A DNA stretch of 64,000 nt from Elusimicrobiota bacterium (GCA_028718185.1 JAQUMH010000002.1:68088-132087); one strand, 5' to 3'. Counted from the stretch's first letter, positions 1-64,000 are shown. Translations and numbers: made by a program. Notes: generated by a model not told the origin, from the sequence alone.

Positions 1-76
1 TGGAAAGCAAATGAATAATTATGGGTATTGAAGCGGCGAGTAAACCTATTAAAAAAATGGGATTGAGGAAAAACAT
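1..76 (-). CDS. BatA-like double-transmembrane protein, N-terminus only (partial)
   Basis: The reverse strand opens an ATG at 76 and reads 25 codons to the window edge. The peptide is very hydrophobic and begins MFFLNPIFLIGLL, then an IPIIIHLL stretch. This matches the N-terminal membrane segment known from BatA/aerotolerance-type proteins (FLNP start, IPI-IHL core). The gene lies downstream of moxR and the DUF58 gene in the same direction, the usual order for this cluster, which supports the call. The upstream base context has only a weak GAAG ribosome-binding site. A repeat-filled gap of about 270 bases separates it from the DUF58 gene. Confidence 0.7.
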   Translation of the reverse strand, partial: MFFLNPIFLIGLLAASIPIIIHLLS

Positions 77-134
77 AATTTATACTTCAAAACCAAGTTA
101 GGTACACCAAGGAACTATGTCATAATTAACGGTT

Positions 135-227
135 TGTCATTGCGAGAGCCAATTTATTGGCTCGTGGCAATCTCGTCACCGACGGACTACCTTTTATGAG
201 ATTGCTTCGCTAACGCTCGCAATGACA
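135..227. repeat. MITE-like element, 12-bp terminal inverted repeats (copy 1)
   Basis: It begins TGTCATTGCGAG and ends CTCGCAATGACA, a perfect 12-bp inverted repeat. The interior matches the reverse complement of the copy at 48575-48651, with about 20 extra bases in the middle (CGTCACCGACGGACTACC). Partial relatives lie at 44581-44690 and 58182-58260. No protein is encoded. Confidence 0.85.
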
Positions 228-261
228 TTGTGACACAGTCTCAAGGACGTGCAACTACTAA

Positions 262-316
262 CATTGAAATTTCTATACATCAAGTTCAAGCAGAGCTAAC
301 GCTCTGCAGCTACAAT
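262..316. repeat. REP-like composite repeat
   Basis: The phrase ACATTGAAATTTCTATACATC is followed by a GCAGAGC-TAAC-GCTCTGC hairpin and the tail AGCTACAAT. The same phrase recurs near 5970, 6073 and 46877 beside similar hairpins. Confidence 0.7.
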
Positions 317-349
317 TTTATGGTTATTGTCAATTTGGCGCAGAAAACT

Positions 350-1237
350 TCATAATTTCTCTCTTTTTGAAAAGTAATCAGTTAATGCTATGTCAAGCGG
401 GGTTGATGTATTAAAAAAAGAATAATCAATATCTGCTTTTTGAAATTCCGTTCTATATTTCCCGACAAACTCTAAGATGAGTTTTTGATATTCCTTTTTA
501 ATAATTTCCGGCTCAGTAACCAAAAAATCACTATTTTCCATACTTTTGAACAAAACGTTACCCCCAAAATCCAAAATTTCCTCCATCTTGTCCATAATAT
601 GAAAAACAATAACTTCATGTTTGGCATATCTGTAATTTTTTACCGCTTTGATTATTTTATCCTGTTCATCAAACAGGTCTGAAATCAGGATAATAAGTGC
701 TCTTTTTTTAAGGTTTTTTGAAAAATCCAAAAGTATTTTCGAAATATCAGTTTCACCACCTGTAGACAGGTATGAAAGTTCGTCAAATATAACGGATAGA
801 TGATTATAACTGGAACGCGGCGGAATATTTTTTCTTATTCCCGTATCATATACGACAAGCCCGACCGAATCACTTTGTTTTATCATCATATATGAAAGTG
901 AAGCAGCAAGATACGATGCATATTCCAATTTAGAAATCCCGTTAGACTTATATCCCATTGAACCACTCGCATCAAGCAAAAGATATGCCTTTAGATTTGT
1001 TTCTTCTTCATATTGTTTTATGAAATACCTGTCCGACCTCCCGTAGATTTTCCAATCAAGATGTTTCAATTCGTCACCAAAAGAATATTCCCTGTGCTGG
1101 GCAAATTCAACAGAATACCCCTTGAACTTGCTTGTATGAAGCCCGGATATAAAACCATCAACAACAAATTTTGCTTTTAAAGCCATTGTTGAAAGTTTTG
1201 CAATTACTAACGGGTCAAGATAAGATTTCGTACTCAT
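350..1237 (-). CDS. DUF58 family protein with a vWA-like fold
   Basis: This 295-residue protein has the DUF58 signature around residues 40-61 (G-S-EF-HR-Y-GDE-DW) and a MIDAS-like metal site DASGSM at residues 89-94, as in von Willebrand A domains. DUF58 proteins are usually encoded beside MoxR AAA+ ATPases and BatA/BatB-like membrane proteins, and that is the arrangement here: moxR lies 65 bases upstream and a BatA-like gene downstream. The family is thought to act with the ATPase in envelope stress or metal-dependent assembly; the exact partner is not known. It is intracellular, as no membrane segment is visible. Length is normal for the family. Confidence 0.88.
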   Translation of the reverse strand: MSTKSYLDPLVIAKLSTMALKAKFVVDGFISGLHTSKFKGYSVEFAQHREYSFGDELKHLDWKIYGRSDRYFIKQYEEETNLKAYLLLDASGSMGYKSNGISKLEYASYLAASLSYMMIKQSDSVGLVVYDTGIRKNIPPRSSYNHLSVIFDELSYLSTGGETDISKILLDFSKNLKKRALIILISDLFDEQDKIIKAVKNYRYAKHEVIVFHIMDKMEEILDFGGNVLFKSMENSDFLVTEPEIIKKEYQKLILEFVGKYRTEFQKADIDYSFFNTSTPLDIALTDYFSKREKL

Positions 1238-1302
1238 ATTATTTTGCAGAAAGAAACATTCTCCTTGACAGTTCCGGTTAAATCAAAGCAGAAAAGATTG
1301 CT

Positions 1303-2295
1303 TCATTTTGGTTTTATATTTTCTAAAAGTTTCTTAATAATATCTTCGGTAGTTATCCCTTCTGCCTCCGCCGTATAATTTAAAATTAGCCGGTGTCTTA
1401 AAACAGGGAATGCAACCACTTTTATATCTTCCACAGAAACAGTATATCTATTATCAAGCACAGCCCTGGCTTTTCCGGCAAGTATAAGATTCTGTGAAGC
1501 ACGCGGACCCGCTCCCCAGTTAATCCACTTTTTTACAAAATCAAGTGATGAATTTTTCGGACGTGTTTCAGAAACGAGTTTTACTACATAATCCACCACA
1601 TAATCGCTGACCGGAACTTTCCTTACAATTTCCTGTAGTGTTAATATCTCTTTAGCGTTCAATAAATTTTTTATTTCTACCGGTAATATTCCTGTTGTTT
1701 TACGCACGATTTCTTTTTCATCATCAACATTCGGATAATCGATATTTATCTGGAAAAAGAACCTATCAAGCTGTGCTTCCGGTAAAGGATATGTACCCTC
1801 CTGTTCTATAGGATTTTGCGTTGCAAGAACAAAAAACGGCGATGGTAACGGATATGTTTGACCGGCTACTGTCACCTTATATTCCTGCATTGCCTGGAGA
1901 AGCGCCGATTGTGTCTTCGGCGGGGTCCTGTTTATTTCATCAGCAAGGACTATATTTGCAAAAACAGGTCCCTTTATAAACTTAAAATTCCTTTCGCCGG
2001 TTGAGACATTCTGCTGAATAACTTCTGTCCCTGTTATATCTGAGGGCATCAAATCAGGAGTAAACTGAATTCTTGAGAATTCTAAATCAAGAATCTGTGA
2101 TATTGTTGAAACTAAAAGTGTTTTAGCAAGACCCGGAACTCCGACAATAAGGCAGTGTCCTTTAGCAAAAACTGAAATCAAAATCTGGTCTATAATGTCC
2201 TGTTGTCCTACAATGACATTTCTCAATTGTTCAAGAATCTCTTTTCTCGCCTCAACAATCTTCTCAACAAGTTTTATCTCACCTGTTTTATCCAT
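1303..2295 (-). CDS. MoxR family AAA+ ATPase
   Basis: The 330-residue protein has a Walker A motif GVPGLAKT at residues 52-59 and a Walker B region LADEINR followed by PPKTQSALLQAMQE, the classical MoxR signature. The GATQNP-like sensor region reads LATQNPIEQEGTYPLPEAQ. MoxR ATPases are chaperone-like enzymes that work with vWA-domain partners, and the next gene (DUF58) encodes such a partner. Start is the ATG at 2295, preceded by AAAAGGAGCATAGTATC, a good ribosome-binding site. Divergent from iscS, with about 147 bases between the starts. Confidence 0.95.
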   Translation of the reverse strand: MDKTGEIKLVEKIVEARKEILEQLRNVIVGQQDIIDQILISVFAKGHCLIVGVPGLAKTLLVSTISQILDLEFSRIQFTPDLMPSDITGTEVIQQNVSTGERNFKFIKGPVFANIVLADEINRTPPKTQSALLQAMQEYKVTVAGQTYPLPSPFFVLATQNPIEQEGTYPLPEAQLDRFFFQINIDYPNVDDEKEIVRKTTGILPVEIKNLLNAKEILTLQEIVRKVPVSDYVVDYVVKLVSETRPKNSSLDFVKKWINWGAGPRASQNLILAGKARAVLDNRYTVSVEDIKVVAFPVLRHRLILNYTAEAEGITTEDIIKKLLENIKPK

Positions 2296-2407
2296 GATAC
2301 TATGCTCCTTTTAAATATAATTTGAACTGCGTATCGATTAAATTTAAAATAACAATTTTCACTCAATAAATTCATCAAAATTGTATTTGTTTTATTATAC
2401 AAAATAC

Positions 2408-2436
2408 TTGACTTTTATTCAACAGTTTGTTAATAT
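2408..2436 (+). promoter_or_regulatory. Sigma-70-type promoter of iscS, apparently leaderless
   Basis: The -35 box TTGACT (2408-2413) and -10 box TAATAT (2431-2436) are 17 bases apart. The iscS ATG at 2443 is only six bases after the -10 box, where transcription should begin, so the mRNA would have no leader. No ribosome-binding site precedes the ATG. Confidence 0.75.
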
Positions 2437-2442
2437 AAAATA

Positions 2443-3636
2443 ATGGGAAAAATATATTTTGATTATAATGCCACTACTCAGGTTCATCCCGAGGTTCTTG
2501 AGGCAATGCTTCCATATTTTAAGAATCTTTACGGTAATCCTTCCAGCGTTCATCATTTTGGCCAGGAAACAAGGAAAGCAGTTGAAGATTCCCGGGAAAA
2601 AGTCGCAAATTTTCTTGGAGTTGAAAATGTATCGGAAATAATATTTACTTCCTGCGGGACCGAATCAAATAACCATGCCATAAAAGGTACTGCTTTTGCC
2701 TTAAAAAATAAAGGAAACCACATAATTACTTCCAAAATTGAACACCATGCTGTTTTTGAAGTATGTCGCTACCTGGAAAAACATTTTGACTTTACAGTAA
2801 CATATCTGCCGGTTGATAAATATGGTATCATAAATCCTGATGATGTAAAAAAATCAATTACTGATAAAACAATCCTCATATCTATTATGCATGCTAACAA
2901 CGAAATCGGGACAATCCAGCCGATAGAAGAAATAGGCGAAATTGCCAAGAAAAATGAAATAGTATTTCATACCGACGCAGTCCAGTCAGCCGGAAAAATC
3001 CCTGTTAATGTAAAGAAACTTAATGTTGATTTGCTTTCAATTTCCGGTCACAAATTTTATGCCCCCAAAGGTATCGGTGTCCTTTACATAAAAAAGGGTA
3101 CAAAGTTACATCCGCTTTTACACGGTGGAAGTCATGAAAAAAACCGTCGGGCCGGAACTGAAAATGTTCCCTATATTGTAGGTATCGCAAAAGCATGCGA
3201 TATTTTGCAAAAAACTATGGAAGAAGAAAACAAAAGGTTACAGAAATTACATGAAAAACTTGAAAAAGGTATCTTCGATAAAATTGAAAGTGTGCAATTA
3301 AACGGTCACCCGTCAAAGAGGGTTCCAAATACATCTAACTTTTCATTCAATTATATTGAAGGCGAAGGTCTTTTACTTTCATTAGATCTTGAGGGGATTG
3401 CAGCATCAACAGGCAGTGCTTGCAGTTCGGGAACGCTAGAACCATCTCATGTCCTGGCTGCTATGGGTATTAAACCGGAAATAGCGCAGGGCTCATTAAG
3501 ATTTTCAATCGGACATTTCACAACTGAAGCAGATATTGATAAACTTTTGGAAACTTTGCCTAAAATAGTCGATCGACTACGCTCAATATCACCCTTATGG
3601 GAAGATAAAATAAAAGCTAATAAAAATCTAAAATAA
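2443..3636 (+). CDS. iscS: Cysteine desulfurase (IscS/NifS type)
   Basis: This pyridoxal-phosphate enzyme takes sulfur from cysteine as a persulfide and passes it to scaffold and tRNA-thiolation proteins. The 397-residue sequence is full length. The PLP lysine lies in SGHKFYAPKG (K204), the cofactor-binding histidine/aspartate stretch HTDAVQSAGK is at 176-185, and the persulfide cysteine is C327 in STGSACSSGTLEPSHVL, the long flexible loop typical of this class. It is followed by iscU and mnmA, its sulfur acceptors, so the cluster forms a sulfur-relay unit. The promoter places transcription start at or next to the ATG. Confidence 0.96.
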   Translation: MGKIYFDYNATTQVHPEVLEAMLPYFKNLYGNPSSVHHFGQETRKAVEDSREKVANFLGVENVSEIIFTSCGTESNNHAIKGTAFALKNKGNHIITSKIEHHAVFEVCRYLEKHFDFTVTYLPVDKYGIINPDDVKKSITDKTILISIMHANNEIGTIQPIEEIGEIAKKNEIVFHTDAVQSAGKIPVNVKKLNVDLLSISGHKFYAPKGIGVLYIKKGTKLHPLLHGGSHEKNRRAGTENVPYIVGIAKACDILQKTMEEENKRLQKLHEKLEKGIFDKIESVQLNGHPSKRVPNTSNFSFNYIEGEGLLLSLDLEGIAASTGSACSSGTLEPSHVLAAMGIKPEIAQGSLRFSIGHFTTEADIDKLLETLPKIVDRLRSISPLWEDKIKANKNLK

Positions 3637-3765
3637 AATAAGTGAATTGATGTAGGCAGAGCAAGCTCTGCCACTACATTATTGATGTAGTTACCGACCT
3701 TGCCTGTCCGCCAAAGTATTAGTGGCGGAGTCGGCGTTAGCTTATTAATTTTAATAGGAGATATT
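3637..3765. repeat. Two hairpin repeats between iscS and iscU
   Basis: At 3651-3678 a near-perfect palindrome runs from TGTAG to CTACA around the arms GGCAGAGC and GCTCTGCC. At about 3684-3735 a second element reads GACCTTGCCTGTCCGCC then TAGTGGCGGAGTCGGCG; it matches the reverse complement of 26522-26577. The insertions split what would normally be a tight operon. Confidence 0.75.
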
Positions 3766-4146
3766 ATGCAATATTCTTCAAAAGTAATGGAACACTTTAA
3801 CAATCCGAGAAACGTAGGTGAAATACCGGATGCTGACGGGATTGGTAATGTCGGTAATCCGGTCTGTGGCGACATAATGCGGCTTTATATAAAGGTTAAA
3901 GACGGTGTGATTATTGACGCTAAATTTAAGACGTTCGGCTGCGGGGCAGCTATAGCGACATCATCAATGGTAACAGAAATGGTAAAAGGCAAAAATATTG
4001 ATGAAGCATTAAAAATTTCAAATCGCGCAGTTGCAGAAGCGTTAGGCGGACTTCCATCTGTCAAAATGCATTGTTCGGTTCTCGCCGAAGAAGCACTTCG
4101 TGCCGCTATTGATGACTACTATAAAAAACTCAAGAAACAAAAATAG
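3766..4146 (+). CDS. iscU: Fe-S cluster scaffold protein IscU/NifU N-type
   Basis: IscU builds [2Fe-2S] clusters from sulfur delivered by IscS. The 126-residue protein keeps the three cluster cysteines in NPVCGD, TFGCGAA and KMHCSV, and begins with the typical YSSKVMEHFNNPRN. The reading frame is open further upstream, but that part comes from the repeat. The ATG at 3766 is chosen because AGGAG sits five bases before it and the protein then aligns with the family start. It is the third-party acceptor between iscS and mnmA. Confidence 0.95.
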   Translation: MQYSSKVMEHFNNPRNVGEIPDADGIGNVGNPVCGDIMRLYIKVKDGVIIDAKFKTFGCGAAIATSSMVTEMVKGKNIDEALKISNRAVAEALGGLPSVKMHCSVLAEEALRAAIDDYYKKLKKQK

Positions 4147-4318
4147 TCATAGAGTTTGTAGAGTTGTAGGGTTCATAGAGTTAAAATCCTATAATCCTAT
4201 AACTCAATAACTAAACAAGTCCCTCACTCGCGATTAAAAAAATAATATTTCTTTCTCATTTAGAATAATTTGTTTTATACAGACTTCCGTTTTTCTATAT
4301 GATAATTGATAGAAATCT

Positions 4319-5392
4319 ATGAAAAAAAAAGTTTTAATGTTAATGTCGGGTGGGGTTGATTCCTCACTTGCTGCATATATTCTTAAAAAAGAAGGATATG
4401 AGGTTATTGGCTGCACAATGCGGCTTTTTTTGTGTAAAAACAATACTTCGGGGAAACAGTGCTGTTCTCCTGATGACATAAACGTTGCCAGATTAACTGC
4501 ACAGCAACTTGGGATAAAACATTATGTAATTGATAAAACAGATATATTTAATAAGCATGTAATTGATAATTTTATTTCTGAATATTTTAAAGGCAGAACG
4601 CCAAATCCTTGTATCGTCTGTAATTTGAAAATAAAATTTGATTTTATGTTAAGATTCGCAAAAGGATTAGGGTGTGATTTTCTGGCAACCGGTCATTATG
4701 CAAAAATAGAAAAAACTAATGCCGGATATTTATTAAAAAAGGGTATTGATAATATGAAAGATCAATCATATTTTCTTTATGGTCTTACCCAGAAAAACCT
4801 ACCCCATATTTTATTTCCGTTAGGTGACTATAAAAAAACTGAAATCAGAAAAATGGCTAAAGAATTGAATCTTAAAGTTGCGGATAAAAAGGAAAGCCAG
4901 GAAATATGTTTCGTTGAAGGTGCTGATTACCGCGGATTTTTGAAAACGCAGATTAACGCAGATAAAATTAAAACAGGAAATTTCATTGACACTTCAGGAA
5001 AAATCTTAGGAATTCACAAAGGATTACCATTTTATACAATCGGGCAGCGGCATGGTCTCGGTTTATCGGTTGGTTATCCCATATTTGTTACAAAAATTGA
5101 TACAGTTAAAAATGAAATTACGGTCGGCAAAAAAGAAGATTTATTAGGAAAAGAATTTTCGTTAGAAGATGTTTCGTGGACAACTCATAAACCAAAAAAA
5201 TTCCCTATTGCAGCAAAAGTAAGGATTCGATATAAAAACAAAGAATCAAAAGCAAAAATATTTTTAGACGGACGGGATGTTAATGTTGAGTTTAGTTTAC
5301 CGCAAATGTCGATTACTCCGGGACAATCTGCAGTGTTTTACAAAAAAGACATGGTTTTGGGCGGCGGGCTAATAAAGAAAGTTTCAAACTGA
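4319..5392 (+). CDS. mnmA: tRNA-specific 2-thiouridylase
   Basis: MnmA adds sulfur to uridine 34 of tRNAs for Lys, Glu and Gln, using ATP and a persulfide supplied by the IscS pathway. The PP-loop SGGVDSS is at residues 10-16, the two catalytic cysteines are C98 in NPCIVC and C197 in QEICFVEG, and IGQRHGLGL marks the end of the central domain. Length 357 is normal. One stretch (FLKTQINADKIKTG, residues 207-220) is encoded by ACGCAGATTAACGCAGAT, a word also common in the intergenic repeats. No clear ribosome-binding site precedes the ATG. Confidence 0.95.
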   Translation: MKKKVLMLMSGGVDSSLAAYILKKEGYEVIGCTMRLFLCKNNTSGKQCCSPDDINVARLTAQQLGIKHYVIDKTDIFNKHVIDNFISEYFKGRTPNPCIVCNLKIKFDFMLRFAKGLGCDFLATGHYAKIEKTNAGYLLKKGIDNMKDQSYFLYGLTQKNLPHILFPLGDYKKTEIRKMAKELNLKVADKKESQEICFVEGADYRGFLKTQINADKIKTGNFIDTSGKILGIHKGLPFYTIGQRHGLGLSVGYPIFVTKIDTVKNEITVGKKEDLLGKEFSLEDVSWTTHKPKKFPIAAKVRIRYKNKESKAKIFLDGRDVNVEFSLPQMSITPGQSAVFYKKDMVLGGGLIKKVSN

Positions 5393-5415
5393 GACACTCG
5401 ATGTAACAATCAAGC

Positions 5416-5880
5416 TTATTTTTTTGACCGGAACTGCTTTTTAAGATAACTTACCCCTATTTGACGAGAAAGGACATCCAATACTTTATTTGGCTCTATA
5501 AATCCCCTTTCAACTAAAACTTCTCCTAATTTTTTATTATAGTGAGATTCTGTTTGTAAGCTCAGACATTCTTCAAGCTGTTCCTTTGTTATATAATTAA
5601 GTTGTAGTAAAATTTCACCAAATAACTTACTAATTTTTGAATCTTCGTCTGATTGTTCATCTTCTGCTTTATTTACATCGGTAGTCATACTACCAAAATC
5701 CAGTCTAATAGATATTTTTTTATTGTTTTCATCAAAACCGCTTATTTTTATAAATTCTATATTTTTTTTCTCTTCAGAGCTACTGATTGCTACGGCAACT
5801 AAACCTTTTAAATCAAAAATATTTAAAGGCTCTTTTTCGTTATAAAGAAAAACCTGACACTTGGGATGTTTAATTCGCAT
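5416..5880 (-). CDS. Small protein with a GspE/PilB N-terminal-like (MshEN) domain
   Basis: This 154-residue protein ends in a helical module (about residues 83-145) reading FGEILLQLNYITKEQLEE then LGEVLVERGFIEPNKVLDVL. The LG-IL-E-G-I-E-L pattern is the type II secretion ATPase N-terminal (MshEN) fold, which in some proteins binds cyclic di-GMP. The first 75 residues form a separate beta-rich part that I do not recognise; a diverged PilZ-like domain is one possibility but no PilZ motif is clear. It stands alone, converging on mnmA. In a window with a cyclic-dinucleotide riboswitch, a signalling role is an attractive inference only. Confidence 0.6.
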   Translation of the reverse strand: MRIKHPKCQVFLYNEKEPLNIFDLKGLVAVAISSSEEKKNIEFIKISGFDENNKKISIRLDFGSMTTDVNKAEDEQSDEDSKISKLFGEILLQLNYITKEQLEECLSLQTESHYNKKLGEVLVERGFIEPNKVLDVLSRQIGVSYLKKQFRSKK

Positions 5881-5904
5881 TATTTAATAGTTAATCTTTG
5901 AATT

Positions 5905-6092
5905 AGGCACGCCAAGGGCGTGCAACTACAAAACTATAACTAAATTGTAGTTTCACGCCCTCGGCGTGATAACATTGAAATTCTTATACATCAAGTTAAG
6001 CCCACCATTGAACCGTTGGCGGGCAACTACAGACCAATTGATATTGTAGCCGCAGAGCGATAGCTCTGCTAAACATTGAAATTTCTGTATAT
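5905..6092. repeat. Cluster of four REP-like hairpins in two inverted pairs
   Basis: Pair one: GCACGCCAAGGGCGTGC with tail AACTACAA, then the inverted tail TTGTAGTTT and CACGCCCTCGGCGTG. Pair two (about 5998-6072): a CCACC/GGCGGGC hairpin with tail AACTACA, then ATTGTAGCC and an AGAGC/GCTCT hairpin, ending in AAACATTGAAATTTCTG. Pair two is nearly the same as 46803-46900. The last bases overlap the 3' end of the neighbouring gene. Confidence 0.8.
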
Positions 6093-6098
6093 AGAGCG

Positions 6099-6815
6099 CT
6101 ACAAAAAATGTATTGCTGATGTTATTGTGCCGGATATGATAGGTAAAATAAAACTGCCAAACAACCGTTTCCATATCGGATAATTAGAATCCATTATTTT
6201 AAAGGATAGTGAAGAAGCAACTAATATTTGCAGCGGTATAAAGAACAGATCGTTTCCTACATCAAGCCAGAGATTTCTTTTTAATAGAAAACGCAAAATA
6301 ATAGCTGCTATAGAAAAGATAAATAAAGAAAACCTCGAAAAAAACCAACCAAGCCTATTCATTAAAGATGCTAACCTGTGAATTCCTGTGAATTTTGAAA
6401 CGAATGTAACAAGAATGATAATAAAACCAAAAAACGTAATATCTGAACCAGATTTTAAAAATACTGATTTAATATAATTTACAATCTTTAAGTAAAATCT
6501 ATCAATCGTATTTTTAATATTTTTTACCGGATCTTCCGCTTTCGCAGAAGATAAATCTGTAAATTTATCCAGTATCGGTGAAACGACTTCGACCTCTACC
6601 ATGGGTTTTTCAGCAGAGAACCCGAGTTCATTCTGCAAACTCTTCAGATTTTCTATTTGTTCTTTATCTACTTCTTTCTGCGATAAATTTATATTGTTTT
6701 CTTTTAAGGATTTTATACTTTGCTTAATATCACCTGTGGTTTTTTTCAGAATATCAGGAACATATATAGAAAAACTAGTTATCGCTATTAAAAATACTAA
6801 AAATATAAGTTTCAT
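6099..6815 (-). CDS. Membrane protein of unknown function next to a PII-like gene
   Basis: I do not recognise this 238-residue protein. It starts with a signal or membrane helix (residues 1-18), has a polar, probably coiled stretch to about residue 95, then four hydrophobic segments near 118-135, 152-172, 180-195 and 215-236. It begins six bases after the stop of the PII-like gene, so the two are very probably cotranscribed and may form a sensor-membrane protein pair. The last codons run into a dispersed repeat, so the original C-terminus may have been altered. Confidence 0.7.
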   Translation of the reverse strand: MKLIFLVFLIAITSFSIYVPDILKKTTGDIKQSIKSLKENNINLSQKEVDKEQIENLKSLQNELGFSAEKPMVEVEVVSPILDKFTDLSSAKAEDPVKNIKNTIDRFYLKIVNYIKSVFLKSGSDITFFGFIIILVTFVSKFTGIHRLASLMNRLGWFFSRFSLFIFSIAAIILRFLLKRNLWLDVGNDLFFIPLQILVASSLSFKIMDSNYPIWKRLFGSFILPIISGTITSAIHFL

Positions 6816-6821
6816 TGATTT

Positions 6822-7151
6822 CTATTTTAAGGCCATTGTGTCTTGTTCCAAAAACCCAATTGCCCTATCAATAGCATGAATAAATGCAAATCCCTGTCCC
6901 GGTTTTTCAAGGTTACCTGATTTAACAATTTCATCGAACACGTTGTTAGTTTGCCCTTTTTTTGTCACGATAAGAATAACTTCTTTTTCAGGTGTGATTA
7001 TTTTGCCCCAAAAACCAAGTTTTTGCCGTATTCCCGTCCCTCTTGCATAAAAAATAGTTGCACCCTCAGCACCGGCTTTCATTGCATCTTTTACAACTTT
7101 GTCAGCTTTCCCTCTTTGAACAATACATGTAATAAGATTAAGATCACTCAT
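6822..7151 (-). CDS. Diverged PII-like (GlnB/GlnK superfamily) protein
   Basis: This 109-residue protein has the PII outline: a first strand LITCIVQRGKADKVVKDAMK, a GATIFYARGTG segment leading into the T-loop region, a VILIVTKKGQTNNVFDEIV strand-helix, and a glycine-rich PGQGFAFIHAI near the end. The T-loop lacks the uridylylated tyrosine context of classical GlnB, so nitrogen control through GlnD is not supported. PII-like proteins bind nucleotides and regulate an associated membrane protein; the membrane gene directly downstream is the likely partner. Upstream (7170-7198) is a REP-like hairpin with no clear promoter. Confidence 0.75.
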   Translation of the reverse strand: MSDLNLITCIVQRGKADKVVKDAMKAGAEGATIFYARGTGIRQKLGFWGKIITPEKEVILIVTKKGQTNNVFDEIVKSGNLEKPGQGFAFIHAIDRAIGFLEQDTMALK

Positions 7152-7169
7152 ATTTTTCTAGTAATCGAT

Positions 7170-7198
7170 ATAGCACGCCAAGGGCGTGCAACTACAAT
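7170..7198. repeat. REP-like hairpin
   Basis: GCACGCCAAGGGCGTGC followed by AACTACAATT. The identical hairpin and tail are at 5907 and 27993. Confidence 0.8.
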
Positions 7199-7238
7199 TA
7201 CAGTCCTCATCAAGTAAATAATGATAGTAAGCTAATTT

Positions 7239-8555
7239 TTAGTCAGCACCATCAAATTTCTCGGCACTTCCGGATGTTTCCGGCTTTTTTATATCTACCT
7301 CAACAACTTTGACATACTTTTTAACTATTTTATCAGTTTTTACGACATTGAGTTTTTCATAAAGAAAGACAAACTTCTTTTCCAATTCGGACATAATTTC
7401 TTCTCTGATGTTTTTATCAATTGACCATATCTCTTTTTTGAATTGACCCCATGCTTTCTTTCTGGTTTTATAGAAAAATTGCGTGTCAGATTGCCCCTCT
7501 TTTCTTTCCGAAGCTGCGCTGACTTTAAGCCACTCATACATTTTGTTTTTCAAATCTGCCGGGAATTTCGGGTGGTCAAAAACCATATTCTGGAACTCTG
7601 TTGCAAGATGAACTTCAGCAGTTCCGGTTTTCGGGAATTTATCAAAAAGCTCCGCCGGAAGAGTTGATGCACCATGCTGGACACAACCCGCAAGCCCGTA
7701 CTCTTTCTGAGCAATTTTTGAAAGTTTCTCAAGCGTGTCGAAATCAAGTTTTACCTTTGCAATAGTACCGTCCGGAAGGGGAACACCGCCATGGGTAGTG
7801 CCTGTCTGCACGGCAATTTTTGAAATACCTATTTTATCTTTGCCAAGTGTTTCATAATACCCGCTGATATATGCGCGCAGTTCTTCTTCATTTGAATTTT
7901 TTCCGCCAATTTCCCCTATTTCACCGCCAAGCATAACTGTCACACCCTTCGGCTCAACTGAGCGGATTAAATTTGTAAGTTTCACTGCAACATCGTAGTT
8001 TGTTTTCTGCTGTTCTTTTACTGTAGGTTTTGACAAATCAACAAGAGTTGAGGTATCAAGATCAATTGAGTAAAAACCTGCTTCAACTGATTCAACAACC
8101 AGTTTATTTATTCCTTCAAGTTCTTTTGCCGGATTTTCTTTATACCCCTTTTCTTTAACCTGAAAATGGTCGCCCTGAATGAAAACAGGATATTTATAAT
8201 CCTCTTTAAGTGCAGCCGCAAGTACAGCTGAAACAAACTCAGACGGCTTCTGGTCACAATATCCGACTTCGCTTCTCGCAATCTCAAAGAGTATTGCAGC
8301 TGATTTTGTCTTTTTTGCCGCGCGAAATGCTGCACGGGACATATCATAAGCCATTCCGCGAATATTCATTGCAGGAACAGAAAAACCGGAAACCTCGCCT
8401 TTTCCCATCGCTTTATAAAGCTCGTAAAGTGACGACGGTCCTATTCCTTTTTCCTGTGCTTTTTTTCTAATAAGATACCGGCAATACTTCTTTGTCTCAT
8501 CATCTCCAAAAACTGCATCCCATGCCAACGAATCAACATCATTGTACTTATCCAT
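7239..8555 (-). CDS. Class II fructose-bisphosphate aldolase family protein
   Basis: Class II aldolases cleave fructose 1,6-bisphosphate with a zinc ion. This 438-residue version has FSVPAMNIRG near residue 58, the metal-binding FIQGDHFQ, a SIDLDTSTL segment, and the glycine-rich GGEIGEIGGK and TGTTHGGVPL stretches. It is longer than the roughly 300-360 residues of most class II enzymes, with extra N-terminal (about 45) and C-terminal (about 80) parts, like the larger aldolase-like subgroup. Fructose or tagatose bisphosphate specificity cannot be told from sequence. The ATG at 8555 has a strong GGGAGGGAG site. The upstream gap is a minisatellite. Confidence 0.88.
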   Translation of the reverse strand: MDKYNDVDSLAWDAVFGDDETKKYCRYLIRKKAQEKGIGPSSLYELYKAMGKGEVSGFSVPAMNIRGMAYDMSRAAFRAAKKTKSAAILFEIARSEVGYCDQKPSEFVSAVLAAALKEDYKYPVFIQGDHFQVKEKGYKENPAKELEGINKLVVESVEAGFYSIDLDTSTLVDLSKPTVKEQQKTNYDVAVKLTNLIRSVEPKGVTVMLGGEIGEIGGKNSNEEELRAYISGYYETLGKDKIGISKIAVQTGTTHGGVPLPDGTIAKVKLDFDTLEKLSKIAQKEYGLAGCVQHGASTLPAELFDKFPKTGTAEVHLATEFQNMVFDHPKFPADLKNKMYEWLKVSAASERKEGQSDTQFFYKTRKKAWGQFKKEIWSIDKNIREEIMSELEKKFVFLYEKLNVVKTDKIVKKYVKVVEVDIKKPETSGSAEKFDGAD

Positions 8556-8570
8556 TTACTCCCTCCCAAA

Positions 8571-8778
8571 CGCTGATTACCGCTGATTTACTCGATCGCT
8601 GATTACCGCTGATATACTCAATCGCTGATTACTGCTGATACTTTCAATCGCTGATTACCGCTGATTTACTCAACCGCTGATTACTGCTGATACTTTCAAT
8701 CGCTGATTACTGCTGATAATTTCGATTGCTGATTACTGCTGATACTCTCAACCGCTGATTACTGCTGATTATTTGCGG
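8571..8778. repeat. 26-bp minisatellite, eight tandem units
   Basis: Each unit starts CGCTGATTAC(C/T)GCTGAT and ends with a variable TTACTCAAT-like part; unit starts are 8571, 8597, 8623, 8649, 8675, 8701, 8727 and 8753. There are no spacers, so it is not a CRISPR. The eighth unit supplies the stop codon of accA. Related words (CGCTGATT, ATCTGCG) appear at 9800-9905 and 30350-30445. Confidence 0.9.
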
Positions 8779-9782
8779 ATATCTGCTTTATTTTTCACCT
8801 GTGGATTTCTGCGTTTTATTTCTTTAAATTCACCTATGTTCCTGAATTTTTTATATCTTTCTTCTAAAAGCTTGTCTATAGTTAATTTTTTAAGTTCTGT
8901 CAGATGCTTTTTTATACTTAAACTCAGTGCTTTTGCTATTTCATCCACATTCCTATGAGCGCCACCTAACGGTTCTTTTATAATTTCATCAATCATTGAA
9001 GCTTTTTTCAAATCTTGCGCGGTAAGTTTCAATGATTCTGCTACTTCAGAAATTTTAGAGTTACCGTCTTTAAATAAAATCGCTGAGCACCCTTCAGGCG
9101 AAATAACAGAATAAATAGAATTCTCAAGCATCAACAAACGGTCGCCTATGGAAATCGCAAGTGCCCCACCGCTACCGCCTTCCCCAACTATACAAACAAT
9201 AATTGGAACTTTTATCTGAGACATCTCCAGGAGATTCCTGGCAATCGCTTCCGACTGCCCTCTCTCTTCCGGACCTATTCCGGGATATGCACCGGGAGTA
9301 TCAATAAATGTTATAATCGGTCTTCCAAATTTTTCAGCAAGTTTAAAAATGCGAAGTGCCTTTCTGTAACCTTCCGGATTTGCCATTGCAAAATTTCTCA
9401 TCATATTTTCTTCGGTAGTCCTGCCTTTCTGATGTCCGACAACGGCAACCGCTTCACCGTTAAATTTTGCAAACCCGCAAACGATTGCCTTATCCTCGGC
9501 AAACCTTCTATCGCCGTGAAGCTCAATAAAATCCGTCATTATTAAATTTATAAACTCAAGCGTATGAGGTCTGCTGGGATGCCTCGCTATCAAAACCTTT
9601 TGCCACGGAGTAAGCGTTGAATAAATTTCAATCTTTAGATTTTCACATTTTTCTTCAAGTTTTTTAATCTCTAAAGAAAAATCCTGCTTGTGCTCTTCAG
9701 ACATTTTCTTTAATTCTAATATTTTGTCTTCAAGTTCTATAACAGGTTTTTCAAAATCAAGAGTACTTATTTCATTAGCCAT
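8769..9782 (-). CDS. accA: Acetyl-CoA carboxylase carboxyltransferase subunit alpha
   Basis: AccA and AccD together transfer the carboxyl group from biotin to acetyl-CoA, the first step of fatty-acid synthesis. The 337-residue protein shows the family blocks [51 protein letters not shown] and [11 protein letters not shown]. The frame is open to 9842, but the extra 20 codons lie in repeat-like sequence, so the ATG at 9782 (MANEIS) is chosen; GAGGA lies about 15 bases upstream. Partners in the window: accD (46924) and birA (33610). The last codons and stop fall in a minisatellite unit. Confidence 0.95.
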
Positions 9783-9799
9783 ATATTTACAAGTTAGTC

Positions 9800-9910
9800 C
9801 TCGCTTTGCTCGACATTTCGCAGAAACGCGGAGATTTCGCAAAAACCGCAGAAAAAGTCTCTTTTTTTTTGCGTAATCTGCAAATATTTTGTGTTCTCTG
9901 CGATAAATTA
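9800..9910. repeat. Low-complexity word repeats
   Basis: Degenerate GCAGAAA-CGCGGAGATT-CGCAG words before accA, in the same style as the minisatellite at 8571. No gene or clear promoter seen. Confidence 0.5.
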
Positions 9911-9924
9911 TTTAAATTCTTATA

Positions 9925-10730
<806 letters not shown>

Positions 10731-10734
<4 letters not shown>

Positions 10735-12068
10735 TTCTTAATCTCCTTCTTCACTGCTGGTTTCACTGCCGGCTTGGCTTTTGGCGGCTGCCAACCAAGC
10801 TTATATAGTGATACTTTTGCTGCTTCTTTTATATTGTTATTCAAATCAGTATTATATATTTTTTCAAGAACGGGTATTGCAGAAACATCTCCAATATTTC
10901 CAAGAGCTTCAATCGACTGGGTCTTTATAGTTTCATCTTTATCATTTACGAGATCCTTTGCAACCTGAAGCCCTGACTTATTTCCGATTTTTCCAAGTGC
11001 AGAAGCGCCGGCAATCTTTATCGATTTGTCATCATTTTTCAAAAGTGCTTCTAAATCCGGTTCAGATGATTTATCTTTTAATTCACCCGATGCTTTAATT
11101 AATTCTAAAATCAACCTTTTATATTGAACTTGCCGGTAAGAATCTGTTTCATTTTTTATTGCTCCAAGCGATATATTTAATGTCTCTTTTATCATAGGTG
11201 CTGATTTTGCATCACCAATCTTACCTAACGCCTGTGCTGACAAAAGCTGTACATCCAAATTTTTATCTTTTAGTAACGGGATAAATATATCAACCGCTGA
11301 TTGTGAACGCATATTCCCCAAGATTAAAATCGCTTGTGTTCTCACAGAGCTATCCGGGTCATTTTTCACTCTTTCTACGAGAGGTAATTGTGCTTTTGGA
11401 TCTCCGATATAACCAAGCGCAATACATGCACTTTGCCTTACCTGCGGTTCTTTATCATTTAATAATGCAATAATCTTATCCGTTGCTGACTGTTCCCTCA
11501 TAAGACCAAGTGCCTCACAAGCAGCAAGCTTCACACCCGAGTCAGAATCATTAAGCGCTCCAATTAAAACGGGGACGTCCTTCGAATCTCTTAACCTTCC
11601 TATATTATCAACAGCTGTACGTCTTTTTGAGGACTCTGTTGATTTTAACATTTGGTAATAATCAACAGGTTTTGCAACAGGTTGCGAAACTACCATTGTA
11701 GAACCAGTCTTGGTTACCGTACCTGATTTTTGTGGTGTTGCAGTCGATTGTGTAGGCTGAGTTTTTATAACTTGTGGTGACGTAGATTGTAAAGGTGTAG
11801 TTTGTGGTGTTGAAACCTTTGGTGTTGTAGCCGGTTGCGTTGTAACTGATGGTGTTGCAGTAGGTGGTGTTGTAACCGATGGTGTTGCGGCCGGTTGCGC
11901 TGTAACTGATGGTGTCGTAGCCGGTGGTGTTGTAACTGATGGTGTTGCTGCCGGTTGTGTTGTGACCGGTTGTGTTGTAGTTTGTGATGTTGTTGTCTGC
12001 GGTGCTACGGCAAATAACTTTGAAACAAAAACGGTAAAAATAATAAAACCAACTAACTTCTTAGACAT
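10731..12068 (-). CDS. Secreted HEAT-repeat protein with a Thr/Pro-rich linker
   Basis: The 445-residue protein has a signal peptide (KKLVGFIIFTVFVSKLFA), then about 110 residues made almost only of Thr, Pro, Ala, Val, Gln and Ser in TTQPAATPSV-type repeats, then at least seven HEAT/PBS-lyase-type repeats from about residue 135 to 430 (LIGALNDSD, ALGKIGDAKSAP and similar). HEAT repeats are protein-binding scaffolds; the location is probably periplasmic or on the cell surface. The second ATG (12068) is preferred because AAGGAGG lies seven bases before it, while it touches the first ATG at 12074. It overlaps the next gene by ATGA. Confidence 0.85.
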
Positions 12069-12160
12069 AAACATTCCTCCTTTTAAAATCGTGTAATGTA
12101 CAATGTTGTATGTATAATGAAATAACCAGAAAATACTTTTTATTTATCTTTTAATAACAT

Positions 12161-13303
12161 CTAATTTCGCCAGTCAATATATTTATTAAAATTTCCCGGC
12201 AACAAACTATTCTCCATACTCTTTTGTGAAAACAGATATCTTCCGTCACAAATAAATCCCAGCTCATTCCAATTAATTTCATTCATATTTTCACAAAGTT
12301 CTCTTAGATCGAGTTTCTGATTATGCGGAAATATTGCCAATACTGAACCATCATAATTAATACACTTATGAATAAAAAACGGTTTAGCATTCCGGGTTTT
12401 GCAATTCACATAAATTCTTTTCTTTTTCGTTAAATAATGACTGCGTCCCCAAGTCCACCAATTTGATTCGTCAAATTCTTTTATTCTACGCTGTAACAAA
12501 ATATTCTTATATTTATCTAAATATTTAATCTTTTTATTAAAAATCACTTTTACCGTTTTGCCTGTTTTACAAGTGCCGGAGTAAACGAAATCTAAATTTC
12601 CGTACTTACTGTTTATAAAAACTTCATTGTTCCCGCTTACTGCACCTACTTTTACATAAAATATATCACTAAACTTTACAGGATAAACATTTTCGGTAAA
12701 AAGCAGCTGCCCGTTATAAAAAACAAAATTTTTACTACTGTTTGTCTTCCGGCTAAAATCATTTTTCTCAAATCGCCATATTATACAATTAGGGCTGAAA
12801 CCATTAAATATTTTTCTATCTCCCAAATCAACGACATCTGTAATTGTTCCGTTTTCAAAAATAAATTTGTTTAATTTAATACTTGATGTGGCTTTCAAAA
12901 AATCACGAGGCGTAATAAAAATCAATTCTCCGCTATCCTTTAAGTGTTTAATACATTTTTCAATAAAAAACAAGTAAAGATTACTCCGTGAATCGAAAAT
13001 ACTGGAATTTAATTTCTTTTTTGTTGATGTTAAAATATCACGGTAACGAACATACGGCGGATTTCCGATAATTGTATCGAATTTATTATCCAACGAATAA
13101 TCGAAAAAATCTATATTCAAAGAACGTCCCCTGTTGCAGACCGGATCAATTTCAATCCCCACGCAACCCGGGATACTATTAACAAATATATTGTCTCCGC
13201 TTGCCGGTTCTAGAACTTTACCATATTTTTTTCTTAATTGCAGCATCCGGCATACAACGGAAGGAGGTGTAAAAACTTGACCTAGTTGCGATATTTTATC
13301 CAT
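12161..13303 (-). CDS. Orphan N6-adenine DNA methyltransferase
   Basis: The 380-residue protein has a SAM-binding motif VLEPASGDN (residues 30-38), an acidic EIDP strand end at 51-54 and the catalytic NPPY at 81-84, in the order typical of gamma-class m6A methyltransferases (TaqI/Eco57I-like). The N-terminal GQVFTPPSVVCRML is also typical. The C-terminal 200 residues would be the target-recognition part. No restriction endonuclease or specificity subunit is adjacent: dnaE is upstream and a HEAT-repeat gene downstream. It may be a regulatory or solitary methylase, or a relic of a type IIG system. The target sequence cannot be predicted. Confidence 0.85.
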   Translation of the reverse strand: MDKISQLGQVFTPPSVVCRMLQLRKKYGKVLEPASGDNIFVNSIPGCVGIEIDPVCNRGRSLNIDFFDYSLDNKFDTIIGNPPYVRYRDILTSTKKKLNSSIFDSRSNLYLFFIEKCIKHLKDSGELIFITPRDFLKATSSIKLNKFIFENGTITDVVDLGDRKIFNGFSPNCIIWRFEKNDFSRKTNSSKNFVFYNGQLLFTENVYPVKFSDIFYVKVGAVSGNNEVFINSKYGNLDFVYSGTCKTGKTVKVIFNKKIKYLDKYKNILLQRRIKEFDESNWWTWGRSHYLTKKKRIYVNCKTRNAKPFFIHKCINYDGSVLAIFPHNQKLDLRELCENMNEINWNELGFICDGRYLFSQKSMENSLLPGNFNKYIDWRN

Positions 13304-13332
13304 TTTCTGTTTTAGTATTATATTTTTAGTTA

Positions 13333-13445
13333 AACATCATGGTTTGCCAAGGGCAAACAACTACAATAGCACCGCAAGGCGGTGCGGCTACGTAATTCAA
13401 ACCCAAATAAGGTGCAACTACGTAATTCAGACCCAAATAAACGGG
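13333..13445. repeat. REP-like hairpins upstream of the methyltransferase gene
   Basis: GGTTTGCCAAGGGCAAAC with tail AACTACAAT, then GCACCGCAAGGCGGTGC with tail GGCTACGTAAT, then a directly repeated phrase CTACGTAATTCAGACCCAAATAA-like about 30 bases apart. Confidence 0.7.
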
Positions 13446-13520
13446 CCGGATAAAACCGACTGCTATATCCAATAATATGGGTTTATTAGCTATACAATTT
13501 AGCAAAAAACAAGAGTTTTG

Positions 13521-16500
13521 TCAAGAAAATTTAACGACACCTTTACCCAATATTTTCTCTATACCTGATATAACCGTATCGTTGGGCTCGACTTCTATAT
13601 TTGTAAGAATTTTTGTATTATTTTTATTTAAATGACCTATCAGGTTGAACTCAACATTAGCTATCCCGTGATGGTGTTTTAAAAAATCCTTCAATTTTTC
13701 AAGTGTTGATTTTTCAAGAGCAACACTATTAGCTGTAATAGTAATTTTGCGAACAAGTATTTTCCTTGCCTGCTTGAAAGAAACTAATTCCTCAGCAATT
13801 ATCTCGGGTGGTTCAGTTTCAGTATTTAATCTCCCGGAAACAACCAGCATTTCATCCATTTTTAAAGTATCTTTGCCGTATTCATTAAAAAGTTTAGGGA
13901 AAACAAGAACATCTATTTCATCATCTAAATCTTCTAACTTAAATCTTGCGTATTGTTCTTTCTTTTTAGATACCATACGCCTTAAATTAGCGACAATCCC
14001 GGCAACGCGAACAATTCCGCTGCCTCCGTTAGAATTTTTCTTGATTTCTGAAATATTTGTTTTGGTATAGATTTTTATCTCATCTGAATATTTTGCCAGT
14101 GGATGCCCTGATAAATAAAACCCTAATACTTCTTTTTCGTTCGCTAAAAACTGGTGTTCATGCCATTGCTTTTCTTTTGGTAAATCGTCAAACTTATCAT
14201 TCATATCTGCCGCTTCGTTAGACGGTGTCATTAAATCAAAAAGCATCGACTGTCCGCTTTCCCTTTGTTTCTGATTCCTTGCGCTAATAGAAATAATATT
14301 TTCTGTATTTTCACAGAAAACATCTCTCATTGGAATATTTCCTCTTTTAGGCAAAAGTTTATCGAAGGCACCTGCCTTGCAAAGCGATTCAAGCACTTTT
14401 TTATTAACACTGTGGAAATCTATTCTTGCTGTAAAATCGCTTATTGATTTAAACTCCCCATTTTTTTCTCTCTCTATAATTATTGCTTCAATAGCACCTT
14501 CACCGATATTTTTTATTGCTACCAAACCGAATCTTATACCTTTTTTCTTATTACCCTGCTTTTGTTCATCAACAGAGTTACCGGATTCAGGCATATTTAC
14601 CGATTCTATTGCAAATTTTGAATACGATTTATTAATATCCGGCGGGAAAATATCTATTTCAAAATCTTCCGCGTCTTTAATATACTGAACAATTTTATTT
14701 TCAGTTTCTTTACTTATACTGGTATGCCCTATTTCAGAAGATAAAAGAGCCGTAAAAAATTCGATGGGATAATTTGCTTTAAGATATGCAGTCCTGTAGG
14801 TTATAAATCCATATGCAGCAGCATGGGACTTGTTAAATCCATATTCGCCAAAACTTTTTATATTAGTAAATATTTTTTCTGCAACTGCCCTTGTAAATCC
14901 TTTCTTTTTTGCACCGTCAATAAACATTTCCCTGTATTGTTCAATTAATTCAACATTTTTTTTGGACATTGCAGACCTGAAAGTATCGGCTTCCGCAAGA
15001 GACAGTCCGACCAGGTCAGTCGCTATTTTCATAACCTGTTCCTGATAGACAATAATGCCGTATGTTTCTTTTAATATACTTTCCATTATAGGGTGTTCAT
15101 ATTTGAACTTTACTTTTTGATGATATCTTGCAACAAATTCATCAAGCATACCGCTGCCTATCGGACCGGGTCTGTAAAGTGCAATTAACGCTATAATATC
15201 TGAAATATGTTTAGGTTTCAGTTTTTTAAGTAAATCCCGCATGCCTGATTTCTCAACCTGAAAAACACCGTCAACCTTTGCATCAGACAGTAACTGAAAT
15301 GTTTTTTTATCATCTAAAGGAAGGTTTTCTATATCGATATCAATCTTATGCTTTTTTCTTATAAGTTCGACAGCATCACGAATAACCGTAAGTGTTCTTA
15401 ATCCGAGAAAATCCATTTTTAAAAGACCCATCTTTTCAAGAAGTTTACCTTCATACTGCGTGGTTACAACATCGTCGGATGTTTTTGATAACGGCACGTA
15501 GTTGGTTACGTCGTCTTTTGCTATCACTATTCCTGCAGCATGAACTCCTGAATGCCGTTTCAACCCTTCAAGTTTAAGCGAGATATCCACCAATTTTTTT
15601 ATTCTTTCATCTGATTTATAAAGTGCCTGAAGCTCAGGAACCATTGAAAGCGCCTGGCTTAAAGTTATGCCCAATACTTTGGGAATCATGCCCGCAATCT
15701 TATTGACTTCGGTAAGCGGGATTGAAAGTACTCTGCCTACATCCCTTATTACACCTTTAGCCAGCATGGAACCGAACGTTATTATTTGTACAACTCTGTC
15801 GCTGCCATATTTAGTTCTTACATAATTTATTACTTTTTCACGCCCTTCATCAGAAAAATCTATATCCAAATCAGGCATTGTTATTCTGGAAGGATTTAAA
15901 AAACGCTCAAAAAGAAGTCCGTATTTCAGCGGGTCAACATCAGTAATACCCAAAAGATACGAAACAATTGAGCCGGCGCCGGAACCTCTCCCGGGACCGA
16001 CAGGTACATTGTTCTTTTTTGCATACTGGATAAAATCCCATACAATTAAAAAGTAACCGGAATATCCCGCATCCGAAATAATTTTCAACTCGTGTTCCAG
16101 CCGGCGTTTTATTTCGTCTGTGACTTCGCCATAGCGTTTTTTCAAACCATCTTCACAGAGCTTCCTTACATAAGAATCCAGCGTAAAACCACTTTCAACA
16201 GTATATAAAGGAAGATAAAGTTTTCCAAAGTCAATCTGAAGATTGCATTTCTCTGCAATGGCAAGTGTATTTTTTGTAGCATCAGGAACATCTTTAAAAA
16301 CAGCAATCATTTCCTCGGGTGTTTTATAGTAAAATTGATTAGTTGCAAACTTCATATGTTTGGGGTCATCAAGCGTGGATGCAGTACCAATACAAACCAA
16401 AACTTCATGAGCTACCGAGTCTTCCTTTTTTAAATAATGACAGTCATTTGTAGCAACAACCGGGACAGACATTTCTTTTGAAAGTGCTATCAACTTTTCG

Positions 16501-17090
16501 TTACTTACTTTTTGTTCAGGCATTCCATTTTCCATCAGTTCAATATAAAAATCATCTTTAAAAACCTGTTTATAAAAATCAACAGTTTTCTTAGCTTCGC
16601 CAATCTTTTCTTCACTAAGAAGCATAGCTATCTCGCCACGAAGACAACCGGACAAGACAACAAGTCCCTCAGAATATTTTTCCAAAAGTTCTTTGTCTAT
16701 TCTCGGTTTATAATAAAAACCATTAAGATAACTTATTGATGTTAATTTTGTCAGATTTTTATAACCGGTCTCATTTTTACATAGAAGTGTTACATGATAA
16801 TTTTTTTCACCCTGAGTTCGGTTTTTATGTGATTTTGAGGCGAGATACGCTTCAATCCCTATAATCGGTTTTATACCTGCTTTCAGACATCCATTGTAAA
16901 ATTCAATAGCACCAAACATATTGCCATGGTCGGTAATGGCAAGTGCAGAAAACCCATATTCTCCCATTGTCTTCAATAACATTGCAGGATTACCTTTATC
17001 GTCCAAAATACGGCAGGCACCATCTAAAAGAGAGTATTCTGTATGATTATGAAGGTGAACAAACTGGGCTTGTTTTAATTTTTGCGACAT
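13521..17090 (-). CDS. dnaE: DNA polymerase III alpha subunit
   Basis: DnaE is the replicative polymerase. The 1189-residue protein starts with a PHP domain (FVHLHNHTEYSLLDG, residues 10-24), has GPGRGSGAGS at 366-375 and the catalytic triad of aspartates in PDLDIDF (406-412), then the GIIVYQEQVM and GFNKSHAAAYG blocks, helix-hairpin-helix, and an OB-fold (VRVAGIVANLRRMV) near 1010. Length and order are normal and no intein is seen. The promoter (17097-17124) puts the transcription start at the ATG. Confidence 0.97.
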   Translation of the reverse strand: MSQKLKQAQFVHLHNHTEYSLLDGACRILDDKGNPAMLLKTMGEYGFSALAITDHGNMFGAIEFYNGCLKAGIKPIIGIEAYLASKSHKNRTQGEKNYHVTLLCKNETGYKNLTKLTSISYLNGFYYKPRIDKELLEKYSEGLVVLSGCLRGEIAMLLSEEKIGEAKKTVDFYKQVFKDDFYIELMENGMPEQKVSNEKLIALSKEMSVPVVATNDCHYLKKEDSVAHEVLVCIGTASTLDDPKHMKFATNQFYYKTPEEMIAVFKDVPDATKNTLAIAEKCNLQIDFGKLYLPLYTVESGFTLDSYVRKLCEDGLKKRYGEVTDEIKRRLEHELKIISDAGYSGYFLIVWDFIQYAKKNNVPVGPGRGSGAGSIVSYLLGITDVDPLKYGLLFERFLNPSRITMPDLDIDFSDEGREKVINYVRTKYGSDRVVQIITFGSMLAKGVIRDVGRVLSIPLTEVNKIAGMIPKVLGITLSQALSMVPELQALYKSDERIKKLVDISLKLEGLKRHSGVHAAGIVIAKDDVTNYVPLSKTSDDVVTTQYEGKLLEKMGLLKMDFLGLRTLTVIRDAVELIRKKHKIDIDIENLPLDDKKTFQLLSDAKVDGVFQVEKSGMRDLLKKLKPKHISDIIALIALYRPGPIGSGMLDEFVARYHQKVKFKYEHPIMESILKETYGIIVYQEQVMKIATDLVGLSLAEADTFRSAMSKKNVELIEQYREMFIDGAKKKGFTRAVAEKIFTNIKSFGEYGFNKSHAAAYGFITYRTAYLKANYPIEFFTALLSSEIGHTSISKETENKIVQYIKDAEDFEIDIFPPDINKSYSKFAIESVNMPESGNSVDEQKQGNKKKGIRFGLVAIKNIGEGAIEAIIIEREKNGEFKSISDFTARIDFHSVNKKVLESLCKAGAFDKLLPKRGNIPMRDVFCENTENIISISARNQKQRESGQSMLFDLMTPSNEAADMNDKFDDLPKEKQWHEHQFLANEKEVLGFYLSGHPLAKYSDEIKIYTKTNISEIKKNSNGGSGIVRVAGIVANLRRMVSKKKEQYARFKLEDLDDEIDVLVFPKLFNEYGKDTLKMDEMLVVSGRLNTETEPPEIIAEELVSFKQARKILVRKITITANSVALEKSTLEKLKDFLKHHHGIANVEFNLIGHLNKNNTKILTNIEVEPNDTVISGIEKILGKGVVKFS

Positions 17091-17096
17091 GTAAAC

Positions 17097-17124
17097 ATTT
17101 TACATTTCATAAAAGGAAAGTCAA
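17097..17124 (-). promoter_or_regulatory. Sigma-70-type promoter of dnaE, apparently leaderless
   Basis: Reading the minus strand, -35 TTGACT (17119-17124) and -10 TAAAAT (17097-17102) are 16 bases apart, with TG before the -10 box. Six bases separate the -10 box from the dnaE ATG, the same geometry as iscS. Confidence 0.7.
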
Positions 17125-17299
17125 GTTTTGGGAGTTAAGAGTCGAGCTTATTCGTAATCCTAATATTGTAGCCGCAGAGCGTTAGCTCTGCTTGTTTCAT
17201 ATAAAGATGTTCTCCAAAAGCAAAGCTTCGCTTTGCCGCTACAAAGCCGCTGCAAAAAGGAAAATGAATCTCCCTGCAGCAAGCCGCAGGGTATCAAGG

Positions 17300-17355
17300 T
17301 TCTCCTTTTCTTTATCCCCGTCAAGTTTCACTTGACGGGGTATTGTGAAGGAGAA
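17300..17355. repeat. Long inverted repeat
   Basis: An 11-bp perfect stem CCCCGTCAAGT/ACTTGACGGGG with a TTC loop (17316-17340) is enclosed by outer arms TTCTCCTT and AAGGAGAA (17300-17307, 17348-17355). It lies downstream of the last gene of pilin locus 1 and could act as a transcript end, though no U-tract follows. Confidence 0.6.
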
Positions 17356-17417
17356 AATTTGATTGTTATTAATTGTGAATCGGTCTGTAAAAGACAAGAA
17401 TGATATTTGACGGAAGT

Positions 17418-18434
17418 TTACCAGAGGTCACGGACACTGCACAGCACCAATTGGTCGTCGCCAAGAATTCCTGCCATAGCACCTTGAGCAACTAACACAC
17501 TACGTAAAAAAACTTTTCTACCACCGGGATTACCTACAATAACTACCTCAAAACCACCGGGGAAGTTGCCGGCAGCAATTGCATACTGTGGAACAATTTT
17601 AGGAGCACGTGCCCAAACAGTAGGAACAGAACTATTAGGTGATATGCCATATTTATAACCACTGCCCATTATACCTGTAATCATTTCTGTTAAAACTTTA
17701 CATTGAAATTTAGGTATTTTATAAGTAGGGTTGACAATTGGTGTCATATTACCTGCTCCGTCCAAAGTCCAAAAAGCTACGGAAGAAACTTCTTCTGATG
17801 CGTTCCAGGCATAAACAACATTGTTTGGAGGAGCGACTAGACCTTTAATGGTTTCTGTCCTTGAAGCTAGCGGGATATTCATTAATTGATAATAGTCGGC
17901 ATATAAAACACTTCGCCATTCAACAATCCTGTAACTTTGCCTATCGGTTATTGACCTCGGATTATCAGAAGTCAGGTAATAATAGTTAAACCTATACACA
18001 TCTATAGTATGAGTGATATTATTAACTGCATCAAATACACTTTTTGCTGAATCATTAGTAGCAAAAAAAAGGCTATTACCGACAGAAGTAGGACTGGATA
18101 CTAAAGTTCCGGGAGCGACAATAGCACCCTCTTCAATTTTTGGCAGGTGACTATCGCTTAATCCTTTAGGACAACCTGCAACCGTAGAAGTATCTATTCT
18201 TGTTGAATAGTCATTACCTGTCGGGCTATTATCAAAGATTCTTTTACATTCGGATAACCTCAAGTATATCCGGTTAAGCGTCTCCTGATTAGTTTTCTTT
18301 AAAGTATTTGCTACTTCAAAAGAAGTAAAACCGCGTGTAACATTAATAAGCAACATGCTTACACCGGGAACAATTATAAGGAAAATAGCTAATGAAATAA
18401 TTACTTCAATTAAGGTAAGCCCTTTTCTTTTCAT
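17418..18434 (-). CDS. PulG/PilW-like pseudopilin
   Basis: The 338-residue protein begins MKRKGLTLIEVIISLAIFLII, a class III prepilin signal: short basic leader, cleavage after G5, glutamate at mature position 5 and a hydrophobic helix. The rest is a globular C-terminal domain of unknown fold with many polar and Gly residues. It starts three bases after the stop of giant pseudopilin 1 and is the last gene of locus 1. It would be processed by a prepilin peptidase (not in this window) and inserted in a pilus-like fibre, probably as a minor subunit. Confidence 0.88.
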   Translation of the reverse strand: MKRKGLTLIEVIISLAIFLIIVPGVSMLLINVTRGFTSFEVANTLKKTNQETLNRIYLRLSECKRIFDNSPTGNDYSTRIDTSTVAGCPKGLSDSHLPKIEEGAIVAPGTLVSSPTSVGNSLFFATNDSAKSVFDAVNNITHTIDVYRFNYYYLTSDNPRSITDRQSYRIVEWRSVLYADYYQLMNIPLASRTETIKGLVAPPNNVVYAWNASEEVSSVAFWTLDGAGNMTPIVNPTYKIPKFQCKVLTEMITGIMGSGYKYGISPNSSVPTVWARAPKIVPQYAIAAGNFPGGFEVVIVGNPGGRKVFLRSVLVAQGAMAGILGDDQLVLCSVRDLW

Positions 18435-18437
18435 ATT

Positions 18438-21400
18438 TTACCTTTGAATATAAATTTGGATTTGGTCATAACTGTAATGTAAATCAAGATTTCGCCTATA
18501 ACACTCCACGCGTACTATATATGAACCTTTTGGAAAAAGCGCTGCATCTGATACATCCCAGGAATAAGAGGTACCATTGTCATGGAATGTATCCTTATGT
18601 CCTGCAGTAGTTAAACTATTATCATCGCAATAATGCCATGTCGCACCCCTGTCGCTGGAATATTTTATACTATATACAAGCGGTGTCGTCTCGCTATACG
18701 AAGGAGCTAAAGTAGTATATTCCTCAGTATAATCTTCATTGCCCCACCGTTTCCAGTTTATACTTGATTCAATAATAATTGGAAAAGTACTAAATGTAGA
18801 ATGAACATTTGTAGGATTTGTTATAGCTACTAAAGGGACCTGAGAAATCCAATCTTGCCCGGTATATAGACCTGCGTCTAAAAATGTTCTAAATACTGAC
18901 GTTAAAGCAAACTTCCCTATCTGAGCAGCTCCAAAATTTGCCTGAATTGCGAATCCGGAAACTGATAAATAAAAACTGCTAACCGTACCGGAACTCACTC
19001 TTACTGTGGAAGAAGCGGTACAACCAGCTCTTGTAGAATCATAATAAGTTCTGGAAACACCACCAACCACAGGAATTGAAAGGATAGTTCTTTGACTGCT
19101 ATAAATAGCATCATTCCATTCATCAGGTTCATCTCCAGTATCATCAAGTTTAAACGGTCTGTCAGCCAATATTGCGTCCAGTAAAGGAAAACTAAAAATA
19201 GTTGAAATATATGTTCCCAATGCCGTTATATTTCCATTTCCACCATACATATGCCTAAAGTATTTTCCCGGAACACTTCCACCATTTAAAAATGTTGTAC
19301 ATCCTCTATCCGCTGTCACAGTTAGTCTATTTGTATTAAAATCACCAAAAGTAGTATATTGTGCACGATAATATTCATTAGGAGATATACCTGTTGGTAA
19401 GTTACCGTTAATGTTCCATTGTGTTGCAAATACATTATCTGGGTATAATTCTCCCAACCAGTATCTTGAGTACCAGTTATTATCTTTCTTAGCAACTATA
19501 CGACTATTAGGATGACGGGAAGTGGTATCTGTAACACCACCATAAAATGGAGCGGATACCCCAGAACCCGGCCATATCTCATCTACATATATAACACCTA
19601 CTCCAGAACCCGTAATCCATGGTAATTCTCCAAACGCCATTGAATTTTCTATAGGTTCAGTATTACTTCCAAATTCACCCCCTAACCCATAGTAAAAATA
19701 ACAGAAACCGTTTATAGATGACCATATTGCCTGGGTCCTTAATAGTCCTTGACGGTATATTGAGAAAATTCTTGGAATATCAATCTCAAGTTGACCATTC
19801 CAGCCATTTTGCGTTTTATCAAAACCATTGTAATCGTTAGGACCAGAAGGAACAGCAGCAAAATACCAATTATAGCCATGTCTTTGTTTAACATCTGCAT
19901 AAGGACAATGCCGTGCATCACCTAATAACTGATATTGTTCAGTAAGCGGTGGAGTGACTCCTACCCAGGTATATGTTCTTGATAAATTACTTGGTTTGTT
20001 AAGAGGTGTCCCTGTTGTAAGGTCATTTCCAATACGGGTTTCAAAAGTATTCATTCCATTTAGCGCACCAAGTGTATTTGTAAATTTTATAATCCATCTT
20101 GCAGTATTTTTGGGTCTTTGATGATGATTATCAGTAAGATCCTGACTAAAATCATTTCCTACAGGACAAGGAATATATTCCAAACCATATACCCATTGTG
20201 CTACAGATAATCCAGTATTATCTGGCGCTTCTGGATGCCTTAATGGAGTATTATATAGTTTAATTAAAGTAGTTCCTACGATAGGATGACTAACTTCATA
20301 TCTAGCAGGGTCTTCAGTAACCACTGAACTTTGATAATTAACAGAATCACTCCCAACAATTCTTGTTACCTCAATTGACCCTGTAGGAATATTTTTATCA
20401 GGTATAAAAACCGTCGCAACCGGTAAAGTTGGATTACCCGGATGGCTGCCCGGATCCATAAAATACGCATAGACTCTCAACGTTATATTAGAATTGTTAG
20501 GATACCGTAAGTTTTCAGGATGTGATACCACACGCTCATACGGAAAACTCTGTGGGTCTTTAGCAGCATCTGAATAATTACGGATAGGTGGTACAGGCAG
20601 AAGTTCTCCGTGTAAATTTACTAATATTATATTTTTATTACTATTAATATCTCCTGAATTCAGCTCTTCTAATAACATTCTTAAACTTATTTCAGGTGGC
20701 GGGTTACCTAAGGGTGTCGCAGCAACTGCGGCGTTATAAATCCGTAACTCATCAGGATATCTTACCGCATTATTATACCTGTCACTCATAGCATAACTTT
20801 TAGCATCTGTAACCGGACCATTTTTAGGTACACCGTCAACATTTACCCTGCATTGCATTCTATCAGGATCATAAAAGTAATATTCGCCACCATCTACTTT
20901 CTGAGTTTTCCCGGGATAAAGATAGACAGATGGCATAACAATACTACCCGTAAAATCAGCTCTATTGATATAAGGGAGATATTGCTGGTCCCTGCCATAT
21001 GAAAGACGTGTAATCCAGTGGGTTCGTATTTCAAACCCTGTACATCTTGTTTGCAAATCTTGTATTATACCTTCAAACATAGGTCTCATTGTCCATAAAT
21101 TAGTCCACCACCCGGGAACATTTTCTATCGCTAAAACATATAAATCCATAACCTGCGTAGGAACATATGGCGACGAAATTGTTTTTAAAATACTCATTGT
21201 TTCTGCTAATATTTCCGGAGATGCTGACGGATTGGAAGGTGATGATCTATATACCCTGACATATACTTTACGGACAAAAGATTCTTCGGGAACTTTAAAC
21301 ACAGATATCCGTCTAACATATTTCCAACCATTACTAACGCTTACATTATCGCTTGATACTGTTGATGGGTCGGTTACGTTTTTATCTGTAGTTAATACAG

Positions 21401-21656
21401 GTTTATATGCAACACCATCGTCATAATCGTCTAAAACATTGATTTTCTCTTTTTCTGAACCTGAAACAAGCGACCTTAATTCTTCCATCATCTGTATTAC
21501 TTTTTGAGTGGCAAACGCCTTCTCTTTTATTCTAATTGTTTGCCTGCTCATAAAATATTGTATTTTCATTACTGATAATACAATTATAACAAGTATTACC
21601 ATAGTAATCACTAATTCCACTAAAGTAAAACCTTTATTATTAATTTTGGTGTTCAT
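18438..21656 (-). CDS. Giant pseudopilin, copy 1
   Basis: The 1072-residue protein has a class III prepilin signal (NNKGFTLVELVITMVILVII; cleavage after G9, E at mature position 5) and then about 1030 residues of extracellular domain, several times longer than ordinary pseudopilins (about 120-350). After the helix comes a conserved block to about residue 180, a central part I cannot assign, and a C-terminal beta-sandwich-like domain (SLKYSSDRG-type, W-YCDD, PKGSYIVRVECYR) that looks like an Ig or FN3 fold. It is a paralogue of copy 2 (23185-26484), with blocks such as IRNYSDAAKDPQ and PIPTGSI-like motifs shared throughout. Confidence 0.85.
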   Translation of the reverse strand: MNTKINNKGFTLVELVITMVILVIIVLSVMKIQYFMSRQTIRIKEKAFATQKVIQMMEELRSLVSGSEKEKINVLDDYDDGVAYKPVLTTDKNVTDPSTVSSDNVSVSNGWKYVRRISVFKVPEESFVRKVYVRVYRSSPSNPSASPEILAETMSILKTISSPYVPTQVMDLYVLAIENVPGWWTNLWTMRPMFEGIIQDLQTRCTGFEIRTHWITRLSYGRDQQYLPYINRADFTGSIVMPSVYLYPGKTQKVDGGEYYFYDPDRMQCRVNVDGVPKNGPVTDAKSYAMSDRYNNAVRYPDELRIYNAAVAATPLGNPPPEISLRMLLEELNSGDINSNKNIILVNLHGELLPVPPIRNYSDAAKDPQSFPYERVVSHPENLRYPNNSNITLRVYAYFMDPGSHPGNPTLPVATVFIPDKNIPTGSIEVTRIVGSDSVNYQSSVVTEDPARYEVSHPIVGTTLIKLYNTPLRHPEAPDNTGLSVAQWVYGLEYIPCPVGNDFSQDLTDNHHQRPKNTARWIIKFTNTLGALNGMNTFETRIGNDLTTGTPLNKPSNLSRTYTWVGVTPPLTEQYQLLGDARHCPYADVKQRHGYNWYFAAVPSGPNDYNGFDKTQNGWNGQLEIDIPRIFSIYRQGLLRTQAIWSSINGFCYFYYGLGGEFGSNTEPIENSMAFGELPWITGSGVGVIYVDEIWPGSGVSAPFYGGVTDTTSRHPNSRIVAKKDNNWYSRYWLGELYPDNVFATQWNINGNLPTGISPNEYYRAQYTTFGDFNTNRLTVTADRGCTTFLNGGSVPGKYFRHMYGGNGNITALGTYISTIFSFPLLDAILADRPFKLDDTGDEPDEWNDAIYSSQRTILSIPVVGGVSRTYYDSTRAGCTASSTVRVSSGTVSSFYLSVSGFAIQANFGAAQIGKFALTSVFRTFLDAGLYTGQDWISQVPLVAITNPTNVHSTFSTFPIIIESSINWKRWGNEDYTEEYTTLAPSYSETTPLVYSIKYSSDRGATWHYCDDNSLTTAGHKDTFHDNGTSYSWDVSDAALFPKGSYIVRVECYRRNLDLHYSYDQIQIYIQR

Positions 21657-21721
21657 AATTGTTTTTGAGTCCGCTGAAATAACCGATATTCCCTGATTTC
21701 ACAAATTAAAGTCCATATTTT

Positions 21722-21855
21722 TCAGACTTTCTCGCGTAGGGGTGGGCTTGCCCACCCTTCATTATCAGAAAAACCTTATCGGGCGACCAAGCCTGCCTGA
21801 CGGCAGTCAGGGTCGCTAACTACAGGGCTTGCCAAGAGCAAGCCACTACGAAACT
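21722..21855. repeat. Hairpin repeats between pilin genes
   Basis: CGTAGGGGTGGGCTTGCCCACCC (palindromic GGGTGGGC/GCCCACCC) at about 21735, a GGGCGACC-CTGCCTGACGGCAG block near 21780, and CTTGCCAAGAGCAAG with tail CCACTAC near 21827. The first two recur at 26503-26577. Confidence 0.75.
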
Positions 21856-21871
21856 TTCGTACGATTACTAT

Positions 21872-23107
21872 CTAAAAATTCGGGATGCTTAATGTCCGAT
21901 GTGCCGATTTATTCTCCCTATATTGACATATTCGTTGTCTGACTGCAGTTAATATATTATTATCATAATCAATTTCTGTTATATCACTGGTACTTAAATT
22001 ATTTAATGTCAAACCGCTATAAGCTATTACACAACCGGTTATATCACAGGGTGGATTAATTGTGATAGTTCCACTTACATATATAAGCCCGCTAAACAAA
22101 CTGCTTGAGCCGGCACTTACTGTAAGATTACCATTCACAACTAAAACCCCGCTTGCTTTTAATGGTCTTGATAAGTCAAAAGTAGCATCTCCGTCGATAT
22201 ATATAAGCGACATATCAGGTAAAGGATTCGGCAAAGAATTTACACTACCAACCGTAAAATCAGCCAGTGATTTTAACTCAATAGTTGAGATTCCAAGTAC
22301 ATATTTTATAGTTGGGTCATTTAAAACTACCGAATATAAAGAACTTCCAATTACCGTACCGCCACTAAGAAGCGGTGGTTGTCCTAAAAAACGTCCGCAA
22401 GCAGTACCACTACTGCCACCATTTATTCTACCATTTGGGAATAGATTGACAGTCTCATGTCCTGCAGTTCCTCCGTCTTTTACAATAAAAGCGCAGGCGG
22501 GTATTTGTAAATTCATCCTGATGATTTCAGTCGACATCTTACATTTAGCAACTATTTCATTTGGAAATATATTAAAAGGTATCGCTGCTTTGCGACGATA
22601 AACATAACCGGTACTAACTATAGACCATGCAAGACCATCACCTTTTTGTTCAGTTCCATTAAAACGTTCTGCGGTAATATCTTGTGCAGCATCAGGAACA
22701 ATAGTTTCTGACTGACGTTTAACTTCATATCTTGCCCACCTTATACCGTTTTCACTTAATTCATATTCTTTAACAAGACCCATGTTTTCATCTATAGTAT
22801 CCAATTTTACTTCTTTTGGATTAAATGCCCCGTCTTCCCAAGAATGAAGCGGTGAATGACTACTGTTGTGTACCGGCTGTGCTTCTTGTCTTTTAAACCA
22901 AGAAATTGCATCTACTAAACCGGATTTTGCAACATTTTCAGCTTCAGCTACTGTATTTTGTTGTTGTTTGCTTTCCCTATAACTGTTAGTTATAAGTTGC
23001 GCTCCTGTAAGAATAAGTATCATCACAGCAAAAAGCAAAACGACAACTGTGAGTAGTGCGACACCTTTATTTGATTTATGATTATTGGGATTAGGATGGA
23101 AATTCAT
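21872..23107 (-). CDS. PilX-like membrane-anchored pseudopilin partner, copy 1
   Basis: The 411-residue protein has a short basic N-terminus, then KGVALLTVVVLLFAVMILILTGAQLI, a PilX/GspK-type hydrophobic helix, and an AEAENVAKSGL segment typical of PilX N-terminal domains. The C-terminal half alternates short hydrophobic strands and polar turns (LVVNGNLTVSAGSS, LIYVSGTITINPP), suggesting a beta-solenoid. A longer frame from 23188 overlaps the upstream stop by ATGA, but it runs through a REP-like hairpin; the start at 23107 matches the start context of copy 2 (CCAAAAT-AATATG), so I prefer it. It ends QYRENKS then IPNF, as in copy 2. Confidence 0.85.
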   Translation of the reverse strand: MNFHPNPNNHKSNKGVALLTVVVLLFAVMILILTGAQLITNSYRESKQQQNTVAEAENVAKSGLVDAISWFKRQEAQPVHNSSHSPLHSWEDGAFNPKEVKLDTIDENMGLVKEYELSENGIRWARYEVKRQSETIVPDAAQDITAERFNGTEQKGDGLAWSIVSTGYVYRRKAAIPFNIFPNEIVAKCKMSTEIIRMNLQIPACAFIVKDGGTAGHETVNLFPNGRINGGSSGTACGRFLGQPPLLSGGTVIGSSLYSVVLNDPTIKYVLGISTIELKSLADFTVGSVNSLPNPLPDMSLIYIDGDATFDLSRPLKASGVLVVNGNLTVSAGSSSLFSGLIYVSGTITINPPCDITGCVIAYSGLTLNNLSTSDITEIDYDNNILTAVRQRICQYRENKSAHRTLSIPNF

Positions 23108-23115
23108 ATTATTTT

Positions 23116-23145
23116 GGCACCGCGAAGCGGTGCGGCTACAATTAT
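23116..23145. repeat. REP-like hairpin
   Basis: GCACCGCGAAGCGGTGC with tail GGCTACAATT, just upstream of the preferred start of the PilX-like gene. If translation starts at 23188 it would be coding. Confidence 0.8.
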
Positions 23146-23184
23146 GATACAACATATCTTGATTAGGAGACTTTTTCAACTGTT

Positions 23185-26100
23185 TCATCTCTTAATAAAA
23201 AGCTGTAGTTGGTTATAACTGTAGTGTAAATCAATAGTCTCCCTATAACATTCCACACGGATTAAGTAAGAACCTGTCGGAAAATCTGCTGCAGGTACAT
23301 TCCACGTATAAGTTAATGGAGGAGTAGTAACAAAGTGCCCTGAATTTTTTTCTCCCGGAGTAGTATCACTATCGCCATCACAATAATGCCATGTCGAACC
23401 TTTATCGTTGGAATATTTCAAACTATATTTAAGTGTTGTCGCTTCAGTATAACCGGCAGGATATTCTTCGGTATAATTATTACCACCCCATCGTTTCCAA
23501 TCATTGCTCCATGCGATATTAATTGAAGTAGGATTAGTAAATGTATTACCAACATCTGTTGGACTGGTTATAGTTAATAATGGAACCTGAGAAATCTTAA
23601 ATTCAGGAATAGCAGGAGATAAAACAGTACTGTATAAACCACCATCTAAAAACGCTCTAATTATTGTCATCAAACATAACTTTCCTATCAGGGCTGAACC
23701 AATTCCATACTGCCAAGCCAACCCATTAATTACAAAATAAAAATTATCAGTACCTTTGCTTACTCTTAGTGTTGAACTTGTACTCCAACTACCTGCAGGA
23801 GGACCGGCAAAATCAGTATTATAATAAGTTCTCGGGGTACCGGAAATAGCAGGAATTGAAAGAGTAGTCCTCTGACCTTGATAATCAAGATCACCCCACT
23901 CGGGAGGGAAATCCGTATTAACGTTAAGATTAATAGGGTAATCAAGCTTTAATAAATCTTGTGGTAGAGAAAAATTGAACATATTTGCAAGAGCTGACCC
24001 TAAAGGGTCAACTCTATGCGCATTATTATTATCACGGTATATCTGTTCAAGCGGACCAGAACCTAATCCTGTAGGTCCTCCGTTTGCAAACGATTGAAGT
24101 CCCCGGTTTAGGGTGAAAGGATCTCTATTTCTATCAAAAACAGCACCGGGTATATCAAGATATTTTGCACGATAAAATCTATCGGGAGTTGTACCTGTCC
24201 GTAAATTCCCATAAGTATTCCAATTTGCATATTCACTATCAGGATATAGCTCTCCTAACCAGGGCTTTGAGTACCACGACAGATCTTTCATAGCAGCTAT
24301 GCGAGCAGTTTCAACCCTAGTATGATCAGTGCAAGAATCATAATCAGAAAGGACAGGACTCACACCAAGCCCAGGTATCATTTCACTAACATACTTTCTA
24401 CCCGTTGAACCATCCGTAACAAATGGCAGTCTATTAAATACTATACCATTACCAAGAGGAGCATAACCTTCAGACCCGAATTCGCCTCCTATACCATAAA
24501 AACTAAAAGTCGCCGCACTTATACCTGTCAATATCGCCTGTGTTTTCAATAGTCCTTGACGATATGTCTGGTTAAATCTTGGTAAATCAATATCCGTTCC
24601 CCTATATATCCATGTAGACAACCAACCATTAGTTGCTTTACTAAATCCTTGATAATCTGCTGCAGGAACCGGCGTAAAATACCAATTGTAGCCACTACTT
24701 TGTTTAACATCTGAATAAGGACAATGCCGCGGATCACCCATAAATTGGTATTTCTCTGTAGCCGGAACCGCCGGAGTTGGACCTACCCATGTATATGTTC
24801 TTGATAAATTAGGAAAATCTGTTGTTGTATTATTTCCAATACGAGTTTCAAAAGTATTCATTCCATTTAACGAACCGGCTGTATTGGTAAATCTTATAAT
24901 CCATCTTGCTGTGTTTTTGGGTATCGCGAGAGGACAAGCAAGGTCACGACTAAAGTAAGGAGCAGGAGTAATAACAGGATCTTCTACCGGACAAGGAATG
25001 TATTCTAAACCATACAACCATTTTGTTGCAAGTAATCCGCGACCACTTGGGTTCGGAGGATGCCTTAACGGAGTATTATATAGTTCAATTAAAGTATTTG
25101 TTAATGGAATAGGATGACTAACATGATAGTTAGCAGGGTCAGTCGCAGGTAAATTTGAATAATCAACTGTACTACTCCCAATAATTATGTTTACATGTAT
25201 TGACCCTGTAGGAATATCTTTATCAGGTATAAAAACCGTTGCCACCGGTAAACTTGGTAAAACCGGAACATACGGATGGTTGTTTGGATTCATAAAATAC
25301 GCATAGACCCTCAAAGATATATCTGAATTAATAGGATAATTTAATTTTTCAGGATGAGATACAACACGCACATCAGGAAAAGCCTGCGGGTCTTTAGCAG
25401 CATCTGAATAATTGCGGATAGGAGGATATGGCGTCTGTTCTGAGTGTAAATTTACTATTATTACATTCTTCCACTTATTGTGAATGACAGGATCATCGGA
25501 ATTCATTTCTTCTATTAACATTCTCAAACTTACTTCAGGTTTTGGAAATATTGAATCATAAATTCGTTTCTCATCAGGATATCTTAATGCATGATTAAAC
25601 CTGTCACTCATAACATAACTTAAAGGATTTGTAACAAGTGGATCAATATAAGGACTTGCAGCTGCATCTAATCTTACTCTGCCTTGCATTCTATCAGAAT
25701 CAAAGTAAAGAAAATCACTATTATCTATCGCCCTGCATAATCCCGGGTAAAAATAGACAAATGGCATTGGAATATCGCTCGTATGATTAGTTTTGTTAAC
25801 ATAAGGAACATATTGTGTGTCCCTGCCATACGAAAGGCGGGTAACCCAATGAACCCGTAATTCCAAACCCGGACACCTTGACTGTATATCGCTTATCATC
25901 CTTTCAAACATTGGCTTAAGTGTAAAGAAAAAAACAGAATACCCGGGAACATTTTCTAATGCTAAAACGTATAAATCAAAAACTTGTGTAGGAACATACT
26001 TTGTTGTAATTGTTCTCAGGATACTCATCGTTTCTGCTAATGTTTCGGGGTGCGTTGGGTCAGAAGGCAATGCCTTATATACTCTGACATATACTTTACG

Positions 26101-26484
26101 GGTAAACGCATCTTCCGGAACTCTAAGAATAGTTACACGCCTTAAATATTTCCAACCGTTATTAATGCCAATATTATCGCTTGATACTGTTGACGGGTTG
26201 GTTATGTTTTTATCCGTAGTTAATACAGTATTATATGTGTTACCATCGTCATAATCATCTAAAACGTTAATCTGTTCCTTTTCTAAACCTGTAACAAGTG
26301 ACCTTAATTCTTCCATCATCTGTATTACTTTTTGAGTAGCAAAAGTTTTTTCTTTTATTCTAACAGTCTGATTACTCATAAAATATTGTATTTTTGTTAT
26401 TGACAATACTATTATGACAAGTATTATCATAGTAATAACTACTTCTATTAAACTGAATCCTTTGTTGTTAATTTTGATGTTCAT
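23185..26484 (-). CDS. Giant pseudopilin, copy 2
   Basis: The 1099-residue protein has the prepilin signal NNKGFSLIEVVITMIILVII (E at mature position 5) and a very long extracellular region that parallels copy 1 from end to end, including a QKVIQMMEELRSLV coiled stretch, DLYVLALENVPG, RNYSDAAKDPQ, PTGSI and the C-terminal W-YCDGDS, PTGSYLIRVECYR block. The open frame extends to 26562 through a GGGTGGGC hairpin repeat; the ATG at 26484 (MNIKINN) equals the start of copy 1 (MNTKINN). Copy 2 is slightly longer through small insertions. Which of the two is the older cannot be told. Confidence 0.85.
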   Translation of the reverse strand: MNIKINNKGFSLIEVVITMIILVIIVLSITKIQYFMSNQTVRIKEKTFATQKVIQMMEELRSLVTGLEKEQINVLDDYDDGNTYNTVLTTDKNITNPSTVSSDNIGINNGWKYLRRVTILRVPEDAFTRKVYVRVYKALPSDPTHPETLAETMSILRTITTKYVPTQVFDLYVLALENVPGYSVFFFTLKPMFERMISDIQSRCPGLELRVHWVTRLSYGRDTQYVPYVNKTNHTSDIPMPFVYFYPGLCRAIDNSDFLYFDSDRMQGRVRLDAAASPYIDPLVTNPLSYVMSDRFNHALRYPDEKRIYDSIFPKPEVSLRMLIEEMNSDDPVIHNKWKNVIIVNLHSEQTPYPPIRNYSDAAKDPQAFPDVRVVSHPEKLNYPINSDISLRVYAYFMNPNNHPYVPVLPSLPVATVFIPDKDIPTGSIHVNIIIGSSTVDYSNLPATDPANYHVSHPIPLTNTLIELYNTPLRHPPNPSGRGLLATKWLYGLEYIPCPVEDPVITPAPYFSRDLACPLAIPKNTARWIIRFTNTAGSLNGMNTFETRIGNNTTTDFPNLSRTYTWVGPTPAVPATEKYQFMGDPRHCPYSDVKQSSGYNWYFTPVPAADYQGFSKATNGWLSTWIYRGTDIDLPRFNQTYRQGLLKTQAILTGISAATFSFYGIGGEFGSEGYAPLGNGIVFNRLPFVTDGSTGRKYVSEMIPGLGVSPVLSDYDSCTDHTRVETARIAAMKDLSWYSKPWLGELYPDSEYANWNTYGNLRTGTTPDRFYRAKYLDIPGAVFDRNRDPFTLNRGLQSFANGGPTGLGSGPLEQIYRDNNNAHRVDPLGSALANMFNFSLPQDLLKLDYPINLNVNTDFPPEWGDLDYQGQRTTLSIPAISGTPRTYYNTDFAGPPAGSWSTSSTLRVSKGTDNFYFVINGLAWQYGIGSALIGKLCLMTIIRAFLDGGLYSTVLSPAIPEFKISQVPLLTITSPTDVGNTFTNPTSINIAWSNDWKRWGGNNYTEEYPAGYTEATTLKYSLKYSNDKGSTWHYCDGDSDTTPGEKNSGHFVTTPPLTYTWNVPAADFPTGSYLIRVECYRETIDLHYSYNQLQLFIKR

Positions 26485-26499
26485 AATAATTTTTCCGCG

Positions 26500-26676
26500 T
26501 AGGGGTGGGCTTGCCCACCCTTTATCGGGCGACTCCGCCACAAAGCATTGGCGGACAAGCAAGGTCGCCCCTACAACAACTTAACCGAGCAAGCTCGGTA
26601 ACTACAACTACACCAGACCTTGGACATTGGACTTCGCCCGCCACTAAACATTGGCGAGGTAGGGACATCGGACAAT
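26500..26676. repeat. Hairpins plus a GGACAT element between pilin genes
   Basis: A GGGTGGGC/GCCCACCC hairpin at about 26505, a GCGACTCCGCCAC-TTGGCGGACAAG block (26522-26577), GAGCAAGCTCGGTAACTACAAC near 26585-26608, and at about 26617-26676 the TTGGACATTGGACTTCGCC element whose core is nearly the same as the insert in nadC. Confidence 0.8.
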
Positions 26677-26682
26677 TGTCAC

Positions 26683-27975
26683 CTAAAAATTCGGGATATC
26701 TAATCTCCGGATTGCTGATTTGTTTTCCCTGTATTGACATATTCGTTGTCTAACTGAATCTACTATTGATTGGTCATAAGCAATTTCTGCTACATCAGTA
26801 GCAGCTGTGTTAGATAATGTTAAACCGCGATATGCTATAACACAACCGCTGATATAACAAGGCGGATTAATTGTCGCAATTCCACTTACATATATTACTC
26901 CACTATATAAACTGCTTGTATTAATATCTATTGTAAGATTACCATTTACAATTAAAATACCACTTGACCGCAATGGTCTTTCTGCAGTAAAATTAGCATC
27001 ACCGTTGATATATATAAGCGCCATATCCGGCATAGGACTAGGTAAATCACTGACACTATTAACTGAATAATCAGCCAACGCTCTCAATTGCAAAGTTGAA
27101 ACCCCAAGAACAAAAGATACAGTGTAGTCAGTACCCGGGTATGATTGATACTGCGGAGTACCCAATACTCTACCAGTTGCAGCAGTAGAAATGGCGCTAT
27201 AATCAACAATAAACGGAGTTGTTCCCAAGGAACGACCACAACCAACAACTGAACCTGCATTTACTTTAGCATATTTTTCTATTATAACTTTTGCGTTTGA
27301 TGTAGGCGGCGGGGCAGTACCTCCATTGTTCACAAAAACAGCGCAAGTTGGAACTTGCAAACTAAGCCTTATAATCTCAGTTGATATTTTTGACTTAGAA
27401 ACTATTTCATTCGGAGGGACATTAAAAGGTACAGCCGGATTATGACGACGATAAACATAACCGGTACTTACAAAAGACCATGCAAGTCCGTCTCCTTTTT
27501 GTCCGGTACCCGGATTAAAACGTTCCGAGGTAATATCATGTGCTGCTTCCGGATCATATGGAAAGTTATATGGAGCAACGGTATCTAATTGCCGTTTAAT
27601 TTCATATCTTGCCCACCTTATACCATTTTCACTTAGTTCATATTCTTTAACAAGTCCTATATTTTGATTAATAGTTTCTGTGCTTGTATTAGGATTAAAA
27701 GCTCCATCTTCCCATGTATGAGGTACTGGTGCTGAATAGCTACTATGTACCGGCTGGTTTGGTTGTCTTTTAAACCAAGCAATAGTATCTACTAACCCGG
27801 ATCTGGCAACATTTTCAGCTTCACCCACTGTGTCTTGCTGGTGTCTGCTTTCTTTGATGCTGGTTGTTATAAGCTGTGCGCCTGTAAGTATAAGTATCAT
27901 CACAGCAAAAAGCAAAATTACAACTGTGAGTAGTGCGACACCTTTATTTGATTTATGGTTATTTAGTAAGGTCAT
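26683..27975 (-). CDS. PilX-like membrane-anchored pseudopilin partner, copy 2
   Basis: The 430-residue protein starts MTLLNNHKSNKGVALLTVV and has the same PilX-type helix, EAENVARSGLVD segment, FKRQPNQP, and C-terminal beta-solenoid-like half (LIVNGNLTID, SGVIYVSGIATINPP) as copy 1. It ends QYRENKSAIRRLDIPNF. It is the first gene after the riboswitch and probably the first of the operon 27975 to 17418. Between copies 1 and 2 the gene pair PilX-like plus giant pseudopilin is repeated in the same order. No ribosome-binding site is obvious. Confidence 0.88.
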   Translation of the reverse strand: MTLLNNHKSNKGVALLTVVILLFAVMILILTGAQLITTSIKESRHQQDTVGEAENVARSGLVDTIAWFKRQPNQPVHSSYSAPVPHTWEDGAFNPNTSTETINQNIGLVKEYELSENGIRWARYEIKRQLDTVAPYNFPYDPEAAHDITSERFNPGTGQKGDGLAWSFVSTGYVYRRHNPAVPFNVPPNEIVSKSKISTEIIRLSLQVPTCAVFVNNGGTAPPPTSNAKVIIEKYAKVNAGSVVGCGRSLGTTPFIVDYSAISTAATGRVLGTPQYQSYPGTDYTVSFVLGVSTLQLRALADYSVNSVSDLPSPMPDMALIYINGDANFTAERPLRSSGILIVNGNLTIDINTSSLYSGVIYVSGIATINPPCYISGCVIAYRGLTLSNTAATDVAEIAYDQSIVDSVRQRICQYRENKSAIRRLDIPNF

Positions 27976-28337
27976 TTTGTTTTGGTACCCACATATAGCA
28001 CGCCAAGGGCGTGCAACTACAAATTATAACCGAGCAAGCTCAGTAACTACAACCATATCTTGACATAGCACCGTAAGACGGTGCGACTACAACTTTTAAT
28101 CTAACAAACCTGCCTGACGACAATTATGCCCGGTAACTACAACTAAATCTATTTTTTTGCTTGCCAAGGGCAAGCAACTACATATGCGACGTAAAAAATA
28201 AAACCAAGTTACTGAATTCAGAGAAAATTAATTAGTTAATTAGTTAATTAAGTAATTCCAAATACCTAATTCTCTAATCTCTAATTAACTTTATCAATAT
28301 TCGGCAACCTGGCAAGCTGATAGTTTTTTGTCGTGTA
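27976..28337. other. Long leader between riboswitch and first pilin-locus gene, filled with hairpins
   Basis: At least five REP-like hairpins: GCACGCCAAGGGCGTGC (27993), GAGCAAGCTCAG with tail AACTACAAC (28027), GCACCGTAAGACGGTGC (28067), a weak GACGACAATTATGCC region and GCTTGCCAAGGGCAAGC (28161), each followed by a CTACA tail. AT-rich TTAGTTAATTAG words fill 28222-28290. A second GGUUGCCGA (minus strand) lies near 28300-28309. No gene seen. Confidence 0.75.
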
Positions 28338-28417
28338 TCGGCAACCTGTTAGCTTTAAGTAACTATCTTAGCCCTCGGTTTTGCGTACTCACCCTGATTT
28401 CTCAGGGGTTGCCTTTT
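28338..28417 (-). ncRNA. GEMM-I type riboswitch aptamer (cyclic di-GMP or cGAMP)
   Basis: On the minus strand the RNA reads AGGCAACC, a CCUGA-GAAA-UCAGG hairpin with a GAAA tetraloop, then GUACGCAAAACC, a third stem (UAGUU paired with AGCUA) and CAGGUUGCCGA. GGCAA and UUGCC close the aptamer. The order and the conserved ACGCAAA and GGUUGCC parts are those of GEMM-I riboswitches. Upstream, a CGCC/GGCG stem precedes it. The base that decides between cyclic di-GMP and cGAMP needs an alignment. It is the leader of pseudopilin locus 1; GEMM riboswitches are known upstream of pilin and adhesion genes in other bacteria. Confidence 0.75.
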
Positions 28418-28484
28418 TCGCCGCCCTTGGCTAATTTCGCCACTTGGCGGAAGTCTTCAAATACTTCTTGATACCTTATTATAA

Positions 28485-28513
28485 AGTATAACTTATTTCC
28501 TGTATTTTGTCAA
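28485..28513 (-). promoter_or_regulatory. Strong sigma-70 promoter upstream of the riboswitch
   Basis: Minus strand: -35 TTGACA (28508-28513), 17-base spacer, -10 TATACT (28485-28490). Transcription would start near 28478 and run through the aptamer into pseudopilin locus 1. Confidence 0.85.
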
Positions 28514-28606
28514 GTTTTTTTGGAGTGGTTTTTTTTAAAGAAAATCATGCAGACCAAGGTCGGCAACTACATCAATATTTTAGTAGTAACTCCTTACTCC
28601 GTGAAT

Positions 28607-28640
28607 AAAAAAAAGGGTAGGAAAACCCTACCCTTTTTTT
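28607..28640. terminator. Bidirectional rho-independent terminator after groEL
   Basis: GGGTAGG and CCTACCC form a hairpin with an AAAAC loop, flanked by eight A on one side and seven T on the other. It works for groEL on the minus strand and blocks read-through in either direction. Confidence 0.9.
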
Positions 28641-28673
28641 ATAACTATTTTTCTATTGAAGCTGTTTTTTCCA

Positions 28674-30446
<1,773 letters not shown>

Positions 30447-30740
30447 TTAACCAACTATCCCTAGTATATCATCTTGATGCATTATGAGATATTCCTTATC
30501 TTCAATTTTTATTTCTGTTCCGGAATATTTACCGTAAAGAATTTTATCACCTGACTTTACATCCATCGGAATCTTCTTTCCCGAATCGTCAACTTTACCG
30601 GGACCAACCGCAACAATTTCTCCTTCCTGCGGTTTCTCCTTCGCTGTATCAGGAATAATAATTCCACCTTTTTTCTGTTCCTTTTCTTCTAACGGTTTTA
30701 CAATAACCCTATCACCAAGCGGTTTTATCTTCATAGCCAT
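30447..30740 (-). CDS. groES: 10 kDa chaperonin GroES
   Basis: The co-chaperonin that caps GroEL. The 97-residue protein has [37 protein letters not shown], the mobile loop region, and ends in [25 protein letters not shown] precedes the ATG at about eight bases. Promoter at 30812-30839. Confidence 0.98.
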
Positions 30741-30811
30741 AACTCAATTCACCCCCTTTCATTTATTTACTCTTAGATGCAACTCTGTTAAAAAAGTTTC
30801 AAAGAACTGTT

Positions 30812-30839
30812 AGTATACTTAATAAAATTGCATTGTCAA
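30812..30839 (-). promoter_or_regulatory. Sigma-70 promoter of groES-groEL
   Basis: Minus strand: -35 TTGACA (30834-30839), 16-base spacer, -10 TATACT (30812-30817), about 75 bases before the groES ATG. No CIRCE inverted repeat lies in the leader. Confidence 0.8.
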
Positions 30840-30840
30840 C

Positions 30841-31596
30841 CTAAAACTTCAAACCAAGACCAAAATCAACTCCCATGTGGTCTACTAGATATGTAGCTGC
30901 TACATTTATATATGTGAATGGAATCAGTGAAAAATTTACACCACCGACATATCTTGTCGCAGTTGTAGTAACATTGAGATTCAAAACCTTTCCGACACTA
31001 ACCAATTCAGCAGTTGCAAAATCCGTTTTAAGATTTGTACTATCTAAAGCAATTCCAATATATGGCTCTATCATAGGAATCTTTATAGAAAAAATGCCGG
31101 AAAGCGAATTGACACTTGCTTTGAATGTTGAATATTTCAACTGGTTATAAGAATACATGGCAGATAATCCCATTTTTACAACTGCAAATTCTTTTTCAAT
31201 AATACCGTACTTTACACCAGCACCGAGCATTTCAACACCTTGTGTTTTAGGAAAACCTCTAAGCGTAATATCAAAACCCATAGGAAGCCCTTTAGAAAGC
31301 TGGATAAACGGTAATCCGTACGGCTTTTTCCCAAGATTAGTTTTAAGAATAATATCGTCATCGGAAGGTTTCATAGATGAAGCAGTAGCAATTCCGACAT
31401 CAATACCCGGCACGAGTCCAAGCGTATTTCCTGAGTGGAACATACCACCTGCTAAAACCGAACCCAAATCTTTCGCTAATGGTTTCACATATGTATTCTC
31501 AAGCTTATTGATAAGTTCGTCAAAACCAAGCGTTGCCGAAAAACCATAACCCGAAACTAAAATACAAATTACAAAAAAACTAAAAATCTTTTTCAC
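30841..31596 (-). CDS. Predicted outer-membrane protein, DUF6588-like
   Basis: The 251-residue protein has a signal peptide (KKIFSFFVICILVSGYGFSA) and then alternating amphipathic strands (GFDITLRGFP, VKMGLSAMYSYNQLKYSTF, YINVAATYLVDHMGVDFGLGLKF), ending in a terminal phenylalanine like outer-membrane beta-barrels. Start: the GTG at 31596 has AAGGAGG seven bases before it; the longer frame from 31656 runs through a GTGTAATG-type word repeat. The function is unknown. It stops right at the groES promoter. Confidence 0.75.
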   Translation of the reverse strand: MKKIFSFFVICILVSGYGFSATLGFDELINKLENTYVKPLAKDLGSVLAGGMFHSGNTLGLVPGIDVGIATASSMKPSDDDIILKTNLGKKPYGLPFIQLSKGLPMGFDITLRGFPKTQGVEMLGAGVKYGIIEKEFAVVKMGLSAMYSYNQLKYSTFKASVNSLSGIFSIKIPMIEPYIGIALDSTNLKTDFATAELVSVGKVLNLNVTTTATRYVGGVNFSLIPFTYINVAATYLVDHMGVDFGLGLKF

Positions 31597-31685
31597 AACT
31601 TTACCTCCTTTGAAAAATGTGTAAAGTGTGATGTGTGATGTGTAATGAAACAACACTCATCATACCTGTTTAACACATAACTAAA

Positions 31686-32411
31686 TTATTTGTTTTGCAA
31701 ATTTTCAAAAACTATTTTAAGACCTTGTAGAGTAAGGTCTTCATCAACTATAAAATTTTCCCAAGAGGTCTTAGAAAAATATTTTGAAATAAAATTTGAA
31801 TAACCACCCGTTAAAATAATTTTTAACTTTTTACTATTTGAAAAGTCACCCTTAATCCTTTCTACCACCTCCTTTATCAAACCAATATGTCCATAAAATA
31901 TTCCGGACAATATTGCTTCTTCCGTATTTTTACCTATAACATTATCAGGTATCCGAGGTTCTACTTTTGGAAGTTTTGCTGTTCTTTCATATAAAGAACC
32001 GGCAGACATCTTAATTCCCGGTGCAATCACCCCGCCTAAATACTCGCCTTTTTCAGAAATAACATCAAAAGTAGTGGCAGTTCCGGTATCAATAACTATT
32101 GAAGGAGTACCATACAACTCATTTGCTGCAACAACATTGACAAGCCGGTCAGTACCAACTTGTTTGGGATTTTTTAACTTTATTTCTACTCGAACATTTT
32201 TATAGTTAACAACTACAGGTTTTTTTAATTTTTTCCCCACTCTTGAAGTCAGGCTTGGAACAACGGATGAAATTATAGCCCTATCAGAACCAAGATATGG
32301 AATTCTATTGAACTTTCCTGAAAGTACTTTCCTTTTTGAGATTAATTTTCCATTTTCAAAGAACCCGAAATTAATTGTTGTATTCCCAATATCAACCGCA
32401 AGTAGTTTCAT
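31686..32411 (-). CDS. coaX: Type III pantothenate kinase
   Basis: CoaX phosphorylates pantothenate in coenzyme A synthesis. The 241-residue protein has the N-terminal VDIGNTTINFGFF (phosphate-binding), VGTDRLVNV, IDTGTATTFDVI and GGVIAPGIKMSAGSLYERTAKLP, all hallmark blocks of type III kinases. Its ATG overlaps the previous gene by ATGA. It lies in a small-cofactor region with birA and nadC. Confidence 0.95.
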   Translation of the reverse strand: MKLLAVDIGNTTINFGFFENGKLISKRKVLSGKFNRIPYLGSDRAIISSVVPSLTSRVGKKLKKPVVVNYKNVRVEIKLKNPKQVGTDRLVNVVAANELYGTPSIVIDTGTATTFDVISEKGEYLGGVIAPGIKMSAGSLYERTAKLPKVEPRIPDNVIGKNTEEAILSGIFYGHIGLIKEVVERIKGDFSNSKKLKIILTGGYSNFISKYFSKTSWENFIVDEDLTLQGLKIVFENLQNK

Positions 32412-32977
32412 TGTAAAGGTTTTATTGTAAGAAGGGATGCTTTGCCGGATTTAAGATGGAGCGTTCTCTTATTATATTGGTCGTTTATTTGTTTTCCATC
32501 AACCAAAAAAGCATATTTATATTCACCCGGCGAAAGCAAAACCATAGCTTCCCAAAAAAAGTTTACACCTTTTTTCATCGGATTTGCTTTTTTATCCCAT
32601 TTATTAAAATCACCTATAAGAAATACATTTTTAGGCTTTGAACTTCTATAACGAAAAATTATTTTCCTTTTTTGTAATTTATCCGACCCGTTTGCATTAT
32701 TGACAACAGTCTCCGGTTTTACTGAAGTAGGTACATTTGAATTAGCAAACCTATCAGATTTAGAAGACGTTGCTGTTGGCGTGGCTATTACTACCTCAAC
32801 CTTTCTTATCTTTCCGCTTTGTTTATCAGATAGTTGCGAAAAAGATTCTCCGGTTGCGGTAGTTTGAAGAACCGGTTTTTTTACATTTCTCTCTTTGAGA
32901 TATAAAAGCCAGCTACCTATTAAAATTAAAACAATCCCGACACCAAATCCCACATACGAAATAATTTTCTTATCCAT
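32408..32977 (-). CDS. Membrane-anchored protein with an AMPK-type glycogen-binding (CBM48-like) domain
   Basis: The 189-residue protein has one N-terminal membrane helix (ISYVGFGVGIVLILIGSWLLYL), a polar, Thr/Ser-rich linker to about residue 100, then an early-set/CBM48 domain: VFLIGDFNKWDKKANPM, WEAMVLLSPGEYKYAFLVDG. This is the glycogen-binding fold of AMPK beta subunits and branching enzymes, here outside the cytoplasm judging by the single anchor. It overlaps the upstream gene by 8 bases and coaX by 4. Which polysaccharide or protein it binds is unknown. ATG 32995 is an alternative start. Confidence 0.75.
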   Translation of the reverse strand: MDKKIISYVGFGVGIVLILIGSWLLYLKERNVKKPVLQTTATGESFSQLSDKQSGKIRKVEVVIATPTATSSKSDRFANSNVPTSVKPETVVNNANGSDKLQKRKIIFRYRSSKPKNVFLIGDFNKWDKKANPMKKGVNFFWEAMVLLSPGEYKYAFLVDGKQINDQYNKRTLHLKSGKASLLTIKPLQ

Positions 32978-33422
32978 TTTTATTTTGTAACTCAAGGTTA
33001 ATCTTCATTTCTACCTGTTCCATCTTTTTCTGAATACCGTCTATTTTTCTTGAAATATCTTCCGTGTGTTCTGTAAGATTAGAAATTACCGGCACAAGCG
33101 CATCCACTTTTGACGGTTGATTTTGGCCCTGTGTCGTTTTTAAATCATCTATTTTTGTTGATATTTTATTAAAAACAGCCTGAACAGATGATTCAACATC
33201 CTCCCTGAACATGTCCATTTTTGCAGTAAGCTCATCTATTCTTTCCTCAACTAACCCGATAATCATCGTTTTATCCTGCTGTGAAAAATCCTCTGCCGTT
33301 TGCCTTTTCACTTTTTCCAAAAGAAGTAAAACAACAGATATTGTTATAAAACATAATCCTATTGCAATTATTATAACAAGCCATATAGCATTCAAATTAT
33401 TGAGACCGTTCAAAATACCCAT
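32970..33422 (-). CDS. Small membrane-anchored coiled-coil protein
   Basis: I do not recognise this 150-residue protein. It has one hydrophobic helix near the N-terminus (IWLVIIIAIGLCFITISVVLLL) and then a long heptad-rich region to the end (EERIDELTAKMDMF, IDGIQKKMEQVEMK), so it is probably a trans-membrane coiled coil. It overlaps the CBM48-like gene by 8 bases, so the two may form a complex. Confidence 0.6.
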   Translation of the reverse strand: MGILNGLNNLNAIWLVIIIAIGLCFITISVVLLLLEKVKRQTAEDFSQQDKTMIIGLVEERIDELTAKMDMFREDVESSVQAVFNKISTKIDDLKTTQGQNQPSKVDALVPVISNLTEHTEDISRKIDGIQKKMEQVEMKINLELQNKNG

Positions 33423-33470
33423 ATTTATTTATTCTTTGATTCCCTGTGATTTACAACAAGATACTTTGAT

Positions 33471-33560
33471 TGTCATTCCGCACTTGATGCGGAATCCAAT
33501 ATTTTTTCTGGATTGCCACTGGAGTCTAACCTATAGATTCCCGCTTTCACGGGAATGACA
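33471..33560. repeat. MITE-like repeat with TGTCATTCC/GGAATGACA ends
   Basis: Nine-base terminal inverted repeats enclose three smaller hairpins (ATTCCGCACTTGATGCGGAAT-like, GGATTGCCACTGG and ATTCCCGC/GCGGGAAT). No protein coded. A related hairpin is at 35284-35304. Confidence 0.75.
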
Positions 33561-33609
33561 GACTTATAAACATATTATATTAAATTTTTAGGGAAAATCA
33601 ACATGGTTT

Positions 33610-34269
33610 TCAACTTTTGCAATATTTTTTGTACTTCTCAAATATTTCTTTATCAGTAAATCTAAAATGATAATTTTCAAAGTTTTTGATTATCCTGTTT
33701 AAAATATTTATAATAGTCCACTTTTTTCTTGTAATTTCTTTCATCGAAATCGCTATATTTTTAAGACTTTTAGGGATTTTATTGTTGATATTTATTCCGA
33801 CACCGATTACAACCCATTCAGCATTACTTTTACTTATGGAACTTTCCGTAAGAATTCCTGCAATCTTTTTATGTTCTTTCTTTACTTTTCCGGTATCTAT
33901 TTTAATCATAATATCATTCGGGGGTTTAATAAAGCAGGAGTATCTTTTATTTTTCATCCGGGTAACCGAACAGGTATTTTTAAAAACATCAATTATTGCC
34001 AGTGCCATTTTATAGGTCAATAACTGGATTTTTTGCGGTTTATCCAAGATAACCGGTTTAAGAATTATCGAGAAATAAAGTCCCCCTTTACCCGAATCCC
34101 ATCCCCGTTCAAACTGCCCCCGCCCGTTTAACTGTTTTTCAGAAACAATAATTGTTCCCGTAACAGATTTTTTTGCAATTTTTTTGGCATAATCCTGGGT
34201 TGAATCTATTTCTGAAAACCAAATTATATTTTTACCGAAATATTTAGTGTTTAGTTTTTTAACTATCAT
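33610..34269 (-). CDS. birA: Biotin-acetyl-CoA-carboxylase ligase, catalytic domain only
   Basis: BirA attaches biotin to the carrier protein of acetyl-CoA carboxylase, the complex that includes AccA and AccD of this window. The 219-residue protein has FSEIDSTQDYAKK, the biotinyl-AMP loop GRGQFERGWDS and GGLYFSIILKP, then KPPNDIMI and GVGININNKIP. It lacks the N-terminal helix-turn-helix of E. coli BirA, so it is a group I ligase without repressor function. The C-terminal domain is short. Confidence 0.92.
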   Translation of the reverse strand: MIVKKLNTKYFGKNIIWFSEIDSTQDYAKKIAKKSVTGTIIVSEKQLNGRGQFERGWDSGKGGLYFSIILKPVILDKPQKIQLLTYKMALAIIDVFKNTCSVTRMKNKRYSCFIKPPNDIMIKIDTGKVKKEHKKIAGILTESSISKSNAEWVVIGVGININNKIPKSLKNIAISMKEITRKKWTIINILNRIIKNFENYHFRFTDKEIFEKYKKYCKS

Positions 34270-34299
34270 TTTTGTATTCTATTTAGCTTAGAGGAACTT

Positions 34300-34331
34300 T
34301 ATTGCGGCTTGCCAAGGGCAAGCCACTACAT
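34300..34331. repeat. REP-like hairpin downstream of nadC
   Basis: GGCTTGCCAAGGGCAAGCC with tail ACTACATT, the CAAGGGC type. Confidence 0.75.
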
Positions 34332-34360
34332 TCTTTATACAATATTTCCAACAAACTAAT

Positions 34361-35242
34361 CTATTTAGCTATTTCCAAGCAGATATCAAGTGATGGTGCG
34401 GAATGAGTAATTTTACCTATTGAGATTCTATCAGGTTTAAGAGATACTATTTTTTTTATGGTTTTAATACTGACATTGCCTGATATTTCTATTTCAGAAT
34501 TTGAATTTTCATGGATATATTTTATCGCTTTTTTCATTTCGCGGTAATTCATATTATCAAGCATAATTATATCGGGCTTTAATTTTACAAATATTTCCAC
34601 TTGTCTGATATTTTGGGCTTCAATCTCAATTTTTATTTTTGGATTTTCTTTCTTTAATTTCTTAACTTTAAACTCCAAACCTGCCTTGCCGGCAGGCAGG
34701 TCCTCAGCCATTTCTAAATGGTTATCTTTTATTAAAACCATATCCGAAAGATTCAACCGGTGATTGTACCCTCCGCCGCACCGAACAGCATATTTTTCTA
34801 ATTCTCGTAATAAAGGCGTCGTTTTTCTTGTATCATATATCTTTGGACATTGGACATCGCCCGCCACTAAACATTGGCGAGGCAGGGACATCGGACCTCG
34901 GACTATTTCTACATATTTTCTTGTTAATGTTGCTATTCCTGAAAGGTGTTGCATGAAATTCAAGGCAGTTCTTTCACCGGTCAAAATTGCTCTTGCCTTA
35001 CCTTTCAATTCCGCAACTACTTGCCTATTCTTAACTCTTTGACCTTCCTTGACATTCTTTTTAAAAATAATTTTTTTATCCAATTGTTGAAAAACCATTT
35101 TTGCCATATCCAAACCGCAAATTATTCCGTTCTCTTTTACCATAATTTCCGCAGAAATTATTTTATCTTTTGGTATAAACAAGTTCGTGGTAATATCACC
35201 TTTTGGTGTATCTTCTTTTAACGCAAGCTTTATTAAGTTCAT
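34361..35242 (-). CDS. nadC: Nicotinate-nucleotide pyrophosphorylase carrying two in-frame repeats
   Basis: NadC (quinolinate phosphoribosyltransferase) makes nicotinate mononucleotide for NAD. Family motifs are present: AERTALNFMQHLSGIAT-like block, DTRKTTP, KYAVRCGGGYNHRLNL, IKDNH and DIIMLDNM. Two stretches do not fit the family: GPMSLPRQCLVAGDVQCP before IYDTRKTTP and DLPAGKAG after IKDNHLEMAE, both encoded by dispersed repeats. Without them the protein would have a normal length of about 270; with them it is 293. Start is the ATG at 35242; the longer frame to 35359 runs through repeats. Whether the enzyme is active is not known; all catalytic motifs are intact. Confidence 0.92.
   Translation of the reverse strand: MNLIKLALKEDTPKGDITTNLFIPKDKIISAEIMVKENGIICGLDMAKMVFQQLDKKIIFKKNVKEGQRVKNRQVVAELKGKARAILTGERTALNFMQHLSGIATLTRKYVEIVRGPMSLPRQCLVAGDVQCPKIYDTRKTTPLLRELEKYAVRCGGGYNHRLNLSDMVLIKDNHLEMAEDLPAGKAGLEFKVKKLKKENPKIKIEIEAQNIRQVEIFVKLKPDIIMLDNMNYREMKKAIKYIHENSNSEIEISGNVSIKTIKKIVSLKPDRISIGKITHSAPSLDICLEIAK
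34681..34703. repeat. CCTGCC/GGCAGG palindrome inside nadC
   Basis: CCTGCCTTGCCGGCAGGCAGG in the coding strand's complement gives DLPAGKAG in the protein. A similar CTGCCTGACGGCAG sits at about 21793. Confidence 0.8.
34843..34905. repeat. GGACAT element inside nadC
   Basis: About 60 bases nearly identical to the intergenic copy at 26617-26676: TTGGACATTGGACATCGCC, CGCCACTAAACATTGGCGAGG, CAGGGACATCGGAC. The encoded peptide PMSLPRQCLVAGDVQCP would differ from that of the intergenic copy at one position. Confidence 0.88.
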
Positions 35243-35336
35243 AGTGTTTAGTTCGTAGTTCATAGTTTTTTGCTGATAGATTCCCGATAGAATCACTCGG
35301 GAATGACACTGTTGCTTTTTCAACAGTGTCATTTTA
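35243..35336. repeat. Word repeats and a perfect 13-bp hairpin between nadC and uvrB
   Basis: TAGTTCGTAGTTCATAG words, an ATTCCCGA/TCGGGAAT hairpin, and AATGACACTGTTG (35302-35314) with its exact complement CAACAGTGTCATT (35321-35333) around a CTTTTT loop, just after the uvrB stop. Confidence 0.7.
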
Positions 35337-37442
35337 TCAAATTTTCTTTTTGTTTGCAACTTGCATCTCTTTTAATTCAAAAACCTTGTCCCTTAACACG
35401 GCAGCGAGTTCAAAATTAAGATTGTCGGCAGCGTCTTTCATTTCTTTTTCAAGTTGTAAGATAATTTCAGGAATGTTTTTCTTTGAGGCATATTTTATTC
35501 CATCCTCTCCCAATAGTGTTAATGACTCTTTTTTTGCGTTGTATTGGAATTCTTCGAGCTCATTAATTGCTTTTATTATTGATTTAGGCGTAATATTGTG
35601 TTTTTTGTTATATTCAACCTGTTTTTGTCTTCTACGGCTCATCTCACTTATCGCCCGTTGCATTGAACCTGTTATATTGTCAGCATACAAAATTACAAAA
35701 CCATTTATATTTCTTGAAGCACGACCTGAAACCTGAATCAAGGATGTTTCGCTTCTTAAAAAACCTTCTTTGTCGGCATCCAAAACAGCGACTAAAGAAA
35801 CTTCCGGTAAATCAAGTCCTTCTCGCAAAAGATTTACTCCCACCAGAACATCAAATATTCCTTTTCGCAAATCGCCAAGAATTTCGATTCGCTCAAGCGC
35901 TTCAATATCAGAATGAAGATATTTAACCCGTAACTTTTTTTCAAAGAGGTAATCTGCAAGGTCTTCTGCCATTCTTTTTGTAAGCGTAGTTACTAACACC
36001 CGTTCTTTTTTTGCTACACGTTTTTCTATTTCAGCGATTAAATCATCTATTTGATTTTCTGTCGGTTTAATCACAATTTCCGGGTCAATAAGTCCAGTAG
36101 GCCGAACAATCTGCTCAACAATAACACCTTTTGATTTCTTTAATTCATATTCTGACGGGGTTGCTGAAAGATAAATTACATTCTTAACAATTGATTCAAA
36201 TTCTTCAAACTTTTGAGGACGGTTATCCAGTGCTGACGGCAAACGGAATCCAAACTCTATAAGTGTTTCTTTTCTTGCTTTATCGCCATTATACATACCG
36301 CGAATCTGCGGAACTGTTACATGAGATTCATCTATAACGGTAAGAAAATCTCCCGGAAAATAATCTATTAAACAGCCAGGACGGCTTTCGGCAGGGCGCC
36401 CCGAAAGATGTCTTGAATAATTTTCAATTCCATGACAATATCCCATCTCACGCATCATTTCTATATCGTAGTTTGTTCTTTGCTCAATCCGCTGTGCTTC
36501 AAGTAATTTTCCTTCTTTTTTGAAAAATTGGACCCGGTCCTGTAACTCTCTTTTTATTTCTTCAATTGCTTTTTCTAATCGTGGTTGTTCAGTAACAAAA
36601 TGTTTGGCGGGATAAACAAAATAACGAGAGGCGTTAGAATCTCCGATGTCCGATGTCCGATGTCTGGATGAAGACAAAGGGCGTTCTTGTGTTCTTGTGT
36701 TCTTGTGTTCTAGAGTCTTTCCTGTCAAGGGGTTTATTTCGGTTAGCTTTTTTACTTCGTCGTTGTCAAATTCAACACGTACTGCTGTCTCGGCATTTGC
36801 AGGGAATATTTCTACTATATCACCCCGGACACGGAATTTTCCTCTACTAAAATCAATGTCATTTCTTTCATAATGAATACCAATAAGTTCTTTCAGTAGA
36901 AAATCCCGATGTAATGTTTTACCTTTTTCAATAACAACACACATTCTCTTAAAATCGTCCGGAGAACCGAGATTATAAATAGCAGAAACAGATGCAACAA
37001 CTATTACATCATTTCTTGACAAAATAGAAGAGGTTGCTTTCAATCGTAACCTGTCTATGTGGTCGTTGATTGACGCATCTTTTTCAATATAAGTATCAGT
37101 TTGTGGAATATATGCTTCGGGTTGATAGTAATCATAATATGAAACAAAATATTCCACAGCATTTTCCGGAAAAAATGATTTGAATTCGGAATAAAGTTGT
37201 GCAGCAAGTGTCTTATTATGCGAGATTACAAGGGTTGGTTTGTTTATCTGAGCAATTACGTTTGCAATAGTAAATGTTTTTCCGGAACCGGTTACGCCGA
37301 GTAGAACCTGATTAGAAGAACGGCGTTCTAATGTTCTAATGTTCTGATGTTCTTGGGTTCTAATTCCTTCAACAAGTTGATTGATTGCTTCGGGCTGGTC
37401 GCCTGCAGGCTTGAATTTTGATACAAGTTTAAAGGTGTTCAC
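35337..37442 (-). CDS. uvrB: Excinuclease ABC subunit B with two in-frame repeats
   Basis: UvrB is the damage-verifying helicase of nucleotide excision repair. Family blocks: [11 protein letters not shown], Walker [23 protein letters not shown] (beta hairpin), [44 protein letters not shown] and a C-terminal UVR motif. Two repeat-derived segments are foreign: [16 protein letters not shown] before Walker A (about 11 residues more than E. coli) and [15 protein letters not shown]- [14 protein letters not shown] after PLTGKT (about 24 more). Length 701 against the usual 660-670. The GTG at 37442 is chosen: it lies seven bases after the upstream stop and gives the normal N-terminus. Confidence 0.95.
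36636..36711. repeat. Word repeat inside uvrB (TCCGATG and GTTCTTGT families)
   Basis: TCCGATGTCCGATGTCCGATG, then TTCTTGTGTTCTTGTGTTCTTG. Both words also appear outside genes. It codes the longer foreign segment of UvrB. Confidence 0.85.
37312..37366. repeat. Word repeat inside uvrB (GTTCTAAT/GTTCTGAT family)
   Basis: AACGGCGTTCTAATGTTC, then TAATGTTCTGATGTTCTTGG, placed just before Walker A. The same words code the N-terminus of PurN (60243-60290). Confidence 0.85.
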
Positions 37443-37449
37443 AAAAATA

Positions 37450-38718
37450 TTACAAATTCCAGTTCGGGCTAAGCTCTTTCCAAGAACTTCTTGAAGGTCT
37501 GCTGCTGTTAAATAAAATGTTTGATGCAGCAACCGGGTCATAATATATATCAAATGTCCCTGTTCCACTCATAGTGCCAATAACTATAACACAACCGACA
37601 AAACCGGGATTGCCGGAATACGTCATGTTGCCTCCTATATGAGCAAAACCTTTAAACAAAATTTTAGTTAACGCAGCAGTTGGTTTGCAAGTATGCAATC
37701 CGTTATCAATATTAATCCCACTACCAGTTTCATATTGTCCCGTCGCGGAAGTATCGTTACAATATTCCTGATATTCTTTCCATGCATCAGGAGGAACATT
37801 CACTGTAGGACTGCCCGCTCCGTTTCCATTACCATCCAAATTGCCTCTAACAATTAGATTGCCTGCCAAATATGAGTTTTTGAATGAACAGTTACCGGTT
37901 ATGTAATATGTTCTTGTAGTTGCATTAGTCAAATTTTTAAATTCACCACTTCCCACATAATAAGAACTTCCTGCCGGTGTTTGTACTGCACCAGCTAGTG
38001 CAGGCGCTCCGGTGACTTTTTGTGCTTCAAGTGCATAATCGTTAAATCTAATATCCGGTAAATCCGGAACATCGTAGCCAGCATGCCATTCGGCAAGTTC
38101 TTCATCAGCAAGAGAACCGTATTTTGGCAGTGCACCTGATGTATATCTTGGAGTAATGTAACCCCGTGCATATTTTCTGGGAAATAAGGCACCACAAGTA
38201 ATGGTGGAAAGCGAATACATAGGACCCCAATGTATTTGTGCATTACCACCGACATTTATAGCCGCCGCATTAAGAGCACCCTTTACACACGTTTTAGCAT
38301 AAACTGCCTGAATAGTCCTGAATTCCGCAGTAGCTAAATCCTTACCGGACGCGGTTATTGTTACTTCATTTGAATCAGGACCGCTAGACAATTTTACTTT
38401 GTAATAACCACCTTCAACATCGGAAAATATAGTTTGACCATTATAATCAGAAACAACTGCTCCGGCACAAACTATATCCCAAATCCCTGTCTCATTTAAT
38501 TTAAAAACCCCTCTGTCGAGCCCTGCCTCAGCTAAATGAAACGCTCTCGTAGTTTTTGTTTCTCTCACTGTCCATTTTGCTTCATTACCTGACATAAAAA
38601 CAAGTGCAGGAATTACAATACCAACAATCATAGCAATAATGAGCATAATGATGACAACTTGCCCTCTAGAGGCGGGAAGTGGGAAGTGGAAAGTAGAAAG
38701 TAGTTTTTTGTTTTTCAT
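37450..38718 (-). CDS. PilX-like protein of pseudopilin locus 2
   Basis: The 422-residue protein has a hydrophobic helix ([26 protein letters not shown]) and an [16 protein letters not shown] segment typical of PilX N-terminal domains, then a long region with short glycine-rich strands ([44 protein letters not shown]), probably a beta-solenoid as in the locus 1 partners. Start at 38718 has GGAGG before it and overlaps the stop of the four-helix-bundle gene (ATGA). Residues [10 protein letters not shown] before the helix come from a GGGAAGTGG word repeat. uvrB follows seven bases on. Confidence 0.85.
38660..38706. repeat. GGGAAGTGG word repeat at the N-terminus of the PilX-like gene
   Basis: GCGGGAAGTGGGAAGTGG then AAAGTAGAAAGTAG, coding the residues ahead of the membrane helix. 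The complementary words are at 39078-39140. Confidence 0.7.
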
Positions 38719-39077
38719 TTTGCCTCCCATTTTCTAATTAAACCTGTAAGCATTCTTCCAATTTTACAAGTTAAATCCATAATTTGTTGAGCTTCCTTTG
38801 TTTCTAAATATTTTATTCTTAAACATATTACTGTCTGAGTTTCTAACTTGCTTAAAGAACCTCTTGCCATATATAAAAATTGTTTAAATTATGTTTTGCT
38901 TTGCCGGGATGAACCTTCAGCGATATTGGAAGCTACTGATACTGATGCTCTCCTCATTTGAGATGTAAGTCCATAAATTTCACTTTGAGGAAATTTTCTG
39001 GATATCTTATATATCATTTCAGAAAGTTGAATTGCTATTTGCCAAACTTCCAAATTTTCGTGTGGTCTTCTATCCAC
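38715..39077 (-). pseudogene. Four-helix-bundle (S23-like) protein with one in-frame ochre codon
   Basis: One continuous frame of 121 codons runs from ATG 39077 to TGA at 38715-38717 and is broken only by a single TAA at 38889-38891. Before it the protein reads MDRRPHENLEVWQIAIQL to SRQSKT; after it FKQFLYMARGSLSKLETQ to IRKWEAK, which are the usual parts of this family (compare the intact copy at 39673: KLQFFIIARGSLVELETQL). Where the TAA stands the family normally has a glutamate, so it is one base away from GAA. The TGA overlaps the ATG of the PilX-like gene. Either a recent pseudogene or a real truncated product. Confidence 0.82.
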
Positions 39078-39140
39078 TTTCTATCCTTTACTTCCCACTC
39101 CCCATTTTCCACTTCCTACTTCCTACTCCCTACTTCTCGC
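39078..39140. repeat. CTTCCTACTT word repeat
   Basis: CACTTTCTATCCTTTACTTCC, CACTCCCCATTTTCCACTTCC, TACTTCCTACTCCCTACTTC: degenerate 8-10 base words between pilin and four-helix-bundle gene. Confidence 0.65.
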
Positions 39141-39145
39141 CTATC

Positions 39146-39676
39146 TCAGTTCATTATCCGGACCTTGGCTACTGATAATTGAAGTGCTTTTGTGTGGGCT
39201 GAATATGTCTTTTTCTCAAAGGTAATTGAGATATTTACAATAGAATCTTCTGACGTTTGCGGATAAGTAAATTGAACACTTCTCAGTGATCTTGCAAGAA
39301 CTCTTGTGGAGTTTATAACCTCATAAAAATCTCTACCATCTTGATAATATCTATATTGCTGATTATCATTTGTGAATGTTATTCTCGAAAATGGCGGATT
39401 ACTACCCTGATTATATGCCGGATATCTATCAATAACAACAGAAGAAGCATCTGCTTGTCTTAAGTTCTTGTTCATTGCAGAAATACAAGTTCTGGCATCT
39501 CTCTGAATTTCACCTTTTGCACTAGAAAGTTGCCAAAATTGAATCCATTTCAGGAACAATGACCCAAGAGCCATAGCTAATATAGAAATAGTTACTATAT
39601 TTATCATAAGCTCAATAAGGGTAAAGCCCTTACTACAGCGGGAATGCGGATAAGCGGATAAGCGGATAAGTTTCAT
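39146..39676 (-). CDS. PulG/PilW-like pseudopilin of locus 2
   Basis: The 176-residue protein has a class III prepilin signal SKGFTLIELMINIVTISILAMAL (cleavage after G17, E at mature position 5) and a normal-length C-terminal domain (RDARTCISAMNKNLRQADASSVVI), as in PilW/PulJ-like minor pseudopilins. The leader MKLIRLSAYPHSRC is encoded by a GCGGATAAGCGGATAAG word repeat and is longer than usual. The ATG overlaps the TGA of the preceding four-helix-bundle gene. Confidence 0.88.
   Translation of the reverse strand: MKLIRLSAYPHSRCSKGFTLIELMINIVTISILAMALGSLFLKWIQFWQLSSAKGEIQRDARTCISAMNKNLRQADASSVVIDRYPAYNQGSNPPFSRITFTNDNQQYRYYQDGRDFYEVINSTRVLARSLRSVQFTYPQTSEDSIVNISITFEKKTYSAHTKALQLSVAKVRIMN
39640..39670. 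repeat. GCGGATAAG word repeat in the pilin leader
   Basis: GCGGATAAGCGGATAAGCGG-ATAAG, nine-base period, coding the positive leader of the pilin. Related GCTTACCTGCTTACC words are at 40045-40080. Confidence 0.8.
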
Positions 39677-40029
39677 AATCGTTCTCTACGATTCCTAATT
39701 AAACCATATAAAAGTCGACTAACATCCCCTATTCTATCAAAAATATAAGTCTCCTGAAAAAATTTCAATTCAAGCGAAAGCTGTAATTGAGTTTCTAATT
39801 CTACTAACGATCCTCTTGCAATAATAAAAAATTGTAATTTCTCTCTTCCACTATTTCTTGCGGCTCCCTCAGCAATATTACTTACTACAGAAACTGCAGC
39901 TCTTTGTATCTGTTGAACAATACCAAAACGTTCTTCTTTTGGAAATTTTTCTGTTATTAAGTAAACTTCTTTTGCAAGATTAAATGCTTTTTGATAAGCA
40001 ATCAATTTTTTATGTGGTGCCTCTATAAT
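39673..40029 (-). CDS. Four-helix-bundle (S23-like) protein, intact copy, probable AUU start
   Basis: The protein reads IEAPHKKLIAYQKAFNLAKEVYLITEKFPKEERFGIVQQIQRAAVSVVSNIAEGAAR in short parts: the family core FPKEERFGI, IQRAAVSVVSNIAEG and FFIIARGSLVELETQL is clear (118 residues from AUU). There is no ATG: AAGGAG (40036-40041) is followed after six bases by ATT at 40029 and the family N-terminus IEAPHKKL begins there; TTG 40005 is a poorer alternative. The TGA overlaps the next pilin ATG. This family was first met as intervening sequence proteins of 23S rRNA; its role here is unknown. Confidence 0.8.
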   Translation of the reverse strand: MIEAPHKKLIAYQKAFNLAKEVYLITEKFPKEERFGIVQQIQRAAVSVVSNIAEGAARNSGREKLQFFIIARGSLVELETQLQLSLELKFFQETYIFDRIGDVSRLLYGLIRNRRERL

Positions 40030-40086
40030 TTTTATCTCCTTAATCTTTCTTACCCGCTTACCTGCTTACCTGCTTATCCGCCTAAA

Positions 40087-42615
40087 TTACGGCCATTGAA
40101 AATCTACTGTTACTGTTGGATACGTATCGTTAACAAGTGTAGGAGTTACACCTGTTTTCGATGTCGTTATAACACCTGTGTCACCGGTAATTTTTGTGTA
40201 CCAAGCACGCATATTATATGTCCATCCTTTTCTTACTGCAATTTCATAAGTCCCATCTGATATTGAAATTGTTCCATAATAAACACTTGTACCACCTCTA
40301 AAAGATGAATCTATAGGGGGTGGTGCATCAGCAGGTACAACATCAATTGTTGCAACAATTAAAACACCTGTGGTAATATTACCACCTATAGCTGTATCAC
40401 TAACTCTTCCTGTAATTTTTCCCCATGCGGATGTAATTTTAAAATTTTTACCGGATGACTCAACACCGGCAGTAACGGTAACGGGAACCGTCCAAACAGG
40501 ATCTCCACAAATGTATGAATCCGCTTCATCCAGAACAGGATATAACTGATAATCGGTTGCTGTTTTCGCACCCTTTATTATATAAGTACCGTTTGTCCCA
40601 GAAACCACATCTTTTGAAAAACTAGCGGCGGTACTTGTTGTTCTTATAGTAATATAAGGCAAAAGTCCTCCAGTAGCATTGTATGTTGTCCCGGATATCC
40701 AGCCGGCAGGATATATTTTCAAATCTGGGTTAATGGTAACCGATTTCCCAAAATTCACCTCAACTGTTGCGTTGGCAGCATCTTCCGAACTGCCGGATGT
40801 CCATTTTGCCCCGTCAGGTGTGGAAGTATAATCCGGGTTGGCTATAACTGTATAGGAACCAACATCTACAGCAAAACCATAATAACCACTTGAGTTAGTG
40901 GGTGCGGAATAACTACCGGCGGAAACTGTTATACCAGAAACACCGGCTAATGTGTCACCCCTTATAACCCTGCCTGAAATAAATCCACCCTCGGATGTGG
41001 ATGAAAGTATTATATCACACCTTGTATTACCACCGGTCGTTATGTTATTATCCGGCACAAGTCCGGATAGAGTTAAAGACGAAGAATAAATAGTTACTGT
41101 TCCAGTGGCTATACCAGTAAGATAATAATAACCGGTTGAGGAAGTTGTCGTTGTATTTGAAAGCCCGTCATTAGCTGAAACAACTGCCTGAAATACCGGT
41201 GTCCCAAGAACAGGTATTTCGGAATTGTTTGTATTTTGAGGATTAGCGTATGCATGGTGATAAACCCAGTCGGTGGAATTATTGTTTGTATCATAAGCAT
41301 TGCCGTTTGTATCACCAACCATTTTTACCCAAGTATATGTTGAATAAGAAAGCCGTTCTATACTATCGTCGTTATCAAATTCTGCAACATTAAAAAAATT
41401 TCCTTCTACAGCTTTAGTTGCATGGTTGGCACCCGGTGACCAAGCAACACTATCAATCCAGACATCTGTTCCTCCCAATGAGGCGTCTGCTGCAAGAAGA
41501 CCTATTCCTCCTTCTCCATTCATAACAGAAGTTTTTATTATATCTTGTCCACCTGCAGAATAACAAAAATCTGCAGTTACTCCATTCACTGCCTGTTGGC
41601 TTGCAATTAAAACATATCCATGTGATGGGACACCGCCATTTATACCAATATTATTAGTTAAAAAAGGGAAATCTGCACAATTATTGGCAGAATCTACATA
41701 TCTCAATTTGAACATGAAAATAGCACCACCACTCATAAGTCGTATCCAATATGTCGTAGGATTATAAAGTTCTACATATTCCGTAGTATTGTCGGTAAGA
41801 CCGCCGCAAACTTCTGATATTACAAGGTGGTCTCTTTTGTAGACAAATCCGTTTGCATTCCCTATTTCTTTTGCTGTTAATTGAATGTTAGTTTCTGCAG
41901 AAACTACGATATTGGCGGACTCCTTTGGCCAGTAGCCTGCTCTTGAAACATTTAGTTGGATGGTAGCTGGCGAAGTGGTTTTTATCATATAGAAGCCAGT
42001 AGTGGATGTTAAATCGTTTCTATTGATATCCTGGACTATTTCAACATTAGCACCTGAAATTCCAACCGGAGTTCCAGTTGTTGTAACTAATCCATAGACC
42101 TTTCCACTAAGCGTTTTTCTATTAGGGTCATCTCTTAAATTATATAAGACAAGTGATTTATTTTCTGCGCCTTCTACCCACTTAACCTCCATCTTTATTT
42201 TTTTTATACCCTCATCCTCCGCAGTTGCAGTCATTGTAGAAATTTCTGTTCCTGATTCCCGTGCTTTCCAGACAGTTGTATATCTTATAAAATTAGCATC
42301 ACCGACTCTTAAAGATTCGGGCGTATAATCAACATTTGTATTGTCATAGCCGTAAGTCATAAGATCACTTTCTGAAGTTGTCAAAAGCCGTGCATAAGAA
42401 ACATTTTTTAATGTTTCAATTTTTTCTTGTGCCAGATTGTTTGCAATAGTTCTGGTTTTAGAAGTAATAAGACCTTTACCAATTGTGCCAAATGTTGTAA
42501 TTATACCCAATATAACGATACTGATTACAAGGATAGTAACCATTATTTCAACTTGGGAAAAACCGTAGATTGAAAGATTAAAAGATTTAAAGATTAAAAA
42601 ATTGCGCTTTTTCAT
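40087..42615 (-). CDS. Pseudopilin fused to carboxypeptidase-regulatory-like and lamin-tail domains
   Basis: The 842-residue protein begins with a prepilin signal GFSQVEIMVTILVISIVILGI (E at mature position 5). After an NNLAQEKIETLKNVSY segment come a CarboxypepD_reg-like beta domain (about 168-250: SGKVYGLVTTTGTPVGISGA), a lamin-tail domain (about 263-455: HLVISEVCGG, EYVELYNPTTYWIRL, HGYVLIASQ, DVWIDSVAW), and then two or three more CarboxypepD_reg-like repeats (GGFISGRVIRGDTLAGVSGI). The gene is the first of locus 2 and has a good promoter. The leader is built partly from AGATTAAAAGATT words. Confidence 0.88.
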   Translation of the reverse strand: MKKRNFLIFKSFNLSIYGFSQVEIMVTILVISIVILGIITTFGTIGKGLITSKTRTIANNLAQEKIETLKNVSYARLLTTSESDLMTYGYDNTNVDYTPESLRVGDANFIRYTTVWKARESGTEISTMTATAEDEGIKKIKMEVKWVEGAENKSLVLYNLRDDPNRKTLSGKVYGLVTTTGTPVGISGANVEIVQDINRNDLTSTTGFYMIKTTSPATIQLNVSRAGYWPKESANIVVSAETNIQLTAKEIGNANGFVYKRDHLVISEVCGGLTDNTTEYVELYNPTTYWIRLMSGGAIFMFKLRYVDSANNCADFPFLTNNIGINGGVPSHGYVLIASQQAVNGVTADFCYSAGGQDIIKTSVMNGEGGIGLLAADASLGGTDVWIDSVAWSPGANHATKAVEGNFFNVAEFDNDDSIERLSYSTYTWVKMVGDTNGNAYDTNNNSTDWVYHHAYANPQNTNNSEIPVLGTPVFQAVVSANDGLSNTTTTSSTGYYYLTGIATGTVTIYSSSLTLSGLVPDNNITTGGNTRCDIILSSTSEGGFISGRVIRGDTLAGVSGITVSAGSYSAPTNSSGYYGFAVDVGSYTVIANPDYTSTPDGAKWTSGSSEDAANATVEVNFGKSVTINPDLKIYPAGWISGTTYNATGGLLPYITIRTTSTAASFSKDVVSGTNGTYIIKGAKTATDYQLYPVLDEADSYICGDPVWTVPVTVTAGVESSGKNFKITSAWGKITGRVSDTAIGGNITTGVLIVATIDVVPADAPPPIDSSFRGGTSVYYGTISISDGTYEIAVRKGWTYNMRAWYTKITGDTGVITTSKTGVTPTLVNDTYPTVTVDFQWP

Positions 42616-42632
42616 ATTATTTTGCTACTAAA

Positions 42633-42661
42633 ACTATAACACAAAAATCAAATAAAGTCAA
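42633..42661 (-). promoter_or_regulatory. Sigma-70 promoter of pseudopilin locus 2
   Basis: Minus strand: -35 TTGACT (42656-42661), 17-base spacer, -10 TATAGT (42633-42638). Leader of about 10 bases to the ATG at 42615. Confidence 0.8.
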
Positions 42662-42675
42662 GAGGTTTTCATTTT

Positions 42676-44532
42676 TTAACGCCATGGATACCATTTTCTC
42701 TCAATTTCGTCTTCATATTGTTCATTTTTCTTCTCCCTGGAAGATGGTTTTATTCTTATATTAAACCAAAATTCATAATTATTTGATCTACTAATTGTAG
42801 GTACCAGCGGTGCCCTGTCCACGTACGAAAAATCTATCTCCCAACAGTGAAGGTCTCTGTAAATATTAATCGCTCTTTCATAATACTGGACATTGTAAAT
42901 ATCATTTTTAAAAGTTGTCTGCATTTTATAAGCAAACTGCCAATTCCTTGTGGGTCTAATGCCCATCTCGCCTAAAAATGTCAGGCTATCCGGGGTAGCA
43001 CGGTTGTAAGAAACATCATTCCTTAAATATATATTATCTTTTTCCCTGAATTTTATATTTGAACTAAACTGCACTGAATTAGGTTTTTCATATAAAACAT
43101 TATAATCATTTTTGTAATAAATATTCCAAAATTTATACGGGCTGTAATCCAGTTCGGAAGTAACACCATCCCACCGATTAACGAAATATTTAATTCTTTC
43201 ATATGGTCTTTGACGGATATCGAGCCCTGTCCATAACCGTATCGTCATATTATCTAAATATATAGATTGGGTTGTCCTCAATTTATTAACAAGGACACCT
43301 TTGTATTCATCCTTCTTTTTGTAAAGTTCCTGTTCAAAATGATGACCAAACTCGTGATTAAGAAAATAAAACGAACGAATACTTAAATTCACATCAGTTC
43401 TATAAACATTTCTAAAAGTATCTTTTAAATCAAGTTTGGTTTTTCTGTCCTGCCAGTATACAACATAACCGGCGGAAGGCGTAAGCGTGACGCTTCTAGT
43501 AATCCGCAACGGACTTGTTAAATCAAAATTGGAATCTCCTGTAGTTAGATAATAATCCGGTACTCTTGACCATGCCCTTAGTAAATTTGCCCCAAACCCG
43601 TAATAAAGCGGCAAGTTTTTTATCTTTGTCTGCCTAAGAGCATAAGACAATGAAGGAACTGACATACCGGTAAGAATATATTTATTTTCTTTTAAGCTAA
43701 AAACATCCAATCGTGAAAATAAAATATTAGTACTTGACTGGTTTGTATTTCTCGTAAATGCAACCGAGGAATTCAGATCCCCGTAAATCCTTATCCAATC
43801 CTTAGTGTAAAAATTGTTAAATGACTGATCACTTGCCATATTTGAATTTATCCGTGCAGTCCAGTTATGCGATAAATCCTGCCAATGATAAATTCGTGCA
43901 TTCCATCTTTCCAGAAGGGTATCTTGTTCTTTTATGTGATAACCATAAACAGAACCCTCAACTTTACCGGGAACTCTATAATTAAACTCTGTTCCGGTTC
44001 CCCAGCCCTTGTAGGTAAAATAATCAAGATAAAGTTTACCATATACCGCATTTGAAATTGGATAACCTATAAATCCTTTTGAAAAATAATTATCACGCTG
44101 GCTATAACCGTGTTTAAATTCAACCCTTAGTTTTTTTTCTTTTAGTGATTTGTAATAATAAGGAAGTTCTCCGGAAGGAACATCGTCCAGATAAAAAACA
44201 ACATTTAATGCAGTCATTTTTTGATTTATAATTACATGGACTTTATTTGCATAATACCTGTAATGGGGGTTTTCAGCATCACACGTTGTAAAAAATACTT
44301 TTTCAAGAAAAAGCTCGCGCTTATCAATATTCACTTCTGCTGATTTACAAATTAGAGATGTATCACCTACCTTTAATCTTACATTATCCGAATAGATTGC
44401 CTTCTTATTTATTCTATCATATTCAATATTTTCAGAAGTAATGTTAATTTCCTGCTCAGCATAATGGAAAGAAGCAAGAAGCAAGAAATAAGAAATAAGA
44501 AATAAGAAAAATCTATAAAATTTATTTTTCAT
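42676..44532 (-). CDS. lptD: LptD-like LPS-assembly outer-membrane protein
   Basis: LptD inserts lipopolysaccharide into the outer leaflet. The 618-residue protein has a signal peptide, an OstA/LptA-like N-terminal beta-jellyroll (INITSENIEYDRINKKAIY, VRLKVGDTSLICKSAEV) and a long beta-strand-rich region (KLYLDYFTYKGWGTGTEFNYR, GMGFGFG-like strands, FNIRIKPSS at the end). It is shorter than E. coli LptD (784) and sequence alone cannot exclude another OstA-like barrel. It indicates a diderm with LPS. Part of the signal peptide (LISYFLLLASFHY) is coded by AAGAAATAAG words. ATG 44532 is chosen over GTG 44544. Confidence 0.75.
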   Translation of the reverse strand: MKNKFYRFFLFLISYFLLLASFHYAEQEINITSENIEYDRINKKAIYSDNVRLKVGDTSLICKSAEVNIDKRELFLEKVFFTTCDAENPHYRYYANKVHVIINQKMTALNVVFYLDDVPSGELPYYYKSLKEKKLRVEFKHGYSQRDNYFSKGFIGYPISNAVYGKLYLDYFTYKGWGTGTEFNYRVPGKVEGSVYGYHIKEQDTLLERWNARIYHWQDLSHNWTARINSNMASDQSFNNFYTKDWIRIYGDLNSSVAFTRNTNQSSTNILFSRLDVFSLKENKYILTGMSVPSLSYALRQTKIKNLPLYYGFGANLLRAWSRVPDYYLTTGDSNFDLTSPLRITRSVTLTPSAGYVVYWQDRKTKLDLKDTFRNVYRTDVNLSIRSFYFLNHEFGHHFEQELYKKKDEYKGVLVNKLRTTQSIYLDNMTIRLWTGLDIRQRPYERIKYFVNRWDGVTSELDYSPYKFWNIYYKNDYNVLYEKPNSVQFSSNIKFREKDNIYLRNDVSYNRATPDSLTFLGEMGIRPTRNWQFAYKMQTTFKNDIYNVQYYERAINIYRDLHCWEIDFSYVDRAPLVPTISRSNNYEFWFNIRIKPSSREKKNEQYEDEIERKWYPWR

Positions 44533-44580
44533 TTTGATGAACACTTATTGACTAGCGGAACCCTATTCACAACCTATTAC

Positions 44581-44690
44581 TAGACAAGTTAGATTGCTTC
44601 GTCGTCCCGCTTACAGCGGGGCTCCTCGCAATAACTATATTCTCTTTGTCATTGCGAACCGAAGGTGAAGCAATCTCATGAATTTTCGTA
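44581..44690. repeat. Two partial MITE-like copies (TCATTGCGA type)
   Basis: AGATTGCTTCGTCGTCCCGC-CAGCGGGGCTCCTCGCAAT then TGTCATTGCGAACCGAAGG-GAAGCAATCTCAT, both related to the elements at 135 and 58182. Confidence 0.7.
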
Positions 44691-44705
44691 TTACTATACA
44701 ATAAA

Positions 44706-45599
44706 CTATCTTTCTTTTGACAGAAATGCGGCACCGATTGCTCCCAGGTTTTTATTGTTGCTTGATTTTATTATTTTTACATGTTCAAGCGGTGTCTTAA
44801 ATGTGCGTTTTTTTAAATCTCTCTTCAGAATCTTTTCTATTAAATCCCAATTATTAGAAATTCCGCCGGAAAAAGTAATCATATCAGGATTAAAAATATT
44901 TACCAGGCTACCCACACCGGCTGCAAGATATTCCGACACTTTATTAAATATACTTTTCGCTTTTTTATTACCTTTTCTTGCCTCATCAGCTATTATTGCC
45001 GGGGTAAGATTTTTTTTATGGAATCCAACCTTTTTAGCAATGTTCATTATTCCTTTTTTACCGATATAAGTCTCTAAACATCCGTTATTACCGCAGTTGC
45101 ATTTTGGACCGTCCGGATTTATTGTTATGTGCCCTACTTCACCGGCAGTACCTGTTGAACCCCTGTATAGTTTGCCGTCTATAATTATTCCACCGCCTAT
45201 ACCCGTGCCAAGTGTTATTGTAATTAGATTCTTATATTTTCTTTCGCCGTCCAGAACATAAGAACCATAAGCCGCACAATTAGCATCATTCTCTACTATG
45301 GTTGGAACTTTCATTTTACTTTCAAAATACTTTTTTAACCGGACATTTTTCCATTTAAGAAGATTCGGAGAAAACCTGAGAATCCCGTTTTTACTATCGA
45401 TATCCCCGGCAATTCCAATACCTATTGAATCAATCTTACCAAAAGTCTTCAATTCTAAAACTATTCTTCCAAGTATAGCTCCCGGATATTCTGATGTCGT
45501 GGGAATCTCAACCTGTTTTTTTATATGCCCATTTATATCACTTAAAATAATCAATATTTTTGTGCCGCCTATATCTATACCGACTAAATTCCCGGACAT
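44706..45599 (-). CDS. ROK family sugar kinase / glucokinase-like
   Basis: ROK kinases phosphorylate sugars such as glucose, fructose or N-acetylmannosamine. The 297-residue protein has the phosphate motif VGIDIGGTK at its start, ENDANCAAYG, TLGTGIGGGII, and the zinc-binding GHITINPDGPKCNCGNNGCLE signature. The substrate cannot be told; no repressor HTH domain is present. The start at 45599 has GAGGGG before it and overlaps the end of folC by 16 bases. Confidence 0.92.
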   Translation of the reverse strand: MSGNLVGIDIGGTKILIILSDINGHIKKQVEIPTTSEYPGAILGRIVLELKTFGKIDSIGIGIAGDIDSKNGILRFSPNLLKWKNVRLKKYFESKMKVPTIVENDANCAAYGSYVLDGERKYKNLITITLGTGIGGGIIIDGKLYRGSTGTAGEVGHITINPDGPKCNCGNNGCLETYIGKKGIMNIAKKVGFHKKNLTPAIIADEARKGNKKAKSIFNKVSEYLAAGVGSLVNIFNPDMITFSGGISNNWDLIEKILKRDLKKRTFKTPLEHVKIIKSSNNKNLGAIGAAFLSKER

Positions 45600-46777
45600 T
45601 TCATCCCCTCTGAAACCGTATATATTGAGCCGGCTATACAAAAATCTTCCGATTCTTTTTTTGCAAATCCGATCGCCTGCTTTATACCGTCACAAACAAA
45701 AACATTTTCTTTTGAAATATATTTCAAAAACTCGTTTTTTAAAATCCGGGTATTTAAGGCACGGATACTTTTGGGAGCAATAACAAAAACTTTTTTAACA
45801 TCGGGTGATATTTTTCCAACCATTTCTTGATAGTTTTTATCTTTTAGAACCCCAAACACAAAATTTATTTTTCTGCCAAAATATTCCCTGATTGAATTAT
45901 GAAGCATTGAAATCCCGGACGGATTATGTGCCCCGTCTAAAATAACTTTAATTTCCTTTTGTTTAATTTTTACCTGCCTTATCTCAAATCTCCCGGGCCA
46001 AACAGTTTTTTTCAAACCATCAACAATGTATCTTTCAGGAATATTCAAAAACCTGCAAGCGGTTATTGCCAAGTTAGCATTCTGTTCCTGGTGTTTTCCA
46101 AAAAGCGATATTTTATAATTTCTATTTTTTTGCACTTTTAAAATATTTGCATGCTTTGTTTTTGCAATTTTCCTTATTACTCTAAGGGCTTCGCCCGATG
46201 CACTTGTTATAACAATTCCTTTTTCCTTTATAATCCCTGCTTTTTCTCCTGCAATATTTCCCAAGGTATTCCCAAGATATTGAGTATGTTCTAGAGATAT
46301 ATTTGTGATTATGGAAATTAAAGGAGTTTTTAAAACATTGGTTGCATCTAATCTTCCTCCAAGCCCGACTTCTACTACTGCAAAATCAACTTTCATTTTT
46401 ACAAAATACCAAAAAGCCATTGCTGTAAGAAATTCAAAATAGGTAAGTGAATACCGGTTATCTATGATTGAATACTCCGAAGTAAATTTTGCAAAATCAT
46501 CTTCGATGATTTTATTACGATTTACCTGAATCCGTTCTCTGATATCTAATAGATGTGGGGACGTGTAAAGTCCGACCTTATATCCTGCTTTCTGTAAAAT
46601 TGTTGAAATGTAAGCACATACAGAACCTTTGCCATTAGTACCCGCAACATGAATAATTTTTATTTTATCCTGAGGATTACCTATAAAATCTAAAAATCCT
46701 TTAATACGCTGTAATCCAAATTCATACCTGAATTCATCTAAATTATTTACAAATTTAACTGCATTACAGTAATTCAT
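45584..46777 (-). CDS. folC: Folylpolyglutamate synthase / dihydrofolate synthase
   Basis: FolC adds glutamate to folates (and to dihydropteroate). The 397-residue protein has the ATP-binding AGTNGKGSVCAYISTIL (45-61), YTSPHLLDIRERI, the VEVGLGGRLDATNV segment and ILDGAHNPSG in the C-terminal domain. Normal length and order. Overlaps the ROK kinase gene. Confidence 0.94.
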   Translation of the reverse strand: MNYCNAVKFVNNLDEFRYEFGLQRIKGFLDFIGNPQDKIKIIHVAGTNGKGSVCAYISTILQKAGYKVGLYTSPHLLDIRERIQVNRNKIIEDDFAKFTSEYSIIDNRYSLTYFEFLTAMAFWYFVKMKVDFAVVEVGLGGRLDATNVLKTPLISIITNISLEHTQYLGNTLGNIAGEKAGIIKEKGIVITSASGEALRVIRKIAKTKHANILKVQKNRNYKISLFGKHQEQNANLAITACRFLNIPERYIVDGLKKTVWPGRFEIRQVKIKQKEIKVILDGAHNPSGISMLHNSIREYFGRKINFVFGVLKDKNYQEMVGKISPDVKKVFVIAPKSIRALNTRILKNEFLKYISKENVFVCDGIKQAIGFAKKESEDFCIAGSIYTVSEGMKCPGI

Positions 46778-46797
46778 TTTTTACACCACTTACAATA

Positions 46798-46905
46798 CTA
46801 TCAAACTAAGCCCGCCACTGAACCGTTGGCGGGCGACTACAATTTATATTGTAGCCGCAGAGCGTTAGCTCTGCTAAACATTGAAATTCCTATACATGAA
46901 CATAA
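46798..46905. repeat. REP-like inverted pair, near-identical to 5998-6092
   Basis: AAGCCCGCCACTGAACCG-TTGGCGGGC with tail GACTACAAT, then ATTGTAGCC and an AGAGC/GCTCT hairpin, ending TAAACATTGAAATTCC. The two tails are complementary, so the doublet could fold as one large cruciform (REPIN-like). Confidence 0.85.
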
Positions 46906-46923
46906 TGGCAGGTTAAACGGAGG

Positions 46924-47739
46924 CTAATTTAACAACTCTATGATTTTCGAAATTGTATTTTTCAATTCCTTTCTTTCAACAATCATATCAATTTGACCGT
47001 GCTCAAGCAAAAACTCTGAAAGCTGAAATCCTTCAGGGAGTTTCTGCTTAATTGTTTGTTCTATTACACGGGGACCGGCAAAACCAATGAGTGCCTTCGG
47101 TTCGGCAACAATTACATCACCTAACATTGCAAATGATGCAGAAACGCCTCCGGTTACAGGATGTGTCAAGATAGATATAAATAGTAGTCCCGCATTTGAC
47201 AGTTTTGCAAGTGCAGCAGATGTTTTTGCCATCTGCATCAGCGAGAACATACCTTCCTGCATTCTTGCCCCGCCTGAAGAAGATAAAATTATAAAAGGAG
47301 TTTTTTTATCAATTGCCAGTTCTGCTGCTCTCGCAATTCTCTCACCTACAACACTCCCCATACTGCCGCCCATAAAGCTAAAATCCATAATACATGCGAC
47401 AGTTTCTCTTCCATTAATTTTCCCGGTTCCCGTAACAACCGCTTCGGAAAGTTTGGTCTTGGTTTTTGCATGTCTTATCTTTGATAAGTATTTTTGGGTA
47501 CTTTTAAAGGCAAGAGGATCGGTTGTTTCTAAATTTTCATACATTTCCTTAAAACTGTCTTTATCTAAAAGCTGGTCTATCCGCTGTCTTGCTGAAAGAT
47601 GGAAATAATAGTTACATTTGGGACAAATATAAAAATTTTCCAGCAGTTCTTTGTTGTAAATTATGCTCTGGCAACTATCGCATTTTCTCCACAGACCGTC
47701 AGGAACTGATATTTTACCATTCGGTTCTTCTACCGGCAT
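46924..47739 (-). CDS. accD: Acetyl-CoA carboxylase carboxyltransferase subunit beta
   Basis: Partner of AccA. The 271-residue protein has the four-cysteine zinc finger at about residues 15-40 (KCDSCQSIIY, FYICPKCNYYFHLS) and the crotonase-like core with FSFMGGSMGSVVGER, SSSGGARMQEG and VSASFAMLGDV. Normal length for the beta subunit. Followed by trpA. Confidence 0.96.
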   Translation of the reverse strand: MPVEEPNGKISVPDGLWRKCDSCQSIIYNKELLENFYICPKCNYYFHLSARQRIDQLLDKDSFKEMYENLETTDPLAFKSTQKYLSKIRHAKTKTKLSEAVVTGTGKINGRETVACIMDFSFMGGSMGSVVGERIARAAELAIDKKTPFIILSSSGGARMQEGMFSLMQMAKTSAALAKLSNAGLLFISILTHPVTGGVSASFAMLGDVIVAEPKALIGFAGPRVIEQTIKQKLPEGFQLSEFLLEHGQIDMIVERKELKNTISKIIELLN

Positions 47740-47772
47740 AATTACCTCCCTGTTAAAACCATATTCTGCTTT

Positions 47773-48546
47773 TCATTTTTCTGTATTAAAACTTAAACGT
47801 TTTACAAATTTCTCTACTGACTTTTTCCTGCGTATTAAATCTATTATAGCGCTACCGACTATAAACCCGTCACAGTATTTCCTCAGATTTTCTATGTGTC
47901 CCGAATTGGATATCCCGAAACCCACTAAAAGCGACTTCGTTGTTTTTGTTCGAAGTTTCTTTAAAAAAGGTATCAACTCACCGGATATTTTATTTCTTGC
48001 TCCGGTTACACCTGTTACTGCAGTAACGTAAACAAAACCTGTTGATGATTTTGCGATTCTTATCGCTCTTTCTTTACCGGTTGTAAGCGCCACTAGCGGG
48101 ATATATGCAATTTTACTGATTTTTGATAAATCCCTTATCTGCCGGCTTTCTTCATACGATAAATCAGGGATTATTATCCCATCAACACCGGTTTTTTTTG
48201 CTTCGCTGAAAAACTTTTTTAAACCAAAATTATATATTGGATTTAAATACCCCATAATTACGATGGGCACTTTTGTTGTTTTTCTGATATTTTTTACTAT
48301 TGAAAAAATATTACTAATATTTATATTTTTTTTTAACGCTTCCTGCGATGAATATTGAATTGTGGGTCCGTCAGCAATTGGGTCCGAAAACGGGACTCCT
48401 AACTCAATTAAGTCAACATATTTTTCTATTCGTCCAATAAGTTTTTCGGTTGTCTTTATATTTGGATAACCCGCTGTTAAAAAGATAGACAACGCTTTTT
48501 TATTTTGTTTTTTTAATTTTTTCAATAAATTTTCTATTCTTGTCAT
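47773..48546 (-). CDS. trpA: Tryptophan synthase alpha chain
   Basis: TrpA cleaves indole-3-glycerol phosphate and passes indole to TrpB. The 257-residue protein has the catalytic residues E48 and D59 in DLIELGVPFSDPIADGPTIQ, VIMGYLNPIYNFG and the phosphate-binding FVYVTAVTGVTGARN. Normal length. It is transcribed after trpB, separated by a MITE-like element (48575-48651), so trpBA is an interrupted pair; the remaining trp genes are not in the window. Confidence 0.96.
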   Translation of the reverse strand: MTRIENLLKKLKKQNKKALSIFLTAGYPNIKTTEKLIGRIEKYVDLIELGVPFSDPIADGPTIQYSSQEALKKNINISNIFSIVKNIRKTTKVPIVIMGYLNPIYNFGLKKFFSEAKKTGVDGIIIPDLSYEESRQIRDLSKISKIAYIPLVALTTGKERAIRIAKSSTGFVYVTAVTGVTGARNKISGELIPFLKKLRTKTTKSLLVGFGISNSGHIENLRKYCDGFIVGSAIIDLIRRKKSVEKFVKRLSFNTEK

Positions 48547-48574
48547 TTTTCGGTAAGTCTTAATTACACGGAAA

Positions 48575-48651
48575 TGTCATTGCGAGGAATGAAATGACGA
48601 AGCAATCTCATAAGATTGCCACGAGCCAATAAATTGGCTCTCGCAATGACA
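48575..48651. repeat. MITE-like element, 12-bp terminal inverted repeats (copy 2)
   Basis: TGTCATTGCGAG at 48575 and CTCGCAATGACA at the other end (48640-48651), 77 bases, lying in opposite orientation to the copy at 135-227. It sits in the trpB-trpA gap. Confidence 0.88.
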
Positions 48652-48700
48652 GCAGTGCTGTCATCAATCTAATCCGAAATTGTTAACCTTTTTAACAATT

Positions 48701-49876
48701 TCATTTATGCATATTACTAAATACTATATCTAAATCCTTATCGCCTCTGCCTGAAAGACACACTATTACTACTTTATTTTTTGCCTTTTTTGAAAGTCTT
48801 GGTAGATATGCTATCGCATGTGAAGATTCTAATGCAGGAATAATTCCTTCGGTCTCTGAAAGTAACTTAAAACCATTTAACGCCTCATTATCCGTAACTG
48901 ATACATATTCCGCCCTGCCTGTTTGTTTATAAAAAGAATGTTCCGGACCAACGCCTGGATAATCCAATCCTGCAGAGATGGAATGTGTTTGTGAAATCTG
49001 CCCGTCTTTATTTTGCAGTATAATACTTTTAGTGCCATGTAAAATTCCGGTTTTACCTCTTTCAAGTGACGCTGAATGTTTTCCTGAAAACAATCCTAAA
49101 CCACCTGCTTCAACACCAATAAATTTTACAGATTTGTGTTTATAAAAAGGATAAAATAGTCCAATTGAATTTGACCCACCACCGACACAAGCAAGCAGGT
49201 AATCCGGAAGATGTTTTTCAACTTCTAAAATCTGTCTTTTTGCTTCTTTTCCTATAACTGACTGGAAATCCCTCACTATCATCGGATAAGGGTGCGGTCC
49301 AACGCAAGAACCTATAATATAATGAGTTGTTTTTATATTTGTTACCCAATCCCGTAGTGCTTCGTTTATTGCATCTTTAAGAGTTTTTGAGCCGGAATTA
49401 ACAGGCACAACTTCTGCTCCCAACATTTTCATTCTAAAAACGTTTAGTGCCTGTCTTTTAATGTCTTCGCTACCCATATAAACAACACATTTAATACCGA
49501 AAAGAGCGCAAACTGTCGCTGTTGCTACCCCATGCTGCCCGGCTCCTGTTTCAGCGATAATTCTATTTTTACCTATTCTTTTGGCAAGTAATGCCTGCCC
49601 CAGTGCATTGTTTATTTTGTGCGAACCTGTATGACACAAATCTTCTCTTTTAAGATAAACCTTTAGTCCTAGTTTTTTGGAAAGTCTTTCGGCAAAATAC
49701 AGAGGTGTAGGCCTGCCGGCATAATTTTTTAAATAGTAATTTAGTTCTTTTTTGAAACTTTTATCAATTTTTGCTTTCTTATAAAAATCTTCAAGTTCAA
49801 AAATAGCAGACATTAATGTCTCCGGAACAAATCTTCCGCCAAATTGACCAAAATAACCATTTTTATCAGGTAACAT
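48701..49876 (-). CDS. trpB: Tryptophan synthase beta chain
   Basis: TrpB makes tryptophan from serine and indole with PLP. The 391-residue protein has the PLP lysine K87 in [27 protein letters not shown], the phosphate-binding [13 protein letters not shown] and [15 protein letters not shown] at the end. Normal length, TrpB1 type. A probable promoter lies just upstream. Confidence 0.97.
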
Positions 49877-49884
49877 AATGATAT

Positions 49885-49912
49885 ATTATACAAAAAACAG
49901 TAAAAAACACAA
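49885..49912 (-). promoter_or_regulatory. Possible promoter of trpB
   Basis: Minus strand: -10 TATAAT (49885-49890), with TTGTGT (49907-49912) 16 bases upstream as a weak -35. Eight bases to the ATG. Confidence 0.45.
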
Positions 49913-49983
49913 TAAAAAAACCCTCCACAATTTAACATATTAAGTAAGGATTTTATAAGTACTGAGTTTTTCTATACTATGAG

Positions 49984-50098
49984 ATTGTTGAAAAATCAAA
50001 CATTTGTCATGCTGAACTTGTTTCAGCATCTCATTCACTTACTAAAACCAAGACCCCGAAACAAGTTCGGGGTGACACTATTAGACTTTTTCAACAAT
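49984..50098. repeat. MITE-like repeat with ATTGTTGAAAAA ends
   Basis: Twelve-base perfect inverted repeats (ATTGTTGAAAAA / TTTTTCAACAAT) enclose two hairpins, GCTGAACTTGTTTCAGC and CCCCGAAACAAGTTCGGGG. The related TTTTTCAACAGTGTCATT occurs at 35316. No protein coded. Confidence 0.8.
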
Positions 50099-50134
50099 AT
50101 CAATATAGAAAACCCCTAACAAGATTATTTATTC

Positions 50135-51640
50135 TTATTTTTGCCTTAAAATTCTATTTATTGCTGAAAGATATGCTTTTACAGATGCTTCTATAACATC
50201 GGTAGATGTACCGCGACCCATATAAACTTTTCCTTTATGCTCGACTTTCACTATTGCTTCACCAACTGCATCTTTGCCGATGCTTACAGATTTCAATGAA
50301 TAATCAATAAGTTTGAATTTAAGTCCTATAATTTTCTCTATCGCTTTATACGAAGAATCAACCGGACCATCACCTGATGATTCAGCTGAAAATATTTTTT
50401 TATCTTTTTTTAATTTAATTTTAGCAGTTGGCTTTACATTAGTACCGGAGGATATGAAAACATCGGACAATTCATAAATTGGCGATTCTTCAGCTAACCC
50501 GTTTTCAATAATAGCTTCAATATCTTCATCATAAACGCTTTTCTTTTTATCGGCAAGTGTTTTAAAATCAGAAAACGCTTTTTCAAACTCTTTTAATTCG
50601 AGCTTGAAACCTAATTCCTTTATCTTTTTTTCAAATGCATGCCTGCCGGAATGTTTCCCTAAAACAAAATTTGACGCTTTAAGACCTATTGATTGCGGTG
50701 TCATAATTTCATATGTTTCGGCTTTTGCAAGAACACCGTGCTGGTGAATTCCCGCTTCATGCGCGAAAGCATTAATGCCGACAATTGCCTTGTTAGGCTG
50801 AATCATCATGCCGGTTAATGATGAAACTAATTTTGACGTTTTTGATATCTCCGTTGTTTTTATATTTGTTTCAAAATTAAAAAGTTTCTTTCTAGTGTGA
50901 AGACACATTACCGATTCTTCAAGAGATGCATTGCCGGCACGTTCACCAAGACCATTTATGGTACATTCGATTTGTCTGGCGCCATTTATTACAGCAGAAA
51001 TTGAATTGGCAGTGGCAAGCCCTAAATCATTATGACAATGAACAGAAATAACTGCTTTGTGGATATTAGGAACTTTTGAAAAAAGCTTTGATATTATTTC
51101 CCCGAATTCAGACGGCATAGAATAACCTACAGTATCAGGAATATTGACCGTAGTGGCACCTACATCTATGACCGCTTCAACTACCCTGCATAAAAAATCA
51201 AAATCGCTTCTCGCTGCATCTTCCGGAGAAAACTCAACATCAGAAGTTTTATTTCTGGCATATTTTACCGATTCGACTGCTCTTTGAAAAACTTCTTCCG
51301 GCGCCATTTTTAACTTATATTTCATATGAATCGGGCTAACTGCTAAAAATGTATGTATCCGGTTTCTATTCGCATGTTTAACTGCATCAAAACAAACATC
51401 TATGTCCTTTTTCAATGCTCTGGCAAGACCACAAATTACAGGACCTTTAACTTTTTTAGCAACCAGTGATACCGCTTCAAAATCACCGTCAGATGCAATT
51501 GGGAAACCTGCCTCTATAACATCAACACCAAGTACAGAAAGTTGTTGTGCGATTTCTAACTTCTGTTTGGTATTCAGGGAAGCACCCGGTGATTGTTCTC
51601 CATCTCTTAAAGTAGTGTCAAAAATAATTATTTTTTCCAT
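50135..51640 (-). CDS. leuA: 2-isopropylmalate synthase
   Basis: LeuA condenses acetyl-CoA and 2-oxoisovalerate, first step of leucine synthesis. The 501-residue protein has FDTTLRDGEQSPGASL, VNIPDTVGYSMP, SVHCHNDLGLA (metal-binding HxH), NGLGERAGNA, and the regulatory C-terminal domain (SSGDGPVDSSYKAIEKIIG). Full length. It is the last gene of a series from psd and pssA; there is no other leu gene in the window. Confidence 0.96.
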   Translation of the reverse strand: MEKIIIFDTTLRDGEQSPGASLNTKQKLEIAQQLSVLGVDVIEAGFPIASDGDFEAVSLVAKKVKGPVICGLARALKKDIDVCFDAVKHANRNRIHTFLAVSPIHMKYKLKMAPEEVFQRAVESVKYARNKTSDVEFSPEDAARSDFDFLCRVVEAVIDVGATTVNIPDTVGYSMPSEFGEIISKLFSKVPNIHKAVISVHCHNDLGLATANSISAVINGARQIECTINGLGERAGNASLEESVMCLHTRKKLFNFETNIKTTEISKTSKLVSSLTGMMIQPNKAIVGINAFAHEAGIHQHGVLAKAETYEIMTPQSIGLKASNFVLGKHSGRHAFEKKIKELGFKLELKEFEKAFSDFKTLADKKKSVYDEDIEAIIENGLAEESPIYELSDVFISSGTNVKPTAKIKLKKDKKIFSAESSGDGPVDSSYKAIEKIIGLKFKLIDYSLKSVSIGKDAVGEAIVKVEHKGKVYMGRGTSTDVIEASVKAYLSAINRILRQK

Positions 51641-51681
51641 AAAGTTAACTACATCTGTCCGCTAAAAATGTTATAATATCC

Positions 51682-51732
51682 CCTCATCTTTCATCTTCTC
51701 CCCTGTGGGGAGAAGAAAGAGTTGAGGGGTGT
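51682..51732. repeat. CCCTCATCTTTC repeat at the end of pssA (copy 1)
   Basis: Fifty bases, CCCCTCATCTTTCATCTTCT, CCCCTGTGGGGAGAAG, AAAGAGTTGAGGGG, containing a CCCC/GGGG hairpin, identical to 62821-62872. It supplies the last residues of PssA (ITHPSTLSSPHRGEDER) and its stop codon. Confidence 0.9.
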
Positions 51733-52508
51733 GTAATTGTTTCTTTTTTCTTGCGTAAACGAAATATCCGTGTTATATATTCAACAATTCCTGATAAAAA
51801 ATATAAAATATATATTAAAAAAATAGCATTTTGAGGGTATATAAATATTAAAATGATAGAAACTATTAAAAGAACCAGCAGCTGAAACGAATGCGGATGT
51901 GAAAAATTTATTTTCTTAAAATTGGAATACCTTATTTTCGATATAAGAAAAATGGATATGAGCACCATTAAAAACGGCATTGTTTTGAAAAACATCGGCA
52001 TTCTTTTCATGATAAGTGGAATAGTTTTTGCAGTAAGTTCCTGCCCTTCTGCAAAAGGTTTAAAAAGCTCATACGAAAGAACAAACGAAGCGATAATACC
52101 GCCGGCAGCAGTTGTCGGAAGTCCTTCGAAATGTGTAGATATTTCTTTAGTCTGATGCGCTATTGAATTAAATCGCGCAAGACGAAGTGCAGAAGTAATT
52201 ATAAAAAATGCTGAAATCGCCAAACCGATTTTTCCCATGTCTTTAAGATGTATCTGATACATAAGAAATGCAGGTGCTACGCCAAAAGATAAAAAATCAG
52301 CAAGAGAATCAAGTTCCATGCCGAAAGAACTCTCCGCGTGCATAACACGGGCAACCCTGCCATCTGTTATATCCATTATAATTGCAATAAAAATAGCCCA
52401 TGCAGCAGCTGAAAAATTTAATGAAATGGAATAATGTAGCGAAAAAAAACCTGCAACTATATTTAGTATCGTAAACAAGCTGGGTAAAAGATAAATTCCT
52501 CTTTTCAT
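51684..52508 (-). CDS. pssA: CDP-diacylglycerol-serine O-phosphatidyltransferase
   Basis: PssA makes phosphatidylserine in the membrane. The 274-residue protein has the CDP-alcohol motif D49-G50-x2-A53-R54-x8-G63-x3-D67-x3-D71 (DGRVARVMHAESSFGMELD) and about six hydrophobic helices. It overlaps psd by ATGA-like four bases, so the two act as one unit. The C-terminal 17 residues are repeat-derived, beyond the last helix. Confidence 0.95.
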   Translation of the reverse strand: MKRGIYLLPSLFTILNIVAGFFSLHYSISLNFSAAAWAIFIAIIMDITDGRVARVMHAESSFGMELDSLADFLSFGVAPAFLMYQIHLKDMGKIGLAISAFFIITSALRLARFNSIAHQTKEISTHFEGLPTTAAGGIIASFVLSYELFKPFAEGQELTAKTIPLIMKRMPMFFKTMPFLMVLISIFLISKIRYSNFKKINFSHPHSFQLLVLLIVSIILIFIYPQNAIFLIYILYFLSGIVEYITRIFRLRKKKETITHPSTLSSPHRGEDER

Positions 52509-53143
52509 TTTTTAATTTGCCCTATTACAGTTATACCGCCAACGACTTTATCACCTATAGAAACATTCACTGAAACGTTTTCCGGAAAATAAATATCCAC
52601 CTGGCTTCCAAAATGTATAATTCCGATTTTATCGCCTTGCTTGACAGGTTGATTTAACTTAACCCATAAGTCACATTTTCTGGCAACTATTCCGGCGATT
52701 TGTCTTATCAATATTTTGGTTTTTCCTTCAATACCAACCACATTTTGCCGGTTTTTTACCGAGGCTTCTATATGGTTTGCAGGTAAGTATTCGCCATACT
52801 GTTTATGTATAAATTTTATATCACCGGAGACCGGAGTTCTTTGTAAATGAACATTGAAAACTGAAAGAAATATTTTTACAATTTTCGCTTTGCCTTTTAT
52901 AAATAACGGTTCTTCAACATTGGAAATTTCAAAAACGGTACCATCAGCAGGCGATAAAATATTATTTTCGTCAAATTTAATATTTCTAACGGGGTCTCTA
53001 AAGAAATAAAAACAGAAAAGGGCTAAAACGAAGAATATTGCACTTAAAATATAACTAAAATAACTAAAAATTCCTCTTGAAACAAAAAATATCAAAGAAA
53101 AAATAAAAAGCGAAATAATGTAACTAAAACCTATTTTTGCCAT
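52505..53143 (-). CDS. psd: Phosphatidylserine decarboxylase (short form)
   Basis: Psd makes phosphatidylethanolamine from PssA product. The 212-residue protein has two N-terminal membrane helices, FFRDPVRN, ILSPADGTV, and the self-cleavage motif FGSQVD where S180 becomes the pyruvoyl group. The small form typical of many bacteria. It follows rplA after 56 bases. Confidence 0.95.
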   Translation of the reverse strand: MAKIGFSYIISLFIFSLIFFVSRGIFSYFSYILSAIFFVLALFCFYFFRDPVRNIKFDENNILSPADGTVFEISNVEEPLFIKGKAKIVKIFLSVFNVHLQRTPVSGDIKFIHKQYGEYLPANHIEASVKNRQNVVGIEGKTKILIRQIAGIVARKCDLWVKLNQPVKQGDKIGIIHFGSQVDIYFPENVSVNVSIGDKVVGGITVIGQIKK

Positions 53144-53199
53144 CGTTATATATTAGTTGAACGGTTAAATAATTAAAAAACAATTATTTTATCACTTAA

Positions 53200-53880
53200 C
53201 TAATTACCTTCAAGTGTTACTTTTATTCCGGGACCCATAGTAGAAGAAATTGCAATACTTTTTATATATTGTCCTTTAGACGTGGCAGGTTTTAACGCTA
53301 TTACTGTTGAAATTACTGCTCTTGCATTTTCAACAATTTTATTTTCATCAAAAGATAATTTACCTACAACCGAATGCACAATACCTTGCACGTCATTTTT
53401 AAACTCTACACGTCCTGCCTTGATTTCTTTAACTGTTTTTGCAATATCAAAAGTTACTGTTCCTATCTTCGGGTTTGGCATAAGACCGCGAGGACCCAAG
53501 ATTTTACCCAGTTTACTAAGTTCTTTCATAATATCAGGAGTTGCAACAATGGCATCAAAATCCATCCAACCTTTTGATATTTTTTCAATCATATCCTCAC
53601 TTCCAAAAAAATCTGCGCCGGCTGTTTCTGCTTCTTTTACTTTTTCACCTTTTGCAATAACAACAACTTTCTTGGTTTTACCGGTACCATGAGGCAGCGA
53701 AACTGTTCCCCTTACCGTCTGGTCAGTTTGCTTTGCGTCAATACCAAGACGAACTGCAATTTCAACTGTTTCATCAAATTTCGGTTTTGCAAATTGCCTG
53801 AGAATTTTTACTGCTTCTGCCAGAGAATACAATTTTGCTCTGTCTACGAGTTTTTCACTTTCTTTCATACGCTTTGACAT
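53200..53880 (-). CDS. rplA: 50S ribosomal protein L1
   Basis: L1 binds 23S rRNA at the L1 stalk and, in many bacteria, the leader of its own mRNA. The 226-residue protein has KFDETVEIAVRLGIDAKQ, TVRGTVSLPHGTGK, KILGPRGLMPNPK and GRVEFKNDVQGIVHSVVGK. Its ribosome-binding site is AAAGGAG. In most bacteria it directly follows rplK; here a GH172 gene is between. rplJ, rplL and rpoB do not follow. Confidence 0.97.
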   Translation of the reverse strand: MSKRMKESEKLVDRAKLYSLAEAVKILRQFAKPKFDETVEIAVRLGIDAKQTDQTVRGTVSLPHGTGKTKKVVVIAKGEKVKEAETAGADFFGSEDMIEKISKGWMDFDAIVATPDIMKELSKLGKILGPRGLMPNPKIGTVTFDIAKTVKEIKAGRVEFKNDVQGIVHSVVGKLSFDENKIVENARAVISTVIALKPATSKGQYIKSIAISSTMGPGIKVTLEGN

Positions 53881-53921
53881 AACATCTCCTTTACTTTAAC
53901 CGCTATTTTAGATTACATTCG

Positions 53922-55073
53922 CTATTTATGTTTTTTCTTCCATAACGCTTTCATTTTTTTCATTTCATCATTAAGTTTTATCGGTGACGGTGATGTCAAA
54001 GATGCTTTATCAGTAATCCATCCGCCGTCAATCGTCAATTTAACGGGTTTACGTTTTACAGCTGGAAGTATATCAAACTTTAAGTGTGGCTCCTTCTGAT
54101 ACCAATAAGCGACAGAAGACCATTCGTTAGAAAGATGGTTTCCGTGGCCATGCTCTATCGTTACTTTTATTTCCTTCTTAAATCTGACAGGATTTTCTAT
54201 ATGAAAAACATATGATGTTTGATAATAACTACCTTTATCCGGAGATTTAAGCATTGTTTCTTCAAAAACTGAACTGCCATTTCTAAGAAATGCATTAGAT
54301 TGCATACCCCACGCCTGGTTAAAATAATCTTCACTTCCGGTTCCGTGCAGGTCCGGCGGCCATTTGTAACCGTCAACCCAAATCATATCATCACCTTCAC
54401 CCCACCATGTTCCCTGAAAATTAGCAACAGAGATATTACAACCGATATAATGCCCGGTACCTTTAGCTTCAAGAATAACATAATTATTTTCCCAAGCTAA
54501 ACGTTCCTTGTTGACAATATTGGCTTGGGGTGTATTTACGCTAATTTCATGTCCCCAACCGTCACAGGGATTTTTTCGCTTGAACTGTGCATGAAAATAC
54601 GCTATATCTTCACTATGCGGTTTATCATATAACTCATAATCAACATAGAAGTATTGTCCGTGTTCTTTTTTACCTTCGTTAACCAGTTCAATTCTTGCAG
54701 ATTTATTAAACGGCATAGGGCAATAACAATTCAATGCACAGCCATGATTAAACTTATTATTACGTCTAGTTGAAGCAGTAAACAGTAAAGATTGATAAGA
54801 ATTTACAATTTCGTTACCAAGCCCGAAAAAATCCCCCAAAGGGCACAAAACACTCGGATTCTTTTCACCATCCCAATAGATTTTGATAAGCACGTCACGG
54901 TAACCATCCCGCTGGGTCATCCAAATATGTGTTATGCAACCAGTTCCTTTGATGTCAGCTAAAACACGTGTTTCTCCCGGTTTAATAGTCCAAGCATCAT
55001 TATTTCTACCGCTTTTATCCCACGATGAACAACGGAGCGTCTTTGCACTTTTGATTTTAGCTATGTCTAACAT
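53922..55073 (-). CDS. GH172 (DUF2961) family protein between rplK and rplA
   Basis: This 383-residue protein has the family marks: ADIKGTGCITHIWMTQ, KIYWDGEKNPSVLCPLGDFFGLG, CYCPMPFNKSARI, WGEGDDMIWVDG and GTGSEDYFNQAWG. GH172 enzymes are known to act on fructofuranosides and D-arabinan-type furanosides; the substrate here is not predictable. There is no signal peptide. It has its own AGGAGGAG site and lies 26 bases after rplK and 41 before rplA, so it is translated from the same ribosomal mRNA. That place is unusual and suggests a recent acquisition or an odd operon fusion. Confidence 0.88.
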   Translation of the reverse strand: MLDIAKIKSAKTLRCSSWDKSGRNNDAWTIKPGETRVLADIKGTGCITHIWMTQRDGYRDVLIKIYWDGEKNPSVLCPLGDFFGLGNEIVNSYQSLLFTASTRRNNKFNHGCALNCYCPMPFNKSARIELVNEGKKEHGQYFYVDYELYDKPHSEDIAYFHAQFKRKNPCDGWGHEISVNTPQANIVNKERLAWENNYVILEAKGTGHYIGCNISVANFQGTWWGEGDDMIWVDGYKWPPDLHGTGSEDYFNQAWGMQSNAFLRNGSSVFEETMLKSPDKGSYYQTSYVFHIENPVRFKKEIKVTIEHGHGNHLSNEWSSVAYWYQKEPHLKFDILPAVKRKPVKLTIDGGWITDKASLTSPSPIKLNDEMKKMKALWKKKHK

Positions 55074-55099
55074 TTTACTATCTCCTCCTAAACTCGTAT

Positions 55100-55522
55100 T
55101 TAAATTACTTCTATCCCCATTGATTTTGCTGTACCTTCTACTAATTTTACTGCTGCCTCAACAGTGGATGCGTTTAAATCCGGCATTTTCTGCTTTGCAA
55201 TTTCCTCAACCTGCTTCTTGGTAATTTTTGCTATTTTCACTTTCTGGTCACCGGACGCTTTAGCAATATTACAAGCTTTCTTCAAAAGCGCAGAAACCGG
55301 CGGAACTTTCGTTATAAACGTAAATGACCTGTCATCAAAAACAGTAATTATTACTGGCACTAACATTCCCGGCTCAGCTGTTTTTGTTTTTTCATTGAAT
55401 TGTTTGCAAAAATCCATTATATTAACGCCATGCTGTCCTAATGCTGGTCCGACCGGAGGAGCAGGATTAGCTGCACCGGCAGGAATTTGAAGCTTGATTT
55501 GTGTTTTAACTTTTTTAGCCAT
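55100..55522 (-). CDS. rplK: 50S ribosomal protein L11
   Basis: L11 forms the GTPase-associated centre. The 140-residue protein has [35 protein letters not shown] and the RNA-binding C-terminus with [15 protein letters not shown]. Follows nusG by ten bases as in most bacteria. Confidence 0.98.
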
Positions 55523-55532
55523 AATAACTCCT

Positions 55533-56063
55533 CTATAATTTTTCTACCTGCAAGAAATCCAATTCTACAGGTGTTGAACGACCAAATATGGAAACCATAA
55601 CTTTCAGTTTTCCTTTTTCTTCATTTACTTCTTCAATAATACCGATAAAATTAGCGAAAGGTCCTTCTATTATTCTAACAGATTCTTCTTTTTCAAAAAT
55701 AATTGCCGGTTTCGGTTTTAACGGGGGTGGTGCTTCTACAAGATTAATCACATTTTTAACCTCGTCCTCCGGGAGGGCTGTCGGTTTTAAACCACCCAAG
55801 AAACCGCTAACACCGGTAGTATTCCTGACAATCCAGTATGTTTCATTATTTATTTCCATCTGGATAAAAACATAACCGGGATAATATTTTCTTTTTTTTG
55901 TTATTTTTTTATTTTTTTTAACTTCAACGACTTCCTCTGTCGGTATTAACATCTGCCCGAACATATTGTTAAGATTTAAATTAGCTATTTGTTTTTCCAG
56001 TTCATTCTTAACTTTCTCTTCATAATTTGTCATTGTATGTATCACATACCAGTTTAACGCCAT
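55533..56063 (-). CDS. nusG: Transcription termination/antitermination protein NusG
   Basis: NusG couples RNA polymerase to the ribosome or Rho. The 176-residue protein has the NGN domain ([45 protein letters not shown]) and a C-terminal KOW ([25 protein letters not shown]). ATG 56063 with GGAG about ten bases before is chosen over 56093. Confidence 0.96.
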
Positions 56064-56125
56064 AATCACTACACTCCTTTTATTAATTACCAAATAGTAT
56101 AAAAGTTAATACTTTTAGTTATTTT

Positions 56126-56311
56126 TTAGCCAAGCAGCCATTTAATCACTATAGAAAGTAAAAAGTCAATCAATCCTATGAAAATAGCAACTGCTACTAC
56201 AAGAACTGAAATAACAATGGTAGAAGCAACAACTTCTTTTCTGCCAAGCCAAGTAACTTTTTTTAATTCTTCAACTGCTTCTTTCAGAAACTGAATAATT
56301 TTTTGAACCAT
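56126..56311 (-). CDS. secE: Preprotein translocase subunit SecE
   Basis: SecE holds the SecYEG channel together. The 61-residue protein is the single-helix short form with a conserved amphipathic part (FLKEAVEELKKVTWLGRKEVVAS) and one membrane helix. It lies between tRNA-Trp and nusG, its usual place. Confidence 0.95.
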   Translation of the reverse strand: MVQKIIQFLKEAVEELKKVTWLGRKEVVASTIVISVLVVAVAIFIGLIDFLLSIVIKWLLG

Positions 56312-56328
56312 ATAAACACCTTTTTATC

Positions 56329-56400
56329 CGGGGGAAGAGGGACTTGAACCCCCAGTCCCGGTTTTGGAGACCGGTCGTTTGCCAATTAACGGATTCCCCC
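56329..56400 (-). tRNA. tRNA-Trp (CCA)
   Basis: The 72-base cloverleaf: acceptor GGGGGAA/UUCCCCC, anticodon loop CUCCAAA giving CCA, and a T-arm CUGGGGGUUCAAGUCCC. The 3' CCA is not encoded. Position between rpmG and secE is the common arrangement. Confidence 0.95.
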
Positions 56401-56475
56401 ATTTGTAAGACAGAGATTAGAGATTAGTGATTAGCGAATTAGTAACTGCCACACCTCAACAACTTCTAAAATCTC

Positions 56476-56625
56476 TTATTTTGTTTCTTTGTGTAATGTA
56501 TGTGCTTTGCAAAACTTACAGTACTTTTTCATTTCTATTTTTTCAGTTGTCGTTTTCTTGTTTTTCCTGGATGTGTAATTTTTGTTTTTACATTTCGGAC
56601 AAGCAAGAATTATTATTTCTCTCAT
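56476..56625 (-). CDS. rpmG: 50S ribosomal protein L33
   Basis: A 49-codon frame of the minus strand that is easy to miss: starts [17 protein letters not shown], and ends [17 protein letters not shown]. The four cysteines (CPKC and CKFC) make this the zinc-binding form of L33. AGGAG lies seven bases before the ATG. Between two tRNA genes, as in many bacteria. Confidence 0.93.
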
Positions 56626-56640
56626 CTTTAACTCCTATTA

Positions 56641-56713
<73 letters not shown>

Positions 56714-56737
56714 AAGACATAGCTTTATATTTTTGTA

Positions 56738-56766
56738 ATTTTACCAAATCAATTAGTTTTTGTCAA
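56738..56766 (-). promoter_or_regulatory. Strong sigma-70 promoter of the tRNA-Thr/rpmG/secE/nusG unit
   Basis: Minus strand: -35 TTGACA (56761-56766), 17-base spacer, -10 TAAAAT (56738-56743). Starts about 20 bases before tRNA-Thr. Confidence 0.85.
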
Positions 56767-56847
56767 GTTTTTTCTAGGATAGTTGGGTTGGACTGCATTA
56801 TTACAATTGAACACTACTAATACTTAAGGTGGATATTGTCTTGCTAT

Positions 56848-58260
<1,413 letters not shown>

Positions 58261-58300
58261 GTCTCATGTGTTCCGTAACAGCTTCTAAATAAAACTTTAA

Positions 58301-59560
58301 CTATATACCTAACTTTTTCAAAGCTGTTTTTACGTTCCTTACATAATATCTGACATCAAAACATTTTTCTATTTCAGCATCTGTCAAATATTCTTTTAGC
58401 GGTTTCTTATCCTTGAATCCGTTTCTACTAAGTTCCTGGATAATGGGATAAATTTTTTCTCTTGCGAATCCTTTATTAACTACTGCCAACAATAATCGTT
58501 GTGAAAAAATAGCGCTGTTACTCAAAAGATTTTCTTTCATGTTTTCAACATTAACATTGAGGTTTCCTATAACATAGTTCATTTTATTCAGCATGTAGTC
58601 AAGCAATATTGTGGAATCCGGTATAATAATTCTTTCCGTAGAAGAATGTGAAATATCCCGTTCATTCCACAGTGCTATATTTTCCAATGATACCAGCGCA
58701 TTCGCTCTAATAACCCGCGATAAACCGCACATTTGCTCACAAATAACAGGATTTCTTTTATGCGGCATTGCTGAAGAACCTTTTTGTCCTTTAGTAAACG
58801 GCTCTTCTAATTCTGCAATTTCTGTTCTCTGCAAACTTCGTATTTCAGTAGCAAATCTTTCAAGAGACGCCGCAATTACTGCGAGCGTTGAAAGAAACTG
58901 CGCGTGCCTGTCTCTTGGTACTATTTGAGTTGAAACAGGTTCCGGATACAATTTAATCTGTATCATAACATACTCTTCTATTTTCGGCGATAAATGTGCA
59001 TATGTACCAACTGCTCCTGATATTTTGCCGAATGATATATTTTCTTTTGCTGTTTTGAGCCGTTCAATATCTCTTAATATTTCAGTGTACCAGCCTGCAA
59101 GCTTAAATCCAAATGTTATCGGTTCAGCGTGAATGCCATGTGTTCTTCCGACCATCAGCACATCCTGATATTTTGCAGCTTGCTTTTTTATTGTTTTTGA
59201 GAATTTTATCAAATCATCAATTAAAATATCAGAAGCATCTTTCAGCTGCAATGCAAGTGCTGTATCCAAAACATCGGAAGAAGTAAGCCCCTTGTGGATA
59301 TAAACAGATTCTTTACCGACACTTTCAGCAATTGAAGTCAAGAATGCAATCACATCATGTTTTACAGTATTTTCAATTTGCTTTATCCGCTTAACATTAA
59401 ATTTTGCTTTGCTTTTTATCTTTTTCAATGCAGATGCCGGAATTTCACCGTATTTATTAAGCGCTTCGCATGCCGCAATCTCCACATCAAGCATTTTCTG
59501 GAACCTGCTTTCATCAGTCCATATCTTAGACATTTCCGGCAAAGAATAACGTTCAATCAT
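58301..59560 (-). CDS. purB: Adenylosuccinate lyase
   Basis: PurB splits adenylosuccinate and SAICAR. The 419-residue protein has MVGRTHGIHAEPITFG (catalytic His), and the family signature GQKGSSAMPHKRNPVICEQ with the flexible SSAMPHKRNP loop. Full length. ATG 59560 has AAGGAGTG before it. Confidence 0.97.
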   Translation of the reverse strand: MIERYSLPEMSKIWTDESRFQKMLDVEIAACEALNKYGEIPASALKKIKSKAKFNVKRIKQIENTVKHDVIAFLTSIAESVGKESVYIHKGLTSSDVLDTALALQLKDASDILIDDLIKFSKTIKKQAAKYQDVLMVGRTHGIHAEPITFGFKLAGWYTEILRDIERLKTAKENISFGKISGAVGTYAHLSPKIEEYVMIQIKLYPEPVSTQIVPRDRHAQFLSTLAVIAASLERFATEIRSLQRTEIAELEEPFTKGQKGSSAMPHKRNPVICEQMCGLSRVIRANALVSLENIALWNERDISHSSTERIIIPDSTILLDYMLNKMNYVIGNLNVNVENMKENLLSNSAIFSQRLLLAVVNKGFAREKIYPIIQELSRNGFKDKKPLKEYLTDAEIEKCFDVRYYVRNVKTALKKLGI

Positions 59561-59666
59561 TTATCGTTACACTCCTTACACGAATAATACATTACGAATT
59601 TTATCACGAATTATCACTAATAAAACCTTGTTTGTATTCGTAGCATATTCGTGATGTTTTTTGCTG

Positions 59667-60290
59667 TTATTCGTTTATCTTCATTCGTGTTATAATAATT
59701 TTTAATGCTTCGGGATATGCTGTGTGTTCTTGTTCAAGTACTCTTTTTTGTAAAGTTTCCGGTGTATCGCTACTAAGAACTTCAACCTTTCTCTGTAATA
59801 TTATTTCTCCACGGTCATATTCTTCATCTACGAAGTGTACAGTACAACCTGAAACTTTTTCTTTTGCTTTTATAACTGCTTTATGAACATTTATACCATA
59901 CATACCCGGTCCGCCATATTTTGGAAGTAACGCCGGATGAATGTTTAAAATTTTACCGTGATATTTTTTTACAAATTCTTCTGAAAGTTTTAAAAGAAAT
60001 CCGGCAAGACATATTAAATTAACTTTTTGTTTTTTTAGATATTTAATCGCTTCTTTATTAAAATCGCAACTTTTGGGGTCTATGAAAACCGATTCTATGT
60101 TTTCTCTTTTTGCCCGCTCTAACCCAAAAGCATCTTTTTTATTGCTTATAACAATTACTACTTCAGCATTAATATCTCCACTCTTACAAGCATCCATTAT
60201 TGCCTGCAAGTTTGAACCACTTCCGGAAATAAGAACACCTATACGACAAACATGTTCTGATGTTCTGGTGTTCTGATGTTCAATATTCAT
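59667..60290 (-). CDS. purN: Phosphoribosylglycinamide formyltransferase with repeat-derived N-terminus
   Basis: PurN transfers formyl from 10-formyl-THF to GAR. The protein has RIGVLISGSGSNLQAIMD, LICLAGFLLKLS, NIHPALLPKYGG (the catalytic Asn-His) and VHFVDEEYDRGEIILQR. The first residues NIEHQNTRTSEHVC before the normal start come from GTTCTGATGTTCTGG words. ATG 60290 is chosen; TTG 60329 lies in purM. There is no ribosome-binding site in front of it, and purM stops 26 bases before. Confidence 0.93.
   Translation of the reverse strand: MNIEHQNTRTSEHVCRIGVLISGSGSNLQAIMDACKSGDINAEVVIVISNKKDAFGLERAKRENIESVFIDPKSCDFNKEAIKYLKKQKVNLICLAGFLLKLSEEFVKKYHGKILNIHPALLPKYGGPGMYGINVHKAVIKAKEKVSGCTVHFVDEEYDRGEIILQRKVEVLSSDTPETLQKRVLEQEHTAYPEALKIIITRMKINE
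60243..60290. repeat. GTTCTGATGTTC word repeat at the start of purN
   Basis: TGTTCTGATGTTCTGG-TGTTCTGATGTTC, the same family as 37312-37366 in uvrB. Confidence 0.8.
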
Positions 60291-60315
60291 AACATTAAAG
60301 TTTAAAACTTTGAAA

Positions 60316-61263
60316 TTAGAGAACTTCAACAGCTTTGGGACCTTTTACTATTTCGCCGATAATAGTTGAATTTTTTAGCAACTTCCGTATTTCTGTACTT
60401 TTACTGCTCTTAACTACCATTATCATTCCGATTCCCATATTAAGTGTTCTGTAAATTTCATAATCTGATATTTTGCCTTTTTTCTGTATAATCCTGAATA
60501 TTTCCGGGACATCCCAAGTATTCTTATTAATTACTACTTTGCAATTGTCAGGCAAAACTCTTACTATATTATCATAAAACCCGCCACCGGTAATATGGCA
60601 AATTCCCAAAACTGACGATTGATACTTTCTCAAAACATTTAAAACTTCACGAACATATATTTTTGTTGGAGTTATAAGTACTTTGCCGTATTTTTTTAAT
60701 TCTTTTTCTGAAAAAACTTTCCTAACCAGTGAAAAACCGTTTGAATGAAGCCCCGATGATGGAATACCGATAACTAAATCACCTTCTTTTATTTTAGAGC
60801 CGTCAATAACATCTTTTTTATCAACACTCCCGACAGTAAAACCTGCCAAATCATAATCATCACCCTTATAAAAACCCGGCATCTCCGCTGTTTCTCCACC
60901 CAATAATACACATTGTGCCTGGTCACAACCTTCTTTTATTCCTTTAATCACCTGTTTCGCTATATTTAAATCTAATTTTCCACAGGCAAAATAATCCAGG
61001 AAAAATAACGGTTTTGCACCGCAGCATAAAACATCATTAACATTCATAGCAACAAGATCTATTCCGACCGTATCATGCTTTTTAATTATTTGCGCAATTT
61101 TAAGCTTGGTCCCAACACCATCACAAGAAGCCGATATAAACTTATTGTTGTCAACCGGGAAAAGTCCTGAAAACCCGCCGATTGTCGGATTAAGTTTTTT
61201 TATCCAATCCACCAGACTATTCGCCTTATCAACATCCACCCCTGATTTTTTGTAAGTTATCAT
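60316..61263 (-). CDS. purM: Phosphoribosylformylglycinamidine cyclo-ligase
   Basis: PurM closes the imidazole ring of AIR. The 315-residue protein has SASCDGVGTKLKIAQ, VAMNVNDVLCCGAKPLFFLDYFA, GIPSSGLHSNGFSLVRKV and ITGGGFYDNIVRVLP. It starts MITYKKSGVDVDKAN. Slightly shorter than the usual 340. The gap upstream (61264-61516) is repeats only. Confidence 0.96.
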   Translation of the reverse strand: MITYKKSGVDVDKANSLVDWIKKLNPTIGGFSGLFPVDNNKFISASCDGVGTKLKIAQIIKKHDTVGIDLVAMNVNDVLCCGAKPLFFLDYFACGKLDLNIAKQVIKGIKEGCDQAQCVLLGGETAEMPGFYKGDDYDLAGFTVGSVDKKDVIDGSKIKEGDLVIGIPSSGLHSNGFSLVRKVFSEKELKKYGKVLITPTKIYVREVLNVLRKYQSSVLGICHITGGGFYDNIVRVLPDNCKVVINKNTWDVPEIFRIIQKKGKISDYEIYRTLNMGIGMIMVVKSSKSTEIRKLLKNSTIIGEIVKGPKAVEVL

Positions 61264-61282
61264 TGTTTTATTTCTCCCTTAA

Positions 61283-61490
61283 AAATTGTGTAATGTGCAA
61301 TGTGACATGTGTTATGTAAAAATAAATAGAGATTAAAAATATAGAAATTTACTTCGTGAAATTTATTGAAACTTATAGTAATTTGTTGTAATTTATTTTA
61401 TTTCTACCAATTTCCATATATTTCTTAATTTCTATCATATATTCTAATTCTCTAACTATCTAATTTCTAACCCCAAATCCTCCCATGACT
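61283..61490. repeat. Low-complexity words between pyrE and purM
   Basis: GTGTAATGTGCAATGTGACATG words (the family at 12095 and 31615), then ATTTCTACCAATTTCC and CTAATTCTCTAACTATCTAATTTC words. No gene seen. Confidence 0.6.
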
Positions 61491-61516
61491 CATTTGTTAA
61501 AACTATATTTTATTAA

Positions 61517-62071
61517 TTATTTCATATTCCTGCTGCCAGGTTTTACTACGGGTATATTTTTTTTACATAACGGGCAATCTTCGGGTTTATAAGTCTCTAT
61601 TTTTATCTTCATTACTGATATTGCAAAATCTTCCAGACCAGACCTGTCAACAACACACGCTTTACCTATAACTTCACCGCATAAAGATTCAACAAGTTTA
61701 CTCACTTCATTTGTAGACCCGCCGGTTGTTATAACATCTTCGACAATTACGCACTTTTCTCCACCTTTTATGTCAAATCCCCGCCTTAAAGTCATTACGC
61801 CATTTTCCCTTTCACAAAAAATTGCACGACATTTCAATTGCCTAGCAAGCTCCTGCCCTATAACAATACCACCGATTGCAGGACTTACGACAACATCAAC
61901 TTTTTCAGTTTTAATTTTTTTTACCAGTTCCTTTGCAATTTTTTTCGTAATTTCAGGATATTGCAATATTTTTGCACACTGCATATATTTATCAGAATGC
62001 AGACCGCTTGTCAATAAAAAATGCCCTTCCAACAACGCCTCTTTCTCTTTAAACAGTTTTAATAGATTCAT
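61517..62071 (-). CDS. pyrE: Orotate phosphoribosyltransferase
   Basis: PyrE makes OMP. The 184-residue protein has the PRPP motif CVIVEDVITTGGSTNEV, SPAIGGIVIGQELAR, and a C-terminal EDCPLCKKNIPVVKPGSR of the form found in a subset of bacteria. Overlaps pyrF by four bases. Confidence 0.96.
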   Translation of the reverse strand: MNLLKLFKEKEALLEGHFLLTSGLHSDKYMQCAKILQYPEITKKIAKELVKKIKTEKVDVVVSPAIGGIVIGQELARQLKCRAIFCERENGVMTLRRGFDIKGGEKCVIVEDVITTGGSTNEVSKLVESLCGEVIGKACVVDRSGLEDFAISVMKIKIETYKPEDCPLCKKNIPVVKPGSRNMK

Positions 62072-62733
62072 GCTATTTCCTTTAATATTTCTTTTGCCGA
62101 CGATAACGGGTTACCTGATTTTATTACAGGCCTGCCGACTACGATATAATCGGCTCCTTTTTCTTTTGCTTCCTTTGGGGTCAGTGTTCTTTTCTGGTCG
62201 CCTTTTTCATCTTTTTCTGTCCGGATACCGGGTACGATAATCTGAAGTCCGCCGATTTTTTTAACTATGTCTATTTCTTGCGGTGAACATACAACACCAT
62301 CAAGTCCGGTCTCTTTTGCCAATTTGGCTAAATCTTTTACTTGTTCGCCAACTGTCTTGTTTATTCCAATTCCCTTTAAATTATTTTCATCAAAACTTGT
62401 AAGAACTGTTACTCCCCACACAAGCGGTCTGTTTTTTATCTGTGAAACCGCCTTAAGCATATCGCTGCCGCCGGAAGTGTGTACCGTCAGAGAAAAAACT
62501 TTTCTTTCACCTGCGATTCTTACTGCATCGGAAATAACACTGGGTATATCATAATATTTTAAATCAAGAAACACTTTACAACCCCTGTTGTTTATCATGT
62601 CTATTATTTTTGGACCTTCAGAAGTAAAAAGCCGTGAACCCACCTTGAATATCTTTACGTCACTTTTCAAAAGGTCAACAATTTTTTCTGCCTGAGAAAT
62701 ATTATCAACATCAAGAGCAACAATTAGTTCCAT
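62068..62733 (-). CDS. pyrF: Orotidine 5'-phosphate decarboxylase
   Basis: PyrF converts OMP to UMP. The 221-residue protein has IVALDVDN at the start, FLDLKYYDIPSVI (the D-K-D active-site array), SLTVHTSGG, VCSPQEI and IVPGIRTEKDEKGDQKR. ATGA overlap with pyrE. Confidence 0.96.
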   Translation of the reverse strand: MELIVALDVDNISQAEKIVDLLKSDVKIFKVGSRLFTSEGPKIIDMINNRGCKVFLDLKYYDIPSVISDAVRIAGERKVFSLTVHTSGGSDMLKAVSQIKNRPLVWGVTVLTSFDENNLKGIGINKTVGEQVKDLAKLAKETGLDGVVCSPQEIDIVKKIGGLQIIVPGIRTEKDEKGDQKRTLTPKEAKEKGADYIVVGRPVIKSGNPLSSAKEILKEIA

Positions 62734-62820
62734 AGATTCACCCTAATTTTTCACGAATAAATGCAAACATCGCGAATTAATTACGAATATTTATTAACAT
62801 CTTAATTACTACTACTTACC

Positions 62821-62872
62821 CCCCTCATCTTTCATCTTCTCCCCTGTGGGGAGAAGAAAGAGTTGAGGGGAT
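62821..62872. repeat. CCCTCATCTTTC repeat (copy 2)
   Basis: Identical for 50 bases to the copy at 51682-51732, this time between genes (pyrD and pyrF). Confidence 0.9.
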
Positions 62873-62888
62873 AGCGAACAGATTCGAT

Positions 62889-63740
62889 TTATTTATTCGT
62901 GTGATTCTTTAATTTTTCTATAATTCTTATCGGTATATTTGGGTCTATTAAATTACCGGTTCCAACTTGTATGGCTTTTGCACCTGCTTTAAAATAATCT
63001 AAAGCGTCATTTACATTCATTATTCCGCCAATTCCGATTACAGGTATTTTTACCGATTGAGAAACTTCGTATACTTTTTTAAGTCCTATATGTTTTATGC
63101 AAGGACCTGACAAGCCGCCGAACACAGGAGATTGTGGGATTGTGGGATTGTGAGATTGTGGAAAAAACAAAACAGGGACAGTGTTTATTAAAGAAACGGC
63201 ATCGGCACCTGCATCTTCGGCCGATTTGGCAATTTCAAAAATATCTGTAACATCCGGCGATAGCTTTACAATAAGAGTATGTTTTGTATTCTTCCTGACT
63301 GACTTTACGACCTTGTAAGTATCAACTTTATATTTTGAAATTATTCTTCCTTTTACGTTCGGACAGGAAATGTTCATTTCAATTCCGGATATATTTTCTT
63401 TATTCAATGCTCTTGCAATCTCTACATATTCTGATTCTTTTTCCCCTGCTATGCTTACAATAACCGGTGTTCTGGTAATTTTATTTAGTTCCGGCAGTTT
63501 TTCAGTTAAAAATATTTCCAATCCGACATTTTGCAATCCAATAGTATTTATAATCCCATACGGGACTTCAAAAGTTCTTGGCTGTGAATTTCCTAACCTT
63601 GGTTTTAATGTTATTGTTTTAGTAACAATTGCACCAAGTTTATCCAAGTCAACTAAATCCTTGCATTCAATACCATACCCGAATGTTCCGGAAGCAACCA
63701 TCACAGGATTTTTAAGTTTTATATTTCCAATTTTTACCAT
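62889..63740 (-). CDS. pyrD: Dihydroorotate dehydrogenase, class 1B, with a repeat-derived loop
   Basis: PyrD makes orotate; class 1B works with PyrK. The 283-residue protein has VMVASGTFGYG, NTIGLQNVG, the catalytic cysteine in MNISCPNVKGR, IVKLSPDVTDI, LINTV, FGGLSGPCIKHIGL and IGIGGIMNVNDAL. Between LINTV and FGGLSGP the residues FFPQSHNPTIPQSP are encoded by GGGATTGTGGGATTGTGAGATTG words; length is the same as in relatives, so they seem to replace rather than add. It overlaps pyrK by 7 bases. Confidence 0.94.
   Translation of the reverse strand: MVKIGNIKLKNPVMVASGTFGYGIECKDLVDLDKLGAIVTKTITLKPRLGNSQPRTFEVPYGIINTIGLQNVGLEIFLTEKLPELNKITRTPVIVSIAGEKESEYVEIARALNKENISGIEMNISCPNVKGRIISKYKVDTYKVVKSVRKNTKHTLIVKLSPDVTDIFEIAKSAEDAGADAVSLINTVPVLFFPQSHNPTIPQSPVFGGLSGPCIKHIGLKKVYEVSQSVKIPVIGIGGIMNVNDALDYFKAGAKAIQVGTGNLIDPNIPIRIIEKLKNHTNK
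63125..63163. repeat. GATTGTGG word repeat inside pyrD
   Basis: GATTGTGGGATTGTGGGATTG-TGAGATTGTGG, nine-base period, in the loop between LINTV and FGGLSGP. Confidence 0.85.
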
Positions 63741-64000
63741 ATTATATCTTCCGCATCAAAAACAGGCCCGTCCTTACAAACACTTTTGTATTCAAACTCT
63801 TGATTCTGAACTTTAGACATTGGACATTGGACATTGGACATCGGACGCCGTATTTTTACTACACATCCCATGCAAGTCCCTATACCGCATGCCATTTTTT
63901 CTTCAAGGGAAACAAAACATTTTAAATTATATTTTTTTGATATTTTTGCTATTTCTTTAAGCATTGGTTTGGGACCGCAGGAATAAATGACAGTAGATAG
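63734..64000 (-). CDS. pyrK: Dihydroorotate dehydrogenase electron-transfer subunit PyrK (partial)
   Basis: PyrK carries FAD and a [2Fe-2S] cluster and passes electrons from PyrD to NAD+. The frame continues through the window edge: TVIYSCGPKPMLKEIAK, then the cluster motif MACGIGTCMGCVVK and the final cysteine in KSVCKDGPVFDAEDIIW. Between the third and fourth cysteines a repeat-encoded stretch RRPMSNVQCPMSKVQNQ of about 15 extra residues is inserted. C-terminal part only. Confidence 0.92.
   Translation of the reverse strand, partial: LSTVIYSCGPKPMLKEIAKISKKYNLKCFVSLEEKMACGIGTCMGCVVKIRRPMSNVQCPMSKVQNQEFEYKSVCKDGPVFDAEDIIW
63811..63849. repeat. GGACATT word repeat inside pyrK
   Basis: TAGACATTGGACATTGGACATTGG-ACATCGG words, the family of 10656, 26617 and 34843, here within the cluster-binding domain. 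Confidence 0.88.

Follow-up and report, generated by a model that had tools for sequence, protein, structure and literature searches.

A duplicated minor-prepilin cassette with a giant modular subunit in an Elusimicrobiota bacterium: a candidate accessory tip set of the type IV pilus

Genes at the locus and their duplication

We analyzed a 64,000-nucleotide stretch of DNA from an Elusimicrobiota bacterium (GCA_028718185.1, JAQUMH010000002.1:68088-132087), referred to here as the window. Five prepilin-type genes (set A) lie in it, all on the minus strand: two copies of a K-like minor prepilin gene followed by the gene for a giant modular prepilin, and one J-like gene (Table 1). Both giants and the J-like protein carry the prepilin motif, with no other Pfam match above cut-off. 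The initial annotation had described the K-like and giant genes as a diverged pair occurring twice in the same order, with giants of 1072 and 1099 residues. Our ORF calls agree with both statements (giant 1 being read from its ATG; an upstream TTG start would give 1125 aa instead). The K-like proteins are 65% identical over 406 aligned residues and the giants 59% over 1048, rising to 75% over their first 160 residues. However, the pair is only part of the unit. The J-like gene is the third gene of copy 2 and is absent from copy 1, where the last 4 bases of giant 1 are shared with K-like 2.

The similarity of giant 2 to giant 1 is far beyond chance (E = 0, 1239 bits), and in the protein tree the two are sisters with a support of 100/100, which points to a lineage-specific tandem duplication. 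In family-based and stretch-by-stretch searches of the genome, the two K-like genes of the window were the only ones of the set A type. The locus is flanked by groEL on one side and dnaE on the other; since the surroundings are the same in a related genome (G002), set A probably sits here in its ancestral place.

Table 1. Features of the two minor-prepilin cassettes in the window (positions counted from the window's first nucleotide; indented residue ranges are those of giant 2)
Feature	Position	Strand	Remarks
K-like 1 (PilX/GspK-type minor prepilin, copy 1)	26683..27975	-	430 aa; Thr at mature position 5, without Glu5
Giant 1 (modular prepilin, PilV/GspI-like N-terminus, copy 1)	23185..26484	-	1099 aa from ATG; Glu5 present
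K-like 2 (minor prepilin, copy 2)	21872..23188	-	438 aa
Giant 2 (modular prepilin, copy 2)	18438..21656	-	1072 aa
 pilin module, residues 1-160	21177..21656	-	leader, ~54-residue helix 1, three-stranded sheet (model)
 alpha/beta core, residues 161-370	20547..21176	-	most conserved part of the body; holds NLHGELLPxPPxRNYSDAAKDP
 beta-rich insert, residues 371-570			modelled secondary structure
 mixed region, residues 571-940			modelled secondary structure
 C-terminal beta-rich domain, residues 941-1072	18438..18836	-	Ig-like by strand count; Asp-box-like SSDRGATW hairpin
J-like (PilW/GspJ-type minor prepilin)	17418..18434	-	338 aa; Glu5 present; third gene of copy 2
Set B large I-like prepilin	40087..42615	-	842 aa; carboxypeptidase-regulatory-like domains
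Set B J-like prepilin	39146..39676	-	176 aa; Glu5 present
Set B K-like prepilin	37450..38730	-	426 aa; without Glu5

A three-gene cassette and its tip signature

We searched 60 related genomes for the giant and found true long relatives in four (G002, G005, G008, and G028), with several copies each in G002 and G005; the remaining matches were short and covered the pilin N-terminus only. A profile search of genome contigs, based on a nine-sequence alignment, yielded 41 loci in 36 named genomes. These belong to at least five phyla, among Elusimicrobia, candidate division FCPU426, Planctomycetota, Acidobacteriota, Sericytochromatia/Cyanobacteria bins, and UBP14. One match is on a 4.2-kb contig of a Panacagrimonas bin, possibly a binning error. 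The genes are adjacent and co-directional, as in known tip sets, and nearly everywhere follow the order K-like, giant, J-like, overlapping or standing only a few bases apart. K-like proteins mostly have ∼360-540 aa, giants 1030-1540 aa, and J-like proteins ∼310-450 aa. K homologues were found in 32 locus or window rows and J homologues in 30 (weak at L073), using profiles built from eight Elusimicrobia sequences that still recognized the distant loci.

Pairwise distances among the three proteins co-vary (Mantel rho 0.67 for K-giant, 0.81 for giant-J, and 0.61 for K-J, with 0/2000 permutations as high), part of which is explained by shared ancestry alone. The tree of giants mostly follows phylum, and their inheritance is old and mostly vertical, with local duplications. 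Repeated or tandem sets occur in the window's own genome, in G002 and G005, at L060 (its two giants being 40% identical), and at L076/L084 (57%). A literature search, with most subscription journals outside its coverage, returned no prior description of the cassette.

The mature N-termini divide the three proteins as in known type IV filament tips, where the capping K/PilX subunit is the one without Glu5 (PMC10191384, PMC9934059, PMC7541494). Glu5 is present in the giants of all 36 readable rows and in every readable J-like protein (the J proteins of L062/L063, whose starts are mis-set, also read GFTLVE), and it is present in 0 of 31 K-like proteins. The N-termini of 8 of 11 giants match the PilV and GspI models, below cut-offs, with GspI fitting about as well as PilV. 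K-like proteins match PilX_N weakly (E 0.0046 in one relative). Against the PDB, the J profile matched pilin N-termini only and the K profile gave nothing significant. A fourth pilin was looked for in the cassettes read and no H/FimU gene was seen, although an H subunit may be encoded elsewhere in the genome, so we claim only the I-J-K part of an HIJK set. Within that part, the cassette agrees with the tip set conserved among type IV filaments in having a bulky K-like protein without Glu5 beside I- and J-like proteins with it; adjacent genes and class III leaders are likewise shared with the HIJK or FimU-PilV-PilW-PilX tip complex (in T4aP and, as GspH-I-J-K, in T2SS). In contrast to that complex, the cassette lacks H/FimU, its I/PilV-like subunit is 5 to 10 times the normal size, and it has no PilY1 partner.

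The window also holds a second, different minor-pilin cassette at 37450-42615 (set B), absent from the initial annotation; its presence rules out set A as the genome's sole I/J/K pilins. The large and J-like subunits of the two sets are alike in the helix-1 region only, and the set B K-like protein weakly resembles the C-terminus of its set A counterpart. At one locus (L048), both cassettes stand side by side. The set B large subunit occurs in 20 of the 60 relatives, including genomes without a giant, against 4 of 60 for set A; this distribution suggests that the common tip set is set B, with set A as an accessory one that duplicates. Several alternative sets per machine are also found in M. 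xanthus, where three tip clusters serve one machine (PMC7541494).

The body of the giant

We modelled giant 2 with AlphaFold2 from a 39-row alignment (model m0dfb3ee018dd; pLDDT 87.7, pTM 0.83). The model consists of a pilin module and a separate body, with domain borders that we took from its secondary structure (Table 1). The C-terminal beta-rich domain is compatible with the Ig-like domain proposed for this end of the protein by the initial annotation; Pfam matches to BNR/Asp-box repeats are weak (three members, E about 0.1). The annotation's further statement, that the central 700 residues fit no family, held through profile, structure, and fold searches. The ∼910-residue body had no sequence match in Pfam, NCBIfam, or the PDB, and profiles of 11 and of 39 giants retrieved only pilin N-termini from the PDB. 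A full-length fold search of the PDB produced local matches to beta-sandwiches and nothing else (AvmM and TTHA1873 ranking best, target TM 0.41-0.46), and a search of viral structures returned none at E ≤ 0.001. The alpha/beta core modelled alone (pLDDT 86.4) found nothing below E 0.4.

This core has the highest mean pairwise identity of the giant (0.46, against 0.37 for the pilin domain and 0.27-0.40 elsewhere). H213, R222, D292, N295, R299, N347, R359, N360, S362, D363, R375, and H379 are identical in 39/39 sequences across phyla. At 8 of the 121 near-invariant positions, including W183, W184, and G350, giant 1 no longer has the conserved residue. The core's NLHGE motif follows a strand, and caspases carry a similar HG motif. 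We rejected a caspase-like fold, which found no support in the fold search and for which a conserved Cys after the next strand is missing.

In G002, a paralogue of the body with a signal-peptide-like N-terminus and without the pilin module is encoded directly downstream of a cassette; G005 has the same pilin-less paralogue, interrupted by the end of a contig. In the tree, the paralogue falls together with a cassette giant. That two relatives encode the body on its own indicates, from sequence, that it is a separable, exported module. Inserts in the giants include PA14 in 2 of 39 and CBM_35 in 1 of 39, which weakly favor contact with glycans or surfaces.

Pseudopilin cassettes with a large member include the Verru_Chthon proteins (TIGR02596-TIGR02600) and the cyanobacterial Hps pseudopilins. 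Giants and J-like proteins fell below the cut-offs of these models, with sub-threshold N-terminal matches only. A closer likeness is to modular pilins (S. sanguinis PilB with vWA and PilC with lectin modules, CofB/TcpB, ComZ), in which a pilin module likewise carries a large extra module, presumably at the tip. The giant differs from these in that its extra module has ∼910 residues of an unrecognized type and in that it belongs to a three-gene cassette kept constant across phyla. In an InterPro census, the most extreme modular pilin that is highlighted has 860 residues in total, fewer than any cassette giant; the census counts as modular those pilins with an extra recognized domain that is not T4P-specific, and notes that many modules lack signatures (PMC8179133). 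Both the model and the pilin-less bodies of G002 and G005 set a pilin module apart from a distinct non-pilin module, whereas the recognized domains are limited to the PA14 and CBM_35 inserts. The giant is thus a modular pilin in the broad sense.

Assembly machinery and proposed role

The window contains no match to PilB/GspE, PilC/GspF, or a secretin, as the initial annotation had stated. The wider genome, where it had advised looking, encodes an ATPase, a platform protein, and a secretin, all as parts of a complete T4aP machine whose gene names we assigned by motif, position, and family matches. The genes pilM, N, O, P, and Q stand in a row (G000:C7:101-106 kb, G000 being this genome, in which the window is C2:68088-132087), and PilB, PilT, PilC, two PilA-like pilins, and PilD are encoded at the junction of contigs C7 and C2. 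A Tad cluster lies at G000:C1:843-850 kb. The platform proteins comprise one canonical PilC/GspF and two Tad-type proteins; further PilB-like ATPases and secretins are present without an accompanying platform protein, and no separate T2SS machine, with its own GspE, GspF, and GspD apart from the T4aP genes, was found in the genome. A PilC/GspF match was obtained in 35/35 cassette genomes tested, several apparently having a single canonical copy. In seven of them (G002, G005, G065, G066, G067, G081, and G084), the platform matches were confined to the two repeats of a single canonical PilC. The cassette was never near assembly genes in the stretches read. PilY1 (PF05567) was detected in 0 of 35 cassette genomes, an absence weakened by incomplete bins and by phyla far from the model's seed; the same search recovered it in the Panacagrimonas bin as a positive control (E 2.7e-53). 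The giants themselves have no match to the PF05567 propeller.

From the genes and their motifs, the conservation and co-divergence of the cassette, the presence of the machine, and the separability and modelled fold of the body, we think it probable that the locus encodes an accessory set of minor pilins for the tip of the cell's T4aP, with an effector of its own. The prepilin peptidase would cleave the K-like, giant (I/PilV-like), and J-like prepilins, which would then meet in the inner membrane in a complex that starts the pilus and stays at its tip, capped by K, the subunit without Glu5. The giant's pilin module would anchor an effector of ∼910 residues that is thereby driven out through the secretin and presented at the tip, possibly binding a surface or ligand there. 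For the cassette proteins we infer complex formation, tip position, and binding function alike. The tandem duplication would provide two K/giant pairs that share one J and thereby two alternative tip effectors. In such an arrangement the giant would fill the role of PilY1. It resembles PilY1/PilC1 as a proposed large tip effector whose body also stands alone, as a secreted-type protein, in two relatives; unlike PilY1, it has no propeller and forms a covalent part of a minor pilin, and we do not class it as PilY1.

Because the T2SS tip is likewise built from I/J/K subunits, which contact substrates (PMC10191384), the cassette might instead cap a short secretion-type pseudopilus, with K, giant, and J priming the piston and the body acting as a periplasmic cargo receptor, a role that the fit of the giant's N-terminus to GspI would suit. 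We judge this unlikely, since the genome's canonical machine has PilT-type ATPases, pilMNOPQ, and ordinary major pilins, and its one canonical PilC/GspF stands beside two Tad-type proteins with no separate T2SS platform. To our knowledge, a 100-kDa receptor on an I subunit also has no T2SS precedent. Assembly by the Tad (type IVc) machine seems highly improbable: a Tad cluster does exist in the genome and the cassettes are linked to neither machine, but the seven genomes with one canonical PilC offer no further platform match, and Tad pilins and TadE/F differ in type, having no GFTLxE. We infer that the cassette uses the T4aP machine.

What the body does is a separate matter. For an adhesin that follows variable ligands, a less conserved core would be expected, so a catalytic function is conceivable; the invariant residues of the core (His, Arg, Asn, Ser, and Asp) lie near strand ends. 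An enzyme on the pilus or cell surface, with the alpha/beta core acting on an extracellular polymer, would account for these residues and for the core being the most conserved segment. We nevertheless give this reading little credence, as no enzyme family was matched by sequence or fold, the invariant residues may have a structural role or make up a binding site, and copy 1 has lost part of the near-invariant positions. The initial annotation had weighed a tip, an adhesin, or a carrier of a large fiber, and had named an enzyme-family match in a genome without fiber genes as evidence against its reading; we found neither such a match nor such a lack. Its tip or adhesin proposal emerges as the best supported by the K/I/J signature, the conserved three-gene cassette, and the T4aP machine. 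The large-fiber carrier is superfluous in a genome with an ordinary T4aP machine and ordinary short major pilins, and the giant's N-terminus resembles a minor PilV/GspI-type subunit. Going beyond an accessory tip cassette, we suggest only tentatively that the body has a new fold, in which an active or binding site is conserved, and that the cassette is a widespread, PilY1-independent tip display of a large effector, perhaps an enzyme or a glycan-binding protein.

The occupants of type IV pilus tips are known mainly from proteobacterial PilY1 and a few modular pilins. The cassette adds a defined and conserved candidate tip set of three proteins, which occurs in Elusimicrobiota, FCPU426, Planctomycetota, Acidobacteriota, and Sericytochromatia-like bins, all without a PilY1 match. 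With three small soluble constructs and a ∼100-kDa body that can be expressed, attachment of these mostly uncultured bacteria becomes testable. If the body is indeed a new fold displayed independently of PilY1, the cassette would represent an effector route in phyla without a known T4P tip effector.

Variants of the giant and other prepilin cassettes

The giant's body also occurs without the pilin module, in genes that adjoin a cassette (L051; L030 with L035), and one giant (L034) carries a PA14 domain (E 3e-24) within its beta-rich part. The window itself holds a second cassette, set B, whose 842-residue large subunit differs from the set A giant and matches carboxypeptidase-regulatory-like domains, with weak lamin-tail-domain matches. 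This cassette is common throughout the phylum: its large subunit turned up in 20 of 60 relatives. The genomes of family f4 (G010-G058) belong to the same phylum yet lack the giant. Short pilin-like genes number dozens per genome in these relatives, with a per-genome maximum of at least 64 scored matches.

Coordinates of prepilin-related features (L-numbers, individual loci; G000:C1, a contig of the window's genome)
Feature	Location	Strand
Giant's body without pilin module, signal-peptide-like N-terminus	L051:10614-13508	
Giant's body without pilin module, signal-peptide-like N-terminus	L030:8455-9903 with L035:137-1444	
Giant carrying PA14 insert	L034:6765-10307 (same gene in L059)	
Set B, I-J-K-type prepilin cassette	window 37450-42615	minus
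RsmG fused in frame to type IV major-type prepilin	L109 (G000:C1:309313-310422)	minus
K-like prepilin, ~116-residue leader with helix-turn-helix	L054:4464-5975	
K-like prepilin, ~116-residue leader with helix-turn-helix	L056:2295-3818	

Prepilins with additional N-terminal domains

At L109, RsmG (16S rRNA methyltransferase, ~225 residues) is followed by the prepilin sequence KKKSAG/FTLIELMIVV... This join was present in all eight genomes searched from the window's family, with a frame break upstream in G003, and was not found in G008, from another family of the same order. Once cut by prepilin peptidase, the fusion would yield a free methyltransferase. The helix-turn-helix in the L054 K-like leader is HTH_17 (E 2e-11); cleavage of this leader and that of L056 would leave a DNA-binding peptide free in the cytoplasm.
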